Below, piece after piece: positions 1 to 64,000 of a stretch of 64,000 nt of DNA. Numbering within the stretch: the stretch's first letter is position 1; each line of letters starts with the position of its first letter. The notes under the pieces are model-generated. The model saw only the letters and a program-made list of their open reading frames with translations, ran no database searches and had not been told where the DNA came from. This DNA comes from Halococcus hamelinensis 100A6 (lineage in GTDB: Archaea > Halobacteriota > Halobacteria > Halobacteriales > Halococcaceae), in NCBI RefSeq assembly GCF_000336675.1, contig NZ_AOMB01000042.1, positions 1 to 64,000 on the forward strand, given 5' to 3'. Position numbers and translations under genes: made by a program.

Positions 1-141
1 GGAGCGAGCGGGGTGACGCAGGCTTTTGATCCACATTTTGCCAGGGAGCGAACGAAGTCGTTCGAAAGACGCGAAGCGTCTTTCGTGATGACGAGACGGC
101 GAAGCCGTCTCGAACCATGAGCGACCGCAGCAAAAGGTGGT
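1..141 (-). repeat. Modular hairpin element, copy A (cut by window edge)
   Basis: This spacer directly follows the stop codon of the first trkH when read on the minus strand. Its conserved ends are CCACATTTTGC at 31-41 and GCAAAAGGTGG at 130-140. They pair with one internal mismatch and enclose three hairpins: 49-64 (7-bp stem), 63-85 (10-bp stem, GAA loop) and 92-112 (9-bp stem, GAA loop). The stem starts 1 nt after the trkH stop. Copies B, C and D share the same ends. The part to the left is outside the window. A structured RNA 3' end is inferred, not shown. Confidence 0.75.
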
Positions 142-1698
142 CTAGGACCGCCAGTACGCCGGCGTCAGGAGCACGAGGACGGGCAGGATCTCGAGCCGGC
201 CGATCCACATCAGGAAGGTCATAAACAGCTTCGAGGTGGTCGGGAAATCGAGGTAGCTGTTCATCGGGCCGACGCTCCCGAAACCCGGGCCGACGTTGCC
301 GAGCGTGGCGGCGACGGCGCTCATCGCCTCGAAGGCCGTGACCCGATAACCCACCCGCCAGGCGTCGGTGGCGACGACGAGCGTGGCGACGACGAAGAAG
401 ACGAGATAGAGCAACGTGAAGGCGTAGATCCCCCGGACGGCACGGTCGTCGATCACCCGCCCCCCGAGGCGAACGGGCGAGACGGCCTCGGGGTGGACGG
501 TGGAGAAGAGTTCACTGCGGAGGGATCTGAGGATCACCATCCACCGGATCACCTTGACCGAGCCGCCGGTCGAGCCCGCCGAGCCGCCGATGAACATCGC
601 GAAGAGCAGGAGGTACTGGGCGGGGTCGCTCCAGGTGTTGAAGTCCATGTTGGCGTAGCCCGTCGTGGTCACGATAGAGACCACGTTGAAGAGGGCGTGG
701 CGAACCGAGTCCTCGAGTTGGCCCGCGATCGGCGGGATACCGCGCTGGACGGTCTCGATACCGGTCCCGACGAACAGCAGCCCCGCGACGACGGCGGTCA
801 GCACACCGATGACACCCAGATAGGACCGGAACTCGGCGTCCCGCGTCAGTCGTCGCGGTTCGCCGTCGAGAACGTGCCAGACCAGCGCGAAGTTCGTCCC
901 CGCCGCGGCCATGAAGGGGATGACCACCCACTGGACGGCGCTCGAAAACGCCTCGATCGAGCGAGCCTCGGGCGAGAACCCACCCGTGGGCATCGTGGTG
1001 AGGCCGTGGGCGACCGCGTTGTAGAGGTCCATGTTCGGCGCGAGGCCGGCGAGGTGGAGGCCGTAGAGGAGCACCATTTCGAGCACCGTCAGGCCGAGGT
1101 AGGCCAGCCAGAGCACCCGCGCGGTCTCGGCGATCCGTGGGGTGAGTTTCTGGATCCCCGGGCCCGGCGCTTCGGCGTCCATCAGCTGTGCGCCGCCCAC
1201 CGAGAGTTCGGGGAGGATCGCGACCGCGAGCACGACGATCCCCATCCCGCCGAGCCACTGGGTGAGCTGTCGCCAGAGCAGGACGGCGTGGGAGTGGCGC
1301 TCGAAGGATATCTCGCCGACGACGGTCGCCCCCGTCGTAGTAAACCCGCTCATCGACTCGAACAGCGCGTTCGTCGGGTGGGCGAGCGTCGACTCCGTCC
1401 CGCCGAAGCCAGCGATGAGGTAGGGTATCGCGCCCACGATCCCGACCGCGAACCACGTCAGCGCCACCATCAGGAAGCCCTCGCGGGCCGAGAGGTCGGG
1501 GTCGGGGTCGACGCGTTCGAGCGCGAACCCGATCCCGGCGACGAGGACGATGGCGACGGCAAAGGTGACGACGTCCCGGCCGTAGTAGAGCGCGACCGCG
1601 AGCGGGATCGCGAGCGTCACGGAGAGGTACTTCACGACGGTGCCGACGAGGCCCACGCTCGCCCGCCAGTCGACCCGCAGACGGCTCGCCCGGGTCAC
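142..1698 (-). CDS. trkH: TrkH family potassium uptake protein (first copy)
   Basis: This is a membrane subunit of a Trk-type potassium uptake system, 518 aa and of normal family length. It carries the four filter loops expected of TrkH: TTTGAT near residue 120, PTGGF near 237, TTTGYA near 344 and NVGPGFG near 468, each between hydrophobic segments. It starts at a GTG and aligns at its N terminus with the second TrkH upstream. It is the last gene of the minus-strand run trkA-trkH-trkH, with 53 nt between the two trkH genes. Potassium uptake for osmotic balance is the standard haloarchaeal role. Which TrkH partners with the TrkA next door cannot be told. Confidence 0.93.
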   Translation of the reverse strand: MTRASRLRVDWRASVGLVGTVVKYLSVTLAIPLAVALYYGRDVVTFAVAIVLVAGIGFALERVDPDPDLSAREGFLMVALTWFAVGIVGAIPYLIAGFGGTESTLAHPTNALFESMSGFTTTGATVVGEISFERHSHAVLLWRQLTQWLGGMGIVVLAVAILPELSVGGAQLMDAEAPGPGIQKLTPRIAETARVLWLAYLGLTVLEMVLLYGLHLAGLAPNMDLYNAVAHGLTTMPTGGFSPEARSIEAFSSAVQWVVIPFMAAAGTNFALVWHVLDGEPRRLTRDAEFRSYLGVIGVLTAVVAGLLFVGTGIETVQRGIPPIAGQLEDSVRHALFNVVSIVTTTGYANMDFNTWSDPAQYLLLFAMFIGGSAGSTGGSVKVIRWMVILRSLRSELFSTVHPEAVSPVRLGGRVIDDRAVRGIYAFTLLYLVFFVVATLVVATDAWRVGYRVTAFEAMSAVAATLGNVGPGFGSVGPMNSYLDFPTTSKLFMTFLMWIGRLEILPVLVLLTPAYWRS

Positions 1699-1751
1699 GT
1701 CCGTCTCACGGCCGATCGCTATCGCGTCGAACGATTAATCCACCGCTTCGG

Positions 1752-3242
1752 TTACGACCGCCAGAACGACGGCGTGAACAACACGAGCACGGGCACGATC
1801 TCGATCCGGCCGATCCACATCATGACCGTCATCACGAGTTTGGTGGTGACCGGAAAGCCCTCGTAGCTCCCGTAGGGGCCCGCGAAGCCGAACGCCGGCC
1901 CGATGTTGAGGAAGGTCGAGGCGGCCGCGCCCATCGCCGCGAACTCGCCGATCTCGACGCCCGCGCGTGCGGCATCGGCGACCACGAACACCGTGAGCGC
2001 CGCGAAGAGGACGATGCTCGCGAGGATGAACACGTAGCTGTCGCGGATCGTTCCCTCGTCGACCGCCCCGCCCGAGATGCGAACCGGAACGACCGCGGTC
2101 GGGTGGATCGCGGTGAAGAGGTCGCGCCGGAACGTCTTGGCCACGACCAGCCACCGCACCGTCTTGATCGAACAGGTGGTCGAGCCCGCCATCCCGCCCA
2201 TGAACATCCCGAGGAAGAGGACGTGACGCGCGCCCGTCGACCACGTGTCGAAATCAACCGTGGCGTAGCCCGTGGTGGTGATTATCGAGACCACGTTGAA
2301 GAGGGCGTGGCGCACCGTCTCCTCGGTGGTGGCGAACTGGCCGTCCAGCGCGAGCACGCCCGCGACGATGACCGCCGCGAACGCCACGACACCGATGTAG
2401 AACTTGAACTCCTCGCTCTCGCGGAGCCGGCTCGAATCCCCCTGGAGGACGAAGTAGATCAGCACGAAGTTGGTCGCGCCGACGAGCATGAAGACGATGA
2501 CAACCCACTGGACCGCGGGCGAGAACGCGCCGATGCTCGCGGCCTCGGGCGAGAACCCCGCGGTCGAGACCGTGGTGAGGGCGTGGGCGACCGCGTTGTA
2601 GAGGGTCATATTCGGCGCGAGGCCGACGAGTCGCAGCACGAGCAGGACGAGTACGAGCAGACCGGTCAGCCCGGCGTAGATGCCGCCGAGCAGCCGGGCG
2701 GTGCGGGCGATCCGGGGGGTGAGCTTCGTGACGTTCTGGTTCTGGGTCTCGGTCTCCATCAGCTGCGCGCCGCTGACCGAGAGCCCCGAGAGCACGCCGA
2801 CCGCGAGCACCAGAATCCCGAGACCGCCGAGCCACTGGAGCACGCTCCGCCAGAGCAGTATCGAGCGGGCGTGGATCTCGAACGAGCCCACCACGGTCGC
2901 GCCGGTGGTGGTGATCCCGCTCATCGACTCGAACACCGCGTTCACCGGGTCGGCGAGCGTTCCGACGCCGGCGACGAGGAACGGCACCGCGCCGACGAGC
3001 GCGATCGAGAGCCACGCCAGCGCCACCAGCAGGAACGCCTCACGGGGACCCGGATCGTCGCGTTCGAGACGTGAGAGCCCGACCCCGGCGGCGAGCGACC
3101 CGGCGGCGGGGACCACGAACGGCGCGACGGGTTCGCGGTAGAGGAGGGCGACGACGGCGAGCACGGCGAGCGGACCGGCGAGCGCCGTCAGGACGCGGCC
3201 GAGCAGGTTCGCGCTGGTCCGAACGTCGACCCGGACCGGCAT
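1752..3242 (-). CDS. trkH: TrkH family potassium uptake protein (second copy)
   Basis: This is a 496-aa potassium-translocating membrane protein and a paralogue of the neighbouring TrkH. Filter-loop motifs are TTTGAT near residue 111, STAGF near 226, TTTGYA near 322 and NIGPAFG near 447. The ATG start lies immediately after the trkA stop codon with no spacer, so the two are almost certainly co-transcribed and translationally coupled. The paralogues differ in the P2 loop (STAGF here, PTGGF in the other) and in the segment after P3 (STTCS here, STGGS there), so they may differ in affinity or regulation. Confidence 0.93.
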   Translation of the reverse strand: MPVRVDVRTSANLLGRVLTALAGPLAVLAVVALLYREPVAPFVVPAAGSLAAGVGLSRLERDDPGPREAFLLVALAWLSIALVGAVPFLVAGVGTLADPVNAVFESMSGITTTGATVVGSFEIHARSILLWRSVLQWLGGLGILVLAVGVLSGLSVSGAQLMETETQNQNVTKLTPRIARTARLLGGIYAGLTGLLVLVLLVLRLVGLAPNMTLYNAVAHALTTVSTAGFSPEAASIGAFSPAVQWVVIVFMLVGATNFVLIYFVLQGDSSRLRESEEFKFYIGVVAFAAVIVAGVLALDGQFATTEETVRHALFNVVSIITTTGYATVDFDTWSTGARHVLFLGMFMGGMAGSTTCSIKTVRWLVVAKTFRRDLFTAIHPTAVVPVRISGGAVDEGTIRDSYVFILASIVLFAALTVFVVADAARAGVEIGEFAAMGAAASTFLNIGPAFGFAGPYGSYEGFPVTTKLVMTVMMWIGRIEIVPVLVLFTPSFWRS

Positions 3243-4577
3243 CTAGACCCGCGCCGCGACCGCGTCGATCGAACGAGTTTCGGCGAACAACACGACGTGG
3301 TCGCCGACTTCGACCTCGGTGTCGCCACGGGGGATGATGTAGCGCCCGTCGCGCGTGATCGCCCCGATCGTCACGCTCTCCGGGAGGTCGGCGGCGGACT
3401 CACGGATCGGTCGGCCCGCGAGGACGCTCTCGGTATCGACCTCGATCTCGAGCACCTCCGCCCGGTCGTCGTCGATGATGGCGACGTTCTCGGTGCTTCC
3501 TTCGCGGCTGAACCGGATGATCTCCTCGGCGGTCGCGTCGCGGGGGTTGATCGCCGCGTCGACGCCGACCGCCTCGAAGAGACTGGCGTACTGGGCGGTC
3601 TCGACGAGCGCGATGGTTCTGTCGACGCCGATCCGGTCGGCGAGCAGCGAGGCGAGCAGGGTCTTCTCGTCGGAATCGAGCGCCGCGACCACCACGTCGG
3701 CGTCGCCGATGTGTTCGCGCGTGAGGAACTCGCGGTCGGTCGCGTCGCTCGACAGCACGGTGGTGTGTGGCAGGCGTTCGGCGAGTTCGCGGGCGCGTTC
3801 GGGGTCGCGCTCGATGAGCCGCGGGTGGAGGCCGCGGTCCTCGAGGATCACGGCGGTCTGGAGGGCGACCTCGCTGCCGCCGACCACCACGACGTCCTTG
3901 CCCTCCCCCTGCTGGTCCGGCGTGAGTTCGCCCGCGAACGCCCGGATGCCTTCGGGACTGCCGATCGCTACCAGGTCGTCGCCGGCGGCGAACGTGGTCT
4001 CGCCCTTCGGGATGATGACCTCGTGTTCGCGGATCACCGCCGCGATCGTGACCTCGTCGAACCGGTCGGCCTCCGCCACGGTGCGGTCCACGAGCGGGCT
4101 CTCCGGGGGGAGCGAGAACTCCGCCATCAGCACGCTCCCGTCGGCGAAGGTATCGACATCGCGCGCCGCCGGGAGGCCGATCACGCGGGCGACGGTCTCG
4201 GCGGCCAGCAGGTCGGTCGAGACCATGAAGTCGACGCCGAACGCGCCGCCGGCCTCCTGCCAGGTGTCGAGGTGGGTGGTGCCGCGCACCCGTGCGACGG
4301 TGAACGCGTCGCTCACGGTCTTCGCGGCTGCGCAGGCGACGATGTTGGTCTCGTCGTCGTCGGTGCTCGCGATCACCATGTCCGCCCGCTCGACGTCGGC
4401 CTCGCGGAGGGTCGGGAGGGCCGCCCCGTTGCCCTCGATCGCGAGCACGTCGTAGGAGTACATCAGGTTCTCGACGCGGTCGTCGTCGATGTCGATCACG
4501 ACGACCTCGTGGTTGGCATCGAGGTTCGCCGCGATCGTCGAGCCGACCTGGCCGGCCCCGACGATTATCACCCGCAT
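3243..4577 (-). CDS. trkA: Trk potassium system regulatory subunit TrkA
   Basis: This 444-aa cytoplasmic regulator belongs to the Trk potassium uptake system. It has two tandem RCK units, each made of a Rossmann TrkA-N domain and a TrkA-C domain. The first nucleotide-binding loop is GAGQVGSTIA at residues 7-16. The second Rossmann half starts at VVVVGGSE near residue 230 and looks more degenerate in the glycine loop. Binding of NAD(H) or ATP gates the TrkH channel in characterised systems. It is the first gene of the operon, and its TAG stop abuts the ATG of the second trkH. Confidence 0.93.
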   Translation of the reverse strand: MRVIIVGAGQVGSTIAANLDANHEVVVIDIDDDRVENLMYSYDVLAIEGNGAALPTLREADVERADMVIASTDDDETNIVACAAAKTVSDAFTVARVRGTTHLDTWQEAGGAFGVDFMVSTDLLAAETVARVIGLPAARDVDTFADGSVLMAEFSLPPESPLVDRTVAEADRFDEVTIAAVIREHEVIIPKGETTFAAGDDLVAIGSPEGIRAFAGELTPDQQGEGKDVVVVGGSEVALQTAVILEDRGLHPRLIERDPERARELAERLPHTTVLSSDATDREFLTREHIGDADVVVAALDSDEKTLLASLLADRIGVDRTIALVETAQYASLFEAVGVDAAINPRDATAEEIIRFSREGSTENVAIIDDDRAEVLEIEVDTESVLAGRPIRESAADLPESVTIGAITRDGRYIIPRGDTEVEVGDHVVLFAETRSIDAVAARV

Positions 4578-4637
4578 CTGCTACGGCCCTCGCTCATGCC
4601 CGTGTCTCGGGGGGTGTCGATAAGTGGATTCCCCTTT

Positions 4638-5249
4638 CTACTTCCCGCCGGTACCCGCGACCGCCTCGGGGAGTTCGTTGCGCTCGACGTCGAGACCGAG
4701 TTCGTCGAGGGCGGTCTCGACGTGTTCGTCGTCTGCGTACTCCGCACCCGCCTCGACGCGGGCGCGCTGGGCCGCCGCGAGCAGTTCGCCACGACGGTCG
4801 TCCGGGACGTCGTATTTGTCCGTCGCGAGTTCGATCGTGAGGCCGTTGTGGTCGTGGGTGTAGAGCGAGTGGAACACCCCACGATCGAACTCGTTGTAGC
4901 GGTGGCCGATCTCGTCGAGGGCCTCTTTGGTCTCGACGAAGCGGTCGGGCGCGATGGAGAACGCGAGGTGGTGGACCGCGCCGATGCCGGGCCGCTGGGG
5001 GCCCTGATGGGAGTCGTACTCGTCGGAGACGAAGAAGGTCAACATCCGACCGTCGCCCGTGTCGAAGAAGAGGTGGGTCATCTCGGGGGCGTCGAGGTTC
5101 GGCTGGCGGAGCACCAGCGGCATCCCGAGGACGTCGCGGTAGAACGCTATCGTATCCTCCTCGTTGCTCCCGATGAGGGTGACGTGGTCGGTGCCCGTGG
5201 TGCGGAGGGTGCTCTCCGGCAGCTCGGCGGTGACGTCGGTATCGTCCAT
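4638..5249 (-). CDS. VOC family protein (glyoxalase/dioxygenase fold)
   Basis: This 203-aa protein carries a vicinal-oxygen-chelate domain. The beta-alpha-beta-beta-beta modules start at DHVTLIGS and GAVHHLAF, and the likely metal ligands are the two histidines in these motifs and the glutamate in LTIELATD. The C-terminal third is a helical extension. The chosen ATG gives the start MDDTDVTAEL; the frame stays open further upstream into the hairpin-rich spacer, but that extension is proline/arginine-rich and unlike a protein. The substrate cannot be predicted; catechol-type dioxygenase or a glyoxalase-like role are both possible. Confidence 0.85.
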   Translation of the reverse strand: MDDTDVTAELPESTLRTTGTDHVTLIGSNEEDTIAFYRDVLGMPLVLRQPNLDAPEMTHLFFDTGDGRMLTFFVSDEYDSHQGPQRPGIGAVHHLAFSIAPDRFVETKEALDEIGHRYNEFDRGVFHSLYTHDHNGLTIELATDKYDVPDDRRGELLAAAQRARVEAGAEYADDEHVETALDELGLDVERNELPEAVAGTGGK

Positions 5250-5514
5250 ACTCCGAGATACGCTCTCCGGATACTTGAGCCTGTGTCTCGGAACGACGGC
5301 AGCGTACGACGGTTCCGGCAGTCGTAGCGGGAAAGGTCGGCGGGCGAGCGCCGAAGGCGCGAGCCGAGGCTCGGGAGAGCGGTGCGGGCCTGGTGGATGA
5401 AGGGCGACGGCGCGAGCGAAGCGAGCGCCGGAGGGCTTCGGCGGCGCGGCTGCGGTGCGGAGGCGGAGCGGGTGCGGTGGGCGGTGTGGAAGCGGTCGGC
5501 GGATGCGGGAGGGG
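5250..5514. other. GC-rich spacer with repeat modules
   Basis: There is no gene here. The stretch nearest the VOC gene should hold its promoter. From about 5338 it becomes repetitive: a GAA-loop hairpin at 5348-5360, then the module CCTGGTGGATGAAGGGCGA at 5389-5407, which recurs at 50108 and, inverted, near 61326. It continues with GAGGGCTTCGGCGG and a GCGGT-rich tract. Module order matches the spacers at 14 kb and 61 kb and leads directly into element copy B. Confidence 0.6.
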
Positions 5515-5659
5515 AGTGGTTGTACCGCGAGTGAGCCGAAGGCGAACGAGCGGGCCGAGGAGCCCCTGAGCGACTGAAAGGAGCGAGGGGGTGACGACGG
5601 CTTTTGATCCACATTTTGCCAGGGAGGCCGCTTCGCGGCCGACCGCAGCAAAAGGTGGG
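5515..5659 (-). repeat. Modular hairpin element, copy B
   Basis: Read on the minus strand, this follows the rnhA stop codon by 3 nt. The closing stem is formed by 5609-5619 (CCACATTTTGC) and 5648-5658 (GCAAAAGGTGG), with one mismatch. The interior is a single 6-bp hairpin with a TTC loop at 5626-5640. The outer conserved modules GTTGTACCGCGAG (from about 5519) and GAGGGGGTGACG precede CTTTTGATCC at 5601-5610. This is the most compact copy and defines the minimal element. Confidence 0.75.
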
Positions 5660-5661
5660 TG

Positions 5662-6282
5662 TTAGTCACTCGCGGGCCGGTCGGCGCGCGAGGGTGGCGG
5701 GATCTCGTCGCGACCGGCGGGGGTGGGCAGCACGCACCGGGGCGGCTCCTCGTTGACGTGGTGGTACTGGGTCGGGGTGTTGGCGAGCGGGTGGGCGGGG
5801 TTCTCGGCGCTCCGGATGCGGGCGACGCGACACTCGCCGAAGCCTCGGAGGCGTGCGCGGATGCCCCGCCAGTGGTGGCGCGAGCGCTCGGGTATCGAGA
5901 GCGAGCGGGTCGAGTGACAGCCGCCGCGGGTCGCGAGCAGCGCCCGGTTGGCGTTCGCCGCGAGGTCGTCGTGGTCGACGAGCACCCCGACCCGGGCGTC
6001 GGCGGGGGCTCTGGCGGCGAGGACGTCGAGCCCGAGGTGGAGCGCGCGGTACTCGGCGACGTTGTTGTCGGGCGCGGTGTCGGGCACCGCGAGGCGGGCG
6101 ACGCGGTCGCCGCCGCGGGTCTCGATCACCACGCCGAGCCCGCCGGCCCCGTCCGAGAGGCGATAGGAGCCGTCGGTGGCGACGTAGAACTCCCGGCGGT
6201 GCGTCCGCGGCGGGTGGGCGATGTGCGGGGTGGGCGAGTCATCGAAGAGGTCCCGAAGCGCCGGCCGGCCGTATGCGGCCAT
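5662..6282 (-). CDS. rnhA: Ribonuclease HI, haloarchaeal type
   Basis: This 206-aa protein has an RNase H fold that would cleave RNA in RNA-DNA hybrids. It shows the motifs ATDGSY (first Asp), NNVAEYRA (Glu) and VGVLVDHDD (second Asp). At the fourth position, where type 1 enzymes usually have NxxADxLA, the sequence reads NPAHPLA, with His in place of Asp. An N-terminal extension of about 30 residues precedes the core. It could still be active with three acids, but it may instead be a diverged RNase H-like protein. It ends at element copy B. Confidence 0.75.
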   Translation of the reverse strand: MAAYGRPALRDLFDDSPTPHIAHPPRTHRREFYVATDGSYRLSDGAGGLGVVIETRGGDRVARLAVPDTAPDNNVAEYRALHLGLDVLAARAPADARVGVLVDHDDLAANANRALLATRGGCHSTRSLSIPERSRHHWRGIRARLRGFGECRVARIRSAENPAHPLANTPTQYHHVNEEPPRCVLPTPAGRDEIPPPSRADRPASD

Positions 6283-6427
6283 GCCAACACTTGTCTCCCC
6301 CGTAACTTAAATCGTGCGGCGGGGGTCGTTTCATCGAGCGCTGGAGAGGAGGTTCCACGTCGGCGAAACGGATCAGGACACCCAAGTTTTCGCGCCGTGA
6401 ACGGTCGGACGGTACTCGATACAGTAC

Positions 6428-7342
6428 ATGAGATTTCGAAACGCCACACTGTTCGTGGCACTGTCGATAGCGTGGGGGTCCGCGTTCACGGCGATCAAGG
6501 CGGGCCTGGAGTTCTTCCCGCCGGTGCTCTTCGCCGCCGTTCGCTACGACCTGGCCGGGGTCCTGATGATGGCCTACGTCCTCCTGACGACGGACCACTG
6601 GCTCCCGAGGGACCGCGACGAGTGGCTGGTGGTCGGCATCGACGGATTGCTGTTGATAGCCGTCTATCACGCCTTCCTGTTCGTCGGCGAGCAGGGGACG
6701 ACCAGCGGCGCGTCGGCCATCGTCGTCAGCCTCTCGCCGATACTGACCACCGTCTTCGCCAGGGCGTTCCTCCCCCACGAACGGCTCACCACCGTGGGGA
6801 CCGTCGGCCTCCTGCTGGGGTTCGTCGGCGTCGGCGTCCTGAGCAATCCCGACCCGGGGAACCTCCTCGGAACCAGGACGGTCTCGCTCGGCTTCGTGTT
6901 CGTCGCGGCAGTCGCGTTCGCCCTGGGAAGCGTCCTCACCCAGCGGCTCGACACCGATATGCCGGCCAAGACGATGGAGGGCTGGTCGATGGTCATCGGT
7001 GCCGTGTTGCTGCACGCGGCGAGCGTCGGTATCGGGGAATCGGTCGCCGACGTGGACCTAACCCTCGAAGCGATCGGCGCGCTGGTCTTCCTGTCGGTCG
7101 TCTCCAGCGCCATCGGCTTCCTGATCTACTTCGACCTGCTGAAACGCCTCGGGTCGATAGAGATCAACTTGGTGTCCTACGCGGCCCCGGTCGTCGCCAC
7201 GGTCACGGGATTCGTCGTCCTCTCCGAGACGCCGACCGCGCTCACGTTCGTCGGCTTCGGGTTCATCTTCGTCGGGTTCGCCCTCCTGAAACGACGGGCG
7301 ATCCGGAGTCAGATAGTTCGGAGCCGGTCGTACGCGGACTGA
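6428..7342 (+). CDS. EamA/DMT family transporter
   Basis: This 304-aa integral membrane protein has ten predicted transmembrane segments arranged as two EamA repeats, the classic drug/metabolite transporter layout. The N-terminal signature is LSIAWGSAFTAIKAG, and the second repeat begins near SLGFVFVAAVAF. Substrates of this family range from amino acids to nucleotides and cannot be assigned. It stands alone on the plus strand between minus-strand genes. A second full-length DMT protein with the same design lies at 9.8-10.8 kb. Confidence 0.9.
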   Translation: MRFRNATLFVALSIAWGSAFTAIKAGLEFFPPVLFAAVRYDLAGVLMMAYVLLTTDHWLPRDRDEWLVVGIDGLLLIAVYHAFLFVGEQGTTSGASAIVVSLSPILTTVFARAFLPHERLTTVGTVGLLLGFVGVGVLSNPDPGNLLGTRTVSLGFVFVAAVAFALGSVLTQRLDTDMPAKTMEGWSMVIGAVLLHAASVGIGESVADVDLTLEAIGALVFLSVVSSAIGFLIYFDLLKRLGSIEINLVSYAAPVVATVTGFVVLSETPTALTFVGFGFIFVGFALLKRRAIRSQIVRSRSYAD

Positions 7343-7479
7343 AGGGTTTCGGATCGCCGGATTCGGTCGCACCCACTCGGATGTGTTGAGTGAGTTCGAC
7401 GCCGTTGACGGGACGGACTCCCGTTGGGATGGTCGGCGGCGGGACCGTCGACGACGCCGGGCCTCGTTCGTCCGAGCGC

Positions 7480-7740
7480 TCACTCCGAAAACGCTTCACG
7501 GAGTGCCGCGCGTTCCTCGGGGTCGAGGTCGGTCGCGAGGTCGGCGGTGAACGGGCTCTCGGCGAGCGTGGCGAACGCGCGCTCGGTCTTCTCCTGGATG
7601 CGCTCGACGGCCGCCTCGACCGTCTCGATCGAGGCGTCGCGCTCGTCGGCGATCGCCACCGGGTCGGTGCCCGCCGCGAGGGCGGCCGCGACCGCGCGCT
7701 CCTCGTGGCTGAGGATCGACTGGGTGGTCTCCTCGGTCAT
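7480..7740 (-). CDS. Small helix-turn-helix-like haloarchaeal protein
   Basis: This 86-aa acidic protein starts MTEETTQSILSHEERAVA. The segment from about residue 18 to 55 (AAGTDPVAIADERDASIETV and on) resembles a LuxR/sigma-region-4-like helix-turn-helix, so DNA binding is plausible. The reading frame remains open upstream, but that portion is arginine-rich and not protein-like, so the ATG at 7740 is preferred. Its target and role are unknown. It lies just downstream of another small conserved protein in the same direction. Confidence 0.7.
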   Translation of the reverse strand: MTEETTQSILSHEERAVAAALAAGTDPVAIADERDASIETVEAAVERIQEKTERAFATLAESPFTADLATDLDPEERAALREAFSE

Positions 7741-7787
7741 GACCGATCCGGGAGGGCACGCGGTAAATGAGTGACTACCCGTGTCGG

Positions 7788-8213
7788 TCAGCCGAGGGCC
7801 GCGACGGCGACCTCGTGGGGACCACGCTCGCCGTCGAGTTCGACCGACTCGACCACCCGGTCGGCGAGCGCCGCGCGCCACTCGTCCACCGCCTCGGTGT
7901 GGCGCTCGTGGTGGCGTTCGACGGTGTACTCGACCTCGGGGTCCGCCCGAAGGCGCACCTCGGTCGCGTCGGGGGTCGGGTATGCTGGGGCGTCGACGAG
8001 ACGCCGGGGGTCGATGTGGAGCGGTGCGGGGCTGCCCGCGTACTCCCCGTCGTGCTCGACGTGGATCCGCGCGCGCATCCGGGGAGTGAACGGGGGCGTC
8101 ACCCGGAGCACCGTCCGCGGGCCGGCCGTGTGGTTGGCCTCGGCCGCCGTCACGATGTCGTCCGTGTGGACCGCGATCGAGCGGATCGTGCGGTAGTCGC
8201 CGTCGTCCGGCAT
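7788..8213 (-). CDS. Conserved haloarchaeal protein, unknown function
   Basis: This 141-aa soluble acidic protein is not assigned to a characterised family. It has no signal peptide, membrane segment or obvious catalytic motif. Visible features are a beta-rich N-terminal half ending in RMRARIHVEHDG and a histidine-containing helix VERHHERHTEAVDEWRAALA near the C terminus. I vaguely associate it with a haloarchaeal DUF family but cannot name it securely. It is 47 nt upstream of the small HTH-like gene and may be co-transcribed with it. Confidence 0.7.
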   Translation of the reverse strand: MPDDGDYRTIRSIAVHTDDIVTAAEANHTAGPRTVLRVTPPFTPRMRARIHVEHDGEYAGSPAPLHIDPRRLVDAPAYPTPDATEVRLRADPEVEYTVERHHERHTEAVDEWRAALADRVVESVELDGERGPHEVAVAALG

Positions 8214-8307
8214 TCCCGGCGGTACGCGACCCGCGCTCCTAAACCATCCGGGCGAGGCCCCGGGGGTTTCCGAACGCTTTTGCTCGCACCGGATGTCCCC
8301 GCACGAT

Positions 8308-8703
8308 ATGGAACGACGAGGCTATCTCGCACGGGTCGGGGCCGTGAGCATCGGTGGATTCGCGCTGCTGGCGGGCTGTTCGGGGAACGGCGACGGTGGC
8401 GACGGGAACGGAAGCGCCAATGGGAGCGATCCGGGCGGCGGAACGCCCGCCAGCGGGGAGGACGGTGAGGGTGGTACCGCAGCGAGCGGGGCGGACGGCG
8501 AGGACGGGTCGGCCGCATCCACACCGGCCGAGTCGGAGGGGGCGGGGGAGATACTCACGACCGGTGACGAGGCGCTCGACACCGGCCAGGCACCGCCGAG
8601 CGTCACCGCGACCCAGTACGAGAACACCGCCACCGTCCCCGAGGTGGAGGGACTCGAAACCGGTCAGGCACCCAACGCGGGCGGGAACAACTCGAGCAAC
8701 TGA
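8308..8703 (+). CDS. Tat-type lipoprotein with low-complexity acidic body
   Basis: This 131-aa predicted lipoprotein is exported to the cell surface. It begins MERRGYLARVGAVS, giving a twin arginine followed by a hydrophobic stretch and a lipobox ending LLAGC at about residue 23. This is the usual haloarchaeal Tat-lipoprotein pattern. The mature part is glycine, serine, aspartate and glutamate rich, with two short repeated phrases containing DTGQAP and ETGQAP. An ATG 15 nt upstream is in frame, but the inner ATG places the RR motif normally. No partner domain is present. Confidence 0.75.
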   Translation: MERRGYLARVGAVSIGGFALLAGCSGNGDGGDGNGSANGSDPGGGTPASGEDGEGGTAASGADGEDGSAASTPAESEGAGEILTTGDEALDTGQAPPSVTATQYENTATVPEVEGLETGQAPNAGGNNSSN

Positions 8704-8745
8704 GACACCGACGGTCGAGAACCGGTTCTTCGTTTCGACGATCGG

Positions 8746-9741
8746 TTACTGTTCGCCTTCGCGCGCCGCGTCGATGCGTTCGCGCTGGTCGTCGGAGAGT
8801 GATATCTCGACCGCGCCGACGTTGTCCGCGAGCTGGTCGGTGGTGCGCGCGCCGACGATCGGCACACACGTGAACTGCTCGCGCTCGATGAGCCAGCGGA
8901 GCGCGACCTGAGCCGGCGTCGCGTCGAGTTCGTCGGCGATCGCTCGGACCTCGTCGAGGACGTCCCAGCCGCGGTCGGAGACGTAGTAGTCGTCGAAGAA
9001 TTCGTCGAAGGTCCCACGGGAACCGTCGGGCGATTCGACGTCGTGGGTTCCCTCGCCGGCGCGCTCGTACTTCCCGGTGAGGAAGCCGCCGGCGAGCGGC
9101 GAGTACGGACAGACGGCGAGGTCCTGGTCGGCACAGACGTCGAGATACTCCGCGACGTCGTCGTAGTAGGCGGCGTGAAAGAGCGGCTGGGTGACGTCGA
9201 ACCGTTCGAGGTTCTCGACGTCGGACTTCCAGAGCGCCTTCGTGAGCTGCCAGCCCGCCATCGTGCTCGCGCCGAGGTAGTTGACCTTCCCCTTTCGCAC
9301 GAGGTCGTTGAGGGTACGAAGCGTCTCCTCGATCGGGGTGTCCTCGTCGAAACGGTGGATGTAGTAGAGGTCGAGGTAGTCGGTGCCGAGCCGATCGAGG
9401 GTGCCCTCGATCTGGGTCCGGATGTGTTTGCGCCCGAGGCCACTTCCATTGGGGTTGTCGGGGTCGAAGCCGAAGTAGACCTTCGAGGCGATGACGTAGT
9501 CCTCGCGGTCGCGGCCCTCCAGCCAGTTGCCGATGTACTCTTCGGCGGTGCCGTTCGGGTCGCCGTAGACGTTCGCGGTGTCGATGAAGTTGATGCCGTG
9601 GTCGGCGGCGGCGTCGAGGAGTTCGTGGGCCTCCTCCTCGTCGGTTTCGAGCACGTCGCCGGTTCGCTTGCCGAAGCGCCACGTCCCAAAGCAGAGCTCA
9701 GAGACCGTCAGTCCCGTCGAGCCGAGTGTCGTGTATTCCAC
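8746..9741 (-). CDS. Aldo/keto reductase
   Basis: This 331-aa NADPH-dependent oxidoreductase has a TIM-barrel fold. The catalytic tetrad is visible as Asp in FIDTANVYG, Tyr in the same motif, Lys in VIASKVYFG and His in YLDLYYIHRF. The C-terminal coenzyme motif is PIVGARTTDQL. I chose the GTG that gives EYTTLGSTGLTVSE, the usual start of these enzymes. A GTG eight codons earlier (9765) is also in frame. The substrate is unknown; sugar aldehydes or ketones are typical for the family. Confidence 0.9.
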   Translation of the reverse strand: MEYTTLGSTGLTVSELCFGTWRFGKRTGDVLETDEEEAHELLDAAADHGINFIDTANVYGDPNGTAEEYIGNWLEGRDREDYVIASKVYFGFDPDNPNGSGLGRKHIRTQIEGTLDRLGTDYLDLYYIHRFDEDTPIEETLRTLNDLVRKGKVNYLGASTMAGWQLTKALWKSDVENLERFDVTQPLFHAAYYDDVAEYLDVCADQDLAVCPYSPLAGGFLTGKYERAGEGTHDVESPDGSRGTFDEFFDDYYVSDRGWDVLDEVRAIADELDATPAQVALRWLIEREQFTCVPIVGARTTDQLADNVGAVEISLSDDQRERIDAAREGEQ

Positions 9742-9813
9742 ACCGCGTGGTCGGCGGTTGTCCACAAAGCGATTCGGGATGCGGCGGTTCGGACGAGCGC
9801 GCTCGACGTCGCC

Positions 9814-10794
9814 TCAGTCGTCGCACTCGTTCCACGTCTCCGGGTTCGCGCCGGGCCCGCTGGCGGTGTCGGAGCCGACGAACGCCGCGAGCCGCCGGAG
9901 TTCGACCCGAAGCTCCCGCCGGCCCAGCACGGCGAACCCGAGCGCGACCACCGCGAACCCGAGGACGGTCGTCGCGGTGATCGACTCGCCGAGCAGGATC
10001 CAGCCGCCGAGCGCCGACACGACGGGCACGACGTAGAAGGCGAGGTTCGCCCGGATCGCGCCGACGTCGTCGAGCAACCCGAAGTAGACGATGTAGGCGA
10101 TCGCGCCGGAGAACAGGCCGACGTAGCCGAGCGCGAGGAGCGCCGTGGGCGTCCACTCGATCGCGCTCAGCTGCTCGCCCGCGCCGAACGCGACGAGGTG
10201 ACAGAGGAGCGCCCCGACCGGCACGCCCCACGCCGTCCGGGCGATGCTCGTGTAGTCGGCGTCGGCCCATCGAATCAACACGCTTCCGAGCGCGGCACAC
10301 ACCGCCCCGCCGAACAGGACGAGGTACCCCACCACACCGCCGTCGAGCAGGGTCGCCGGGTCGATGCCCACGACGAGCGCGACGCCGACGAACGCGACCG
10401 CCATCCCGACCGCGCCGTACTCCGGAAGCGATTCGTCGGAGAGGAGGAGCGCGGCGAAGATCGGCGTCAGCACGGGGTTGAGGCTGAAGACGATCGAGGC
10501 CACCGCGCTCGTGGCGTACTGCTGGCCGACGAACAGGCACGCGTTCGCCAGCCCGATCGCGAACACGCCGGCCGCGAGCGAACCCAGAACGTCGTTTCTG
10601 GTTCGTGGGACCCACTCGGCCCGGTCGTGGGTCAGGGCCACGAACCCGAGCAGGAGGACCGTGGCGATGTCGAACCGAAACGAGACGAACAGCAGCGGGG
10701 GGATGTAGGCGATGCCGGCCTTCGCCGCGACGAACGTCCCGCCGAACAGCAGGGCCGTCGCGACGAACAGCAGGGGAACCCGGTGGCGTGTCAC
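9814..10794 (-). CDS. EamA/DMT family transporter
   Basis: This 326-aa membrane protein has two EamA repeats of five helices each. It starts MTRHRVPLLFVATALLFGGT and contains the typical FRFDIATVLLL and SLNPVLTPIFAALLL segments. The last 35 residues form a soluble tail. It resembles the transporter at 6.4 kb in design but is clearly divergent. Export of a metabolite is the usual function; the substrate is unknown. Confidence 0.9.
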   Translation of the reverse strand: MTRHRVPLLFVATALLFGGTFVAAKAGIAYIPPLLFVSFRFDIATVLLLGFVALTHDRAEWVPRTRNDVLGSLAAGVFAIGLANACLFVGQQYATSAVASIVFSLNPVLTPIFAALLLSDESLPEYGAVGMAVAFVGVALVVGIDPATLLDGGVVGYLVLFGGAVCAALGSVLIRWADADYTSIARTAWGVPVGALLCHLVAFGAGEQLSAIEWTPTALLALGYVGLFSGAIAYIVYFGLLDDVGAIRANLAFYVVPVVSALGGWILLGESITATTVLGFAVVALGFAVLGRRELRVELRRLAAFVGSDTASGPGANPETWNECDD

Positions 10795-11026
10795 CCCTAC
10801 CGCTTCCTCCGATCGAACACGATGGATCCGTTCATGCCGTCGAAACGGCGTTGCGGGTGAAATACCTGTGCAGAAACGCCGACAGCGTCTGATCGGTTTT
10901 CACCGCTCGATGCGTATTCACGGCGTGAATCGACCGCGACGAGGTCCCGACGTCCGGCGAACACACGGTCGATATCGAACGGCGAAGCCGGTTCGGGGCG
11001 GTCCAGTCGAACGTCGCGCCAGAGGA

Positions 11027-11078
11027 TTTAGGCCACCCGAAAAACCGAAACGGCTTTACCCCTTTAGGGTTGCCTAAA
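11027..11078 (+). promoter_or_regulatory. DtxR/IdeR-like operator dyads in a leaderless promoter
   Basis: A perfect dyad TTTAGG-GTTG-CCTAAA lies at 11063-11078, ending 3 nt before the start codon at 11082. An imperfect second copy, TTTAGG-CCAC-CCGAAA, lies at 11027-11042. Between them sits a TATA-like GCTTTACC (11053-11060), about 25 nt upstream of the ATG, fitting a leaderless transcript. The perfect dyad would overlap the polymerase start region, so repression is the natural reading. Similarity to iron boxes (TTAGG...CCTAA) is known for DtxR/IdeR regulators; assignment here is inferred. Confidence 0.6.
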
Positions 11079-11081
11079 ACC

Positions 11082-11186
11082 ATGAGCGCGTTCGTACCCG
11101 GATGGTCGGTCCCGTCGGGTTCGAGGGAAGCGACCGGCTGTCCGGCAGCACAGGTCGAATCGAGTGAGGGGACGACCCGTTCATGA
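11082..11186 (+). CDS. 34-aa small ORF, first gene of a coupled operon
   Basis: This ATG sits 3 nt after the dyad operator and encodes a 34-residue peptide beginning MSAFVPGWSVPSGSREATG with one cysteine near the middle. Its TGA overlaps the ATG of the next gene (ATGA), which argues that it is really translated and couples translation. It has no membrane segment. The function is unknown; it could be a small protein or a translated leader. It was too short for routine ORF calling. Confidence 0.6.
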   Translation: MSAFVPGWSVPSGSREATGCPAAQVESSEGTTRS

Positions 11187-11533
11187 GTTCCCACCCGACG
11201 CTCCGCGATATCCGTGCACGGCTCGTCTCGCTCGCCAGTGAGGACGGTCGCTACGTCGTCGTCTGCGGGCGCACGGACGCGCGTCCGGTGCCGGTCTCGG
11301 GGCTCCGGTTCGCCGACCGCGCGACCGCGGCGAGCGGGGTTCGAGTGGCCGAGGCCTACCGCGCCCACCTCCGGCGGTACGACCCCCGGCTCCCAGTCCA
11401 CGAGTTCGTCGTCCAGGAGACCGTCGCGACCGACCCGCGAGGCCAGCGCCGGCGGGTGCCCGTGCCGGTCGGCTGCGAGCCCGCTCCAGGGAGTGACCAC
11501 GAAACGGCCGGCAGAGCGGGTGGCGACCGATGA
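11183..11533 (+). CDS. Haloarchaeal protein, DUF7552-like (tentative)
   Basis: This 116-aa soluble protein contains a compact segment LASEDGRYVVVCGRTDARPV followed by FADRATAASGVRVAEAYRAH, and an HEFVVQET strand. It begins at an ATG overlapping the 34-aa ORF and ends at a TGA overlapping the next start, so it is the middle of a three-gene coupled operon. The family name is from memory and tentative. No catalytic site is evident. Control by the upstream dyad is likely. Confidence 0.8.
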   Translation: MSSHPTLRDIRARLVSLASEDGRYVVVCGRTDARPVPVSGLRFADRATAASGVRVAEAYRAHLRRYDPRLPVHEFVVQETVATDPRGQRRRVPVPVGCEPAPGSDHETAGRAGGDR

Positions 11534-12318
11534 CCGTCGAGACGTACGTCGAACGCGCGCGGAACCGGGTGGACGACGAACGAGACGCCACCGAGAACAA
11601 GCAAGCGGCCTACCGCCGGTTCGTCGCGAGCGTGGAGGAGACGCCGACCGACTCGCCGGTCGGCCCCGGCGGCGGCCCGACCGCGATCGGGTCGGTGACG
11701 GCGGCGAGTTCGACGGGGTCGAGCGGCTGCGACCGGGTGCGCGAGCGGTTCGCCGACACCGTGGCCGGCCACCGAACCCTCGATTCGGACCCCGCCGACG
11801 GGCTCCTCGAAACCGTCGCCGCCGAACTTTCGGAGGGCGTCGCGGTCGCGCTCGCGCCCGCGAACGGTGCCGCGAGCCTCACCGACGGACTGAAACGGCG
11901 CGTGGTCTCGGAGGCGACCACCCGCCAGCACGAACTCCGCGTGATGGCGCGCGCCCTCGAAACCGAAGCCGAATCGCTGGCGGCGGCGGACGAGGCGCTC
12001 GGCGACGTCATCGAGTGGCTCGTCGCGACGAACGAGACGGCGCTCACCGACTGCGAGTTCGACGCGCTGGCCGAGCGGCACGACCGGCTCGCGACCCACC
12101 GCGAGTGTTGCCGGACGGTCGCGCGCGAGCGACAGGCCGTGCTCCGGACCACGACGAGCATCGACGCGACGGTGGGGCTCGCCCAGCGGGAACTCACTGG
12201 CGGCCTCTACGAGGGATTCTCGGTGGACCACCCCGTGCTCTCGACGGCCGTCCGGCTCGACGGGCTGTGTACGGAGTGCCAGAACGTCGTTCGCGACCAC
12301 CTCGTCCGGCGGGTCTGA
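11530..12318 (+). CDS. Haloarchaeal coiled-coil protein, DUF7260-like (tentative)
   Basis: This 262-aa acidic, helix-rich protein starts MTVETYVERARNRVDDERDA. Most of its length is predicted helix without membrane segments. There are single cysteines in SSGCDRVRERFADT, TDCEFDALAERHD and HRECCRTVARER, and a C-terminal LDGLCTECQNVVRDH with CxxC. The CxxC and scattered cysteines could bind a metal, which would fit iron-responsive control, but this is inference. It is the third gene of the coupled operon, with an ATGA overlap to the second. Confidence 0.8.
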   Translation: MTVETYVERARNRVDDERDATENKQAAYRRFVASVEETPTDSPVGPGGGPTAIGSVTAASSTGSSGCDRVRERFADTVAGHRTLDSDPADGLLETVAAELSEGVAVALAPANGAASLTDGLKRRVVSEATTRQHELRVMARALETEAESLAAADEALGDVIEWLVATNETALTDCEFDALAERHDRLATHRECCRTVARERQAVLRTTTSIDATVGLAQRELTGGLYEGFSVDHPVLSTAVRLDGLCTECQNVVRDHLVRRV

Positions 12319-12369
12319 CGACCGGGAGAACGCGCCGGCTTTACGTCCCGACCGTGGGTTCGCAAACGA

Positions 12370-13551
12370 ATGACGGCGCGCGCTTCGGGGTGGTGGTCGC
12401 GGCTCGGCGGGTACGACACGCTGGGGCTCGCGGCGGGACTCTGGTTCCTCGCGAAGTTCCTCCGCTACGGGATCTCGGCGCTGTTCCCCCAGTTCCAGAC
12501 GACCTTCGGGGTCTCGAACGCCACGCTCGGGGCCGCCTTCTCCGCGATGATGGTGCTCTACTCCCTGCTCCAGTTCCCGAGCGGTGCGCTCTCGGATAGG
12601 CTGGGAGAGGTTCGGATCATCGCCATCGGGAGCCTCGTGGCCGCGCTCGGGGCGTTCGTGCTCGGGGTCGGCGCTCCGTTCGTGGTCGTGCTCGTCGGGA
12701 TGGCGCTCGTTGGGCTGGGAACTGGCACCCACAAGACCGTCTCCGTCGAGCTACTCGCGCGGGTCTACCCCGCGCGCGTCGGGCGGTCGCTCGGGATCTT
12801 CGACACCGTCGGCGCGCTCGGCGGCGTGGCCGCCCCCGCCGCGGTCGTGCTCGCGACGGGCACCGTGGGCTGGCGGGCCCTGTTCGCCCTCGGCGGGGTC
12901 TGTGGCGTCGCGCTCGTCGCGGGCGTCCTCCTCCGGGTGCCGCGCCGCGAGCGAACGGAGTCCGGCGGGGCACGCTCGCTCGCGGTTCGGCCCTACCTCG
13001 TGCTCTTTCGCGACCGCCGGCTCGCGGCGTTCGTCGTCGTGACGTTGTGTTTCGGGTTCGCGTACAACGGACTCGTGGCGTTCCTCCCGCTCTACCTCAC
13101 CCAGCGCGGCCTCACGACCGGCACGGCCTCGTTGCTCTACAGCCTCCTCTTCGCCGTCAGCGTGGTCCAGGTCCTCACCGGCGGCCTCTCGGACCGGCTG
13201 GGCCGGCTTCCGCTCGCCGCGGTCGTGCTCGGTGTGGCGACCGCCGGGCTGGTGGGGCTCGTCGGCCTCGGCGGTCTCGTGGGTCTCGGGGCGGCCGTCG
13301 TCGTGCTCGGGCTCGGGGGCCACGGCTTCCGGCCGATCCGCGCGGCACACCTCTCGACGACCATCCCCGAGGAGATCGCCGGCGGCGGGTTGGGCCTCGT
13401 TCGAACCCTCCTGATGGGCATCGGGGCGGTCGCACCCGCCGTGGTCGGGGTCATCGCCGACGTCTCCGATTTCAGGGTCGCGTTCTCGCTGCTCGCGGTC
13501 GCGATGGCCGCCGGCGCAGTCGTCGCAGTCGGGCTCGCCGTCACCGAGTGA
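12370..13551 (+). CDS. MFS transporter
   Basis: This 393-aa, twelve-helix major facilitator has the loop 2-3 motif GALSDRLGEVR and the mirrored GGLSDRLGRLP in the second half. The N terminus begins after a short polar stretch at YDTLGLAAGLWFLAKFLRYG. It follows the coupled operon by 51 nt on the same strand and could be read through from it, which would give the operon a transporter. The substrate is unknown. Confidence 0.9.
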   Translation: MTARASGWWSRLGGYDTLGLAAGLWFLAKFLRYGISALFPQFQTTFGVSNATLGAAFSAMMVLYSLLQFPSGALSDRLGEVRIIAIGSLVAALGAFVLGVGAPFVVVLVGMALVGLGTGTHKTVSVELLARVYPARVGRSLGIFDTVGALGGVAAPAAVVLATGTVGWRALFALGGVCGVALVAGVLLRVPRRERTESGGARSLAVRPYLVLFRDRRLAAFVVVTLCFGFAYNGLVAFLPLYLTQRGLTTGTASLLYSLLFAVSVVQVLTGGLSDRLGRLPLAAVVLGVATAGLVGLVGLGGLVGLGAAVVVLGLGGHGFRPIRAAHLSTTIPEEIAGGGLGLVRTLLMGIGAVAPAVVGVIADVSDFRVAFSLLAVAMAAGAVVAVGLAVTE

Positions 13552-13644
13552 GGATACCCCAATGATTCGAGCTGCGACCAAAACTCCACGGAGGTTTATC
13601 GGTGAGCGAAAACGATTCGACGGAACCCATCGAACTGAACGGTC

Positions 13645-14022
13645 ATGATTCCAGAGGAGGGCGAGATCCGGTCGTACGAACGGACGTTCACGGAGGAGGA
13701 TATCGAGCGGTTCGCCGAGCTCTCGGGTGACAGCGGGCGACAGCACGTCGAGCGCGATGCGGAGGGACGGCTCATGGCACAGGGACTGCTCACCGCGACG
13801 CTGCCGACCAAGATCGGTGGCGAGATGAACTACATCGCACGAACCCTCGATTTCGAGTTCCTCCAGCCGGTCTACGCCGGCGAGACCATCACCTGCGAAA
13901 CGGAGATGACGCGTGTGTCGGAGGAGTCGGAGCGGACGCTGTTGGCCTCCGAGTTCGTCTGTACGAACGAAGATGGGACGGAAGTTCTCAGAGGCGAATC
14001 GGACGGGCTGATCCCGAAATAG
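13645..14022 (+). CDS. MaoC-like hotdog dehydratase
   Basis: This 125-aa single hotdog-fold protein resembles (R)-specific enoyl-CoA hydratases. The opening FTEEDIERFAELSGD is typical. The hydratase motif, normally D-x-N-P-x-H, reads DSGRQH here, keeping the Asp and His but losing Asn-Pro. The later FLQPVYAGETITCETEM matches the family core. It stands alone between the MFS gene and a spacer. It may hydrate an enoyl-CoA or act as a thioesterase-like binder; activity is less certain because of the altered motif. Confidence 0.75.
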   Translation: MIPEEGEIRSYERTFTEEDIERFAELSGDSGRQHVERDAEGRLMAQGLLTATLPTKIGGEMNYIARTLDFEFLQPVYAGETITCETEMTRVSEESERTLLASEFVCTNEDGTEVLRGESDGLIPK

Positions 14023-14089
14023 GCATGTCATCCCCTTTGACTGGGTGGTGGCCTGTGGAACTTCGCGGTTTCGCGCACAAGCGCAGCAT

Positions 14090-14282
14090 CCGTGGTCGGG
14101 GGCTTCGGCGGTGCTGTGCGGTGGCGGTTAGTGGTTGCGGGGGCGGTTAGTGGTTGTACCGCGAGCGAACGGAGTGAGCGAGCGGGCCAAGAAACCCCCG
14201 AGCGGAGCGAGGGGGTGACGCAGGCTTTTGATCCACATTTTGCCAGCGAAGGAGCGAAGCGACTGAGCGCAGCAAAAGGTGG
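14090..14282 (-). repeat. Modular hairpin element, copy C, beside tRNA-Pro
   Basis: This copy starts 8 nt beyond the 3' end of tRNA-Pro when read on the minus strand. The closing stem is 14233-14243 (CCACATTTTGC) with 14272-14282 (GCAAAAGGTGG). The interior is short and only weakly hairpinned. Outer modules are GTTGTACCGCGAG (from about 14153), GAGCGAGGGGGTGACGCAGG, and further out GGGGGCTTCGGCGG near 14097. It shows the element also follows an RNA gene, not only coding sequences. Confidence 0.7.
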
Positions 14283-14290
14283 GGACTGAA

Positions 14291-14363
14291 TGGGCCGGCG
14301 CGAATTCGAATCGCGGTTACGGCCACCCGAAGGCCGAAGGATACCAAGCTACCCCACCGGCCC
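14291..14363 (-). tRNA. tRNA-Pro (anticodon CGG)
   Basis: This is a 73-nt cloverleaf on the minus strand. The acceptor stem GGGCCGG pairs with CCGGCCC and the discriminator is A. The anticodon stem CGGCC/GGCCG holds the loop TTCGGGT, giving anticodon CGG. The T arm is CGCGA, TTCGAAT, TCGCG. There is no intron, and CCA is not encoded (the following bases are TTC). Element copy C begins 8 nt downstream. Confidence 0.95.
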
Positions 14364-14404
14364 GCAGTCGGTTTGATGGCCACGACGGTGTTAACCCTTC
14401 CGTT

Positions 14405-14821
14405 CTATCCGGTGGCGGTGAGATAGACCGCCACCACGGCGAGGACGATGCCCGCCCCCTTCTGGAGGGTGAACGACTCGTTGAGGAAGAGGATCGAGAG
14501 CAGCGAACTCCCGACGAGAAACATCCCGAAGATCGGGGTGACGACGCTCACCGGTCCCGCGGCGAGCGCGCGGTAGTAGGCCAGGATGCCGACCGCGAGG
14601 AAGACCCCCGCGGCGACCATGTAGATCCCGGTTCGGCCCGTGAGGTAGGTGAGGAACTGGTCGCCCTCGTAGAGGCTCACCGCGACCGCCGCGAACAGGA
14701 GGATGCCGTTGGCGACCACCGCGACCACGCTGGAGGGCGCGCTCCGGATCGCGAGCGAGGCGAGCGGGGTGAAGATGCTGTAGCCGACGAGCGCGAACAG
14801 CGCCCAGCCGAGGTAGTTCAT
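14405..14821 (-). CDS. Half-size EamA membrane protein
   Basis: This 138-aa protein has a single EamA domain, about five transmembrane helices, half the size of a normal DMT exporter. It starts MNYLGWALFALVGYS; an in-frame ATG eight codons earlier (14845) is possible. Half-size members can act as homodimers or paired subunits. It lies 30 nt after trmY on the same strand and may be co-transcribed. A second, unrelated-looking half-size EamA is at 30.2 kb. Confidence 0.85.
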   Translation of the reverse strand: MNYLGWALFALVGYSIFTPLASLAIRSAPSSVVAVVANGILLFAAVAVSLYEGDQFLTYLTGRTGIYMVAAGVFLAVGILAYYRALAAGPVSVVTPIFGMFLVGSSLLSILFLNESFTLQKGAGIVLAVVAVYLTATG

Positions 14822-14851
14822 CTCGATATCACGAACTCCGGTCATCTGTGT

Positions 14852-15463
14852 TCATCCGGTCGTGGATTCGGGTTCGTACCGCCTGAACCCCTCGGTATCG
14901 AGCCAGTTGTGCGCTACCGGTATCGCGTGGTTCGCGTGGAGGCGCTCCGGACCGAGGGTCACTCGGGCCGTGGCCCGTGCTTCGAGGAGGTCGGCTTCAC
15001 GCGCGGTGAAATCCCGATGGTCGGAGAGCACGAACACCGGGTCCGCGGGCGGGTCGACCTCCCCCACGGGATCGCCATCTTCGTGGAGTTCGACGACGGT
15101 CCCTTCGACCTCGTCGAGTACGTCCTCGAATCCGAAACGGACTATCGACACCCCCGGCGAACCCTCGGCCGCCATGTGACCGATCGCGCCGTCCCTCGCG
15201 TCGAGCGCCCCGCGAACGAGCGCGGCTGTCGAGCGCTCGTCGGGGTTGAGGTTCCGCACCTCGCTCCCGTCGAAGCGCACCGTGAACTCGTCCTGCAATA
15301 CGAGCCAGACGCGGACGTCCTCGCGGATGCCGTGGGAGAGACACAGCGCCGCGGTCACGCATCGACAGAGCACGTCGAGCCTCCCCGCACCGCCCGCGAG
15401 GTCGTCGAGCGAGAAGTCGGGCGAGAGCGGCGCTTCGTGTCCCAGGATAACGAACTGGCGCAT
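14852..15463 (-). CDS. trmY: tRNA (pseudouridine(54)-N1)-methyltransferase TrmY
   Basis: This 203-aa SPOUT-class enzyme would methylate pseudouridine 54 in the T loop of archaeal tRNAs. It starts [20 protein letters not shown]. The SAM-binding trefoil knot region includes [19 protein letters not shown] and the late [16 protein letters not shown], which match TrmY. Length is normal for haloarchaeal members. It sits between the UDP-glucose dehydrogenase gene and the half-size EamA gene, all on the minus strand. Confidence 0.92.
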
Positions 15464-15494
15464 CAGCGTACCCAGTTCGAAGCGAAGCGCCCGC

Positions 15495-16790
15495 TCACCA
15501 CGTCAGCCCCTCGTAGGTCATCCCTTCCCTGGGGTCGACGATCCGCCGACCGTCGACGACCACCTGGTCGGCCATCGTCTCGAACTCGTCGTCGAGCGCC
15601 CCGAACTCGTCCCAGTCGGTGAGCACGAGCGCGCCGTTGGACCCGTCGAGCGCCGCCGCGGCCGACTCGACGTACTCGACGTCGGGGAACTTCTCGGCCA
15701 TCGCGTCGGCGGCCACCGGGTCGTAGGCCGCGACGTCCGCGCCGCGCTCCAGCAGGCCGTCGATGGCGACCGTCGCACGCGACCCGCGGATGTCGTCGGT
15801 ACCGGGTTTGAACGCGAGGCCGAGCACCGCGATACGGTTCCCAGCGAGGTCGACGTGCTGGGCGAGTAAGTCGAGCATCCGCCGGGGTTGGTTGTCGTTG
15901 ACCCCGACGACCGCGTCGAGGAGCTGGGGTTCGTAGTCGACCGACCGGGCCGCCGCCCGGAGCGCGTCGGTGTCCTTCGGGAAACACGACCCGCCCCATC
16001 CCACACCGGACCGGAGGAATCTTTCACTGATTCGCTCGTCGAGCCCGATGGCGTCGGCGACCTCGTAGGAGTCGACGTCGAACTCCTTACAGATGTTCCC
16101 GAGTTCGTTGATCAGGCTAATCTTCCCCGCGAGGAAGACGTTGTTGGCGTACTTCACCATCGCCGCCTCGCGCTGGCCGGTCTCGACGACCGGCACGCCG
16201 TCGTTGGCCTCCACGAGCGGGTTGTAGAGTTCGTGGAGCGCCCCGAACGCTCGCTCGTCTTCAGCGCCGAAGACGAGTTTATCGGGCTGCATGAAGTCCT
16301 CGACCGCGGAGCCCTGGCTCTGGAACTCGGGGTTGACCGCGACGCCGAACCCCTCGCCCGCCGTCTTCCCGGAGGCCTCCTCGAGAACGGGTTCGATCTC
16401 CGCTTCGATCATGCCCGGGATGACCGTGGATTTGACCACGACGAGGTGGTAGCCGTCCTTCTCGGCGAGCGCCTCGCCCGTGTCCCGCGTCCCGGCCTTG
16501 AGCACCGAGAGGTCGATCGAGCCGTCTTCGCGCGAGGGGGTCTGCATCGCGAGGATCGTCACGTCGGTGTCCGTGAGCGCGTCGTGCTCGGTGGTCGCCC
16601 GCAACCGGCCGCCGGCGTGGGTCTCGACGAGTTCGGGCAGGCCCGGTTCGTGGATCGGCGTCTCGCCGGCGTTGACAGTGTCGACGATCTCCTGGTCGAT
16701 GTCGATGGCGACCACGTCGTGTCCGAGGTCCGCGAGACACGCCGCGACGGTCGTTCCCACGTAGCCGCTGCCGACGACGCTGACGTTCAT
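15495..16790 (-). CDS. aglM: UDP-glucose 6-dehydrogenase
   Basis: This 431-aa enzyme oxidises UDP-glucose to UDP-glucuronate, the sugar donor used in haloarchaeal N-glycans (AglM in Haloferax). The NAD-binding loop is [16 protein letters not shown] near the N terminus. The catalytic cysteine is in [16 protein letters not shown], and the C-terminal domain starts around [20 protein letters not shown]. The ATG at 16790 precedes [12 protein letters not shown]; the open frame further upstream is a shadow of the MBL gene. An aglF-like gene lies 4 kb away. Confidence 0.93.
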
Positions 16791-16884
16791 GCCGGGTCGT
16801 CGGTGGCTTCCGGCTTGAGGATTCGGGTTCGATCGTTGCGAACCGGGCGAACAGTCATGACGGTTCGGCGTGTGATCGACGGCC

Positions 16885-17688
16885 ATGGTCGACGCAACCA
16901 TCGACGTCATCGACCGCGGCGTGCTCGAAACCGACCTCAACTACCTCGTCGAGGGCAACACGCTCGGGAGCCACGACGAACCGAACCCCGACACCGACTA
17001 CGTCGAGATCCCGGTGCCGAACTTCGTGATCGACCACCCGGAGGGCACGATCCTCTGGGACACCGGCTCGCACCACGACGCGGCGAACGGCCACTGGCCC
17101 GAAGGACTCGTGCAGGCGTTCTACCCGAAGGACGCCCACGAGCACCGCCTCGACGACGACCTGGAGGACGCAGGTTACTCGATAGACGAAATCGACTGCG
17201 TCTTCCAGAGCCACCTCCACCTCGACCACGCAGGCGGGCTCGAGTTCTTCGACGGGACCGACACCCCGATCTTCGTCCACGAGGAGGAGCTGAAGTTCGC
17301 CTACTACAGCGCGAAGTCCGACGAGGGGAGCGCCGCGTACGTGCTGGACGACTTCGACCACGACCTCAACTGGGAGGTGATCCACCAGGATAGAGAAACC
17401 CACTTCGAGGGGGTCGAGTTCATCCGACTCGCGGGCCACACACCGGGGATGACGGGCACGATGGTCGACCTCGACGATACGACCGTGGTGTTCGCGGGCG
17501 ACGAGATCTACCAGGCCGTCAACTACGACGACGAGGTGCCGCTCGGGGCGGGACTCCTCTGGAGCCACCGCCACTGGTTCCGGAGCCTCCAGATCCTGAA
17601 GGAACTCGAACGGAGGCACGACGCGGAGATCGTCTACGGCCACGACCCCGAGCAGTTCCCGGCGATCGAGGAGGGGTGGGGCCAGTGA
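16885..17688 (+). CDS. MBL-fold lactonase-like hydrolase
   Basis: This 267-aa metallo-beta-lactamase-fold protein has the metal motif [10 protein letters not shown], a later GHTPG histidine, GDEIYQ for the bridging aspartate, and GHDPEQF for the last histidine. The layout matches N-acyl-homoserine-lactonase (AiiA-like) enzymes. Its TGA overlaps the GTG start of the hydroxyacid-oxoacid transhydrogenase, so the two are coupled. That pairing suggests it opens a lactone whose hydroxy acid feeds the next enzyme; this is inference. Confidence 0.85.
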
Positions 17689-18998
17689 GCTACGAGCGCT
17701 CGGTGTCGGCCCCCGACCACCGCTTCGAACCCGAGACGGTCTGGAACCTCCAGATGCCGGAGATCCGATTTGGAAGGGGAGCCGTCGAAGAACTCGGCTT
17801 CCAGTTCCACGACCTCGGGGTCGAGGACGGCGCACACGGACTCGTGGTCACCGACGAGACTCTCACCGACCTCGGCCACGCCGACCGGGTCCGCGAGCAT
17901 CTCGTGGATGCGGGCTTCGACGTCGACGTCTACGACGACTGCGAGCGCGAGCCTTCACTGGAAGCGGTCGGCGAGTGTCTCTCGTTCGTCCGCGACGAGA
18001 AAGGCGAGGCGGGCTACGACTTCTACGTGGGGTTCGGCGGCGGGAGCTGTCTCGACACCGCGAAGGTCACCCGCGCGGTGATGGAGAACGGCGGCGAACC
18101 GCTGGACTACGTCGCCGAACCCACGGGGAAGGGCAAGGCGCTCACCCAATCGAACGTTCCCTTGGTACTGATGCCGACGACTGCCGGGACGGGTGCGGAG
18201 ACCTCGCCGGTGGCGATCCTCTCGGTCGAGGAGAAGGAAACGAAAGAAGGGATCTCGAGCAATCACGTTCGGGCCGACGCCGCGGTGCTCGACCCGACGT
18301 TTACGACCACCCTCCCACCGGATATAACAGCCAAAACCGCGATGGACGCGCTCGGCCACGCCATCGAGGGCTACACCACCCACCAGTTCGACGACCTCCT
18401 GCGCGCCGACGACCCCGCCTCGCGACCGACCTACGCCGGCCGGACCCCCATCACCGACCAGTTCTCCGAGGCCGCCATCTCGCTGCTCTCCTCGAACGTC
18501 CGGCAGGTGGTGAACAACGGCGACGACATCGAGGCCCGGTCGGCGATGCTCCAGGGGGCGCTGTTCGGCGCGATAGCGGGCCTTACCGCGGGCGCGACGC
18601 TGTGTCACGCGATGGCCTACCCGGTCGGCAACCGCTATCACACGTTCCATGGCGAGACCATCGCGGTGCTCACGCCCGCGAGCACGCTGGGCTACAACGC
18701 CGCGAGCGACCCCGAGCGGTTCGCGCGCCTCGCCGAGATGCTCGGGGCCGACACGACCGGGATGAGTCAGAGCGAGGCCGCCGAGGAGGCCAAAGCCGAG
18801 TATATCCGACTCCAGCAGGACCTCAACGTGCTCCCGAGCGGGCTGAACGAACTCGCGGGGATCACCGAGGACGACCTCGACTGGCTCGCCGAGCAGACCA
18901 CCAGTACGCAAAAGCGACTCCTCCGGACGAACCCCCGGCCCGTGACCACCGAGGACGTCCACGACATCTTCGCGGACGCGCTCTACAACTGGGAGTAG
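17685..18998 (+). CDS. Hydroxyacid-oxoacid transhydrogenase (iron alcohol dehydrogenase family)
   Basis: This 437-aa group III iron-dependent dehydrogenase resembles eukaryotic ADHFE1/HOT, which oxidises 4-hydroxybutyrate using 2-oxoglutarate. It has the nucleotide segment GFGGGSCLDTAKV and PTTAGTGAETSP. The metal ligands include the histidines of MDALGHAIEGY, ATLCHAMAYPVGN and HTFHGETIAVL. The start is a GTG overlapping the stop of the MBL gene. Substrate assignment comes from the family and not from direct evidence. Confidence 0.85.
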   Translation: MSYERSVSAPDHRFEPETVWNLQMPEIRFGRGAVEELGFQFHDLGVEDGAHGLVVTDETLTDLGHADRVREHLVDAGFDVDVYDDCEREPSLEAVGECLSFVRDEKGEAGYDFYVGFGGGSCLDTAKVTRAVMENGGEPLDYVAEPTGKGKALTQSNVPLVLMPTTAGTGAETSPVAILSVEEKETKEGISSNHVRADAAVLDPTFTTTLPPDITAKTAMDALGHAIEGYTTHQFDDLLRADDPASRPTYAGRTPITDQFSEAAISLLSSNVRQVVNNGDDIEARSAMLQGALFGAIAGLTAGATLCHAMAYPVGNRYHTFHGETIAVLTPASTLGYNAASDPERFARLAEMLGADTTGMSQSEAAEEAKAEYIRLQQDLNVLPSGLNELAGITEDDLDWLAEQTTSTQKRLLRTNPRPVTTEDVHDIFADALYNWE

Positions 18999-19004
18999 CT
19001 CGGC

Positions 19005-20708
19005 TCAGGCGGTCTCTTCGGACCCGACGCCCTCCTCGTCTCGGAGGCTCGCCCGGCGCACCTTCCCGGTCTCGGTTTTCGGGAGGTCGTCGACGAACTC
19101 GACCTCGCGTGGGTACTCGTAGGCCGCGAGGCGCTCCTTGACGTGGTTCTGGATCTCCGTCGCGAGATCGGGTGAGGCCTCGTGGCCCGCCGTGCAGACC
19201 ACGAACGCCTTCGGTATCTCGCCGCGTTCGTCGTCCGGGACGCCGACCACCGCCGCGTCCGCGACCGCCGGGTGGCTCGCGAGGCTCTCCTCGACCTCGA
19301 CGGGGCCGATGCGGTAGCCCGACGAGATGATGACGTCGTCCGTCCGGCTCTCGAAGGCGATGTACCCGTCCGGATCCATCGATCCGAGGTCCTCGGTGAG
19401 CAGCCAGCCGTTTTTCACCTTCCGCTCGGTTCGGTCTGGCTTGCGCCAGTACTCCTTGAAACACACCGGATTCCCGTCGTATCGGACCGCTATCTCGCCC
19501 AGTTCGCCCGCTTCGACGGTGGGTTCGGCGGTCTCGGGGTCCACGATCGCGACCTCCATCCCCGGCGCGGCCCGGCCCATCGTCCCCTCGCGGAACTCCA
19601 TCAGCGCGGTGCAGTCGCCGATGGTGAGGTTCGCCTCGGTCTGGCCGTAGCCCTCGTGGACCGCCGCGCCCGCGAAGACGTCCTCGGCCCACTCGACGAT
19701 CGACTGGCCCAGCGACTCGCCGCCGCTCGCGATCACCCGGAGGTCGTCGACGTCGTATTTCGAAGAGTCGACCTGCATCATCATCCGGAGCGCGGTCGCG
19801 GGCGCGAAGAAGTTCGTGACCCCGTACGTCTCGACCAGTTCGAACGCTTTCTCGGCGTCGAACGGTCCGCCGGCGTACGCGAGCACCGGCTTGCCGTAGT
19901 AGAGCCCCGGGAATACCACGTCGAACAGCGAGGCGACCCACGCCCACTCCGAGGGCGTCCAGAAGGTGTCGTCCGAATCGAGTTCCATATTGCAGAAGGT
20001 AGTGAGAAACAGCGGCAGGTGGCCGAATATCACGCGGTGGGCGTGGCGTACACCCTTCGGCTCGCCGGTCGTCCCGGAGGTGTAGATGACGATGGCGTCC
20101 GCCTCGGCATCGGTGTCCACCGTCTCGAAGTCCGACGAACGGCCGTCGATGGCGTCCCAGAAGTCGGTTTCGTCCCCGTCGGGATCCCCATCGACGGTGA
20201 CGACGGTTTCGAGCGCCGGGCAGTCGTCGCGAACCGCCCGCAACGCGTCGAGATTGGATTCGTCGACGACGCACGCCACCGCGTCGCTGTCGTCGAGGCG
20301 GTAGCCGAGGGCGTCGGGGCCGAAGAGGGTGCTCAGCGGGACCGACACCGCGCCGAGTTTCCACGCCGCGACGTGGGCGAAGACGGTTTCCGGTTTCTGC
20401 GGTGCGTTCACCCCCACTCGATCGCCGCGTTCGACGCCCCGCTCGGCGAGGTAGTTCGCCAGCCGGTTCGCGGTCTCCTGAAGCTCCGCGAAGGTGTACG
20501 AGCGCTCCGCGCCCGCCTCGTTTTCGGCATACAGTGCGACTCGACCCTCGTCGTTCGCCCACCGGTCACAGAGGTAACTCGCGATGTTGGCGCGCTCCGG
20601 GACGTCCCACTCGAATCCCTCCCGGAGGTGGTCGTAGTCCTCCCAGTCGTCCTCGTAGAAGTGGTACGCGTCGAGGCGGCTCGCGTCGGCGGTCGTCTCG
20701 GTGGTCAT
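19005..20708 (-). CDS. Acyl-CoA synthetase (AMP-forming)
   Basis: This 567-aa adenylate-forming enzyme would activate a carboxylic acid to its CoA thioester. It shows the P-loop YTSGTTGEPKG, the A5 motif EGYGQTEANL, the hinge region SRTDDVIISSGYRIGP and the catalytic lysine motif LPKTETGKVRR. The overall pattern resembles medium-chain or acetyl-type synthetases. The ATG at 20708 gives MTTETTADASRL; an upstream in-frame ATG is possible. It converges with the transhydrogenase gene, ending 6 nt from it. Confidence 0.92.
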   Translation of the reverse strand: MTTETTADASRLDAYHFYEDDWEDYDHLREGFEWDVPERANIASYLCDRWANDEGRVALYAENEAGAERSYTFAELQETANRLANYLAERGVERGDRVGVNAPQKPETVFAHVAAWKLGAVSVPLSTLFGPDALGYRLDDSDAVACVVDESNLDALRAVRDDCPALETVVTVDGDPDGDETDFWDAIDGRSSDFETVDTDAEADAIVIYTSGTTGEPKGVRHAHRVIFGHLPLFLTTFCNMELDSDDTFWTPSEWAWVASLFDVVFPGLYYGKPVLAYAGGPFDAEKAFELVETYGVTNFFAPATALRMMMQVDSSKYDVDDLRVIASGGESLGQSIVEWAEDVFAGAAVHEGYGQTEANLTIGDCTALMEFREGTMGRAAPGMEVAIVDPETAEPTVEAGELGEIAVRYDGNPVCFKEYWRKPDRTERKVKNGWLLTEDLGSMDPDGYIAFESRTDDVIISSGYRIGPVEVEESLASHPAVADAAVVGVPDDERGEIPKAFVVCTAGHEASPDLATEIQNHVKERLAAYEYPREVEFVDDLPKTETGKVRRASLRDEEGVGSEETA

Positions 20709-20810
20709 TGATACCAACCCTCGGGATTTCACCTTCCATCATTATAAATCATCTCGTAGGGTCGTGGTGATGACGGCAGATTCTTGAGAGGTGGGGGCGC
20801 AGACCGACGC

Positions 20811-21530
20811 ATGCAAGCCGTTGTGCTCGCCGCGGGCAAGGGGACTCGCCTCCGGCCGCTCACCGACGACAAGCCGAAGGGGATGGTCGAGGTCGACGGA
20901 AAGCCCATCCTCACCCACTGTTTCGAACGCCTCGTCGAGCTCGACGCCAGCGAACTCCTCGTGGTCGTCGGCTACAAGCAGGAGGTCATCATCAGCCACT
21001 ACGGCGACGAGTTCGAGGGCGTCCCGATCACCTACGCCCACCAGCGCGAGCAGGCGGGGCTGGCCCACGCCCTGCTGACCGTCGAAGAGCACATCGACGA
21101 CGACTTCATGTTGATCCTCGGCGACAACGTCTTCGAGGCCAACCTCGGGGACGTCGTCGAGCGCCAGCGCGCCGACCGCGCCGACGCCGCCTTCCTCGTC
21201 GAGGAGGTCCCGATGGAGGACGCGAGCCGGTACGGCGTCTGTGACGTCACCGAGGACGGCGAGGTCACCGACGTCATCGAGAAACCCGACGACCCGCCGA
21301 GCAACCTCGTCCTCACGGGCTTTTACACGTTCACGCCCGCCATCTTCCACGCCTGCCACCTCGTCCAGCCCTCCGCCCGCGGCGAGTACGAACTCTCGGA
21401 GGCCGTCGACCTCCTGCTGCGTTCGGGCCGGACCATCGACGCCATCGAGATGGACGGCTGGCGGATCGACGTCGGCTATCCCGAGGACCGCGACGAGGCC
21501 GAGCGGCGGCTCCAGAACAAAAGCGAATAA
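20811..21530 (+). CDS. aglF: Sugar-1-phosphate nucleotidylyltransferase, AglF-like
   Basis: This 239-aa nucleotidyltransferase has the signature LAAGKGTRLRPLTDDKPK near the start and the GDNVFEANL metal-site motif. It matches haloarchaeal AglF-type UTP-glucose-1-phosphate uridylyltransferases that provide UDP-glucose for surface glycans. The ATG at 20811 gives MQAVVLAAGKG. It is on the plus strand and converges with the epimerase operon. Nucleotide and sugar specificity are inferred from family resemblance. Confidence 0.85.
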   Translation: MQAVVLAAGKGTRLRPLTDDKPKGMVEVDGKPILTHCFERLVELDASELLVVVGYKQEVIISHYGDEFEGVPITYAHQREQAGLAHALLTVEEHIDDDFMLILGDNVFEANLGDVVERQRADRADAAFLVEEVPMEDASRYGVCDVTEDGEVTDVIEKPDDPPSNLVLTGFYTFTPAIFHACHLVQPSARGEYELSEAVDLLLRSGRTIDAIEMDGWRIDVGYPEDRDEAERRLQNKSE

Positions 21531-21553
21531 TCGAAGCCGACCCCGAAACGCAG

Positions 21554-22528
21554 CTATTCCTGCCGAAGCCGTTCACGGATGGTGGCTTCGAGCGAGTGCT
21601 CGGCCTCCCAGCCGAGCTCCTCACGCGCCCGGGTCGTATCGACCGCGAAGGACTCGACCATCGTCTCGCCCGCCCGCGGGTTCTCGACGAGTTCGATGTC
21701 GACCTCGATGCCGCGTTCCTCCCTCGCGACCCGCGCGACGAGTTCGGCGACCTCGTGGACGCTGGGGTCCTCGTCGCTCGCGAGTTCGTACCTCCTCGCG
21801 CCCGTCTCGCCCGCGGCGAGCCCCTCGACCATCCGCTCGGCGCTCGCGACGTAGGCGCTCGCGACGTCCTCGACGTGGAGGTAGTTGCGCGACTGGGTGC
21901 CGGGTTCGTAGACGGTGAGCGTCTCGCCCGCGAGCGCGCGGTCGAGGAAGAAGTTCGTCACCGTACCCTTCGAGACCCGCCGTCCGTCCACGGTGTGGTC
22001 GCCGTAGAGGTTCGACTTCATGAACAGGTGGGCCGGGAACGCGCCCTCGGCCATGGTCTCGATGGTGCGTTCTGAGAGGAGTTTCGTTCGGCCGTACCAG
22101 TTGAGCGGGTGTCGCGGATGGTCGACGGTGATCGGGAAGTCCTCGGGGTCGCCGATGACGCCCATGCTGTACGGGAAGACGAGGCCGACCCCGTGTTTCC
22201 GGCAGAACCACGCCACGTTCTCGGTCCCCTGGACGTTGACCTCGAAGGCGAGGTCGGGGTTCGTGGCGCAGTCGTCGACGCCGCTGATCGCCGCGAGGTG
22301 GAGCACGATGTCGGCCCCGTCGAGCGCGGCCTCCAGCCGGTCGCGGTCCCGGACGTCGACGTGGTCGATCGCGACTCCCTCGACCGCCCGGAGGTCGCCG
22401 ACGTAGAAGTTGTCGAGCGCCGTCAGCTCCCAGTCGGGGTGGGCCTCGCGGAGGTGCTCGATCACACAGCTCCCGATGTAGCCCCCCGCGCCGGTGATGG
22501 CGATCGTGGGGGGCGTCGCGTCGCTCAT
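21554..22528 (-). CDS. NAD-dependent sugar-nucleotide epimerase/dehydratase
   Basis: This 324-aa extended short-chain dehydrogenase has the NAD loop TGAGGYIGSCVIE and the catalytic YGRTK preceded by PYSMG. It is the last gene of a three-gene overlapping operon, its ATG overlapping the stop of the next epimerase gene (ATGA). UDP-glucose/galactose-type substrates are typical; exact chemistry is unknown. Context with an SQD1-like enzyme and UDP-sugar genes points to surface glycan precursor synthesis. Confidence 0.88.
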   Translation of the reverse strand: MSDATPPTIAITGAGGYIGSCVIEHLREAHPDWELTALDNFYVGDLRAVEGVAIDHVDVRDRDRLEAALDGADIVLHLAAISGVDDCATNPDLAFEVNVQGTENVAWFCRKHGVGLVFPYSMGVIGDPEDFPITVDHPRHPLNWYGRTKLLSERTIETMAEGAFPAHLFMKSNLYGDHTVDGRRVSKGTVTNFFLDRALAGETLTVYEPGTQSRNYLHVEDVASAYVASAERMVEGLAAGETGARRYELASDEDPSVHEVAELVARVAREERGIEVDIELVENPRAGETMVESFAVDTTRAREELGWEAEHSLEATIRERLRQE

Positions 22529-23448
22529 GCGGCGAACCTCCGGGCGAGTTCGCGAACGCCCTCGCGGAGGGCGTACTCGGGTTCGTAGCCCGTCTCGGCC
22601 ACCCGGTCGAAGTTGACGTGGTAGGACGGCCCCGGGTGTTCGTCTTCGAGGTAGGTCACGTCCGTGGTGCCGACCTCCTCGCTCACGACCTCGGCGATCT
22701 CCCGGACCCGGTAGTTCCCGGCGTTCGTGCCGACGTTGTAGACGGGTTCGGACCAGTCCTCGGGCCGGAGCACGGCGTCGCGGTAGGCCCGCGCGGCGTC
22801 GGCGACGTGGATGAACGGCCGCCAGTTCGAGCCGTCGCCATACACCGTGAGGGGCCGGCCGGTGAGCGCCCGGAAGACGAACGTGTTGACCACGAGGTTG
22901 AACCGGATACCGGGCGCGTCGCCGTAGACGGTACTCAGTCGGAGGGCGGTCCCCGTCGTCGACGACCCGGCGGTGACCTCCGCCAGGAGCTCCTCGGCGG
23001 CGGCCTTGGTCTCGGCGTAGGGGTTGATCGGGTCCGGGCTGGTCGTCTCGTCGATGTCGGTGCTGGTCGCCCGCCCGTAGACGTTACACGACGAGGCGAC
23101 CACGACCCGCTCGACCCCGACCTTTCGCGCCGCGGTCAGGACGTTCTCGGTGCCGTCGAGGTTGGTCGCGTAGGTCTCCTCGCGCCGGTCGTGGGTGCTG
23201 TCCGCACCGGTGATCGCCGCGAGGTGGACGACGCCGTCGACGTCACGGACCGCGCTCTCGACGGCCCCGTACTCCCGAACGTCGCCCTCGCGGAACTCGA
23301 CCCCGTCGAGAGAGCCCATCAGCGTCCGGGGCGACCCGGTCGAGAGGTCGTCGAGCACCACGACCCGCCCGACCCGGTCGTCGTCGCGAAGCAGGGGCAC
23401 CAGCGCGCTCCCGATGTAGCCACAGCCGCCGGTGACGAGGAGGTCCAT
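22525..23448 (-). CDS. NAD-dependent sugar-nucleotide epimerase/dehydratase
   Basis: This 307-aa extended SDR starts MDLLVTGGCGYIGSALVPLL. The NAD loop is TGGCGYIG, with catalytic SSCNVYG and YAETK. GalE/RmlB-like features include the hydrophobic LTVYGDGSNWRPFIHV. The start overlaps the stop of the SQD1-like gene by 1 nt and its stop overlaps the following epimerase, making a tight operon. The much longer open frame upstream is a shadow of the SQD1-like gene. Confidence 0.88.
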   Translation of the reverse strand: MDLLVTGGCGYIGSALVPLLRDDDRVGRVVVLDDLSTGSPRTLMGSLDGVEFREGDVREYGAVESAVRDVDGVVHLAAITGADSTHDRREETYATNLDGTENVLTAARKVGVERVVVASSCNVYGRATSTDIDETTSPDPINPYAETKAAAEELLAEVTAGSSTTGTALRLSTVYGDAPGIRFNLVVNTFVFRALTGRPLTVYGDGSNWRPFIHVADAARAYRDAVLRPEDWSEPVYNVGTNAGNYRVREIAEVVSEEVGTTDVTYLEDEHPGPSYHVNFDRVAETGYEPEYALREGVRELARRFAA

Positions 23449-24614
23449 CACGACTCCAGGGCGTCCGGCAGGAACCGGTCCTCGTGGGCTTCGACGACGT
23501 CCCGACGCTCGACCATCGCGCCGAGCACGTCCCGCATCCCGGCCTCGAAGTCCACGGCGCTCCCGTCGATCAGGTCGTCGTATCGCTCGTGAGCGATCTC
23601 CATCTGGTGGGTCTCGTCCTCCTCGCGTGGGTTCTCGACGTGTTCCACGGTTATGTCGAGGTCGTACTCCGCACCGACGTCGGCGATGGTCTCGGCGATC
23701 TCGACGATGGCGATCGCCCGCGTGGTCTGGTTGTAGACCGTATGCGAATCGGGCCGGTCGTCGGGGTCGACGAGCGCGAGCCGTGCGAGCCCCTCGACCG
23801 TGTCCTCGAGGCTCACGAACGGTTTTCGCTGCTCGCCCTTGCCGTAGACGGTGAGGGGATAGCCCGCGACCGCCTGGGCCGCGAAGCGGTGGGCGACGAC
23901 CCCGAAGTAGTAATCGAAGTCCAGTCTGGTAGCGAGCCGGTCGTCGGCCCGCGTCTCCTCGGTGCCCGCGCCGTAGACGATGGCGGTTCGGACGTCGCTG
24001 ACCGGGATGTCGAACTGTTTGTGGGCCAATCGAAGGTTGGCGGCGTCGTGGGACTTCGAGAGGTGATACCAGCTCCCCGCCATCGCCGGGAACGGCACCT
24101 CGTCGCGCTCGCCGTCGTTCTCCATCGTCGCGCCGCCCTCCGGGATCGGGAACTCGGGCGCACCGTAGACCCCCGTGGTGGTGGTCTCGATGAAGTGGGT
24201 GTCCGAGAGCCCGGCCTCGTGGAGTCCCCAGAGGAGGTTCCGGGTGGCCTGCATGTTGTTGTGCTGGGTGAAGTTCGCCCGCTCGCCGTCGATCTGGGAG
24301 TAGGGCGCGGAGGGCTGGGCGGCGGTGTGGACCACCGCAGTCGGTTCGTGGACCGCCAGCAACTGGTCGACGAACGCTCGGTCCGCGAGGTCGCCCTCGA
24401 CGAACGAGAGGTTGCGGTAGCCGTGCTCCGCGGCGGCCGCGACCCGCTCCTCGATCGAGGCGATAGTCGTGGTGCTCACCCCGCCGACCGACGCGACCCA
24501 CTCGCGACGGCCGCCGTTGTCGACACAGATGACGCGCTGATCGGTACGGTCCGCGATCCTGAGGGCGGTCGGCCACCCGACGTAGCCGTCGGCCCCGGTG
24601 ACGATGATCGACAT
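23448..24614 (-). CDS. UDP-sulfoquinovose synthase-like enzyme (SQD1/Agl3 family)
   Basis: This 388-aa extended SDR resembles SQD1 and Agl3, which make UDP-sulfoquinovose from UDP-glucose and sulfite. SQD1-like landmarks are GADGYVGWPTALRIA, VDNGGRR, QPSAPYSQIDGERANFTQHN, WYHLSKSHDAANLR with the YxxxK pair, and LTVYGKGEQRKPF. It is the first gene of a three-gene operon and lies 1 nt from a strong dyad. Sulfonated sugars occur in N-glycans of some Archaea and in sulfolipids; the product here is inferred. Confidence 0.82.
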   Translation of the reverse strand: MSIIVTGADGYVGWPTALRIADRTDQRVICVDNGGRREWVASVGGVSTTTIASIEERVAAAAEHGYRNLSFVEGDLADRAFVDQLLAVHEPTAVVHTAAQPSAPYSQIDGERANFTQHNNMQATRNLLWGLHEAGLSDTHFIETTTTGVYGAPEFPIPEGGATMENDGERDEVPFPAMAGSWYHLSKSHDAANLRLAHKQFDIPVSDVRTAIVYGAGTEETRADDRLATRLDFDYYFGVVAHRFAAQAVAGYPLTVYGKGEQRKPFVSLEDTVEGLARLALVDPDDRPDSHTVYNQTTRAIAIVEIAETIADVGAEYDLDITVEHVENPREEDETHQMEIAHERYDDLIDGSAVDFEAGMRDVLGAMVERRDVVEAHEDRFLPDALES

Positions 24615-24615
24615 T

Positions 24616-24636
24616 GTTACTCGTTATCCGAGTAAC
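24616..24636 (-). promoter_or_regulatory. Dyad operator upstream of the SQD1-like operon
   Basis: A perfect inverted repeat, GTTACTCG and CGAGTAAC separated by 5 nt (TTATC), ends 1 nt before the ATG of the SQD1-like gene. On the minus strand a T-rich GTTTTTCTC lies at about 24647-24655 and could be part of the promoter. The position fits an operator for a dimeric repressor, but the regulator is unknown. Confidence 0.6.
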
Positions 24637-24803
24637 TTTCCAGAGCGAGAAAAACGTTCCCCTCACAACGTGGACATGCGTCCCGTTTCACTCGCGGTGG
24701 AGTCGACGAGGCCGAGTTGGATGGGAAAAACCGAACGGCTGCTCGAAACCGAACGAACGGATTGGGATGCAATCGCTGCGAACGGGTGAGAACGAGCGCC
24801 GAC
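24637..24803. other. Spacer between glmS and the SQD1-like operon
   Basis: No gene is seen in these 167 nt. On the minus strand, after the glmS stop there is a repeated CCGTTCG/TTCGGTTT pattern that ends in a T5 run near 24726-24730. This could serve as a terminator for glmS. The promoter of the SQD1-like operon should lie in the right-to-left end of the interval. Confidence 0.45.
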
Positions 24804-26591
24804 TTACTCGACGGTGACGCTCTTGGCGAGGTTGCGGGGTTTGTCGATCGAGCGGCCGAGGTCGGCGGCGGTGTGGTAGGCGAACAGCTGGAGCTGGACG
24901 CTCGCGAGCACCGCGGCGGTCCGCGGATGGGTTTCGGGGACCCGGAGCACGTGGTCGGCGTAGCGCTCGATGTCCGACTGGCCGTCGGTGACGGCGATCA
25001 CGGGCGCGTCGCGCGCCTCGACCTCCTTGACGTTGCCCACGGTCTTCCTGGCGAACTCGTCGTCGCCGGTGGCGACCGCGATGACGGGGGTGTTGTCGGT
25101 GACGAGCGCGAGCGGGCCGTGTTTGAGTTCGCCCGCGGCGAACCCCTCGGCGTGGCGGTAGGTGATCTCCTTGAGCTTCAGCGCGCCTTCGAGCGCCACC
25201 GGGTGGTTCAGCCCCCGGCCGATGAAGAAGTAGGCGTCGGCGTCGAGGTACGCCGTCGCGACCTCGGCGGCGACCGAGTCGTCGAGGATCTCCTGAACCG
25301 TGCTGGGGAGGTCCCGGAGCGAACCGATGCTCTCGCGGTCGTGGTCGTCGGTGACGGCGAGCGAGAAGAGGTTGAGCGTCACCAGCTGGGAGGCGAACGT
25401 CTTCGAGGCCGCGACGCCGATCTCGGGGCCCGCCCGGATGTAGAGCACGTGGTCGCACTCGCGCGCGACGGTCGAGCCCACGACGTTGGTGAGCCCGAGG
25501 GTCCGCGCCCCGAGGCGTTTGGCCGCCCGGAGCGCGCTCAGGGTGTCGGCGGTCTCGCCGCTCTGCGTGACGCCGACGACGAGCGCGTCGTCGACCGGCG
25601 GCGGCGCGGTGACGTACTCGCTCGCGAGGAACGCCTGGGCCGGGATCCCGGCCTCCTGGAACAGCCGCGCACCGTAGAGCGCGGCGTGATAGGAGGTGCC
25701 ACAGGCGACGAACTGGACGCTGGTCGGGTTGACGCCGGCGAGCTCGTCGAGCTCGACCTGCCCCCCGAGTTCGTCGACCCGGCCCTGGAGACACTGCCGG
25801 AGCGACCGGGGCTGTTCGTGGATCTCCTTCAGCATGAAGTGGTCGTAGCCGCTCTTCCCGGTGTCCTCGGGGTCCCAGTTCACCGTGTTGATGCTCTTCT
25901 CGACCGGCTCGCCGTCGAGGGTCGAGACTTCCCAACCGCCCTCGTCGATCCGCGCGAGTTCGCCGTCCTCGAGGTAGATCACGCGGTCGGTGAACGCCCG
26001 GAAGGCCGGGACGTCGCTGCCGAGGTAGGTCGCGTCGTCGCCGACGCCGAGCACCAGCGGGGAGTCCTGGCGGGCGCAGTAGACCGCCTCGTGGTCGGCG
26101 AACACCGCCGCGATGGCGTAGCTCCCCTCGATCCGCCGGATCGCCGCCCGGAAGGCGTCCTCCTCGGTCGCGCCGTCGGCGAGCGCCGACTCGATGAGGT
26201 GGGGCACCACCTCGGTGTCGGTGTCGCTCTCGAACTCGTGGCCCGCGGCCTGGAGTTCGTCCTTGATCGCCTGGTAGTTCTCGATGATGCCGTTGTGGAG
26301 CACCGCGACCTGCCCCTCGCAGTCGGCGTGCGGGTGGGCGTTGCGGTCGTTCGGCGGGCCGTGAGTCGACCACCGGGTGTGGCCGATCCCCACCGCCCCT
26401 TCGAGGCTGACGCCGTCGAGCGCGGCTTCGAGGTTTTCGAGCTTGCCCGCCCGCTTTTCGATCTCGACGGAGCCGTTGGCGAGCGCGACGCCCGCCGAGT
26501 CGTAGCCCCGGTATTCGAGCTTCGAGAGGCCGTGCATCAACACGTCGAGCGTCTCGTCGGGCCGTCCAACACAGCCGATCACGCCACACAT
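24804..26591 (-). CDS. glmS: Glutamine-fructose-6-phosphate aminotransferase (isomerizing)
   Basis: This 595-aa enzyme makes glucosamine-6-phosphate from fructose-6-phosphate and glutamine. The N-terminal nucleophile is Cys2 in MCGVIGCVG, after which the class II glutaminase domain runs to about residue 215, with GHTRWSTHG visible. Two SIS isomerase domains follow, with CGTSYHAALYG and a second SIS near AAEVATAYLDADAYFFIGRG. It begins 1 nt inside the end of the upstream GlmU-like gene, so the two form an operon for amino-sugar nucleotide synthesis. Confidence 0.95.
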   Translation of the reverse strand: MCGVIGCVGRPDETLDVLMHGLSKLEYRGYDSAGVALANGSVEIEKRAGKLENLEAALDGVSLEGAVGIGHTRWSTHGPPNDRNAHPHADCEGQVAVLHNGIIENYQAIKDELQAAGHEFESDTDTEVVPHLIESALADGATEEDAFRAAIRRIEGSYAIAAVFADHEAVYCARQDSPLVLGVGDDATYLGSDVPAFRAFTDRVIYLEDGELARIDEGGWEVSTLDGEPVEKSINTVNWDPEDTGKSGYDHFMLKEIHEQPRSLRQCLQGRVDELGGQVELDELAGVNPTSVQFVACGTSYHAALYGARLFQEAGIPAQAFLASEYVTAPPPVDDALVVGVTQSGETADTLSALRAAKRLGARTLGLTNVVGSTVARECDHVLYIRAGPEIGVAASKTFASQLVTLNLFSLAVTDDHDRESIGSLRDLPSTVQEILDDSVAAEVATAYLDADAYFFIGRGLNHPVALEGALKLKEITYRHAEGFAAGELKHGPLALVTDNTPVIAVATGDDEFARKTVGNVKEVEARDAPVIAVTDGQSDIERYADHVLRVPETHPRTAAVLASVQLQLFAYHTAADLGRSIDKPRNLAKSVTVE

Positions 26592-27790
26592 CAGCTCATC
26601 ACCTCCGCGTGGGCGACGACCTCGCCGCGCACCCGGGCCCCCGTGTGGAGGTGTGCACCGGGCCCCACGAGGGTTCCCGGTTCGAAGCCGACCATCCCGC
26701 CCGCGGTGACGCGGTCGGCGACCACCGCGCCGAGCTGGCGGTCCTCGAACACCCGCCTGCCGACGCGGACGTCCGCCGGTCCGCCGGGGACGATGCTCCC
26801 CGCACCCAGCGTGACGTCCTCACCGACCACGCAGTCCAGCACCGTGCTCCCCGGCCCGATCCGGGTGTCCGAATCTAATACCGTGCGCTCGACCGTGGCG
26901 TTCGCCTCGACGGTGACGTTCCGCCCGACGGCGACGTTCGGTCCGACGACCGCACCCGGGCCGACCTCGCAGTCCGGCCCGACGACCACCGGGGCCTGGA
27001 GGGTGGCGTCGTCGTGGACCAGCGCCGTCTCGTCGACCCAGACGCCCTGCTCGCGGACGGGCTCGTCGACCCGGCCGCGGGCGAGGATCTCCCGGGTCAC
27101 GGTGAGGAGGTCCCACGGGTAGGTGGCGTGTGGCGAGAGGCCGTCGACCCGGACCCCCCGGACGTCCTCGCCGTCGTCGATGAGGCGCGCGAGGGTGTCG
27201 GTGAGCTGGAGTTCGCCGTCGCGGCGCTCGGTCTCGCCGATGGCGTCGAAGATCGAGGTCCGGAAGGCGTAGACGCCGGCGTTGATCAGGCGGTAGTCGT
27301 CGGAGTCGGGCTTCTCGACGAGCTTCTCGATCCGGCCCTCCGAGAGCGCGACCGCACCGTAGCGCCTGGCGTCGCGGTGTTCGAGCACGCCGAGCGTGGC
27401 GGCGGCGTCGGGGTAGGTCTCGAACTCCGCCACCACGTCTTGGACCAGGCCGGATTCGATGACCCGGTCGCCGTTCACCAGCAGGAACGGCTCGTCGACG
27501 GCCGGCTCGGCGCAGCGCAGGGCGTGACCGCTGCCGAGCTGTTTCTCCTGGGCGACGTACTCGATCGGGACGTCGCGGTAGGTCGGGCCGAAGTGTTCTT
27601 GCACCCGGTCGCGCTTGTAACCGATCACGACCGCGAGGTCCTCGACCCCGGCGTCGATCAGTGCATCGAAGACGTACTCGAGGACGGGCCTGTTCGCCGC
27701 GGGCAACATGGGCTTCGGGCGGTTGTGCGTCAGCGGGCGCAGCCGGTTGCCCTCGCCGGCCGCGAGAACCACGGCGGTGCGAATGCTCAT
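26591..27790 (-). CDS. Bifunctional sugar-1-P nucleotidylyltransferase/acetyltransferase (GlmU-like)
   Basis: This 399-aa protein has an N-terminal nucleotidyltransferase domain (LAAGEGNRLRPLTHNRPK) and a C-terminal left-handed beta-helix of hexapeptide repeats (from VVVGPDCEVGPGAVVGPN on). It resembles archaeal GlmU-like enzymes that acetylate glucosamine-1-phosphate and transfer UMP. Its TGA overlaps the glmS ATG by 1 nt. Related archaeal enzymes may instead be glucose-1-phosphate thymidylyl/uridylyltransferases, so the exact product is inferred from coupling to glmS. Confidence 0.88.
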   Translation of the reverse strand: MSIRTAVVLAAGEGNRLRPLTHNRPKPMLPAANRPVLEYVFDALIDAGVEDLAVVIGYKRDRVQEHFGPTYRDVPIEYVAQEKQLGSGHALRCAEPAVDEPFLLVNGDRVIESGLVQDVVAEFETYPDAAATLGVLEHRDARRYGAVALSEGRIEKLVEKPDSDDYRLINAGVYAFRTSIFDAIGETERRDGELQLTDTLARLIDDGEDVRGVRVDGLSPHATYPWDLLTVTREILARGRVDEPVREQGVWVDETALVHDDATLQAPVVVGPDCEVGPGAVVGPNVAVGRNVTVEANATVERTVLDSDTRIGPGSTVLDCVVGEDVTLGAGSIVPGGPADVRVGRRVFEDRQLGAVVADRVTAGGMVGFEPGTLVGPGAHLHTGARVRGEVVAHAEVMS

Positions 27791-28012
27791 CGATCCATCA
27801 ATCCATGCCGATCGGCTTCAACGTTCTGGGCACGTCCGGGCGTGATGGTATCCCGAATGGACGATCGTTGTGGAATCGGCGGTCGAGGAGGCGCATCGAC
27901 GTTTCGCCACCCGAGATGGCGCTCGACCCGGAGAAGCGACCGGGTGCGGGCGACCCGTCCGGTCGCGCGGCGACGAACAGACCTAACCACGGGCCGTTCG
28001 TACCGCGGCGCG

Positions 28013-28291
28013 ATGACCGACGACACCGTCCGCGTCTGGCTGGTCGAGCGCACTTTCGCGGAGGACCTCCCGAACCTCATCGTCTTGACCTACGCGACGC
28101 CCGACGGCGAGCGCGACTACCGGAAGGAACGCGCGCTCCAGATGCCCGGCGGCGGGGGTCGCGAGACCACCGCGGCGCTCGACGTCGACCCCGACAATCT
28201 CGGGGACGTCTCGGACCCCGAGACGCGCGAGCGCTACGCCACGGAGGCCGCCCGGATGGCCGAGGAGTACGACCCCGACGAAGCGGTCTGA
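28013..28291 (+). CDS. Small haloarchaeal protein, unknown function
   Basis: This 92-aa acidic protein starts MTDDTVRVWLVERTFAED. It contains a short beta hairpin region LIVLTYATPDGERDY and a helical tail ARMAEEYDPDEAV. No membrane segment or motif is seen. The ATG at 28013 is chosen because the long upstream open frame is a shadow of the GlmU-like gene. It converges with the RaSEA gene, ending 14 nt from it. Confidence 0.75.
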   Translation: MTDDTVRVWLVERTFAEDLPNLIVLTYATPDGERDYRKERALQMPGGGGRETTAALDVDPDNLGDVSDPETRERYATEAARMAEEYDPDEAV

Positions 28292-28305
28292 AGGAGAGGG
28301 CCGAC

Positions 28306-29376
28306 TCAGTTCGTCAGCGGCATCCCGTAGCTCGTCTCGCGCTCCATCACCACGTTCCAGGTCGCCTCGCACTCACAGGAGACCTGATCGAAGACGGTCG
28401 GGTCCTGGCGGAGGTCGAAGTCCTTGATAGCCGTCTGGACGTGGTCGTCGCACTCCCCGCAATTGTGGGGGCCGCGGTCCGAGCCGTGGCCGACGGGGTC
28501 GGAGATCACGATGGCGTCGGCGTCGGCGGTCTCGCGGAGGACCTCGGCCACCGACCAGAGCCACGGCGGGCGGTAGCCGCCGTCGTGGTAGAGCTCCTCG
28601 ACCATCGTGTGACGCTGGACGTTACAGGGGTTCATCGACACGGTATGGGCGTACTCGGCACACCGCTCGACCGAGGAGATCATGTCGGTGACGGCCTCCG
28701 ATTCGGTGAGGAAGGGCGGTTTCATCAGGAGGTAGGCTTTGATCCCGACGCCCGCGTCCGCGGCGCGCTCGCTCGCCGCGACGAAGTCGTCGAAATCGAA
28801 GTACTTGTTGACGCAGTCGTGGCGAACTCTATCCGTGGCGGTTTCGAGGCCCACCGCGACGTCGACCGCGAGCCCCTTTTCGGTGAAGTCGGCGAGGCGC
28901 TCGGGTCGGACGAAATCGGGCAGGGATTCGAGCACGATCCGCTCGCGGTCGGCGAACGCCTCGGCGACCGCCTCCCGGGCCGCGGCGGGCACCTCGCGCT
29001 CGTCGAGGAAGCTCCCCGAGGTGTAGATCTTGATCAGCGGGCAGGGTTCGTCGGCGTTCTCGCGTTCGTGTTCGAGGCAGGCGTTCAACTGGTCGACGAG
29101 CGCTTCGTGCGGGACGGTGCCGCCCTCGACGGATTCGGCGACGTAGCCGCACATCGTACAGCCGCCGGCGCGCGCCCAGCGACAGCCGCCGGTGTTCAGA
29201 ATGATCGTCAGCGACTGGCGCACGCCGTCGGGCGTGTTGTCCTCGTCGACCCAGACCCGCGTGGGTTCGTGGGGGTCGTAGGTCCGGTCGTTGCGCGCGC
29301 GGATCTCGCGCATCGCGGCGTTGTGGGCGTCCATCCCACGTCCGGACTCGTAGACCTCCGGCGATGGCTGGCTCAT
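28306..29376 (-). CDS. Archaeosine biosynthesis radical SAM protein RaSEA
   Basis: This 356-aa radical SAM enzyme acts with ArcS in making archaeosine (G+15) in archaeal tRNA. The cluster cysteines are C65, C73 and C76 in GGCRWARAGGCTMCGY, an unusual spacing typical of this family. The C-terminal region has HNCGECDDH and SCECEATW, likely a metal or tRNA-binding module. Length is as expected. An ArcS/TgtA partner is not in the window. Confidence 0.92.
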   Translation of the reverse strand: MSQPSPEVYESGRGMDAHNAAMREIRARNDRTYDPHEPTRVWVDEDNTPDGVRQSLTIILNTGGCRWARAGGCTMCGYVAESVEGGTVPHEALVDQLNACLEHERENADEPCPLIKIYTSGSFLDEREVPAAAREAVAEAFADRERIVLESLPDFVRPERLADFTEKGLAVDVAVGLETATDRVRHDCVNKYFDFDDFVAASERAADAGVGIKAYLLMKPPFLTESEAVTDMISSVERCAEYAHTVSMNPCNVQRHTMVEELYHDGGYRPPWLWSVAEVLRETADADAIVISDPVGHGSDRGPHNCGECDDHVQTAIKDFDLRQDPTVFDQVSCECEATWNVVMERETSYGMPLTN

Positions 29377-29584
29377 TGAGTGGGAAAGGAAGTCAGCGCG
29401 AAAAGCGGCTTCGGTCCGTACGGCGAACGTTCGAATCGCAGATCAGCAACGAACACTCGCCGTATCATCGAGATGGCGAATAGCTTGACTGAGGTTCTCT
29501 ATCATCCTCAGGGTGAGCTCGGTTGAGAAACCAGCGGCTTCTGGTCTGTTAGCCTTCCCCAATGGAGTGCAGGCGATGCGAGTG
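29377..29584. other. Lower-GC spacer, possible mobile-element scar
   Basis: This 208-nt spacer is visibly richer in A and T than its surroundings. No gene is supported. One short imperfect hairpin, ACCAG-CGGCTT-CTGGT, lies at about 29531-29546 and recalls the end hairpins of IS200/IS605-type elements, but no transposase or matching second end is present. A short minus-strand frame crossing it looks spurious. Confidence 0.35.
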
Positions 29585-29989
29585 TCATCCCCCCATTCGG
29601 AACTCCCGATCGACAGTCAACAACGTCGCCGCGGTCAGCAGAAGAGTAGCAAGCGGAACAACCACCGCTCCGAAGCTGAATAAAGTAGCTACCGAAAGTA
29701 CAGAGATTACTATAGCGAATCCCCAAACGGCCCACAGCATCTCATTCCATGCTACGTACCCAGCCCCAAACGAGAGTCCGATAAGGACGATCGACCAGAT
29801 CATGAAAGTTGGTGCATTCTCGGCGGCAAGCGGTGCGCTATCTGAGAAGAGATAGGGAAGCACAGATGTGACTATCAAATAGCTTGCACCCAATAGACCG
29901 AAAACCCCAGCAAGGACCCCGATCGCTCTACTGCTAAGACTAAGCCACGAACCCCTGCTCCGTTGTTCGTTGTCGTACGACATAGGCAT
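29585..29989 (-). CDS. Four-helix membrane protein, unknown function
   Basis: This 134-aa protein starts MPMSYDNEQRSRGSWLSLSS; a start two codons later (29983) is equally possible. Four hydrophobic segments are visible: AIGVLAGVFGLLGASYLIV, APTFMIWSIVLIGLSFGAGY, MLWAVWGFAIVISVLSVATL and VVVPLATLLLTAATLL. The end is short and polar (TVDREFRMGG). Base composition is lower-GC than the neighbours, suggesting recent arrival. The frame is open upstream into a VanZ-like remnant, which is not considered part of the protein. Confidence 0.65.
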   Translation of the reverse strand: MPMSYDNEQRSRGSWLSLSSRAIGVLAGVFGLLGASYLIVTSVLPYLFSDSAPLAAENAPTFMIWSIVLIGLSFGAGYVAWNEMLWAVWGFAIVISVLSVATLFSFGAVVVPLATLLLTAATLLTVDREFRMGG

Positions 29990-30009
29990 ATCATACGGAC
30001 GTATGTTCG

Positions 30010-30165
30010 ATTTGGTGATAAGTTTTCTGTGGAGATCAATTCGATGATCGCGTCCAACGGATCCACGGACGGTCTCGATACTGATGCCGTAGAGCAACGT
30101 GACGACGACCACGAGCAAGAGGAGAGAAAGCGCCCGCCTCCTCCGGATGAGACCCTCGGGTTTTC
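30010..30165 (-). pseudogene. VanZ-like gene remnant
   Basis: Translation on the minus strand gives VVVTLLYGISIETVRGSVGR, clearly like the VVVTSLYGGGIEVVQGFVGR segment of the intact VanZ-family gene at 30.7-31.1 kb. The following conserved aspartate region appears only after a frame change (VDPLDAIIELISTENL). The N-terminal helices and the last helix are missing. The half-size EamA gene lies between this fragment and the intact copy. It is read as a decayed paralogue. Confidence 0.55.
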
Positions 30166-30169
30166 CTCG

Positions 30170-30595
30170 CTATCGAGCGACCAGAACCACGCCAACGACC
30201 GCGAACGCGATACCGACGGCTCTCGTTATCGTGATCGCCTCCCCGAGCACGCCCATACTGATGATGGCTGCAACGACGAAGTACATGGCACCGAGCGTCG
30301 AGACGACCGTCGTGGAGCCCTGAGCGAACCCCATGTACATCGAGATGAGGCCGATCCCGGTGAACAACCCAGCCACGCCGGCGAGCATCCCTCCCCTCGC
30401 AGTCACGGCGAGCGATGCGTCCGAGACGACGACGAACCCGACCGCGAGGAGGCCAGCCGTCAGATACGAGATGGCGGCCGCGGTTCTGGGGTCGATCGAT
30501 TCCGATGCAGCGTTGCCCACGACGATCCAGATCCCCCACGCCACCATCGTAATCGAGCCGAACAAGACGGCCGAATTCATCTCTGCGAATTCCAT
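30170..30595 (-). CDS. Half-size EamA membrane protein
   Basis: This 141-aa protein has about five transmembrane helices, a single EamA repeat. It begins MEFAEMNSAVLFGSITMVAW; a second ATG five codons on (30580) could be the true start. Segments include GMLAGVAGLFTGIGLISMYM and VSTLGAMYFVVAAIISMGVL, like DMT exporters. It may function as a dimer. It sits between the intact VanZ gene and the VanZ remnant. Confidence 0.82.
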   Translation of the reverse strand: MEFAEMNSAVLFGSITMVAWGIWIVVGNAASESIDPRTAAAISYLTAGLLAVGFVVVSDASLAVTARGGMLAGVAGLFTGIGLISMYMGFAQGSTTVVSTLGAMYFVVAAIISMGVLGEAITITRAVGIAFAVVGVVLVAR

Positions 30596-30670
30596 CTGTG
30601 TGACCCTCGTCTCGCGTCCCTAAGCCACTTCGTCATGCCGCCGCGACTCGGGCACTCACTGAGGAGGGAA

Positions 30671-31060
30671 TCACCGTTCCGTCCACACCCGGCGTTGCAA
30701 CGCCCGATCGAAGCCAATGGCGAGCGCCACGCCGACGATCGCGCCGAGGACGTCCGCACCCCAGTCGAGCAGGGAGGGGTCGCGACCGACGAAGCCCTGG
30801 ACGACCTCGATCCCGCCGCCGTAGAGCGACGTGACGACGACCGCGAGCGCGGCCACCCCGACCCAGCGCTGCCCTGGCGCGAGCGCGAACGCCAGCGCGC
30901 CACCGAGGCAGAGATACGCGAACGCGTGCGTGTACTTGTCGGCCCCGACGAGGCCGAACGGGCCGAGGGTGGTTTCACCCCCGGGAAGCGGAACGACCGA
31001 CCCCGCGAGGACGACGACGGCGAGGACGACCACGAGGAGCCAGCGATAGCGGCGGTCCAT
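30671..31060 (-). CDS. VanZ family protein
   Basis: This 129-aa membrane protein has four helices and the VanZ signature: DKYTHAFAYLCLGG after the first helix and IEVVQGFVGRDPSLLDWGAD before the last. It starts MDRRYRWLLVVVLAVVV. Function in Archaea is unknown; bacterial VanZ affects teicoplanin sensitivity, which has no meaning here. A decayed partial copy lies 0.5 kb downstream. Confidence 0.88.
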   Translation of the reverse strand: MDRRYRWLLVVVLAVVVLAGSVVPLPGGETTLGPFGLVGADKYTHAFAYLCLGGALAFALAPGQRWVGVAALAVVVTSLYGGGIEVVQGFVGRDPSLLDWGADVLGAIVGVALAIGFDRALQRRVWTER

Positions 31061-31114
31061 AGGACACCCGCACTGGGACGCGAGGAGGAACTTTCGGATC
31101 CGATCCAGCCCACC

Positions 31115-31780
31115 TCACTCGACCGCCGCGAGCGTCTCCCGGATCGCGTCGAGATACGACTCGGAGGAGTAGCCGAGCCGCGGGATCCAGATCTCCTGGT
31201 AGGAGGGATGGAGGACCGGCACGAGGGTCGTCTCCAGACCGGGGAGCGAAACGGGGTCGAGGACCGAGTCGACGAACCCGTCGAGTTCCCGGTCGTCGGT
31301 GGCGAGCAGGCTCGTCGTGGCGTGTTTTCCGGTGGCGACCACCGCTCGAGGGTCGACCTCGTGGATCTCCGCTTCGAGATACGGCCGACAGTTCTCGTGT
31401 TCGTCGTCCGTGGGTTCGCGGTTCGAGCCCTCGCCGTCCGAGGGAAAGCACTTCACGGCGTTGGTGTAGTAGCACTCGTCGCCGTAGCCGATCTCGGCCA
31501 TCAGGTCCCGAATTTTCCGCCCGGAGTGGCGTGCGGTGTAGGCCATCCCGGTCCAGTTGCCGCCCTTCCAGCGGTCGGCTTCGGGGGTGCCCGCGCCGGG
31601 TGCCTCGCCCACGACCACGAGTTCGGCATCGAGCGGGCCGTTGCCCCACGAGATGCACTCGCGGGCCTCGACCAGCGTGGGGCACCGCCGGCAGTCGGCG
31701 GCGAGCGGGTGCTTCGCGTCGGGGTCGGGATACTCGGCCACGCCGGCCCTACTGCGGGCGGTGATTTGAGTCTGGTCCAC
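31115..31780 (-). CDS. Uracil-DNA glycosylase family protein with Fe-S cysteines
   Basis: This 221-aa protein has the family 4-like UDG layout. The base-excision motif is GEAPGAG at residues 58-64 and the second motif is HPSY at 191-194. Four cysteines at residues 30, 33, 111 and 131 have the spacing of the family 4 iron-sulfur cluster. It would remove uracil from deaminated DNA. The start is a GTG; the divergent ileS gene begins 57 nt away. A less common family branch is possible because motif A has the insertion TPEADRWKGG. Confidence 0.85.
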   Translation of the reverse strand: MDQTQITARSRAGVAEYPDPDAKHPLAADCRRCPTLVEARECISWGNGPLDAELVVVGEAPGAGTPEADRWKGGNWTGMAYTARHSGRKIRDLMAEIGYGDECYYTNAVKCFPSDGEGSNREPTDDEHENCRPYLEAEIHEVDPRAVVATGKHATTSLLATDDRELDGFVDSVLDPVSLPGLETTLVPVLHPSYQEIWIPRLGYSSESYLDAIRETLAAVE

Positions 31781-31807
31781 GACGGATGGATCTGCACAAC
31801 CAATCAG

Positions 31808-31815
31808 TCTTTAGG
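31808..31815 (+). promoter_or_regulatory. TATA box of ileS, leaderless
   Basis: TCTTTAGG sits 22-29 nt upstream of the ileS ATG at 31837. The distance predicts that transcription begins at or next to the start codon, the common haloarchaeal leaderless arrangement. Confidence 0.5.
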
Positions 31816-31836
31816 CCCCGACCGGATAGTCGCGCC

Positions 31837-34800
31837 ATGAGCAGGTTCGAGGACGTCGCGGAGCGGTACGACCCCGACGCGGTCGAGGAGCGGGTGTTCG
31901 ACTACTGGGACGAAGTCGACGCCTACGAGAAAACCAAGGAGCACCGCGCCGACGCCGAACCCTTCTTCTTCGTCGACGGCCCGCCGTACACCTCCGGGGC
32001 GGCCCACATGGGCACGACCTGGAACAAGACCCTGAAGGACGCCTACATCCGCTGGCACCGGATGCGCGGCTACGACGTCACCGATAGACCAGGTTACGAC
32101 ATGCACGGCCTCCCCATCGAGACCCGGGTGGAGGAGAACCTCGGCTTCGAGAACAAGAAGGACATCGAGGAGTTCGGGATGGAGCCCTTCATCGAGGCCT
32201 GTAAGGAGTACGCCGACGAGCAGCTAGAGGGCCTCCAGAGCGACTTCAGGTCCTTCGGCGTCTGGATGGACTGGGAGAACCCCTATCGGACGGTGAACCC
32301 CGAGTACATGGAGGCGGCGTGGTGGGCGTTCGGCGAGGCCGCGGATCGAGGGCTCGTCGAGCAGGGCAAACGCTCGATCACCCAGTGTCCCCGGTGTGAG
32401 ACCGCCATCGCGAAGAACGAGGTCGAGTACCACGAGGTCGAGGACCCCTCCATATATGTGAAGTTCCCCCTCGCCGACCGCGAGGGCAGCCTCGTGATCT
32501 GGACGACGACCCCGTGGACGATCCCCGCGAACACCTTCGTCGCGGTCGACGAGGACGTCGAGTACCTGAAAGTTCAAGCGGAGAAGAGCGAGGCGCGAAG
32601 CGGCGAAGCCGCGGCGCAGGACGGCGAGAGCGAGGTGCTCTACCTCGCCGACGGCGTGGTCGAGGACGTCCTGGAGAAGGGTGGATACGACGACTACGAA
32701 GTAGTGGACGAACTGGCCGGCGAGGAGCTGCTCGGCTGGGAGTACGAGCGGCCGCTGGCGGACGTCCTCCCCGAGCGCGACGAGACCGAGGGTGCCTTCG
32801 AGGTCTATCACGCCGACTACGTCGAGGTCGACAGGACAGGACTGGTTCACTCCGCACCCGGTCACGGTCAGGAGGACTTCGAGCGCGGTTCGGAACTCGA
32901 CCTCCCGGTCTTCTGCCCGGTCGGCGGCGACGGGGTCTACCTCGACGGCGCGGGCAAGTACGCCGGCGAGTTCGTTCGCGACGCGAACGAGGCGATCATC
33001 GCGGACCTCGACGAACGGGGTGCGCTGCTCGCCGAGGAGACCTACACCCACGACTACGGCCAGTGCTGGCGGTGCGATACGGACATCGTCTTCCTCGCCA
33101 CCGACCAGTGGTTCGTGACGGTGACGGACGTCAAGGAGGAGATGCTCGCGAACATCGAGGACTCCGAGTGGTACCCCCCGGAGGCCCGCGACGGCCGCTT
33201 CCGGGACTTCGTGGAGGGTTCGCCCGACTGGAACGCCTCGCGCCAGCGCTACTGGGGGATCCCGATCCCGATCTGGACCCCGGAGGACTGGGCCGGCGGG
33301 ATGGACGAAGTGATCGTGGTCGCCACCCGCGAAGAGCTCGCCGAGCGCGTCGATCAGACTGTGGACCCCGAGACGGTGGACCTCCACCGCCCGACCGTCG
33401 ACGACCTGACCATCACCGAGGACGGGAAGACGTACACCCGCGTGCCCGACGTCTTCGACGTCTGGCTCGACTCGGCGGTGGCCTCGTGGGGCACGCTCGA
33501 CTACCCCGAAGAGCAGGAGGCGTTCGAGGAGCTCTGGCCGGCCGACCTCATCATGGAGGCCCACGACCAGACCCGTGGCTGGTTCTGGTCACAGCTCGCG
33601 ATGGGGACCACGGCGCTCGGGGAGGTCCCCTACGAGCAGGTGTTGATGCACGGCTACGCCAACATGCCCGACGGCCGCGGGATGTCGAAGTCGAAGGGGA
33701 TCACCGTCGACCCCGGCGAGGTCATCGAGAAGTACGGGACGGACCCGATGCGGCTGTTCCTGCTCTCGGTGACCCCGCAGGGCGACGACATGCGCTTCTC
33801 GTGGGAGGAGACCGAGACCATGCAGCGCACCCTCAACATCCTCTGGAACGTCTTTCGGTTCCCGCTGCCGTACATGCGTCTCGACGGCTTCGAGCCGAGC
33901 GTTGCGCCGGAGGCGCAACGGAGTGGAGGCGGCGAAGCCGCCGAAACGAGTCTCGACGACGTTTCCCTCGAACTAGAGGACGAGTGGGTGCTCTCGCGGC
34001 TCCAGACCGTGGAGGCCGAGATGACCGAGGGCTGGGAGGACTTCCGGCAGGACCGGGCGCTCAACGCCCTGCTCGATTTCGTCGTCGAGGACGTCTCGCG
34101 CTTTTACGTCCAGAGCGTGCGCGAGCGGATGTGGGAGGAGGCCGACAGCGACTCGAAGCGGGCGGCCTACGCCACCTTCTACGAGGTGCTCTCGGAGGTC
34201 GTCGCGTTGCTCGCGCCCTACGCGCCGTTCGTCGCCGAATCCATGTACGGCACACTCACCGGCGACGACGGCTTCGACACCGTCCACATGCGCGACTGGC
34301 CCGAACCCGACGAAACCTATCGAAACCCGGACCTCGAACGCGAGGTGGCGGTGGCTCGCGGCGTCGAGGAGGCCGGCTCGGCGGCGCGCCAGCAGGCCGA
34401 ACGCAAGCTTCGGTGGCCCGTCACCCGCGTCGTCGTCGACACCGAGAGCGGGGCGGTCGCCGACGCGGTGCGCTCGCGCTCGGCGATGGTCGAGGACCGC
34501 CTCAACGCCCGCACCGTCGAGATCGTCGGCCCCGACGAGCAGTGGGCCGAACTCCGCTACAGCGCCGAGGCCGACATGTCGGTGCTCGGTCCCGCGTTCG
34601 GCGAGCAAGCCGGCGAGGTGATGACCGCGCTCAACGAGGCCCGGATCGAGGAACCCACGCTGGCGGCGCTCGAAGACGCGGTGGCCGACGCGCTCGGCGA
34701 GTCGGTCGAGGTCACCGACGAGATGGTCGAGTTCGTGGTCGAACTCCCCGACGACGTGGCGGGCGCGGCGTTCGATGCCGAGGGCGGCGGCACCGTCTAC

Positions 34801-35097
34801 GTCGACACCGCGCTCACCGAGGCGATCGAGAGCGAGGGCTACGCACGCGACGTCATCCGGCGCGTCCAGGAGATGCGCAAGGAGCTCGACCTCGACCTCG
34901 AAGCCCGGATCCGACTCGACCTCGATATCGCCGACGACCGGGTCGCCGACCTCGTCCGCGAGCACGAAGCGCTCATCAAGACCGAAGTTCGCGCCGAGGA
35001 GCTCGGCGAGGTGGCGGACGGCCACCGGCGCGAGTGGGAGGTCGAGGATACCACCGTGGAGATCGCCATCGAGCCGCTCGTGGAAGCCCAGGCGTAG
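31837..35097 (+). CDS. ileS: Isoleucyl-tRNA synthetase
   Basis: This 1086-aa class I synthetase has the HIGH-type motif as AAHMGTTWNK near residue 57 and the KMSKS loop as GMSKSKGITVDP near 620. The editing domain includes TTTPWTIPANTF. The C-terminal anticodon-binding part follows EDEWVLSRLQ. Two low-complexity stretches, around residues 248-268 and 686-708, are encoded by short perfect hairpins (32600-32612, 33900-33920, 33928-33942) with GAA or GGA loops, like those in nearby spacers. Start ATG fits the TATA box. Confidence 0.96.
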   Translation: MSRFEDVAERYDPDAVEERVFDYWDEVDAYEKTKEHRADAEPFFFVDGPPYTSGAAHMGTTWNKTLKDAYIRWHRMRGYDVTDRPGYDMHGLPIETRVEENLGFENKKDIEEFGMEPFIEACKEYADEQLEGLQSDFRSFGVWMDWENPYRTVNPEYMEAAWWAFGEAADRGLVEQGKRSITQCPRCETAIAKNEVEYHEVEDPSIYVKFPLADREGSLVIWTTTPWTIPANTFVAVDEDVEYLKVQAEKSEARSGEAAAQDGESEVLYLADGVVEDVLEKGGYDDYEVVDELAGEELLGWEYERPLADVLPERDETEGAFEVYHADYVEVDRTGLVHSAPGHGQEDFERGSELDLPVFCPVGGDGVYLDGAGKYAGEFVRDANEAIIADLDERGALLAEETYTHDYGQCWRCDTDIVFLATDQWFVTVTDVKEEMLANIEDSEWYPPEARDGRFRDFVEGSPDWNASRQRYWGIPIPIWTPEDWAGGMDEVIVVATREELAERVDQTVDPETVDLHRPTVDDLTITEDGKTYTRVPDVFDVWLDSAVASWGTLDYPEEQEAFEELWPADLIMEAHDQTRGWFWSQLAMGTTALGEVPYEQVLMHGYANMPDGRGMSKSKGITVDPGEVIEKYGTDPMRLFLLSVTPQGDDMRFSWEETETMQRTLNILWNVFRFPLPYMRLDGFEPSVAPEAQRSGGGEAAETSLDDVSLELEDEWVLSRLQTVEAEMTEGWEDFRQDRALNALLDFVVEDVSRFYVQSVRERMWEEADSDSKRAAYATFYEVLSEVVALLAPYAPFVAESMYGTLTGDDGFDTVHMRDWPEPDETYRNPDLEREVAVARGVEEAGSAARQQAERKLRWPVTRVVVDTESGAVADAVRSRSAMVEDRLNARTVEIVGPDEQWAELRYSAEADMSVLGPAFGEQAGEVMTALNEARIEEPTLAALEDAVADALGESVEVTDEMVEFVVELPDDVAGAAFDAEGGGTVYVDTALTEAIESEGYARDVIRRVQEMRKELDLDLEARIRLDLDIADDRVADLVREHEALIKTEVRAEELGEVADGHRREWEVEDTTVEIAIEPLVEAQA

Positions 35098-35166
35098 GCC
35101 GCCGTCGCGGGAACCTCGACCGGTTCGTCGAATTTTCGAAAGTTCGGAAAAGCAGCGAGCAGGTTC

Positions 35167-35904
35167 TCAGGCCGCCTCGGCCGTCCAGTGGTCGTAGGCC
35201 CGTGCGGCCGCGATGAAGAGGAAGACGACCCCGAGCATGTCGACGAGCGTGCTGACCAGCGGCGCGAGGAACGAGACGGGGCCGAGCACGCCGACGACCA
35301 GCCCGCCGACGAGTTGGAGGACGACGCTCACGAGGACGAGCACGACCACCAGCCCCGCGACCGCGACCGGCGCGTTCGCGAGCACGCCGAAGCTCCGGCG
35401 GAACGCCCGTACGACGTTGTCGTCCTCGACCGCGACGAACGCGAACGCGAACAGCGACGCCGCCGCGACCACCACCACCACGACGAAACCGACCGCGAGC
35501 CCGACGATTCCGAAGAGGCCCGCGAGCACGAGTCTGATGACGAGGGCGGCGAGGCCGACCACGAACACCCCGAGGAAGTTGAGGAGGCCGAACCCGAGGT
35601 TGTGGGTGAGGTGGTGGCGTTCGACGATCCCCCACTGGTCGGCGAAGACCCGAACGAGGAGGAGCGAGAGGTAGAGCAGGACCACGAGCAGGACGAGGCT
35701 CGCGACGAGCGGGAGCGGGCTGGCGGTGAGCAGCGGGGGCGAGGCCCCCCCGCCCGCCGCGATGAGCCCGAGGTCGGTCCCGCCGCTCGGAACCAGCGCG
35801 ACAGCCGTCTCGACGACCACGAGCGCCAGAAGGACGAGCAGCGCGGGGCCGGTCGCCAGCCGTCGGAGCGACTCGCGGAGCACCGTGCCGACGCTAAATG
35901 CCAT
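35167..35904 (-). CDS. Multi-helix membrane protein, DUF7847-like (tentative)
   Basis: This 245-aa protein has six or so hydrophobic helices. It starts MAFSVGTVLRESLRRLATGP, and the long helix-rich middle includes GVFVVGLAALVIRLVLAGLF. The C-terminal helix precedes a short soluble end YDHWTAEAA. The architecture resembles the membrane domain found in haloarchaeal DUF7847 and glycerophosphodiesterase-associated proteins. Function is unknown. It converges with ileS. Confidence 0.75.
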   Translation of the reverse strand: MAFSVGTVLRESLRRLATGPALLVLLALVVVETAVALVPSGGTDLGLIAAGGGASPPLLTASPLPLVASLVLLVVLLYLSLLLVRVFADQWGIVERHHLTHNLGFGLLNFLGVFVVGLAALVIRLVLAGLFGIVGLAVGFVVVVVVAAASLFAFAFVAVEDDNVVRAFRRSFGVLANAPVAVAGLVVVLVLVSVVLQLVGGLVVGVLGPVSFLAPLVSTLVDMLGVVFLFIAAARAYDHWTAEAA

Positions 35905-35986
35905 GTCGAATCGAATTCGAGCCGGAATACTGTGTTTTGCGGTTTCGAAACCGGTGGCGCGGACTGGCTCCGTCGAGTGTGGCCGC

Positions 35987-36943
35987 TCAGTTGGTTTCGA
36001 GCGGCGGGAGCATCCCCTCGATGCGCTCGATGTCGACGTCGAGCCAGTCGGGCACCTTGAGCTGGTCGCCGTACTCCGCGGGGTCCTGGTCGATCTCGAA
36101 GCCCGGCCCCATCGTCGCGTACTCGAAGACCGAGCCGCCCGGCTCGGTGATGTAGCGCGAGTGGAAGTAGTCGCGGTCCTTGCGCGACGTCGTGATGTAG
36201 CCGTTCTCGCGAAGCAGGTCGCTCACCGCGTCCTGCTCCCAGTTGTTCTCCACCTGGAAGGCGACGTGGAGGTAGGTTCCGATCCCCATCACGCCGTCGG
36301 GCGCGTTCGGACGGACGAGCACGTCGACTTTGTCGGCACACGGCGCGTCCCCCGGCGCTCGATACCGGATGCGGTCGCCGCGCTGTGGGTGGGTGGCCTC
36401 CCCGATCCGATCCCAGCCCATCACTTCGAGGACGTCCATCGTGCCGGCGGGGTCGGCCGAGTGGATGGTCGCGTTGTACATCCCGCGGATGGCGTGCTCG
36501 GCGGGTACGTCGTTGCCCTCGGTCCAGGGCTCGATGTCGGACTCGCCCGTCACGAGTTCGTAGGGCAATCCGTCGGGGTCGGCGAACTCGATGGCGGTCT
36601 CGCCGAAGCGCTCGTCCATCGTGTAGGCGACGTCGTGGTCCTCGAACCGGCTCTGCCAGTACTCGACCGACCCCTCCGGGATGGTCAGCCCGACCGACCG
36701 GAGTTTCCCCTTCCCGACCACGCCCTGCTCCATCGGCATGTTGGTCATCGGAAAGTAGGTCACGATCGAACCGGGCGTGCCCACCTCGTCGCCGTAGTAG
36801 AGGTGGTAGATCTTCTCCGGCACGTCGAATCTGACCGTGCGCTTGACGAATCGGAGCCCGAGCACGTTCGTGAAGAAGTCGTAGTTTACCTGTGGGTCGT
36901 CACAGAACGCGGTGACGTGGTGGATTCCGTCTATGTTCGGCAT
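35987..36943 (-). CDS. Ring-cleaving dioxygenase-like VOC protein
   Basis: This 318-aa protein has two VOC modules. The first starts MPNIDGIHHVTAFCDDPQVN, the second GMYNATIHSADPAGTMDVLE. Probable metal ligands are His in HHVTAF, His in TYLHVAFQV and Glu in GSVFEYATM. It resembles MhqO/LinE-type hydroquinone ring-cleaving dioxygenases. A start six codons upstream is in frame but less typical. Substrate cannot be fixed. Confidence 0.87.
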   Translation of the reverse strand: MPNIDGIHHVTAFCDDPQVNYDFFTNVLGLRFVKRTVRFDVPEKIYHLYYGDEVGTPGSIVTYFPMTNMPMEQGVVGKGKLRSVGLTIPEGSVEYWQSRFEDHDVAYTMDERFGETAIEFADPDGLPYELVTGESDIEPWTEGNDVPAEHAIRGMYNATIHSADPAGTMDVLEVMGWDRIGEATHPQRGDRIRYRAPGDAPCADKVDVLVRPNAPDGVMGIGTYLHVAFQVENNWEQDAVSDLLRENGYITTSRKDRDYFHSRYITEPGGSVFEYATMGPGFEIDQDPAEYGDQLKVPDWLDVDIERIEGMLPPLETN

Positions 36944-37046
36944 GGTGTGGTCCACCATCACATATGCTCGTGTCCTAAATGTAATTTTTGATTGTTCGGT
37001 TAGGGGGCGGACAGCCGTCGGCCAACGTGGGCAGCGAGGGCGGAGT

Positions 37047-37865
37047 TTACACCCGGCGGACGAACTCGCGGAGTTCCTCGTCGAACCGGTCGGGAGCCTC
37101 CCGGAACGGCGTGTGGCCGACGTCCGCGTAGAGCGAGGTTCGCGTCTCCGAGGCGAGGGCCGCGTTGACCTCGACCGCCCTCGGGTCGACGATCCGGTCT
37201 TCCTCGCCGTGGGTGAACAGGAGTGGAACGTCGAGGGCCGCGACCGTCTCCCGGTGTGAGAGGCTCCGCGAGCGCATCCCGTCGCGGACGAACGGCGGGA
37301 CGACGACGTTGTAGCCGAGGACGAAGTAGCGCTCGACCGGATCGGGGTCGCCCGCGACGGAGCGTTCGACGAATCGTTCGAGCGTCCGCACGCTCTCCTC
37401 GGCGTCTTCCGAGGTGAGGGCGGGGAACAGTTCGAGGTAGGCCGAACCGAGGAGTTCGGTCGCGGCGTCGGTGCCCATCTCGGAGACGATACCGACGAAG
37501 TTCACGCCCGCGACGTCGGCGGCTCCGTACGCGCGGAGGTAATCGAGGGCGACGAGACAGCCGTACGACCACGCCACGATGACCACCTCGTCGAGGTCCT
37601 CGACGACGGCGCGAACGTCCGCCGCCCAGAGCGACGAGTCGGTGTAGGCGCTCTTCTCGCGAGGGGTCTCCGAGCGGCCGTGACCCCGATTGTCCACCCG
37701 AACGAGTCGGAACTCGTCGGCGAGGGGCGACTCGAACTGTTTCGTCCACGACAGCCGGCTCTGGGAGTAGCCGTGGAGGAACAGGACGGCCGGCCCGTCC
37801 GACGGACCCGTCTCCTCGACGTAGAGCTCCACGCCATCGCCGCCGCGAACCGTCCGTGATCGCAT
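37047..37865 (-). CDS. Alpha/beta hydrolase
   Basis: This 272-aa alpha/beta hydrolase has the oxyanion loop LFLHGYSQSRLSW. The nucleophile serine is in AWSYGCLVALD, the acid is the Asp of GEEDRIVDP and the histidine is in VGHTPFREAP. Start ATG gives MRSRTVRGGDGVELYVEE; longer open frames reach into the divergent TatD-like gene and are not favoured. Substrate is unknown. Confidence 0.88.
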   Translation of the reverse strand: MRSRTVRGGDGVELYVEETGPSDGPAVLFLHGYSQSRLSWTKQFESPLADEFRLVRVDNRGHGRSETPREKSAYTDSSLWAADVRAVVEDLDEVVIVAWSYGCLVALDYLRAYGAADVAGVNFVGIVSEMGTDAATELLGSAYLELFPALTSEDAEESVRTLERFVERSVAGDPDPVERYFVLGYNVVVPPFVRDGMRSRSLSHRETVAALDVPLLFTHGEEDRIVDPRAVEVNAALASETRTSLYADVGHTPFREAPDRFDEELREFVRRV

Positions 37866-37984
37866 GACGGTCGAGAGAGGGTACTGACCCATTTGATTCT
37901 TCGTGCCGGTCGTCGCCCCGCAGGTCCGGGCGAGCCCGTCGCTGGGGACTGAACGTATAAACACCCGCCGGCTCACTTCCGGAC

Positions 37985-38986
37985 ATGGCACCATCGTACC
38001 CGACCCAGCGCCCGACGGACGCGACACACCTCCCGGCGGACGAATTCGACCTCCCGACGGCGCTCCTCAACCTGCCGTGGATCGACAGCCACACCCACGC
38101 CCAGACCCTCTCCTGGGCGGACCGCGAGCGCTACTCGCTGGCCGGCTGTCGCGCGATGGTGATGGTCGCGTCGGGCTATCACTGGACGCCGTACAAACCC
38201 GTGACCGCCGCTGACGTCCGGTTCCTCTGGGACGACGCGATCAACCGCCGGCGGGCGATCGAGCGCGACCACTTCTTCGAGGCCGGGCTCGCGCTCGGGG
38301 CGCACACGGGCGTTCGGATCGAGAACCCGGCCGACCTCGTCGGGTCGATGGCCGACTACTGCGGGCTCGACGAGGTCGTCGCCGTCGGCGAGACGGGAGT
38401 CACCCCGACACAGCACGTCGAGTCGTGGGAGCTCGACGCCCAGTTCGAGCTCGTGCGGGCCCAGATGGAGCTCGCGGACGAGCACGACCTGCCGGTGATC
38501 CTCCACACCCCGAACGCGAGGGATACGGGACCGGACTACCGACCGGGCGTCGGACTGCCGGGATTCGAGCTGAACACCGAACTCGCCCAGGAGCCGGTGC
38601 TCACCGGCGAGAACCCCGCGCTCGAAGCCGTCGAGATCGATTTCGACGCCGCGCGCGAGGCGGGGCTCGCGGAGGAGCAGGTCGTCGCCTCCCACGCCGA
38701 CCCCAACAACGTCGACTACCTGCTCGGCGAGACGGACTGCTATGCGAGCTTCACCGTCGGCTACGAGTGGTTGACCGGCGTCACGGCCGCCGACGTCGCC
38801 GAGGCCATCGAGGAGTACGGGCCCGACCGGGTGCTCGTCGAGACGGACTGTGCGAACGTCCTCGACACGGACGTCTTCTCGGTCAAGCGGACGATCCTCG
38901 AACTCTACCGCCTCGGGATCGACGTCGACCACATCCGGCAGGTCGTCTTCGAGAACCCCCGGAACGTCTACGGGCTCGCGGACTGA
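37985..38986 (+). CDS. TatD-like metal-dependent hydrolase
   Basis: This 333-aa TIM-barrel amidohydrolase has the metal motif IDSHTHAQTL, then VGETGVTPTQH, ILHTPNARD, ASHADPNN and the Asp of VETDCANVL. The arrangement is TatD-like, although the N-terminal 28 residues and a long loop after DTGPDYRPG are specific to the archaeal branch. DNase or phosphoesterase-like activity is possible but not assignable. It is divergent from the hydrolase gene with 119 nt between starts. Confidence 0.85.
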   Translation: MAPSYPTQRPTDATHLPADEFDLPTALLNLPWIDSHTHAQTLSWADRERYSLAGCRAMVMVASGYHWTPYKPVTAADVRFLWDDAINRRRAIERDHFFEAGLALGAHTGVRIENPADLVGSMADYCGLDEVVAVGETGVTPTQHVESWELDAQFELVRAQMELADEHDLPVILHTPNARDTGPDYRPGVGLPGFELNTELAQEPVLTGENPALEAVEIDFDAAREAGLAEEQVVASHADPNNVDYLLGETDCYASFTVGYEWLTGVTAADVAEAIEEYGPDRVLVETDCANVLDTDVFSVKRTILELYRLGIDVDHIRQVVFENPRNVYGLAD

Positions 38987-39014
38987 GCCCGCTCGGGAGC
39001 CGCCACCACGAGCC

Positions 39015-39875
39015 TCAGTCGTAGCCGTAGAACCCGCGACCGGTCTTCTTCCCGAGGTCGCCCGCCTCGACCTTGCGCTTCAGGAGGTAGGCGGGCGTAT
39101 AGCGGTCGCCGAGTTCGTCGTGGAGGGTCCGTGTCGCGTCGAGGCAGATGTCGAGCCCGATGTGGTCGGCGAGTTCGAGCGGACCCATCGGGACGTTGGT
39201 GCCGAGTTTCATCCCCCGGTCGATGTCGGCCTTCGTCGCCACGCCCTCGTCGAAGGCTCGGATCCCCTCGTTGATCCACGGCATCAAGATTCGGTTCGAG
39301 ACGAAGCCGGGCTTGTCGTCGGACTCCCAGGTCTCCTTGCCGAGTTCCTCGGCGAATCCGTGGGCGAGGTCGACCACTGCCTCGTCGGTGTGCTCGCCGA
39401 CGACCAACTCGACGCCCTTCATCACGGGAACGGGGTTCATGAAGTGCAGCCCAACGACGAGGTCGGGTCGGTCGGTCGCGCTCGCGATGGAGGTCACCGA
39501 GAGCGTGCTGGTGTTGGTCGCGAGCACCACGTCCTCGGGCACGACCTCGTCGAGATCCGCGAAGACGTCCTGTTTGATCTCCATGTTCTCGACGGCGGCT
39601 TCGACCACGAGGTCGCAGTCGGCGAGCGCGTCGAGGTCGGTGGTGCCCGTGACCCGATCGCGGGCGCTCTCGGATTCTTTTTCCGAGAGTTTCTCGCTCC
39701 CGACCAGTCTGTCGAGGCTGCTCTCGATGGCGTCGAGGCCGCGGTCGACGAACTCGTCCTCGATATCGCGCATCACCACGTCGTAACCTGCGGTCGCCGC
39801 GACCTGGGCGATGCCGTTGCCCATCGTGCCCGCGCCGACGACGCCCACAGTTGAAATCGAATCGAGCTCTCGCAT
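39015..39875 (-). CDS. 3-hydroxyacyl-CoA dehydrogenase
   Basis: This 286-aa NAD-dependent enzyme oxidises 3-hydroxyacyl-CoA in fatty-acid breakdown or butyryl-type pathways. The NAD loop is VGAGTMGNGIAQVAA; NTSTLSVTSIA and HFMNPVPVMKGVE are the family's catalytic and substrate motifs, and the C-terminal domain contains PMGPLELADHIGLDI. It is a stand-alone size, typical of 3-hydroxybutyryl-CoA dehydrogenases. It lies 82 nt downstream of leuA on the same strand. Confidence 0.93.
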   Translation of the reverse strand: MRELDSISTVGVVGAGTMGNGIAQVAATAGYDVVMRDIEDEFVDRGLDAIESSLDRLVGSEKLSEKESESARDRVTGTTDLDALADCDLVVEAAVENMEIKQDVFADLDEVVPEDVVLATNTSTLSVTSIASATDRPDLVVGLHFMNPVPVMKGVELVVGEHTDEAVVDLAHGFAEELGKETWESDDKPGFVSNRILMPWINEGIRAFDEGVATKADIDRGMKLGTNVPMGPLELADHIGLDICLDATRTLHDELGDRYTPAYLLKRKVEAGDLGKKTGRGFYGYD

Positions 39876-39957
39876 GGGTCGGGTCGGAACGGTGCGGTCG
39901 TAAGCCTGCTGATGCGGTGGCGGACGGGCGGAGGGGGCGGTGGCGGAGATGGCGGAC

Positions 39958-41463
39958 TCAGGCGAGCAGGCGGTCGAACGCCTCGACCATCGCCGCGACG
40001 CTCGCGCGCGTGATGTCGGTGTCGCTGGCCGCCACCGACACCGATCGATCGTCGCGCGTCATCTCGATCTCGACCGTGACGACCGCATCGGTCCCGCCAG
40101 TGATGGCGTCGACGTGATAGGAATCGAGGGTCGCGTCCCCGCGCGGGCCGAGCGCGCTCCGAACGGCCTTGACCGCCGCGTCGACCGGTCCGCTGCCGGT
40201 GCCGCTCGCGGTGCGCTCCTCGCCGTCGACGCGGAGTTTGACGCTCGCCGCGGGGGTGCCGTTGCCGCTGGCCGCGGTGAGGTCTTCGAGCTCGACCCGA
40301 CGCTCGCGTTCGCGGCCCTGGACCGTCTCGGCGAGCGCGAGCACGTCGGCGTCGGTGACGCGCTTGCCGGTGTCGCCGAGGTCGGTCACTCGGTCCGTGA
40401 CCTCCGCGAGTTCGTCGTCGGTCACCTCGATCTGGTGTTCGGCGAGAGCGGCCTCGACGCCCGCACGGCCCGCGTGTTTGCCGAGCGCGAGCCGTCGGTC
40501 TCGCCCCACCCGTTCGGGTGGGTAGGGCTCGTACATCGCGTCGTCCTTCAGCTGGCCGTCGGTGTGGATCCCCGACTCGTGGGTGAAGGCGTTCTCGCCC
40601 ACGACGGCTTTGTTCGGCGCGAGCGGGATCCCCGTGAAGTCCGCGACGGTTCGCGCGAGGTCGTAGAGGGCGGTGGTATCGACGGTTTCGACGCCGTAGC
40701 CCTCGGCGAGCGCGATGGCGACCTCTTCGAGCGCGACGTTGCCCGCGCGCTCGCCGATCCCGTTGACCGTCGTGTGGACGAGGTCGGCCCCCGCCGCGAG
40801 CGAGGCCAGCGCGTTCGTCACCGCGAGGCCCAAATCGTCGTGGGTGTGGGTGCTCGTCGGTCCGAGTTCGGCGAGCGCCGAGACGGCCTCCATCGTTCGC
40901 TCGGGGGTCGCATAGCCCACCGTATCGCAGTAGCAGACGCGGTCCGCGCCCGCATCGAGTGCCGCACCCATGAGCTCCGTGAGGAACTCGGTGTCGGCGC
41001 GGCTCCCGTCCTCGCCGAGCACCTCGACCCAGAGACCGTGGTCGCGGGCGTACTCGGTGAGTTCGACGGCCGTCTCGACGACACCCCCGCGGGTGGTGCC
41101 GACCTTTCGCTCGATGTGGCGCTGGCTCGCGGGCACCACGAGGTTGACCCCGTCGACGCCGCAGTCGAGCGCGAGGTCGATGTCGGAGCGGATGCCCCGG
41201 CAGAAGCTCGTGACCCGCGCGTCGGGGTTCGACTGGGCGACCCGCGAGATGGTCTCGCGCTCGCCCGCGCCGGTGCAGGCGCTCCCGGCTTCGATCACCG
41301 AGACGCCGCTTGCGTCGAGCTTGCGTGCGATCTCGACCTTCTCGTCGGGCGAGAGCGACACGCCGGGGGCCTGTTCCCCATCGCGAAGCGTCGTATCGAG
41401 AAACTGTGCGTCAGTATCGGACAGCGGAGTGGTTTCGGGGGAGCCCCCGAATAAAACGTTCAC
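39958..41463 (-). CDS. 2-isopropylmalate synthase / (R)-citramalate synthase family protein
   Basis: This 501-aa enzyme condenses acetyl-CoA with a 2-oxoacid. The family signatures are TTLRDGEQAPGVS and HTHDDLGLAVTNAL, with NGIGERAGNVALEE. The C-terminal regulatory domain contains GGTDAVVTVEIEM. Both LeuA and CimA carry these motifs, so the substrate (2-oxoisovalerate or pyruvate) is not settled. The start MNVLFGGSPETTPLSDTD is at the end of a long GC-rich spacer. No leuCDB genes are in the window. Confidence 0.87.
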   Translation of the reverse strand: MNVLFGGSPETTPLSDTDAQFLDTTLRDGEQAPGVSLSPDEKVEIARKLDASGVSVIEAGSACTGAGERETISRVAQSNPDARVTSFCRGIRSDIDLALDCGVDGVNLVVPASQRHIERKVGTTRGGVVETAVELTEYARDHGLWVEVLGEDGSRADTEFLTELMGAALDAGADRVCYCDTVGYATPERTMEAVSALAELGPTSTHTHDDLGLAVTNALASLAAGADLVHTTVNGIGERAGNVALEEVAIALAEGYGVETVDTTALYDLARTVADFTGIPLAPNKAVVGENAFTHESGIHTDGQLKDDAMYEPYPPERVGRDRRLALGKHAGRAGVEAALAEHQIEVTDDELAEVTDRVTDLGDTGKRVTDADVLALAETVQGRERERRVELEDLTAASGNGTPAASVKLRVDGEERTASGTGSGPVDAAVKAVRSALGPRGDATLDSYHVDAITGGTDAVVTVEIEMTRDDRSVSVAASDTDITRASVAAMVEAFDRLLA

Positions 41464-41830
41464 CGGTCATGATAGCCATTCACACCGCCGCACGGCACCG
41501 ACTTAAACCGGCGTGTTGTGACAGATGTTGCTGTGGGCGCGGTTCTGTGCCACGGTAGTCGATGACGTGGTCGGATACGAAGTCGACGGTGAAGCGGCGG
41601 TACTGCAGTAGTGCGGTACTGGGGTCGGCGCGCGGGAGCACGCGGAGCGTGCGACTCGCGCGAGGGGTGAGCGACTGAGCGAAGCGAAGGAGCGAATCGG
41701 CTGGGGAGGCACGTGGCGCGGGGCGGTGGCGGAAGCGGTCTCTCGTTTGAATCGGGATTTGCCAACAGCGAATCAGCTACCCAGAGATCATTGGAAAATC
41801 GAGAACCGAGAAGAGCTGAACAACGAGAAC
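41464..41830. other. Spacer with shared GC-rich modules
   Basis: No gene is supported in these 367 nt. It includes the leuA/cimA promoter region at its left and, near 41639-41653, a hairpin GCACGC-GGA-GCGTGC. From about 41701 the module CTGGGGAGG...GTGGC...GGGGCGGTG is very similar to 54711-54767. The right end, 41750-41830, is more AT-rich and abuts the hemD stop codon. Confidence 0.5.
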
Positions 41831-42550
41831 CTAATTCGAAAGCCGTTCGACGACGGCCCGCGCGAGCACCTCGAAATCCGCCGTCTCGGGGACCACGTCC
41901 ACCGGGATCCCCTCGCGCTCGGCGGTCGCGCGGGTCGGCTCGCCGATGGTCCCGACCACGCACTCCTCCAGCCCCGCGACCGCCGCCGCCCGCACCCCGC
42001 GTTCGTCGGCCGCCGCGAGGAAGTTCTCGACCGTCAGCGAGGAGGTGAACACCGCACCGTCGAGGTCGCCCGCCGCCGCGAGCGTCGCCGACTCGCCCGC
42101 CCCGGGTGGCGTGACGAGTTCGTAGAGGACCGTCTCGTGGACGTACGCGCCGGCGCGTTCGAGGCCGTTCGTGAGCACCGGCGAGCCGTGGTTGCTCCGG
42201 GCGACCTCGCAGCGCGCGCCCGCGACCCGGTCTTCGAGCGCCGCCACGAGTCCGACCGAGGAGAACTCCTCGGGAACCAGGTCCACGGGATACCCCGCCG
42301 CGCGGAGCGCCGCGGCGGTCGCGTCGCCGATGGCGCACACCGTTCCCGACGGTTCCCACCCCGCCTCGGCCGCGAGCTCGACGCCCGTTTTGCTCGTCAC
42401 GACAGTGTAGTCGCTGTCCTCGCGCGGGGCGGTCCCCGTGGCCTCGACCGCGAGCATCGGATCCGGCACGGGCTCGACGCCGAGCGAGTCGAGCAGCGAG
42501 ACCGCCCGCGCGAGGCGGTCGTCGTCGGGGCGAAAGACGGCGACCTTCAT
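41831..42550 (-). CDS. hemD: Uroporphyrinogen-III synthase
   Basis: This 239-aa enzyme closes hydroxymethylbilane to uroporphyrinogen III. HemD proteins are poorly conserved; here the two-lobed pattern is seen through YTVVTSKTGVELAAEA, the hinge near VCAIGDATAAALRAAG, and AVFTSSLTVENFLAAA with VVGTIGEPTRATAE. It is the last gene of hemC-cobA-hemD on the minus strand with 2 nt between it and cobA. Confidence 0.9.
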   Translation of the reverse strand: MKVAVFRPDDDRLARAVSLLDSLGVEPVPDPMLAVEATGTAPREDSDYTVVTSKTGVELAAEAGWEPSGTVCAIGDATAAALRAAGYPVDLVPEEFSSVGLVAALEDRVAGARCEVARSNHGSPVLTNGLERAGAYVHETVLYELVTPPGAGESATLAAAGDLDGAVFTSSLTVENFLAAADERGVRAAAVAGLEECVVGTIGEPTRATAEREGIPVDVVPETADFEVLARAVVERLSN

Positions 42551-42552
42551 GA

Positions 42553-43293
42553 TTAGGCGGACTCGGCGAGCGTCTCGCGCTCGCTCACGACCCCGCCGAT
42601 CACGGTGATGGCGGGCGGTTCGATGCCGGTCTCCTCGGTGACCTCGACGATAGTCGAGAGCGTGCCGGTGACGACGCGTTGCTCGGGACGGCTCGCACGC
42701 TCGACCAGCGCGACTGGAGTCGCTGAATCCATGCCGGCCTCGCGGAGCGCGGCTGTGTAGTCCGGGAGTTTGCCGACGCCCATCAGCACCACGATGGTAC
42801 CACCGGTAGCGGCGAGCGCGCCCCAGTCCACCGCGGACTCGTCCTTCGTCGGGTCCTCGTGACCAGTCACGAAGGAGACACAGGAGGCGTGGTCGCGGTG
42901 GGTGGTGGGGATGCCGGCGAGTTCGGGGCCCGCGAACGCCGAGGAGATCCCGGGCACCACGTCGAAGTCGACCCCGTTCGCGGCGAGGTGGCTCATCTCC
43001 TCGCCGCCGCGACCGAAGACGAACGGGTCGCCGCCCTTCAGCCGTACCACCTCGTTCCCATCCTGGGCGAGTTCGACCAGCCGGTCGTTGGTGTACTCCT
43101 GGCTCGTTCGTTCGCCGCCCGCACGCTTGCCGACGTCCTCGCGTTTGCCCTCGGGGATGGTCGAGAGGATCTCGGGACCCGGGAGCTTGTCGTGGAGCAC
43201 CACGTCGGCCTCGTCGATGAGTCTGCGGGCCTTGATCGTGAGGAGTTCCGGGTCGCCGGGGCCGCTCCCGACGAGGTGGACGGTTCCGGTCAT
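42553..43293 (-). CDS. cobA: Uroporphyrinogen-III C-methyltransferase
   Basis: This 246-aa SAM-dependent enzyme methylates uroporphyrinogen III at C2 and C7 to precorrin-2, for siroheme, cobalamin and the Ahb heme route. Motifs are VGSGPGDPELLTIKA, GGDPFVFGRGGEE and VPGISSAFAGPELAGIP. Its ATG overlaps the hemC stop by 4 nt (ATGA). Longer upstream frames are shadows of hemC. Confidence 0.95.
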   Translation of the reverse strand: MTGTVHLVGSGPGDPELLTIKARRLIDEADVVLHDKLPGPEILSTIPEGKREDVGKRAGGERTSQEYTNDRLVELAQDGNEVVRLKGGDPFVFGRGGEEMSHLAANGVDFDVVPGISSAFAGPELAGIPTTHRDHASCVSFVTGHEDPTKDESAVDWGALAATGGTIVVLMGVGKLPDYTAALREAGMDSATPVALVERASRPEQRVVTGTLSTIVEVTEETGIEPPAITVIGGVVSERETLAESA

Positions 43294-44414
43294 GTCGCCC
43301 GTTTCGCCTCCTCGTCGGCGTCGCGCGCCCGTTCGATAAGCTCGGCCGCGCCGTCGTCGGCCAGTTCCGCCGCGAGGTCGCGTGCGGCCTCCGGATGGCG
43401 CTCGACCGGGAGGTCGCGCGTCGCCGAGACCTCCTCGGTGCCGTCCTCGCTCAGCACTCGCACCGAGGTGTGGACGTAGCCGCCTTCGAGCACCGCGTAC
43501 GCTCCCATCGGCGCGACGCACCCGCCGCCGAGTTCTTCCAGCACTACCCGCTCGACGGTGGTCTCGACCCTGGTTCGGGGGTGGTCGAGCGCGTCGTTCA
43601 GCGTCGTCGCGAACGCGTCGTCGTGCGCCGTCACCGCGATCGCCCCCTGACCGGGGGCCGGGACGAACTGCTCGGGGGGGAGTTCCTCCGTGTGGACGTG
43701 GCGGTCGAGACCGATCCGTTCGAGCCCCGCCGCCGCGAGCACGATCGCGTCGAACTCGTCGTCGACCTCGCGTTCGAGCGAGCGCCGTTCGATCTCGGTC
43801 AGCCCCTCGAACCACTCCTGTGGGGTTCGTTCGAAGTCCATTTCTTCATCCCCGCCGTCCGCGTCGTCTTCGCTCTCCTCGCCGTCCTCGGCCGCCTCGA
43901 CCCGTCGTTCGTGCTCGCGCTGGCGATGGGGCGCGAGGAGCTTCTCGATCCGGGTGTCGACGTTGCCGCGGACCCCGAGCACGTCGAGGTCGGGCCGGGC
44001 GGCGAGGAGTTCGGCCTTCCGTCGGAGGCTCGCGGTCCCGACGGTGGCTCCCTCGGGAAGCTCGGAGAAAGGGGTTCCGTCGGGCGTGACGAGCAGGTCG
44101 CCCGCCGTGGCGCGTTCGGGGATCCCCGCGACCACGAGGTCGTCCATGGCCTCGGTGGGAACGTCCTTCATCGAGTGGACCGCGGCGTCGCAGTCGCCGT
44201 CGAGGATCGCCTCGTCGAGCGCGCGGGCGAACGCGCCGGTCTTCCCGAGTCGACGGATCAGGTCGTCGCGGAGCTGGTCGCCGGTCGTCTCGACCTCGAC
44301 GAGTTCGACCGTGCGGCGGCGGGTTTCGAGTCGGTCCTTGACGGCGGTCGCCTGCCGGAGCGCGAGGTCGGAGCCCCGCGTCGCCAGCCGAACGGTGTCC
44401 TCGCGCGTGTTCAT
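43290..44414 (-). CDS. hemC: Hydroxymethylbilane synthase (porphobilinogen deaminase)
   Basis: This 374-aa enzyme polymerises four porphobilinogens. The dipyrromethane cofactor cysteine is in ELGGGCVAPMGAY, and RLATRGSDLALRQA and HSMKDVPTE are standard motifs. An acidic, low-complexity insertion follows LLAPHRQREHERRVEAAED, a feature of haloarchaeal members. The start is the ATG of MNTREDTVRLATRG, 18 codons inside the longest frame. It is first in the operon. Confidence 0.94.
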   Translation of the reverse strand: MNTREDTVRLATRGSDLALRQATAVKDRLETRRRTVELVEVETTGDQLRDDLIRRLGKTGAFARALDEAILDGDCDAAVHSMKDVPTEAMDDLVVAGIPERATAGDLLVTPDGTPFSELPEGATVGTASLRRKAELLAARPDLDVLGVRGNVDTRIEKLLAPHRQREHERRVEAAEDGEESEDDADGGDEEMDFERTPQEWFEGLTEIERRSLEREVDDEFDAIVLAAAGLERIGLDRHVHTEELPPEQFVPAPGQGAIAVTAHDDAFATTLNDALDHPRTRVETTVERVVLEELGGGCVAPMGAYAVLEGGYVHTSVRVLSEDGTEEVSATRDLPVERHPEAARDLAAELADDGAAELIERARDADEEAKRAT

Positions 44415-44548
44415 ACCCCGACTCGGGGGTCGGGGTTCAAACCCCCTTCGAGAGACGCCAGTCACCACCCCACGACGCCCTTCGATGGCCGACTCGACGG
44501 ATCGGATGCGGGCGAGCGTTTATACCGGATACCGGGGCCACCCACGGT

Positions 44549-45211
44549 ATGTCGAAGCACGCGTTCAGCGACCTCAGGACCGCGGCGTACTGCCCGCGGC
44601 AATGCTACTATCGCTGGCAGGAGGACGACCGCGACCCGCCGCCCGAGGTCGAGACGCGTCGCGAGCTCGCCTTCCGATACGAGGAGTTGCTCGATGACGC
44701 GGACCTGGCGACCGAGCCGATCGCGGTCACGCCGACCCAGTTCAGAACGAACCTCTCCTGTGCGAAGGCCCGTTTCGACGCCTTCGACGAACTCCGTCAC
44801 CCCTCGGAGCGTGACGTGTTCCTCGACGGCAAGGAGTCCCGCGGGATCGCCCACAAGGTCCTCGACCTCGATCCGCCGGTACCGTCGCTGGTCTCGGCCG
44901 GCAGCCCGCCGGAGAACGGTGTCTGGCATCCACAGACAGTCCACGCCGTCGCGGCGGCGAAAGCCCTCGCGTGGGAGCGCGAAGCCCCTATCGAGCGGGC
45001 GTTCGTGGAGTATCCGACCTACGGGGTCGTCCGCGAGGTCCGACTCACGACCCGGCGGAAGGCCGCCTACCGCGCCACGGTTCACGTGCTCGATTCGATC
45101 GACGGCCCGCCGCCGCGCCTCACGGACACCGAGAAGTGTGAGTCCTGTGAGTACCGTGGCGACTGCGGCGTGAAGACCCGCTCGCTCCGGTCACTGCTCG
45201 GCTTCGGTTAG
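44549..45211 (+). CDS. Cas4/Dna2-like protein with degenerate nuclease motifs
   Basis: This 220-aa protein keeps the Cas4-type cysteine framework: AAYCPRQCYYRW near the start and TEKCESCEYRGDC near the end, likely an Fe-S cluster. The PD-(D/E)XK positions look altered: GIAHKVLDL where a Cas4 would have an Asp (GxxD), and FVEYPTYG where ExK is expected. It may be a non-catalytic DNA-binding relative. No other cas gene or CRISPR array is nearby. It sits between hemC (divergent) and tsaC (convergent). Confidence 0.75.
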   Translation: MSKHAFSDLRTAAYCPRQCYYRWQEDDRDPPPEVETRRELAFRYEELLDDADLATEPIAVTPTQFRTNLSCAKARFDAFDELRHPSERDVFLDGKESRGIAHKVLDLDPPVPSLVSAGSPPENGVWHPQTVHAVAAAKALAWEREAPIERAFVEYPTYGVVREVRLTTRRKAAYRATVHVLDSIDGPPPRLTDTEKCESCEYRGDCGVKTRSLRSLLGFG

Positions 45212-45795
45212 TCCCGTTCGATCCACGTCGCGATCCGGTCGGCGAGCGCCCCACGACGGTGGATCGTCCCCGCCGAGACGTCGACCACGGTGCTCTCGGT
45301 GCCGGGAAGCTCGCCGACGTCGAGCACCGCCCCGCACGCCGTGCGGACGGATCCATCGATCTCGTCGACCGTTCGCGCGCTCCCCGTCCCGCTCCGGTTC
45401 GCGCTCGTGGCGGTCAGCGGGCCGGCCTCGCGGAGGAGGTCGCGCGCGACCGGATGGTCCGGGATCCGGATCCCGACGCGGTCCCGACCGGCGGTCAGCG
45501 CCTCGGGGACCGCCCCGCCCGCCTCGACCACGACGGTGACGGGGCCGGGCAGGAACGCCTCCATGAATTCGACCTCCCGTTCGGTCGGACGGGTGTACTC
45601 GGCCGCGCGCTCGACGCTCGCGACCCCGAACGACACGGGGTCGTCGCGCGGTCGGCCCTTCACCTCGAAGACGCGCTCGACGGCCGTCTCGGAGAGCGCG
45701 TCCGCGCCGAGGCCGTAGACCGTCTCGGTCGGATAGACCACCAGATCGCCGTTCTTGGCGCTCTCGGCCGCCCGCGCGATTCGCCGTGCGTCCAT
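45208..45795 (-). CDS. tsaC: L-threonylcarbamoyladenylate synthase (YrdC/Sua5)
   Basis: This 195-aa YrdC-domain enzyme makes threonylcarbamoyl-AMP for t6A37 in tRNA. It shows VVYPTETVYGLGADAL near the N terminus and TATSANRSGTGSARTVDE. The C-terminal Sua5 extension is absent, so it is a TsaC-type minimal protein. The ATG at 45795 overlaps the stop of the redoxin gene by 1 nt, giving a three-gene operon glutaredoxin-redoxin-tsaC. Confidence 0.9.
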   Translation of the reverse strand: MDARRIARAAESAKNGDLVVYPTETVYGLGADALSETAVERVFEVKGRPRDDPVSFGVASVERAAEYTRPTEREVEFMEAFLPGPVTVVVEAGGAVPEALTAGRDRVGIRIPDHPVARDLLREAGPLTATSANRSGTGSARTVDEIDGSVRTACGAVLDVGELPGTESTVVDVSAGTIHRRGALADRIATWIERD

Positions 45796-46301
45796 CAGAG
45801 GTCGTCGATGGCGGCCTCGATCGCGTCGTAGTCGGGGAAGTCGGGCCACTCCGCGGCGACCCAGGCGTACTGGATCGTGCGTTCGCCGTCGACCACGAAG
45901 GCCGCGGGGCGTGGCTCCTCGACCCCCGCCATCCCGTCGAGGTCGTTGACGATCCCGTACTCCTCGGCGACGCCGTTCGCCGGGTCGGAGAACAGCCGTG
46001 CATCGACGCCGCGCTCTTTGAGGAGTCGCTTGTGCTCGTAGGGCGAGGAGACCGAGAGGCCGACGACGGTGACCGCGTCGGTCCAGCCGCGGTCCCGGAC
46101 CTCGTTCCAGAGGTAGGTCGCGGGGAACGCGCCGTCCATCGGGTGAAAGAGCAGGAGGAGCGGTCCCTCGGCGGTGAGCTCCGAGAGCGCGACGTCCTCC
46201 CAGAACTCCGCGTTGACGAGCGGCCGGGTAAAGTCCGGGGCTTCCTCGCCCGCCTCGGGGTTGTCGGCGGGGTCGAGGTCGACCACGTCGAAGTCGGGCA
46301 T
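45795..46301 (-). CDS. Redoxin-domain protein lacking cysteine
   Basis: This 168-aa AhpC/TSA-like thioredoxin-fold protein has no cysteine at all. The peroxidatic site, normally PxxxTxxC, reads PMDGAFPATYLW with no Cys. Other family features persist: APDFTRPLVN, VVGLSVSSPYEHKRLL and FSDPANGVAEEYGI. It cannot act as a normal peroxiredoxin. It overlaps by 1 nt both the glutaredoxin upstream and tsaC downstream, so it may be a scaffold or regulator for a redox partner. Confidence 0.85.
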   Translation of the reverse strand: MPDFDVVDLDPADNPEAGEEAPDFTRPLVNAEFWEDVALSELTAEGPLLLLFHPMDGAFPATYLWNEVRDRGWTDAVTVVGLSVSSPYEHKRLLKERGVDARLFSDPANGVAEEYGIVNDLDGMAGVEEPRPAAFVVDGERTIQYAWVAAEWPDFPDYDAIEAAIDDL

Positions 46302-46573
46302 CAGGCGGCTCCCTCGCCGTAGGTTCCATCGAGGTACTCGACGATGTTCGCGCTCTCGGACATCGTCACGCCCGTGTTCGGGTCGTCGATCGCGGGCACG
46401 GTTCGCTTGCCGCTGACGCGCTTGACGACCGTGCGCTCGGAGTGGAGCGGCTCGATGAACCGGGATTCGTACTCGACGTCGAGCTCCTGGAGTCGGCGGA
46501 CGACGCGCTCGCAGAACGGGCACGCCTGGAGCCGATAGAGGGTGATCGGGTCGGTCGTCTGCGGCTGACTCAT
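46301..46573 (-). CDS. Glutaredoxin/GST-N-like protein with CPFC motif
   Basis: This 90-aa thioredoxin-fold protein has the active-site CPFC in LYRLQACPFCERVVRRL and the TVPAI cis-proline motif. The downstream ESANIVEYLDGTYG resembles the glutathione-S-transferase N domain. Haloarchaea use gamma-glutamylcysteine and lack glutathione, so its reductant is unclear. Its stop overlaps the redoxin start, giving a coupled pair. Confidence 0.9.
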   Translation of the reverse strand: MSQPQTTDPITLYRLQACPFCERVVRRLQELDVEYESRFIEPLHSERTVVKRVSGKRTVPAIDDPNTGVTMSESANIVEYLDGTYGEGAA

Positions 46574-46661
46574 GGCTTCGAATTGGAACGAGACCCGCCT
46601 AAGCCCTTCGCCTCACCCATGCGAACGTTTAATCCCCGGCCCGGATAACTCGGCGACACTG

Positions 46662-48050
46662 ATGAGTCTCACCCGGTTCGTGCCGTCCGTACCACCCGTT
46701 CCGGTCCAGATCGATATCCTCGGGTTCTCCCTCTCGGAGACGACGTTCACGGCGATCGGCGTCGTCGTCATCGTGGTGTTGATCGGGCTGTCGGCCTTCT
46801 TCTCGTCGTCCGAGCTCGCGATGTTCTCGCTGGCCTCCCACCGGATGGAGGCCCTGGTCGAGGAGGGCAAACCAGGTGCGGAGACGATGCAGCGGCTCAA
46901 ATCCGACCCGCATCGCCTCCTGGTGACGATCCTGGTCGGCAACAACCTCGTCAACATCGCGATGACCTCGATCTCGACGGGGCTGCTCGCGATCTACCTC
47001 TCGCAGGGGGCGGCGGTCGCGGTCTCGACGTTCGGCATCACCGCGCTCGTCCTGCTCTTCGGCGAGAGCACGCCGAAGTCCTACGCAGTCGAGAATCCCG
47101 AATCGTGGGCGCTCACGGTCTCGCGCCCGCTGTTGTACGCCCAGTACGTCCTCCTCCCGCTGGTGATACTGTTCGATTACCTCACCCGTCAGGTCAATCG
47201 CGTCACCGGCGGCGGGACGGCGATCGAGACCTCGTACGTGACCCGTGACGAGATCCAGGGCATGATCGAGACCGGCGGCCGCGAGGGCGTGATCAAGGAG
47301 GACGAACGCGAGATGCTCCAGCGGATCTTCCGGTTCAACAACACCATCGCGAAGGAGGTGATGACGCCCCGGCTCGACGTCACCGCGGTGGACGCCGATT
47401 CCACCGTGGACGAGGCGATCGAGACGTGTATCCACAGCGGTCACGCCCGTATCCTGGTCTACGAGGGTGACCTCGACAACGCCATCGGTACCGTGAACAT
47501 CCGCGACCTCGTCCGGGAGGACAACTACGGCGAGTCGCGCGACCTCGGACTCCGGGACATGATCGAGCCGACGCTCCACGTTCCCGAGTCCAAGAACGTC
47601 GACGAACTCCTGCGCGAGATGCGCGCCGACCGCCTCCGGATCGCGATCGTGATCGACGAGTTCGGCACCACCGAGGGGATCGTCTCGGTCGAGGACATGA
47701 TCGAGGAGATCGTAGGCGAGATCCTGGAGGGCGGCGAACGCGAACCCGTCGAGGTCATCGACGACGACACGGTGTTGGTGGCCGGCGAGGTCAACATCGA
47801 GGACGTCAACGACGCCCTCGGGATCGAACTCCCCGAGGGCGAGGAGTTCGAGACGATCGCGGGCTTCATCTTCAACCGGGCGGGCCGGCTCGTCGAGGAG
47901 GGCGAGACCATCGAGTACGAGGAGGTCGAGATAACCGTCGAGTCGGTCGAGAACACCCGTATCACCACCGCGCGGGTCCACCGACTACCCGACTCGGAGA
48001 TGGACGGGACGGACGCCAACCAGGTCGAGGCCGACGTCGGCGAGGATTAG
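46662..48050 (+). CDS. HlyC/CorC (CNNM) family membrane protein
   Basis: This 462-aa protein has a DUF21 four-helix membrane domain (SAFFSSSELAMFSLASHRME), a CBS pair beginning at VMTPRLDVTAVDADST, and a CorC_HlyC transporter-associated domain from VLVAGEVNIEDVNDALG. CNNM proteins are magnesium transporters or regulators. A TTTAAT TATA-like box about 30 nt upstream of the ATG fits a short or absent leader. The acidic end is typical for haloarchaea. Confidence 0.92.
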   Translation: MSLTRFVPSVPPVPVQIDILGFSLSETTFTAIGVVVIVVLIGLSAFFSSSELAMFSLASHRMEALVEEGKPGAETMQRLKSDPHRLLVTILVGNNLVNIAMTSISTGLLAIYLSQGAAVAVSTFGITALVLLFGESTPKSYAVENPESWALTVSRPLLYAQYVLLPLVILFDYLTRQVNRVTGGGTAIETSYVTRDEIQGMIETGGREGVIKEDEREMLQRIFRFNNTIAKEVMTPRLDVTAVDADSTVDEAIETCIHSGHARILVYEGDLDNAIGTVNIRDLVREDNYGESRDLGLRDMIEPTLHVPESKNVDELLREMRADRLRIAIVIDEFGTTEGIVSVEDMIEEIVGEILEGGEREPVEVIDDDTVLVAGEVNIEDVNDALGIELPEGEEFETIAGFIFNRAGRLVEEGETIEYEEVEITVESVENTRITTARVHRLPDSEMDGTDANQVEADVGED

Positions 48051-48748
48051 TTGGTGGTGAAGTCGGTGTCCCGCTCACGTTCGGGTTCTGGTTCGGGGGC
48101 CTCGATACCCTCGGCGGCCTCGGCCATCTCGGTCCGTTTCTCGGTGGTGACGTGCCAGCGGTCGACCCGGTCCTCGTACTCCGCGAGGCGCTCCGAGACC
48201 TCGTCCTTGAGTTCGTCGTCGTTGACGTTGACCTCGAAGACGTAGCCCGCGTACTCGCCGTCGCGCGCGCCGTCGGTGCGCTGGAGGTTCGCGCTCACGA
48301 GTTCGTTGTCGAAGTAGTAGGGGGCGACCTGTGTCATCACGTTGCGATAGACCGTGTCCTCGACGGCCCGGACGGCCTTCCGGCCCACCGAATCCGCCGC
48401 CCGTGCGACGTACTCGACCGAATCGGCGACCGACTCGGCGACCTCGTCCGGTTCGTCGATGTGGTCGGCGGACGCCGAGAGCATCTCGCCGGCGCTCCGA
48501 AGGTCGTCGTTCGGGTCCTTGCCGGCGCGCTCGCCCGCACCCTCGTCGATGCTCGCCTGCTCGGCGGTCTTCTGGTTGACGTCCTCGTCGAGGCGCTCGT
48601 GGTTCTTCGGTCGCCACTCGTCCCACTCCGTGAAGGCCTCGCCGTCGCCGGCACCGAACTCCACGAGCGCGTTCGTGATCCGCTCGCCGTGCTCGACGAT
48701 GTCGTGCCATCCACCCCGCTCCTTGAATCCCGAGATACTCTCTTCCAT
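48047..48748 (-). CDS. DUF5828 family protein
   Basis: This 233-aa acidic, helical protein is confined to haloarchaea. It has the start MEESISGFKERGGWHDIVEH and a conserved middle SVADSVEYVARAADSVGRKA. The C-terminal tail is charged (PEPEPERERD). There are no membrane helices. Its TAA stop and the TAG of the CNNM gene overlap on opposite strands. Function is unknown. Confidence 0.85.
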   Translation of the reverse strand: MEESISGFKERGGWHDIVEHGERITNALVEFGAGDGEAFTEWDEWRPKNHERLDEDVNQKTAEQASIDEGAGERAGKDPNDDLRSAGEMLSASADHIDEPDEVAESVADSVEYVARAADSVGRKAVRAVEDTVYRNVMTQVAPYYFDNELVSANLQRTDGARDGEYAGYVFEVNVNDDELKDEVSERLAEYEDRVDRWHVTTEKRTEMAEAAEGIEAPEPEPERERDTDFTTN

Positions 48749-48911
48749 CTACAGTCCGTGAGGGGCCCGCGGCTCGACTGCTGGCCGCGAGGCCGGCGCG
48801 TGTTCGTCCCGTCCCTGCCTCGCCCCGGCGGGGGTCGCCGTGCGACGCGTTCGGTTCATCGGCGGGCCGTAGGTCAAGCCACCGTTTAAACGTTCCCGTG
48901 GCGGTCGCCGG

Positions 48912-49871
48912 CTACAGAAGACCGAGGCCGTCGACGACCGTATAGAGCAGGTCGCCGTAGACGAGCGCGAGACAGAGCCCCGCGAACAGCGCGACGAGGA
49001 AGGGGATCCCCGGCGACACCCAGAGGCGCTCGCGAGCGACGATCGCATCGAGCGCCCCCCGGAGGCCGGTCGGCGTGGTTCCGTAGGCGTCGCCGTCGAG
49101 GCCGTCGAGGAACGCCGCCGCCCCCCACTGGTCGGCACGGGTGGCCGTCCGCCCGCCGTCCGTGACCGGTCCGACGGCACCGTCGCCGGGCGGGTGTGGC
49201 TCGGCGGGGAGGCTCGCGGGGTCGCGGGCGCGGTCGGGTGTGGCCCGGAGGTCCCGGAGGCGCTCGCCGCGCCACGCGAGGTACATTCGGAGGGCGTCGA
49301 GGTCGAGACCGGCATCGAGCCCGTTGGGGCGGGCGAGCAGCCGGCCGTGGGTCGTGGGAAGCGCACGCCAATCGACGGGACGGCCGACGAACCCCGCGAG
49401 CGAGAGCCGACCCGCGAGCGCGTTTCGGACGAACAGGAAGAGGGGGACGAAACCGGCGAGCAACACCGCGTCGGTGAGTATCGAGAGCGGGAAGGCCCCG
49501 CTGACCGGCGAGAGCGGGAGGGTCGTCGCGCCGACGAGATAGGCAGGCGGGAGGGGAAAGAGCACGCAGACCGCGGCGAGCGCCTTCGCGTCCGCGCCGC
49601 CGAACGCGCCGAGCCACCAGAACGCGAAGCCGAGCGGCGCGACCACGCCGACGCCGACCGCCACCTGGAGGGCGAACAACCCGGGGGCGGCGGTGTCCCA
49701 GGCGTCCCACGCGAGCAGGACGGCACCGAACGCCACCAGGGGGAGCCACGTCCGGTTCGGCACGCGGCGGGTCCGGAGGTCGCGAGCGGCGGCCCACGCG
49801 AGCACCGGGAGCGCGAGCAGGCGAAGGAGATCGGTGACCCCGTTCACGGTGAACGGGACGAGCGATAGCAC
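48912..49871 (-). CDS. Prepilin peptidase (A24 family)
   Basis: This 319-aa membrane protease would cleave type IV pilin or archaellin signal peptides, as PibD does. The catalytic aspartates are in AARDLRTRRVPN and GGADAKALAA. A large soluble loop of some 130 residues follows the fifth helix, and two helices close the C terminus. A perfect 19-nt palindrome at 49839-49857 sits within the first codons; a GTG near codon 9 might be the real start, putting the palindrome upstream of the gene. Confidence 0.9.
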   Translation of the reverse strand: MLSLVPFTVNGVTDLLRLLALPVLAWAAARDLRTRRVPNRTWLPLVAFGAVLLAWDAWDTAAPGLFALQVAVGVGVVAPLGFAFWWLGAFGGADAKALAAVCVLFPLPPAYLVGATTLPLSPVSGAFPLSILTDAVLLAGFVPLFLFVRNALAGRLSLAGFVGRPVDWRALPTTHGRLLARPNGLDAGLDLDALRMYLAWRGERLRDLRATPDRARDPASLPAEPHPPGDGAVGPVTDGGRTATRADQWGAAAFLDGLDGDAYGTTPTGLRGALDAIVARERLWVSPGIPFLVALFAGLCLALVYGDLLYTVVDGLGLL

Positions 49872-50254
49872 ATAGCTCTTACTCTACTCGAACCGGGCGC
49901 GGGCACGAGTGGCAGCAGCCGCGCCGTGGCGGGCGCGGTGCGGTCGGCCGTGCTGCGGTGCGGTCGCGGCAGCGGTGGGTGCGGTGCTGCGGTGGGTGCG
50001 TCCTGGCGTCTCGGCGAGCGGGAGCGAGGTGCTCGTACCTCGATGCGAACGGTGAACGGAGTGAACCGTGAGCGACAGCGAGCCGGGGCGGCGATTGCGG
50101 GGCGGTTCCTGGTGGATGAAGGGCGAGGGCCGAACCCCGGAACACGCTTCGCTCCTTCCGAGCTGCTCGAAAACGCGAAGCGGTTTCGGCATCGCGAAAC
50201 GCCCTCCACGTTTCGAACGGCTTCGTTCGCCCTCCGCGGTCACGAAGACAGGTT
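49872..50254. repeat. GC-rich spacer with hairpin-rich element variant
   Basis: These 383 nt have no supported gene. From the left there is a GCGGTG-rich tract, then ACGGT...ACCGT arms near 50047-50067, then CCTGGTGGATGAAGGGCGA at 50108-50126, shared with the 5.4 kb and (inverted) 61.3 kb spacers. Next come several hairpins with GAA-type loops, including CGAACG-GCTT-CGTTCG near 50215-50230. It continues into the 3' end of the HAD gene. Confidence 0.55.
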
Positions 50255-50914
50255 TCACCTCGTCGGGTTCGCTGTGGGCGAACCACTCCTCGGTGAAAAG
50301 TGGAGGTCCCCCAAGTGGTGGTCGGCCCGAACGCAGCGACCGCGGCGGGTGTGGCCGTGGCGTTCGAGGTGGACCCCGTCGAGGCCGGCGTTCCAGGCCG
50401 CGCCGACGTCGTGTGCGCCGTCGCCGACGAGCGCGCCGCGACCCGAAACACCCATCTCGTCGATGGCGAGTTCGACGGGGGCCGGGTCGGGCTTCCAGCC
50501 GATCTCGCCCGTACAGCAGACCACGGTGTCGAAGCGGTCGTCGAGGTCGAGATGGGCGAGGACCGGCTCCGTGAGGTAGCGCTGGCAGTGGGTGACGATC
50601 CCGACGGGCGAATCGAGGGCGTCGAGAAACGCGCGGGCGTCGTCGTGGAGGTAGGTCGCGGCGGCGCGGGCCGTCGGGTCCTCGAGGTCGTGGAGGGTCT
50701 CCCAGAACCGCTCGACGTCCACGTCCCACGACCGGAGCAGGGCGTTTCGCTGGCCGGCGAGGCCGTGCCAGAGCGTCTCGACCTCGTGGTCGGTGAACGG
50801 TCGGTCGAGGCGCTCGCCCACGCGGTCGAGCAGCCGGCGGACGTAGTCCGGTTCGACGTCGACGAGCGTGCCGTCGAGGTCGCAGAGCCAGAAGTCGTAC
50901 CCGGTGGGGTCCAT
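50255..50914 (-). CDS. HAD family hydrolase
   Basis: This 219-aa phosphatase-like protein starts MDPTGYDFWLCDLDGTLVDV, with the nucleophile aspartate in DLDGT. Later motifs are IVTHCQ, GWKPDPAP (Lys) and LVGDGAHDVGAAW. The last 15-20 residues, after RADHHLGDLHFS, run into a hairpin-rich repeat element and are probably not conserved. Substrate is unknown; phosphoglycolate-type phosphatases share this fold. Confidence 0.87.
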   Translation of the reverse strand: MDPTGYDFWLCDLDGTLVDVEPDYVRRLLDRVGERLDRPFTDHEVETLWHGLAGQRNALLRSWDVDVERFWETLHDLEDPTARAAATYLHDDARAFLDALDSPVGIVTHCQRYLTEPVLAHLDLDDRFDTVVCCTGEIGWKPDPAPVELAIDEMGVSGRGALVGDGAHDVGAAWNAGLDGVHLERHGHTRRGRCVRADHHLGDLHFSPRSGSPTANPTR

Positions 50915-51046
50915 CGAGGTGGCCGGCTACGGCGGTCGAGGATAAATCAGTTGTGTCGCGGTACCAACCACCGGATTCCGACGGCTATCGGACGACCATC
51001 GGGCTACGAACGGGGCGTGAGGAGACGAGAAACCGCGGGGCGGTAG

Positions 51047-51052
51047 GTATAT
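51047..51052 (+). promoter_or_regulatory. TATA box upstream of dnaG
   Basis: GTATAT lies about 25 nt before an ATG at 51074 that is in frame with dnaG, 66 nt upstream of the conserved start. It predicts transcription starting near that ATG. The mRNA would either carry a 66-nt leader or encode an N-terminal extension. Confidence 0.5.
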
Positions 51053-51139
51053 CCGTCGCGATCGCCCACTCACATGTGCATCAGTGATCACGATCATCAC
51101 AATCACTACCCAGCCCCCCACGGGGCAGTTCACTCACTC

Positions 51140-52609
51140 ATGGAGGACACAGACAAATACCTGATTCACGCGGACGTGACCGCCGAGGGGGTGGTCGAAC
51201 GGAACGACGTCGTCGGCGCGATCTTCGGACAGACCGAGGGACTCCTCGGCGACGACCTCGACCTGCGGGGGCTCCAACAGTCCTCGAAGGTCGGCCGGAT
51301 CGACGTCAGTATCAACTCCCAGAACGGCCAGTCGTTCGGCCGTATCACGATCGCGAGCGGGCTCGACAAGGTCGAGACCGCGATCCTCGGTGCGTCGCTC
51401 GAAACGATCGAACGCATCGGGCCGTGTCGTTCGACGGTCTCGGTCGAACGGATCGAGGACGTCCGGGCCGCGAAGCGTCGGACGGTGGTCGAGCGGGCGA
51501 AGTCGCTGCTCGGCGCGTTCGAGGAGAGTACGATGAGTTCGGCCGAGATCATCGACGCGGTTCGCGAGAGCGCCCGCACCGGCGATATCACGACCTACGA
51601 GGGGCTCCCCGCCGGGCCGCGGGTCGCCGAGGGCGATGCGGTCATCGTCGTCGAGGGCCGTGCCGACGTCCTCACCCTGCTCGGCTACGGCGTCAAGAAC
51701 GCCGTGGCGGTCGAGGGCACCAACGTCCCCGACGCCGTGGCCGAACTCACCGGCCATCGAACGACGACCGCGTTCCTCGACGGCGACCGCGGCGGCGACC
51801 TGATCCTGAAGGAGTTGACCCAGGTCGGCGACGTCGACTACGTCGCGGTCGCGCCCGCCGGCAAGAGCGTCGAGGACCTCTCGCGCGAGGAGGCGTTGTC
51901 GGCGCTGCGCGAGAAGGTCGCCCACGACCTCGTGGTCGAGGCGGGGAACCCCCGCGAGGCGGTCGCCGCGACCGACGGGAGCGCCCGACCCGCGCCGCCG
52001 ATGCCCGAGCACGAATCGACCCCCCACCCCGCGGCCGACGAACCGACCGTCGAGCCCGCGCCGCGCGCCGAACCCGCCGAAGCGCCGTCCTCGGAGCCCG
52101 AGCCAGCCCCGACCGCCGAACCGGCCGAACCGACCTCGACCGCTGAAACGGACGCGTCGGAGTCGGATCCGGACCCGACTGCGGGCACGGGAGAGAGGAA
52201 GGAGGTGGCCGCCGAGACCGACCGGGAATCGGCCGAGAGCGCCGAGGACGAGGGTGGAGACGAATCGGTGGCCGACGAGTCCGACGAACCGACCACGCTC
52301 GGCGGCCACGTCGAGCACGTCATCGGCGACGAGACCGGGCTCGCTCGCCTGCTGGACGGCGAGTTCGCGGTGCTCGCGGAGGTCGAGGCGGGCGAGACGT
52401 TCGACGCGCTCGCCGAGGGGTCGGCGGTTCCCGCGACCGTCGTCCTCGACGGCGAACTCACCCAACGCGTACTCGACGTGGCGGCCCAGCGCGGGGTCGG
52501 GCAGGTCGTCGCCCGCACGACGGGCGAGTTCGTCAAACAGCCCACCGACGTCCGGATCAGGACCGCGGGTCAGCTCTCGGCGGCGTCGTCCGACGCCGAA
52601 TCGGGTTGA
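51140..52609 (+). CDS. dnaG: DNA primase DnaG (archaeal)
   Basis: This 489-aa archaeal DnaG is associated with the RNA exosome as well as primase activity. The conserved start is MEDTDKYLIHADVTAEGVVE. The Toprim domain includes VIVVEGRADVLTLLGYG and FLDGDRGGDLI. A long acidic, proline-rich linker (from about residue 285 to 390) precedes the C-terminal domain. An in-frame ATG 22 codons upstream gives a His-rich leader and has a good TATA box, so the start is uncertain. Confidence 0.93.
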   Translation: MEDTDKYLIHADVTAEGVVERNDVVGAIFGQTEGLLGDDLDLRGLQQSSKVGRIDVSINSQNGQSFGRITIASGLDKVETAILGASLETIERIGPCRSTVSVERIEDVRAAKRRTVVERAKSLLGAFEESTMSSAEIIDAVRESARTGDITTYEGLPAGPRVAEGDAVIVVEGRADVLTLLGYGVKNAVAVEGTNVPDAVAELTGHRTTTAFLDGDRGGDLILKELTQVGDVDYVAVAPAGKSVEDLSREEALSALREKVAHDLVVEAGNPREAVAATDGSARPAPPMPEHESTPHPAADEPTVEPAPRAEPAEAPSSEPEPAPTAEPAEPTSTAETDASESDPDPTAGTGERKEVAAETDRESAESAEDEGGDESVADESDEPTTLGGHVEHVIGDETGLARLLDGEFAVLAEVEAGETFDALAEGSAVPATVVLDGELTQRVLDVAAQRGVGQVVARTTGEFVKQPTDVRIRTAGQLSAASSDAESG

Positions 52610-53001
52610 CGGACGAGGCGAAGCCCGTCGCCGTCGTCGTAGTAGCCGGGAAGTGATTTTTCGAGCCGAAACCCGTGCCGTTCGTAGAAGCGCCGAGCGC
52701 GTTCGTCGTCCGCCCGGACGGTGAGTCGAAACGCGCCCCCGCGGGCGAGGAGGGATTCGAGGAGCGCCGAGCCACGGCCCGCGTTCCGGTGGTCGGGCGC
52801 GACCGCGAGTTCCACGAGGTCGGTGGGACGACGACCGACCGCGAGCGCGTAGCCCGTCGGCTCCCGGCCGGCGACGAGCACGGTGGCCGCACCGCGGAGC
52901 CCGGCATCGAGGAGCGAGGGTTGGGGTGAGTCGAGCGACGCCGCCTGAATGGCGCGGAGCGCGGGGCGGTCGGCGAGCGTGGCGGGTCGGACGTGGGTCA
53001 C
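52570..53001 (-). CDS. GNAT family N-acetyltransferase
   Basis: This 143-aa acetyltransferase fold protein has the acetyl-CoA loop PDHRNAGRGSALLE and the C-terminal RFYERHGFRLEKSLPGYY typical of RimI-like enzymes. It begins with a GTG overlapping the stop of the DUF92 gene (GTGA). Its 3' end overlaps the end of dnaG by 40 nt on the opposite strand. Substrate could be a protein N terminus or small amine. Confidence 0.88.
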   Translation of the reverse strand: MTHVRPATLADRPALRAIQAASLDSPQPSLLDAGLRGAATVLVAGREPTGYALAVGRRPTDLVELAVAPDHRNAGRGSALLESLLARGGAFRLTVRADDERARRFYERHGFRLEKSLPGYYDDGDGLRLVRQPDSASDDAAES

Positions 53002-54359
53002 AGCGGGGCGAGGCCGACGACGACCGCGAGCGCCGCACACACGACCGCGGCGATGAGGGTCGTGAGGAAGTTCACGGCGGTGTTGCCGACGCGGCGCTCG
53101 CCGAGGTCGGGGGCGAGTCGACCCACGACGGCGTCGATCCGGTGGTTCTCGACGAGCGCACCGAGGAGGCTGTCGACCAGCGTACCGACGACGCCCGCGG
53201 CACAGATGACGAGCGCGCCCGCGGGCGAGGTCCCGAGCGCGAGCACGGCGAGGCCCGCGACCAGCGCCGCGCCGCCGACCCCCGCGAGTCCGCCCTGCCA
53301 CGTCACGCCGCCGTCGGTGCCAGGGGGAACGGGTTCGAGCGTCGTGACGAGCCGTGGGGTGTCGAACAGCCCGCCGACCTCGCTCGAAAGGGTGTCGGCC
53401 ATCGCGGCGGCGAGCGAACCCGCGAAGACGTAGAGGAATATCGCGCGCGGCATCGAGAACAGCGGGCTCGCGGCGTAGCCGACGACCGCCGCGAGCGCGA
53501 CCGCCGCGTTCGCGAGGACGTTGGCGCTCCCGCGCGCGCCGCCGTTGGCCTCGGCCAGACCGCGCTCCTGCTTTCGGTCGTAGCCGAACCGGGTCGAGAG
53601 ACCGCCGACGCCGAAGAAGGCGATCAGGAGCGCGAACCAGCCGAAGCCGCCGAGCACCACCATCACGAGCGCCGCGAGCACACCCGTCAGCATCCCCGAG
53701 ACGGAGGCGACCCCGAGCGCGTAGGCCAGCCCGCCGAAGCCCGCCGAGACCACGACCGCGGCGAGGACCTTCGCCGGCGAGGGATCTATCGGGAGCGCGG
53801 TGAGAAGCCAGACCGTCAAGCCAGCCGAGAACAGCACCAGCGCGTCGTCGCGCGGGGAGAGCGCCGTCCGAACCAGGGCGGCGACGAGCGCGGCGCTCGC
53901 AGCGAGGAAGGCCACGAACGCGGGACGCGAAGCGAGGTCGGGAGTCGCGAGGCCGACGAGAAGTTGGCCGGCGAGCCCCGCGGCGGCCCCGACGACGACG
54001 AACGCCGTCGTGGCGAACGCCGCCGAGCGATAGCCCTCGGCCACCGCTTCCGCGAGGTCGCCCGCCGAGAGGACGAGGACGCTCACGAGGAACACCGAGA
54101 GCGGGAGGTCGAACAGCGCGACCAACAGGCCGAGCCCGGCGGCGGCGAGCGAGAAGCCAACCAGCCCGTAGAGCGTGTGCTCCTCGTGCTCGCCGGGGCG
54201 GGCGAACACCTCGAACACGGGACCGTCGTCGACGACGAACGCCGCGAGCCCCGCGACGACGACGAACGGCGCGGCGCTCGCGGGTCCGAGAGCCGGGGCC
54301 GCGAGCGCGAGCGCGCCCACGACCGCGAACCCGCCCGCCCGCCGAACTCTTCGATTCAC
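52998..54359 (-). CDS. DUF92 family membrane protein
   Basis: This is a 453-aa polytopic membrane protein of the DUF92/TMEM19 family. Some plant members (VTE6) are phytyl-phosphate kinases, so an isoprenoid phosphate kinase role is possible. Conserved phrases are GGLSTRFGYDRKQERGLAEA and AMADTLSSEVGGLF, with VTWQGGLAGVGGAAL. The GTG at 54359 gives NRRVRRAGGFAVVGA; a GTG twelve codons upstream is possible. It is coupled to the acetyltransferase. Confidence 0.88.
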   Translation of the reverse strand: MNRRVRRAGGFAVVGALALAAPALGPASAAPFVVVAGLAAFVVDDGPVFEVFARPGEHEEHTLYGLVGFSLAAAGLGLLVALFDLPLSVFLVSVLVLSAGDLAEAVAEGYRSAAFATTAFVVVGAAAGLAGQLLVGLATPDLASRPAFVAFLAASAALVAALVRTALSPRDDALVLFSAGLTVWLLTALPIDPSPAKVLAAVVVSAGFGGLAYALGVASVSGMLTGVLAALVMVVLGGFGWFALLIAFFGVGGLSTRFGYDRKQERGLAEANGGARGSANVLANAAVALAAVVGYAASPLFSMPRAIFLYVFAGSLAAAMADTLSSEVGGLFDTPRLVTTLEPVPPGTDGGVTWQGGLAGVGGAALVAGLAVLALGTSPAGALVICAAGVVGTLVDSLLGALVENHRIDAVVGRLAPDLGERRVGNTAVNFLTTLIAAVVCAALAVVVGLAPL

Positions 54360-54763
54360 TGCCCGGTCACTGGCCGTCTTTTCGCCGATGACCACTTAAC
54401 CCTCCCGAAGGTGAGAGAGCGCCACGCCTCGCGATCGAGTCGATCCGCACGACAGAACGCACGGTGATGATGACACGAACCCACGGAACGGCGCGATGGC
54501 TCCGACACAGCCGCCGGCGGTGCGGTCGGCGGTACGGAAGCGGTACGGATGCTGTGGCGCGCGCTCGCGGTCGTGCGCGAGTGAAACGAGCGCCGACCGC
54601 GGACACTGTGCGAGGTCCGCGCGAGCAGCGCGAGCGCAGGCTCGTCGGAGCTTCGCTCCGACGGTGGATGAGCACCGCAGCGAGTGCAACGAGCGAGGCG
54701 CGCAGTCGGTTGGGGAGGTTCGTGGCTGTCGCGGGGCGGTGCGGTTGCGGTTCTCATTTGCAT
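54360..54763. other. Long GC-rich spacer, left part
   Basis: No gene is supported. The start holds the DUF92 promoter, with TTAAG near 54398-54402 on the minus strand. At 54643-54663 there is a perfect 9-bp hairpin with a TTC loop (CGTCGGAGC, GCTCCGACG), and GGTGGATGAGC follows. The module TTGGGGAGG...GTGGC...GGGGCGGTG at 54711-54767 matches the spacer at 41.7 kb. Confidence 0.5.
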
Positions 54764-54945
54764 CGGGTAAGCGGCGGGCGAAGCGGTCCGGACAGGAATG
54801 CGGACGGAGCGGTGCGGACAGGAGTTCGGGTGAAGTAGTACGAACAGGAGTTCAGGTGAAGTAGTACGAACAGGAGTTCGGATGGAGCGGTGCGAACAGC
54901 AATGCGAACGAAGCAGTACGGACAGGAGCGAAAACCGAGCGACGA
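54764..54945. repeat. 26-bp tandem repeat array
   Basis: Consecutive 26-nt units start at 54790, 54816, 54842, 54868 and 54894, with a degenerate unit before (54764) and after (54920). The core is GAACAGGAGTTCGG followed by TGAAGTAGTAC or GGAGCGGTGC. Units vary at a few sites. There are no spacers, so it is a minisatellite and not a CRISPR. No protein reading frame runs through it convincingly. Confidence 0.85.
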
Positions 54946-55017
54946 GGAGAACGTCTGAGAGTCGACGAGGAACGACAGCCCAGATCCGATACGTCCACCA
55001 CCGTTTCGAGTCGTATG

Positions 55018-55024
55018 ATTTAGG
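55018..55024 (+). promoter_or_regulatory. TATA-like box of the short cis-prenyltransferase gene
   Basis: ATTTAGG sits 24-30 nt upstream of the GTG at 55048, a position that predicts a leaderless transcript and supports that GTG as the start. Confidence 0.5.
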
Positions 55025-55047
55025 CCACATCACCACTACACCTCGCT

Positions 55048-55656
55048 GTGGGACTCTACGACCGGTATCTCGCTGCGCGGGTTCGCCGAAACGACGCGCC
55101 GCTCCCCGAGCAGGTGGCGGTCGTCATCACCGAGCGCGACCTGCTGGAGGGCGGCGCGTACCGGACCCTCGAATCCTTCTTCGAGTGGGCGTTCGAGTAC
55201 GGTGCCGAGCGGGTGCTGGTCTACGTCAGCGTGCTCGACCCCGGTGCGGTGCCGACGATCCGACGGGTGATCGAACGGTGTGAGGCCCCGCGGCCGGTCG
55301 CGGTCCGGGGGCCCGACGACGCCGAGCGCGCCGACGGCCCGATCCAGGTCAGCATCGGACTCGGCGGCAAGCACGAGTTCGCGGCGGCGGTCCGGGACGT
55401 CGCCACCGAGGTCGAGTCCGGGACGCTCGCGGTCGAGGAGATCGACGGCGACGCCATCGAGGACCGGCTGGTCTTCCCGACCGACCCCGACCTCGTGATC
55501 AAGACCGGTGCGGAACGTCTCTCGGATTTCATGATCTGGCAGTCGGTCTACTCCGAACTCTACTTCACCGACGTCAACTGGCGGGACTTCCGCGAGCGCG
55601 ACTACCTCCGGGCGCTCCGGGACTACCAGAACCGACAGCGCCGCTACGGCAAGTGA
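55048..55656 (+). CDS. Short cis-prenyltransferase homologue without the catalytic N terminus
   Basis: This 202-aa protein is of the undecaprenyl diphosphate synthase family. The C-terminal part is well kept: DLVIKTGAERLSDFMIWQSV and ELYFTDVNWRDFRERDYLRA, but the N-terminal DGNRR catalytic loop is absent. It therefore looks like a non-catalytic partner, comparable with NgBR/Nus1. The full-length UppS is convergent and ends 51 nt away. Start is a GTG supported by the TATA spacing. Confidence 0.8.
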   Translation: MGLYDRYLAARVRRNDAPLPEQVAVVITERDLLEGGAYRTLESFFEWAFEYGAERVLVYVSVLDPGAVPTIRRVIERCEAPRPVAVRGPDDAERADGPIQVSIGLGGKHEFAAAVRDVATEVESGTLAVEEIDGDAIEDRLVFPTDPDLVIKTGAERLSDFMIWQSVYSELYFTDVNWRDFRERDYLRALRDYQNRQRRYGK

Positions 55657-55707
55657 ATTTCATCGGGATCGTGTGAGGCGGGTTTCGCGCCGACGAGCGA
55701 CGAGGGG

Positions 55708-56637
55708 TCAGTCCGAAGCGACCGGGTCGGGGTCGGCGTCGGCGGTCTCGATGCCGTCGAGCGCGCCACGCGGGAGGTACTCGGCCAGCCGCTCGACGAT
55801 GGCGCGGGCCTCGTCGAGTTCCGCGCCGCCGGCCGCCCGAACCAGCGCGAGCGCGCGCCGCGCGCGGGTCCGCCGCCAGGAGTGTTCGCGCGACTCGTAG
55901 GTTCGGATCGCGCGCAAGAAATCCTTCTTCGCGAACGCGGGCCAGTAGGGGGTACAGAAGAAGACCGCGGCCTCGTTGCCGTTGGCGTGCCACGGCAGGA
56001 AGTTCGAGGTGCGCTCGTCGCCGCCGGTCCGGATGATGAGGTCGACGTCGCGGGCGGGGCCGTTGGCGAGCCGGTGTTCGACCTCCTCGACGTCGATGTC
56101 GCCGGGTGCGAGGTCGCCGGATTCGACCGCCCGGGCGGCGTTGCGCGCCGCCCCGAGGAGTTCGGTGCGACCGCCGTAGGCGAGCGCGATATTGAGGGTG
56201 AGTTCGTCGTAGGCTCGCGTCCGCCGCTCGGCGTAGTCGATGGCGTCGCGGAGGGAGTCGGGGAGGCGGCCGGTCTCGCCGATGGCGCGAATCCGGACCT
56301 CGGAGTCGTGGACGCGGTCGGCCTCGGCGAATTCGTGGAGTTTCTCCTCGAGCATCCCGAAGAGGTGCTCGCGCTCGCCGGGCGGCCGGTCGAAGTTCTC
56401 GGTCGAGAAGGTATAGAGGGTGAGCTCCTCGACGCCGCACTCGGCACACCAATCGAGGACGTCTTCGGTGGTTTCGGCCCCCGCGCGGTGGCCGTCGGCG
56501 GCGTCCTTGCCGTGCTCGTCGGCGTAGCGTCGGTTGCCGTCCTGTATCACCGCGACGTGGCTCGGCGCGCCGTCGACCTCGCGTTGCAACAGTCGCTCGT
56601 AGGTCCGGTTCAGGAGGGTCCGGGTGCGCGAGGACAT
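55708..56637 (-). CDS. uppS: Polyprenyl diphosphate synthase (cis-prenyltransferase)
   Basis: This 309-aa enzyme makes the long-chain lipid carrier for surface glycans. The catalytic loop VAVIQDGNRRYADEHGKD is present near residue 28, with LTLYTFSTENFDRP and DLIIRTGGDERTSNFLPWH. The region after this (ANGNEAAVFFCTPYWPAF) differs from bacterial enzymes. A C-terminal extension follows. It may work with the short homologue next to it. Confidence 0.93.
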   Translation of the reverse strand: MSSRTRTLLNRTYERLLQREVDGAPSHVAVIQDGNRRYADEHGKDAADGHRAGAETTEDVLDWCAECGVEELTLYTFSTENFDRPPGEREHLFGMLEEKLHEFAEADRVHDSEVRIRAIGETGRLPDSLRDAIDYAERRTRAYDELTLNIALAYGGRTELLGAARNAARAVESGDLAPGDIDVEEVEHRLANGPARDVDLIIRTGGDERTSNFLPWHANGNEAAVFFCTPYWPAFAKKDFLRAIRTYESREHSWRRTRARRALALVRAAGGAELDEARAIVERLAEYLPRGALDGIETADADPDPVASD

Positions 56638-56792
56638 CGTTCACGGGGGGAACTCGGGGCGAAGGCATGAATCTTGTGACACGCGTATCGGCGAGCGAAA
56701 GTCAGGGCGGACGAACGGGCGTTTCGGGGGAAACGTCGTGTTCCGGAGCACATCGTGCGTCGTCTCAACACACCGGGTGGTGTTTGCGCAAC

Positions 56793-56800
56793 TTTTTATG
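56793..56800 (+). promoter_or_regulatory. TATA box of the tandem cold-shock genes
   Basis: TTTTTATG lies 26-33 nt upstream of the first cold-shock ATG at 56826, predicting a very short leader or none. It would drive both cold-shock genes, which are 2 nt apart. Confidence 0.55.
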
Positions 56801-56825
56801 TACCCGGCACGTCGGAACGAGTGCA

Positions 56826-57020
56826 ATGGCGTCAGGTACGGTTGACTTCTTCAACGACACGGGCGGCTACGGCTTCATCGAAAGCGACGACTCCGAGGAA
56901 GATGTGTTCTTCCACATGGAGGACGTCGGCGGCCCGGACTTGGAGGAAGGACAGGAGGTAGAGTTCGACATCGTGCAGGCTGACAAGGGACCGCGGGCGG
57001 AGAACCTGGAGCGGCTGTAA
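56826..57020 (+). CDS. cspA: Cold-shock domain protein (first of tandem pair)
   Basis: This 64-aa CspA-type OB-fold protein binds single-stranded nucleic acid. RNP1 is GGYGFI and RNP2 is DVFFHM. It is highly acidic. The second copy starts 2 nt after its stop and differs at only about five residues (for example ESDDSEED against ETDEADED). It has a strong TATA box. Confidence 0.95.
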   Translation: MASGTVDFFNDTGGYGFIESDDSEEDVFFHMEDVGGPDLEEGQEVEFDIVQADKGPRAENLERL

Positions 57021-57022
57021 AC

Positions 57023-57217
57023 ATGGCAGAAGGAACTGTGGACTTCTTCAACGACACGGGCGGCTACGGCTTCATCGAGACCGACGAGGCCGATGAGGAC
57101 GTGTTCTTCCACATGGAAGACGTCGGCGGCCCGGACCTCGAAGAGGGACAGGAAGTCGAGTTCGACATCGTGCAGGCCGACAAAGGCCCGCGCGCCGAGA
57201 ACCTCGAACGGCTGTAA
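57023..57217 (+). CDS. cspA: Cold-shock domain protein (second of tandem pair)
   Basis: This 64-aa CspA-type protein is nearly identical to the preceding gene, with RNP1 GGYGFI and RNP2 DVFFHM. Many synonymous codons differ, so the copies are not a very recent duplication, yet the proteins are kept the same. The 2-nt spacing implies a bicistronic mRNA. Cold or general RNA-chaperone function is the family role. Confidence 0.95.
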   Translation: MAEGTVDFFNDTGGYGFIETDEADEDVFFHMEDVGGPDLEEGQEVEFDIVQADKGPRAENLERL

Positions 57218-57307
57218 ACAAACGAACAGCATTTTCGGTGCTCCTCGGTCGCCGGGCGGTGCGGTCGGGACCGAGGAGCGTATCTTTTTCGGGCGCGAGC
57301 AACGGGT

Positions 57308-57703
57308 ATGAGCGAACTCATCGACGAGGACCTCTACCGACGGGCGAAGGCGCTGCTCGAACCCGGCGAGATCGAACTCAACGGACTCGTGCTCCACACC
57401 GACTTCGACCAGAGCGAGGAGAGCCTGATGCATCGAACGACTGTCGAGGTGGGAGACACCATCGCCACCCACGCCGAGACGGGCGACACCTACGTCTTCT
57501 CTGGTACCGACGACCCCGACTACGGCCTGAACCAGCACCAAGGACTCACCCTCGCCGACGACGACTTCGTCTGGGAGTGCCAGCAGCTCCTCCGCGAGGG
57601 AACCTACGACGTGGTCTTCTACTACGAGGCGAGCGCCGACCACGAGGCCATCCTCGACGACCTCCGGGATGCGGGCCACGAGGTCACGGGCGTCGAGGGA
57701 TGA
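57308..57703 (+). CDS. DUF5778 family protein
   Basis: This 131-aa acidic protein is found in haloarchaea. It starts MSELIDEDLYRRAKALLEPG and has LVLHTDFDQSEESLMHRTTV and YVFSGTDDPDYGLNQHQGLT, the segments typical of the family. No function is known. It lies 37 nt upstream of ahbAB on the same strand. Confidence 0.85.
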   Translation: MSELIDEDLYRRAKALLEPGEIELNGLVLHTDFDQSEESLMHRTTVEVGDTIATHAETGDTYVFSGTDDPDYGLNQHQGLTLADDDFVWECQQLLREGTYDVVFYYEASADHEAILDDLRDAGHEVTGVEG

Positions 57704-57740
57704 GCGGGGCGCTTATCCGCGACGCGAGCCTCTTCGAACC

Positions 57741-58826
57741 ATGAACGACGCGTCCGCGGAGCTCGACCTCGACGGGTTCGACCGCGCGGTCCTCAACGGC
57801 TTTCAGGGCGGGTTTCCGACCGTCGAACGGCCGTTCGAGCCCGCCGCGCGGGCGCTCCGCGAACGCGGCATCGAGGTCTCGGAAAACGACCTCGTCGAGC
57901 GGGTCCGACGGCTCGACGAGGCGGGCACCCTCTCGCGCTTCGGCGCGCTGATCGACGCCGAGGCCATCGGCGGCACCGCGACCCTCGTGGCGATGCACGC
58001 CGACGAAGACGAATTCGACGCGGTCGCCGAGCAGGTGAACGCCCACCGCGAGGTCGCCCACAACTACGAGCGCGAACACCCCCACCTCAACATGTGGTTC
58101 GTGGTTTCGGTGGCCAACGAAGACGAGGTCGAACGAGTGCTCGCCGATATCGCGGACGAGACCGGTGAACAACCCTACAACCTCCCGAAGGAGCACGAGT
58201 TCCGGGTCGAGGCGAAGTTCCTGCTCGACGGCCCGATCTCGGATGGCGACCTCGACCTCTCGGGCCTCGGACCCGACGTCGAGCCCAGCAACCGCAACTC
58301 GTTGACGCCGGACGAACGCGACCTCGTGGTCGAACTCCAGGGCGGGCTCCCCATCACGGCGACACCCTACCGCGACGTCGCCGACGCGCTCGGGGCGGAC
58401 GTCGAGTGGGTGGTCGCGACTATCAAGCGGTTCGTCCTCGAAGGCAAGGTCCGGCGGGTCGGCGTGGTGCCGAACCACTACGCGCTGGGCTACACGGAGA
58501 ACGGGATGACCGTCTGGAACGTGCCCGACGACTTGGTCGCCGAGGTCGGGCCGGCGATCGCCGAGCTCGATTTCGTGACCCACTGCTATCAGCGCCCGCG
58601 TCACGAGGGCGTCTGGCCCTACAACTTCTTCGCGATGACCCACGGGCGGAGCGAGGACGAGAGTCAGCACCGGGTCGAACAGGTTCGAGAACGGATGACC
58701 GAGTTCTTCGACGTCGACGAGGACGACTGGGACACCCTCTTCTCGACACGCATTCTGAAGAAGACCGGCATCCGGATGGCCGAGCGCGCCGCCGCCAACA
58801 CCGACGGCGCGACCGCCGAACGATGA
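57741..58826 (+). CDS. Siroheme decarboxylase AhbA-AhbB fusion
   Basis: This 361-aa protein has two Lrp/AsnC-like halves. The N-terminal half (to about residue 175) resembles AhbA with HREVAHNYEREHPHLNMWFV. The C-terminal half resembles AhbB with FVTHCYQRPRHEGVWPYNFF. The pair decarboxylates siroheme to 12,18-didecarboxysiroheme in the archaeal heme pathway. The precorrin-2 dehydrogenase and hemA genes follow. Joined AhbA-AhbB chains are also known in other haloarchaea, as far as I recall. Confidence 0.9.
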   Translation: MNDASAELDLDGFDRAVLNGFQGGFPTVERPFEPAARALRERGIEVSENDLVERVRRLDEAGTLSRFGALIDAEAIGGTATLVAMHADEDEFDAVAEQVNAHREVAHNYEREHPHLNMWFVVSVANEDEVERVLADIADETGEQPYNLPKEHEFRVEAKFLLDGPISDGDLDLSGLGPDVEPSNRNSLTPDERDLVVELQGGLPITATPYRDVADALGADVEWVVATIKRFVLEGKVRRVGVVPNHYALGYTENGMTVWNVPDDLVAEVGPAIAELDFVTHCYQRPRHEGVWPYNFFAMTHGRSEDESQHRVEQVRERMTEFFDVDEDDWDTLFSTRILKKTGIRMAERAAANTDGATAER

Positions 58827-58891
58827 CCATTCGGCGTGGTTGGCGGCAGAACTGGTATCGTTCCGCGAGCGAGCCAACGGCGAGCGAGCGG

Positions 58892-58898
58892 TTTTTTT
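58892..58898 (+). terminator. T-run after ahbAB
   Basis: A run of seven T, 66 nt after the ahbAB stop, followed by another run of six T at 58907-58912. U-rich runs act as archaeal terminators. The second run is also part of the hairpin element variant next to it. Confidence 0.4.
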
Positions 58899-58957
58899 GG
58901 CCCAGATTTTTTGCACGAGGGGTGCGCGTCAGCGCACCCGAGTGGAAAAAAGGTGGG
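58899..58957 (-). repeat. Hairpin element variant E, before sirC
   Basis: The ends CCCAGATTTTTT (58901-58912) and AAAAAAGGTGGG (58946-58957) can pair, except for two internal mismatches, and enclose an 8-bp hairpin GGGTGCGC-GTCA-GCGCACCC at 58920-58939. The layout copies elements A-D with different bases. Unlike those, it abuts a gene start: sirC begins 5 nt beyond. Confidence 0.6.
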
Positions 58958-58962
58958 TGTGG

Positions 58963-59646
58963 ATGATACCGCTGCTCCACGACTTCACCGATTCGACGGT
59001 CCTCGTCTTCGGTGGTGGAACGGTGGGTGCGCGAAAGGCGCGCCGGTTCGCGCGCGAAGCGCGAGTCGTGGTCGTGAGCCCGACGTTCACGGACGCGGAA
59101 TTCGGCGACGTGGAGCGGGTTCGGGTCGCGCCGACCCCCGACAAGGTCCCCGAGTGGTTCGACCGAACGCGTCCGGCGCTCGCCGTCGCGGCGACGGACG
59201 ACGAGGACCTCAACGACGCCATCGCGCGGGCGGCGCGCGAGCGCGGTTCGTTGCTGAATCGGGCCGACCGAAGTCGGAGGGGAAACGAGTCGGTCGATGG
59301 AGCCACCGGGGGTGAACGAAGCCGCGAGGTAGTCGTGCCCGCGACCGTTCGCGACGACCCGGTCGTGATGGCGGTCGCCACGGGTGGGCGGAGCCCCGCA
59401 CTGAGCCGGTACCTCCGCGAGCGCTTCGAGACGGAGTTCGCCGGCGCGGGTGCGATGGCCGACCTCACGGCCGATATCCGGGCGGAGCTCCGCGACCGGC
59501 TCCCGCCGGAAAAACGGCGGGCGGCGGTCCGGGCGGTGGTCCGCGCCGATCGGGTTTGGAAGGCTTTAGGTAACTCAAGGACCAACGCGAGACAAGAGGC
59601 GAACTCAGTGATCTGCGATATGCTCTCGGGAGGTGACGGTCGATGA
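58963..59646 (+). CDS. Precorrin-2 dehydrogenase / siroheme ferrochelatase family
   Basis: This 227-aa NAD-dependent enzyme oxidises precorrin-2 to sirohydrochlorin. The NAD loop is VFGGGTVGARKARRFA. Family segments include AVAATDDEDLNDAIARAA and VVMAVATGGRSPALSRYLRE. It lacks a C-terminal methyltransferase, so it is the SirC/Met8-type protein. Its TGA overlaps the hemA ATG. A short hairpin with a GAA loop (59051-59063) lies within the gene. Confidence 0.9.
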   Translation: MIPLLHDFTDSTVLVFGGGTVGARKARRFAREARVVVVSPTFTDAEFGDVERVRVAPTPDKVPEWFDRTRPALAVAATDDEDLNDAIARAARERGSLLNRADRSRRGNESVDGATGGERSREVVVPATVRDDPVVMAVATGGRSPALSRYLRERFETEFAGAGAMADLTADIRAELRDRLPPEKRRAAVRAVVRADRVWKALGNSRTNARQEANSVICDMLSGGDGR

Positions 59647-60974
59647 CGGTGGCTACCGGCGTGATCTCGGGCGTGAGTCTCGCCCACGGCACCGCGAGCG
59701 TCGAGCAGATCGAGGCGGCGTGCGTGGAGGACGACCACGCCGCCGTCGAGGCGCTGCTGGCGCACGACGGAGTCCGGGAGGCCGTCTGTCTCCAGACCTG
59801 CAACCGGTTCGAGGTCTACGTCGTCTCCGACGACCCCGAGCGGGGTCGCGACGTCGTCACCTCGGTGGTCGAGGAGTTCCCCGACGAGGCGGTCGTCGAA
59901 CTCAGCCACGAGGAGAGCCTGCGCCACCTCATGCGAGTCGCGTGCGGGCTCGAATCGCTCGTGCTCGGCGAGGACCAGATCCTCGGCCAGGTCCGGAACG
60001 CCTCCACGGCCGCCCGGTCGATCGGCGGCATCGGGCCGGTCCTCGAAGAGGCGATCGAGAAGGCGATCCACGTCGGCGAGCGCGCCCGCACCGAGACGGA
60101 GATCGGCGAGGGCGTGGTCTCGCTCGGCAGCGCCGCCGTGGCGCTCGCGGCCGACGAGCGCTCGCTGGCCGAGGCCACCGGGCTGGTGATCGGCGCGGGC
60201 GAGATGGGAACCATCGCCGCCCAGTCGCTCGCTCGGTCGCTCGACCGGCTGCTCGTCGCGAACCGCACCGAGGCGAACGCGGCCCACGTCGCCGACCAGG
60301 TCGAGACCGACGCCGCGGCGGTCGCGCTCGACGACCTCCCCGACGCGCTCGCCGTGGCCGACGTGGTGGTTTCGGCGACCGGCAGCCCGAACCTCGTCGT
60401 CGATGCGGACGACCTCGACGCCGCGGGTGAGACGCTCTTCATCGACATCGCCCGGCCCCGGGACGCGCCGGCCGCCGCCGCCGACCTCGACAACGTCGAC
60501 CTCCGCGACCTCGACGCGCTCGAATCCGTGACGAACGAGACCCGCGAGCGCCGTCGCGAGGCCGCCGCCCGAGTAGAGGCCATGATCGACCGGGAGTTCG
60601 ACCACCTGCTCGCCCACTACAAGCGCGCCCGCGCCGACGAGGTCATCGCGTCGATGTACGAGAACGCCGAGCGGATGAAACACCGTGAGCTCTCGCGCGC
60701 GGTCTCGAAGCTCGAAACCGACGGCCTGACCGACGACCAGCGCGCGGTGGTCGAATCGCTCGCCGACACACTGGTGAGTCAGCTCCTCGCCGCCCCGACC
60801 AAGAGCCTCCGGGACGCCGCCGAGGCCGACGACTGGACCACGATCAACTCCGCGCTCCGGCTGTTCGACCCCTCCTTCGACGGAGCGAGCATCCCCGAGC
60901 CCGACACCACCGAGGTCTCCGCCGAGACCCGCCACGCGCTCGCCACCGCGGTTCGCGAGCACCTCGACGACTAA
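59643..60974 (+). CDS. hemA: Glutamyl-tRNA reductase
   Basis: This 443-aa first enzyme of C5 tetrapyrrole synthesis reduces Glu-tRNA to glutamate-1-semialdehyde. The catalytic cysteine is in CLQTCNRFEVY near residue 53. GEDQILGQVR and the NADPH loop VIGAGEMGTIAAQSL follow. The C-terminal dimerisation helix is present. It overlaps sirC (ATGA). Element copy D starts 3 nt after its stop. Confidence 0.95.
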   Translation: MTVATGVISGVSLAHGTASVEQIEAACVEDDHAAVEALLAHDGVREAVCLQTCNRFEVYVVSDDPERGRDVVTSVVEEFPDEAVVELSHEESLRHLMRVACGLESLVLGEDQILGQVRNASTAARSIGGIGPVLEEAIEKAIHVGERARTETEIGEGVVSLGSAAVALAADERSLAEATGLVIGAGEMGTIAAQSLARSLDRLLVANRTEANAAHVADQVETDAAAVALDDLPDALAVADVVVSATGSPNLVVDADDLDAAGETLFIDIARPRDAPAAAADLDNVDLRDLDALESVTNETRERRREAAARVEAMIDREFDHLLAHYKRARADEVIASMYENAERMKHRELSRAVSKLETDGLTDDQRAVVESLADTLVSQLLAAPTKSLRDAAEADDWTTINSALRLFDPSFDGASIPEPDTTEVSAETRHALATAVREHLDD

Positions 60975-60976
60975 CA

Positions 60977-61345
60977 CCCACCTTTTGCTGCGCTCGTTCG
61001 GCGCTTCGCGCCTCACTCGTCCCAAAATCGCTCCGCGATTTTGTGTGCCAATCAGAACTGCGAAGCAGTTCTGATGACGCTGGCAAAATGTGGATCAAAA
61101 GCCTCCTCCTTCCCACCGGAAGAGCTTCGCTCTTCCGTGCCCTCGCTCGCCTCCGGCTCGCGAGAACGATAGTCAGTCGTCGGCCCGCTCACTCGGCTTC
61201 GCCTCGCTCGCGGTACAATAACATCCCCATCCACAGACCGCACCGCCGACCGCCTCCGTACTGCCTACCGCAACCGCACAGCACCGCCTCCGCCGAAGCC
61301 CTCGACCGCTCGCTCCGCTCGCGGTCTCGCCCTTCATCCGCCAGG
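60977..61345 (+). repeat. Modular hairpin element, copy D (largest)
   Basis: This element follows hemA. The closing stem is CCACCTTTTGC (60978-60988) with GCAAAATGTGG (61083-61093). Between are hairpins at 61000-61012 (5 bp, TTC loop), 61023-61043 (9 bp, TCC loop) and 61051-61075 (11 bp, GAA loop). Beyond it comes ATCAAAAGCC, a 9-bp TTC-loop hairpin at 61117-61137, then CTCGCGGTACAAT (61208 on), a CCGC-rich tract, and the inverted CTCGCCCTTCATCCGCCAGG (61326-61345). Module order matches copies B and C. Confidence 0.75.
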
Positions 61346-61461
61346 ACCGCGTCCGCTTCGCACCGCCACCGCCCGGCGACCGCGCCGCACCGCGGCCGCC
61401 GCCACCGCACCGCGACCGCCGTGCCGCAACGCTTTCGCCGAACCGGAGGCGAGGGATCCGC
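61346..61461. other. CCGC-rich spacer before the propeller gene
   Basis: These 116 nt continue the repetitive CACCGC-rich sequence, with no gene seen. The last 30 nt should hold the promoter of the propeller gene, but no clear TATA box is visible. Confidence 0.45.
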
Positions 61462-62238
61462 ATGAGCACCATCGACGAGAAGCGCGTCCACGCCGCGAAC
61501 ACGGACCCGGTGGCGCTGTTCGTCGCCACCGACGTTGGCCTCGTGCGCGTCTCCGTCGCGGGCGAACGCGTCGGCGAGATCGGACTCCTCGACCGCCGAT
61601 CCGCCCGTGACGTAGCGACGACCGGCGAAACCATCGCCGTGGCGACCGACGAGGACGTCCTGGTCGGCGAGGACCTCGACGAGACCGGCTTCGGACCCGC
61701 GACGGCGGTCGGCTTTTCGGACGACCTCTTCGCGGCCGCTCCCGACGGCACCGTCGCACGCCGAACCGACGACGAGTGGCTCGACTGCGGCCAACTCGAA
61801 GGGATTCGAGCCATCGACGACGACCTGATCGCCGCCGAAGACGGAGTGTATCGCCTCGCCGACGACGAACTCTCCTACTCGGGGCTCGACGACGTTCACG
61901 ACGTCACGGGGGGGACACCGCGTGCCGCAACCGCCAGTGGACTGTACCGCCTCGGAAACGGCTGGGTCAACGAACTCGACGGCGGCTTCGAGATGGTCGC
62001 CGGGGGACCGTCCGGGGTCGCACACGCGGTCACCGAGACGGCGTTCTACGCCTTCGACGGCGAGTGGACCCGGGTCGACGGAGTGGGGAGACGGGTCGTC
62101 GACGTCGCCCGCGGGGTCTATGCGGTCTCCGCCGACGGAACCCTCCTGACCGCCACCGACGACGGCTGGCGCGAGCACCCGCTCGGCACGCCCGGCGCGC
62201 ACGCGGTGGTCGCGCGCCCGGACCGAAAACCCGTTTAG
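61462..62238 (+). CDS. HVO_0234-type beta-propeller protein
   Basis: This 258-aa soluble protein contains repeated short beta blades, for example VALFVATDVGLVRVSV, DLIAAEDGVYRLADDE and TPRAATASGLYRLGNGW. Lengths and spacing fit a propeller of the type known in haloarchaea as the HVO_0234 family. It has no signal peptide. It is 21 nt upstream of prs and probably co-transcribed. Function is unknown. Confidence 0.85.
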   Translation: MSTIDEKRVHAANTDPVALFVATDVGLVRVSVAGERVGEIGLLDRRSARDVATTGETIAVATDEDVLVGEDLDETGFGPATAVGFSDDLFAAAPDGTVARRTDDEWLDCGQLEGIRAIDDDLIAAEDGVYRLADDELSYSGLDDVHDVTGGTPRAATASGLYRLGNGWVNELDGGFEMVAGGPSGVAHAVTETAFYAFDGEWTRVDGVGRRVVDVARGVYAVSADGTLLTATDDGWREHPLGTPGAHAVVARPDRKPV

Positions 62239-62259
62239 GTGCCCCGCGAAGGGGTGGAC

Positions 62260-63111
62260 ATGATCGTCAGCGCCTCCACCTCACAGTCGCTCGCGAGCGC
62301 GCTCGCCGCCGAGACGGGCGAACCGCTCGCGGCGACCGCCGTCGAGCGCTTCCCCGACGGCGAGTTTCAGGTCTCGGTCCCCGACTTCGACGCCCAGCGC
62401 GCGGTCGTGGTCTGCGCCACCACGACGGCCGACGCCCACCTCGAAGCGCTCCAGTTACAGGACGCGGTCCGCGAGGCGGGCGCGGAGGAGGTCGTCACCG
62501 TCATCCCCTATCTCGGCTACGCCCGACAGGACAAGGCGTTCGAACCCGGCCAGCCTGTCTCCGTCCGGGCCATCGCACGGGCGCTGAGCACCGGCACCGA
62601 CCGGGTCGTCACCGTCACTCCCCACGAGGAGTCCGTCCGCGAGTTCTTCGACGTCCCCTGTACGACCGTCGACGCCGCCGGCGTCCTCGCCGACCCCCTG
62701 CCCGACCTCCACGACCCGGTGTTCGTCGCCCCCGACGCGGGCGCGACCGACCTCGCGGCGACGGTCCAAGACGCGTACGGCGAGGGCGCGGTCGACCACT
62801 TCGAGAAGACCCGCCACAGCAGCACGGAGGTCGAGCTCGAACCCCACGAGTCGGCGATCGCCGACCGGGACGTGGTGCTCGTCGACGACATCATCGCCAC
62901 CGGGTCGACGATGGCCGGCGCGGTCGCCCACCTCCAGGAAGGGGGTGTCGGTCGGGTGTTCGTGACCTGCGTCCATCCGGTGCTCGCTGGCACCGCACGA
63001 CTCCGGCTCGCCCGCGCCGGCGTCGAGGCCGTCTACGGCACCGATACCGTCGAGCGCGCGGAGACGACCGTCAGCGTCGCGCCCGCCCTCGCCGACGCGC
63101 TCGATGGCTGA
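62260..63111 (+). CDS. prs: Ribose-phosphate pyrophosphokinase
   Basis: This 283-aa enzyme makes PRPP from ribose-5-phosphate and ATP. The motifs are ERFPDGEFQVSV, VIPYLGYARQDKAF and the PRPP loop VLVDDIIATGSTMAGAV. The ATG at 62260 gives MIVSASTSQSLASALA; a GTG seven codons upstream is in frame. It belongs to the short archaeal class. Confidence 0.94.
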   Translation: MIVSASTSQSLASALAAETGEPLAATAVERFPDGEFQVSVPDFDAQRAVVVCATTTADAHLEALQLQDAVREAGAEEVVTVIPYLGYARQDKAFEPGQPVSVRAIARALSTGTDRVVTVTPHEESVREFFDVPCTTVDAAGVLADPLPDLHDPVFVAPDAGATDLAATVQDAYGEGAVDHFEKTRHSSTEVELEPHESAIADRDVVLVDDIIATGSTMAGAVAHLQEGGVGRVFVTCVHPVLAGTARLRLARAGVEAVYGTDTVERAETTVSVAPALADALDG

Positions 63112-63185
63112 CCGGCGCGAGCGCTACTCACTCTAGCGGAATCGACGAAGCGGCCGGTTCGAGGTCGTCGCCGAACGCCGGGCGG

Positions 63186-64000
63186 TCAGGAGCGTGAGAA
63201 CGGGAGCTTCTGGTCGAGCGCCCCGGCGACGAGATCGCGGTTCTCGCGGGCGAACTCCCAGAGGAGGGAGGCGTCCTCCCGATGGAGGAGCTTCGCGATC
63301 GCGAGGAGCTTCCCGCCGTTCGCGGCCGCGAGGGTGTCGGCGCTGAGCTGGTGGAGGTCGTGGATCAGCCGGTCGTAGCGCTCCGTCGGGGCGTAGTAGA
63401 GGAGGTGGGTCATGAACAGACGGAGCTTGACCTTGGGCGCGACGTTGCGGTGCCAGAGGTCGGCGTAGACCTCGATCTCGTCGGCCGAGGTGTCCTTGAT
63501 CCCCGTGAGACACCGGTCGGCGGTGACCGCCGCCGCCCGTCCGGATTTCATCCCCTTGTGGATCCCCTCCCCCCAGAGCGGGTCGATCGAGGGGACGGTG
63601 TCGCCGACGGCCATGAAGTTGTCCGTACAGAGCTGGGCCGGCGGCTGGATATGTGCGGAGCCGCGGTGTTGTTTGCCCTCGATGCGCTCGGCGTCCGCGA
63701 ACCGCGGGTCGTCGGCCAGCCAGTGTTCGAAGTAGTCGTCGATGCGGGTCGGCGTCGACCCCGAGTGGTACTTCTCGTTCTGGATGTAGCAGATGCCGAC
63801 CTTCGCGGTGTCCTCGCCGGTGTGGAAGATCCACGAGTAGCCACCGGGGGCGACGTCGTGGTCGAGCCGGAGCATCATCGCGTCGCTGAGGTCGGCGTAT
63901 CCGGGATGGTCCATCTCGACGCCCTCCATCTCCCACTCGATCCCGATCGCCTGGTACTTCCGTTCGAGCTCGCTCACGCCGAGGTGTTTCGCGATCGGGG
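63186..64000 (-). CDS. Geranylgeranyl reductase family protein (5' part outside window)
   Basis: The frame runs to the right edge, so only the C-terminal 270 or so residues are seen and the FAD-binding N terminus is missing. It has the family's FMAVGDTVPSIDPLWGEGIH segment and the upstream GGYSWIFHTGEDTAKVG. These flavoproteins reduce geranylgeranyl chains of archaeal lipids or related isoprenoids. The frame continues through codons before VSELERKYQAIG to position 64000. Confidence 0.88.
   Translation of the reverse strand, partial: PIAKHLGVSELERKYQAIGIEWEMEGVEMDHPGYADLSDAMMLRLDHDVAPGGYSWIFHTGEDTAKVGICYIQNEKYHSGSTPTRIDDYFEHWLADDPRFADAERIEGKQHRGSAHIQPPAQLCTDNFMAVGDTVPSIDPLWGEGIHKGMKSGRAAAVTADRCLTGIKDTSADEIEVYADLWHRNVAPKVKLRLFMTHLLYYAPTERYDRLIHDLHQLSADTLAAANGGKLLAIAKLLHREDASLLWEFARENRDLVAGALDQKLPFSRS

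Follow-up and report, generated by a model that had tools for sequence, protein, structure and literature searches.

A modular element at gene edges in Halococcus and other haloarchaea, a candidate two-way transcription boundary

In the window, that is, the whole 64-kb stretch of Halococcus DNA that we analysed, the hemA gene (59643-60974, plus strand, with GlutR domains) ends with a TAA stop codon at 60972..60974. It is followed at 60977-61345 by domains 1-3 of a structured element, then by a C-rich tail of the CCGCACCGC type (61346..61461, plus strand), and the next gene begins at 61462. On the plus strand, the element opens with the 5' arm CCACCTTTTGC of a closing stem, P1 (60978..60988), which holds the sense-strand U-tract (60983-60986). 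The 3' arm of P1, GCAAAATGTGG, lies at 61083..61093, and on the minus strand it reads as U-tract 2 (61085-61088). Between the arms, a variable interior (61000..61075, plus strand) comprises hairpins at 61000-61012, 61023-61043, and 61051-61075. On the minus strand, U-tract 1 of a predicted inward-facing terminator (61097..61100) stands 8 nt from U-tract 2, and domain 2 (61101..61218) contributes hairpins that end on U-tract 1, with CTCGCGGTACAA at 61207-61218. Domain 3 (61293..61345, plus strand) consists of CCGAAGCCCTC, a hairpin, and CGCCCTTCATCCGCCAGG. The interior hairpins, here and in other copies, bear GAA or TTC loops, both on one strand, and thus some palindromes seem inverted. We rejected a coding reading, as the ORFs over the element look spurious, their frame being broken by hairpins of varying length.

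The first-pass annotation had reported four copies, placed after trkH, a second gene, hemA, and a tRNA-Pro gene, and all of them were found where it had put them. The gaps it gave between gene and element were correct (1, 3, 3, and 8 nt, respectively), and both the 11-bp closing stem with one C-U mismatch and the shared order of modules, A5-A3-D2-D3, proved real. The hemA copy lies on the plus strand and the other three on the minus strand. The trkH copy (1..140; 5' arm 130-140, core 21-41 including the 3' arm at 31-41) is cut by the start of the contig. The second copy (5389..5658; 5' arm 5648-5658, core 5599-5619, domain 3 end 5389-5406) follows an ORF at 5662-6282, and the tRNA-Pro copy extends over 14097..14282 (5' arm 14272-14282, core 14223-14243). 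Among the proposed gene names, Pfam upheld TrkH and HemA, but not rnhA for the second gene, an ORF without Pfam match at 1e-5. The core GCAAAATGTGGATCAAAAGCC matched exactly four times in the window, as compared with 0 expected from 100 shuffles. The minus strand also carries a fifth copy, of subtype B (AAAAACCTGGACTAAAAA type) with domain 2, at 58858..58911, and a domain 3 end without recognised domain 1 at 50107..50125.

We then evaluated how widely the element occurs. In this genome (G000, 3.42 Mb), the core gave 51 matches at up to 3 mismatches and the reversed-pattern control gave none. A few of the 51 are copies doubled across a single N, as at L001, L010, L016, and L027, apparently assembly joins inside the repeat that inflate the count, and the genome thus has about 47-51 copies. 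On contig C15 (L039), downstream of the element, CTGTCTCTTATACACATCT beside an N looks like leftover sequencing adapter. Subtype A (GCAAAATGTGGATCAAAAGC) reaches ~50 copies in G000 and in the sister species G006, as against 1-9 in other Halococcus. Subtype B has 8-34 copies in each Halococcus genome searched, and across the order 37 genomes out of 195 have it; domain 3 (CGCCCTTCATCCRCCAGG) is found 34-71 times per Halococcus genome. A more general signature, AAAAANNTNNNNNAAAAA, is present in 179 of these 195 genomes and in 63 of 66 genera, with 2038 matches across the order versus 223 for the reversed pattern, and 1587 versus 214 outside the genus Halococcus. Lone matches per genome can be chance, and 110 genomes had at least 5 matches and more than three times their own control. 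An Rfam search of the window gave no family match above the gathering score, and the parts of the literature on haloarchaeal repeats and terminators that we consulted contained no description of the element.

Covariation in the closing stem, on which the earlier reading had been made to depend, is strong. In a 29-sequence alignment, P1 is 98.3% paired, and its covariation score exceeds those of all 500 shuffles and lies far above those of slid versions. In 137 copies, which are related to one another so that the counts are not independent, the second pair is C-G in 118, G-C in 17, and A-T in 2, and is broken in none, and the C-T mismatch is kept in 132. Subtype B follows the same pairing rule with other letters, mostly CCTGC with GCAC and also CCTCG with CGAC, with one exception (L218) and one doubtful case (L221). 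At gyrB and EF-2 ends of other families, we found the arm pairs CGAAATTTTGC/GCAAAATTTCG, GGAGATTTTT/AAAAATCTCC, and GTACCTTTTT/AAAAAGCTAC. Several arm sequences coexist within one genome, yet they match inside each copy. The arms are 33 to 218 nt apart, and P1 folds on either strand. Most apparent lone 5' arms were the other arm on the reverse strand.

Next, we examined where the copies sit; outside named genes, gene calls came from a simple codon-usage script. Of the 137 subtype A copies, related ones included, 101 begin after a same-strand stop codon, most of them within 20 nt and with a median distance of about 5 nt, 11 follow tRNA genes, and 13 abut a divergent gene at its start. That leaves 12 copies, of which four border the SRP RNA gene, on either side of it in G000 and in G006, and another three lie near a tRNA match in Rfam. 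Around the SRP RNA gene (L030:1607-1920 and L084:2280-2593), the element on each side turns its gene face toward that gene. Beyond the gene-end copies, the next gene is tandem in 48 cases and convergent in 43. Given that copies are found at stop codons, behind tRNA genes, where divergent genes begin, and on either flank of the SRP RNA gene, the constant feature is that one face touches a gene edge: orientation is set by the gene's edge and not by the gene's strand. The earlier view of an orientation-fixed element at gene ends was thus supported as to orientation, but "gene ends" was too narrow, as about one copy in ten lies at a divergent start and the SRP RNA gene is flanked on both sides. 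Only about a tenth of the gene ends with room carry the element, and it was rejected as a 3'-end signal of all genes, CCACCTTT following only 11 of 171 gene ends sampled. In G000 (L001-L050), the stop codon before the element was TAA or TAG in 36 of 38 cases, as compared with 43% of all genes (p = 2e-10), TGA being used by 57% of all genes. We considered this bias as a target-site signal and set it aside; it is strong, but it may reflect housekeeping genes.

Folding distinguished the two strands. For domain 2 and for the longer stretch, the strand opposite to the gene gave the better fold in 118-120 of 121 copies, and over all stretches, under RNA or DNA rules, it did so in 100-120 of 121, a bias that cannot separate RNA from DNA since folding of single-stranded DNA would give the same result. 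The earlier annotation had therefore folded the less likely strand. The opposite strand has one or two GC-rich hairpins, which in Halococcus consist of 2-bp helices with tandem G-A pairs between them and loops of the GNA type, whereas at the same hairpins the gene strand has T-C in place of G-A. As a matter of fact, a strict GA-ladder motif was found within elements 38 times on the opposite strand versus 2 on the gene strand, with 4 occurrences in a shuffled 458-kb sample. A hairpin ended at most 2 nt from a U-tract in 111 of 127 cases on the opposite strand versus 23 of 127 on the gene strand, and the tract reached in this way on the opposite strand is one of U4-U5. On the opposite strand the gap from one U-tract to the other (U4-7 N8 U4-7) was exactly 8 nt in 51 of 55 cases, in loci that had been fetched without that pattern, and the 8-nt spacer itself takes at least seven different sequences. 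The gene strand has a single U4-U7 tract, typically ~10 nt past the stop codon. In G085, from another family, a strong hairpin stood 0-4 nt before the U-tract at 20 of 20 sites, with a pairing arm at 16 of 20. After most elements, an ACCGC-type C-rich, G-poor tail runs on the gene strand up to the next gene, with 42% C and 25.5% G versus 31% and 31% elsewhere.

The reading that we favour, by a modest degree of confidence, is that of a modular two-way transcription boundary set against the gene and strongest versus inward transcription. Judging from the sequence, RNA polymerase is probably halted by the element whichever way it runs, and above all when it enters the gene from outside. Polymerase arriving from outside, by antisense, convergent, or readthrough transcription, would be stopped by the hairpin and double U-tract, and polymerase leaving the gene would be stopped at the single U-tract of the gene strand. 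Subtypes may spread by overwriting the 5' domain at existing sites, perhaps via ectopic recombination. Against the boundary reading, the tracts of subtype A have only four U, a hairpin is not strictly needed for archaeal termination, and most gene ends with room lack the element. The archaeal termination factor aCPSF1 is encoded in this genome (TIGR03675, 970 bits, G000:C14), and the double U-tract would fit its two-U4 binding site. In Methanococcus, two U4-tracts are the minimal efficient aCPSF1 binding site, and two-tract terminators stop transcription best (PMC8716108). In Haloferax, termination reached 95% of transcripts at a T5C sequence and 59% at a hairpin (PMC7237163). In Halobacterium, antisense RNAs are over-represented at the 3' ends of mRNAs (PMC6523106), which makes them a plausible source of inward transcription. 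Termination accounts for neither P1, domain 3, nor the C-rich tail.

Several known systems resemble the element in part. Bacterial intrinsic terminators share the stable hairpin directly before a U-tract, which we found on the opposite strand at 0-4 nt; in contrast to them, the element would act on an archaeal polymerase, has a second U-tract, is built in Halococcus of 2-bp helices with tandem G-A pairs, and faces into the gene. The REP/BIME and BOX repeats of bacteria likewise lie outside genes and close to their ends, as palindromic modules that vary in their interior and number in the tens. Unlike these, the element has sites conserved between species and families at which subtypes turn over, and no partner transposase was found. 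The archaeal U-tract terminators of aCPSF1/FttA also have U4+ tracts at gene ends, with two close U4-tracts as the best-binding arrangement (PMC8716108), and both U4+ tracts downstream of genes and the two-tract arrangement are present here. The element differs in that its two tracts keep a fixed distance of 8 nt, come after hairpins (GA-ladders in Halococcus), lie on the strand that runs into the gene, and are coupled through base pairing to the U-tract of the other strand. The dyad terminators of Haemophilus uptake sequences are similarly inverted pairs of a short word at gene ends (PMC5217627), but the arms of the element are not one fixed word and covary within each copy. We discarded an integron attC site on inspection, the stem ends bearing no GTT/AAC core boxes and the arms being CCACCTTTTGC/GCAAAATGTGG.

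A first alternative is that the element belongs to the sense transcript, the gene's own mRNA reading into it so that P1 and the hairpins set the end, processing, or stability of the RNA. The position of copies a few nucleotides past stop codons and tRNA ends, the covariation of a P1 able to fold on either strand, and the preference for the strong stop codons TAA/TAG agree with it. Yet on the gene strand the U-tract lies ahead of the hairpins, which would be missing from an mRNA that ended on it; this strand folds less well, with T-C for G-A, and copies occur at divergent promoters without an upstream sense gene. We consider this alternative unlikely. Of the 3'-end RNA proposed in the first-pass annotation, what stands is a structured gene-end element plausibly tied to termination; the sense strand as the folded molecule does not.

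We also compared the sites of the element between species. Most of the G000 copies compared are matched by one at the same position in G006. Sites in G006 without subtype A often carry subtype B (L005, L009, and L040) or a further subtype (L020 and L032), and at the replaced sites domain 3 and the tail are partly kept. One subtype B copy is missing in G006, but the flanking DNA there differs. In other Halococcus species, the hemA and trkH ends carry subtype B, another module, or nothing. Collectively, the same sites with differing subtypes point to sites that persist while the 5' domain is exchanged. Across the order, an element was present at 12 of the 47 gyrB/EF-2 ends that have room for it versus 1 of 50 other ends at the same loci, under a strict arm rule that misses diverged forms and with some matches that may be chance palindromes. 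This enrichment and the persistent sites argue for a function at given genes and not for a recently moving repeat. Another module, AAAGCCCTCG - hairpin - CTCGCCCTTTNCATGTCC, takes this position at trkH ends (L154-L156 and L159) and gyrB ends (L237, L242, and L259), directly behind a TGA stop or overlapping it.

The selfish alternative, in which a transposase moves folded single-stranded DNA of the REP/MITE type that tolerates or targets gene edges, seems quite unlikely to us, and more so than the sense-transcript one. It would account for the uneven number of subtype A, abundant in two sister species and scarce in other Halococcus, for a modular build with swapped parts, and for one strand folding better, as in attC or REP elements. 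It would also account for partial 5' motifs (CCCACCTTT plus a few nucleotides) stacked before elements at L005, L014, L032, and L037, which look as if left by earlier replacements. However, the sister species matches most G000 copies at the same place, another subtype usually stands where A is missing, and diverged versions exist at gyrB and EF-2 ends of other families. Moreover, G000 and G006 have one Y1_Tnp each, but the search gave none in Halococcus G001, G004, and G008, all of which carry the element, and this ruled out a RAYT/Y1 transposase link. The mobile element targeting gene ends that had been suggested is thus weakened, as G006 shares most sites and has other subtypes at several more, and as we found no partner transposase whose presence follows that of the element.

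A functional antisense or small RNA made from the opposite strand, whose folded body would be the product and not a terminator, would agree with the strong structure and covariation of that strand; but inspection showed a GC-rich tail on that side without a visible TATA box, and both the number of interior hairpins and their sequences change freely, so that we hold it very improbable. Least probable of all, and barely credible to us, is that the paired arms are a DNA signal, a cruciform or inverted binding sites, for the near-identical U-tract motifs on both strands and the Haemophilus precedent of repeated-word dyads acting as terminators (PMC5217627) are opposed by several arm sequences per genome, matched within each copy, and by the wide range of arm spacing.

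Returning to the two-way boundary, a broader proposal may be drawn from these sequences, which we put forward tentatively and with less than even confidence. Haloarchaea would guard single genes with inward-blocking boundaries, made of hairpins (tandem G-A ladders in Halococcus) that lead into two U-tracts at a fixed spacing, and held fast through base pairing with the terminator of the gene itself, with sites kept across families and sequences overwritten by cassette exchange. If this is true, housekeeping genes (EF-2, gyrB, SRP RNA, and tRNAs) would have at their edges a specific and widespread device that bars outside transcription, and archaeal termination would gain a hairpin-assisted, fixed-spacing form. 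One could then search for A5-N8-A5 together with a T-tract arm able to pair, and so map transcript boundaries in most haloarchaeal genomes, and the element would allow one to study, in a natural setting, how regulatory DNA holds its place while its sequence is swapped.
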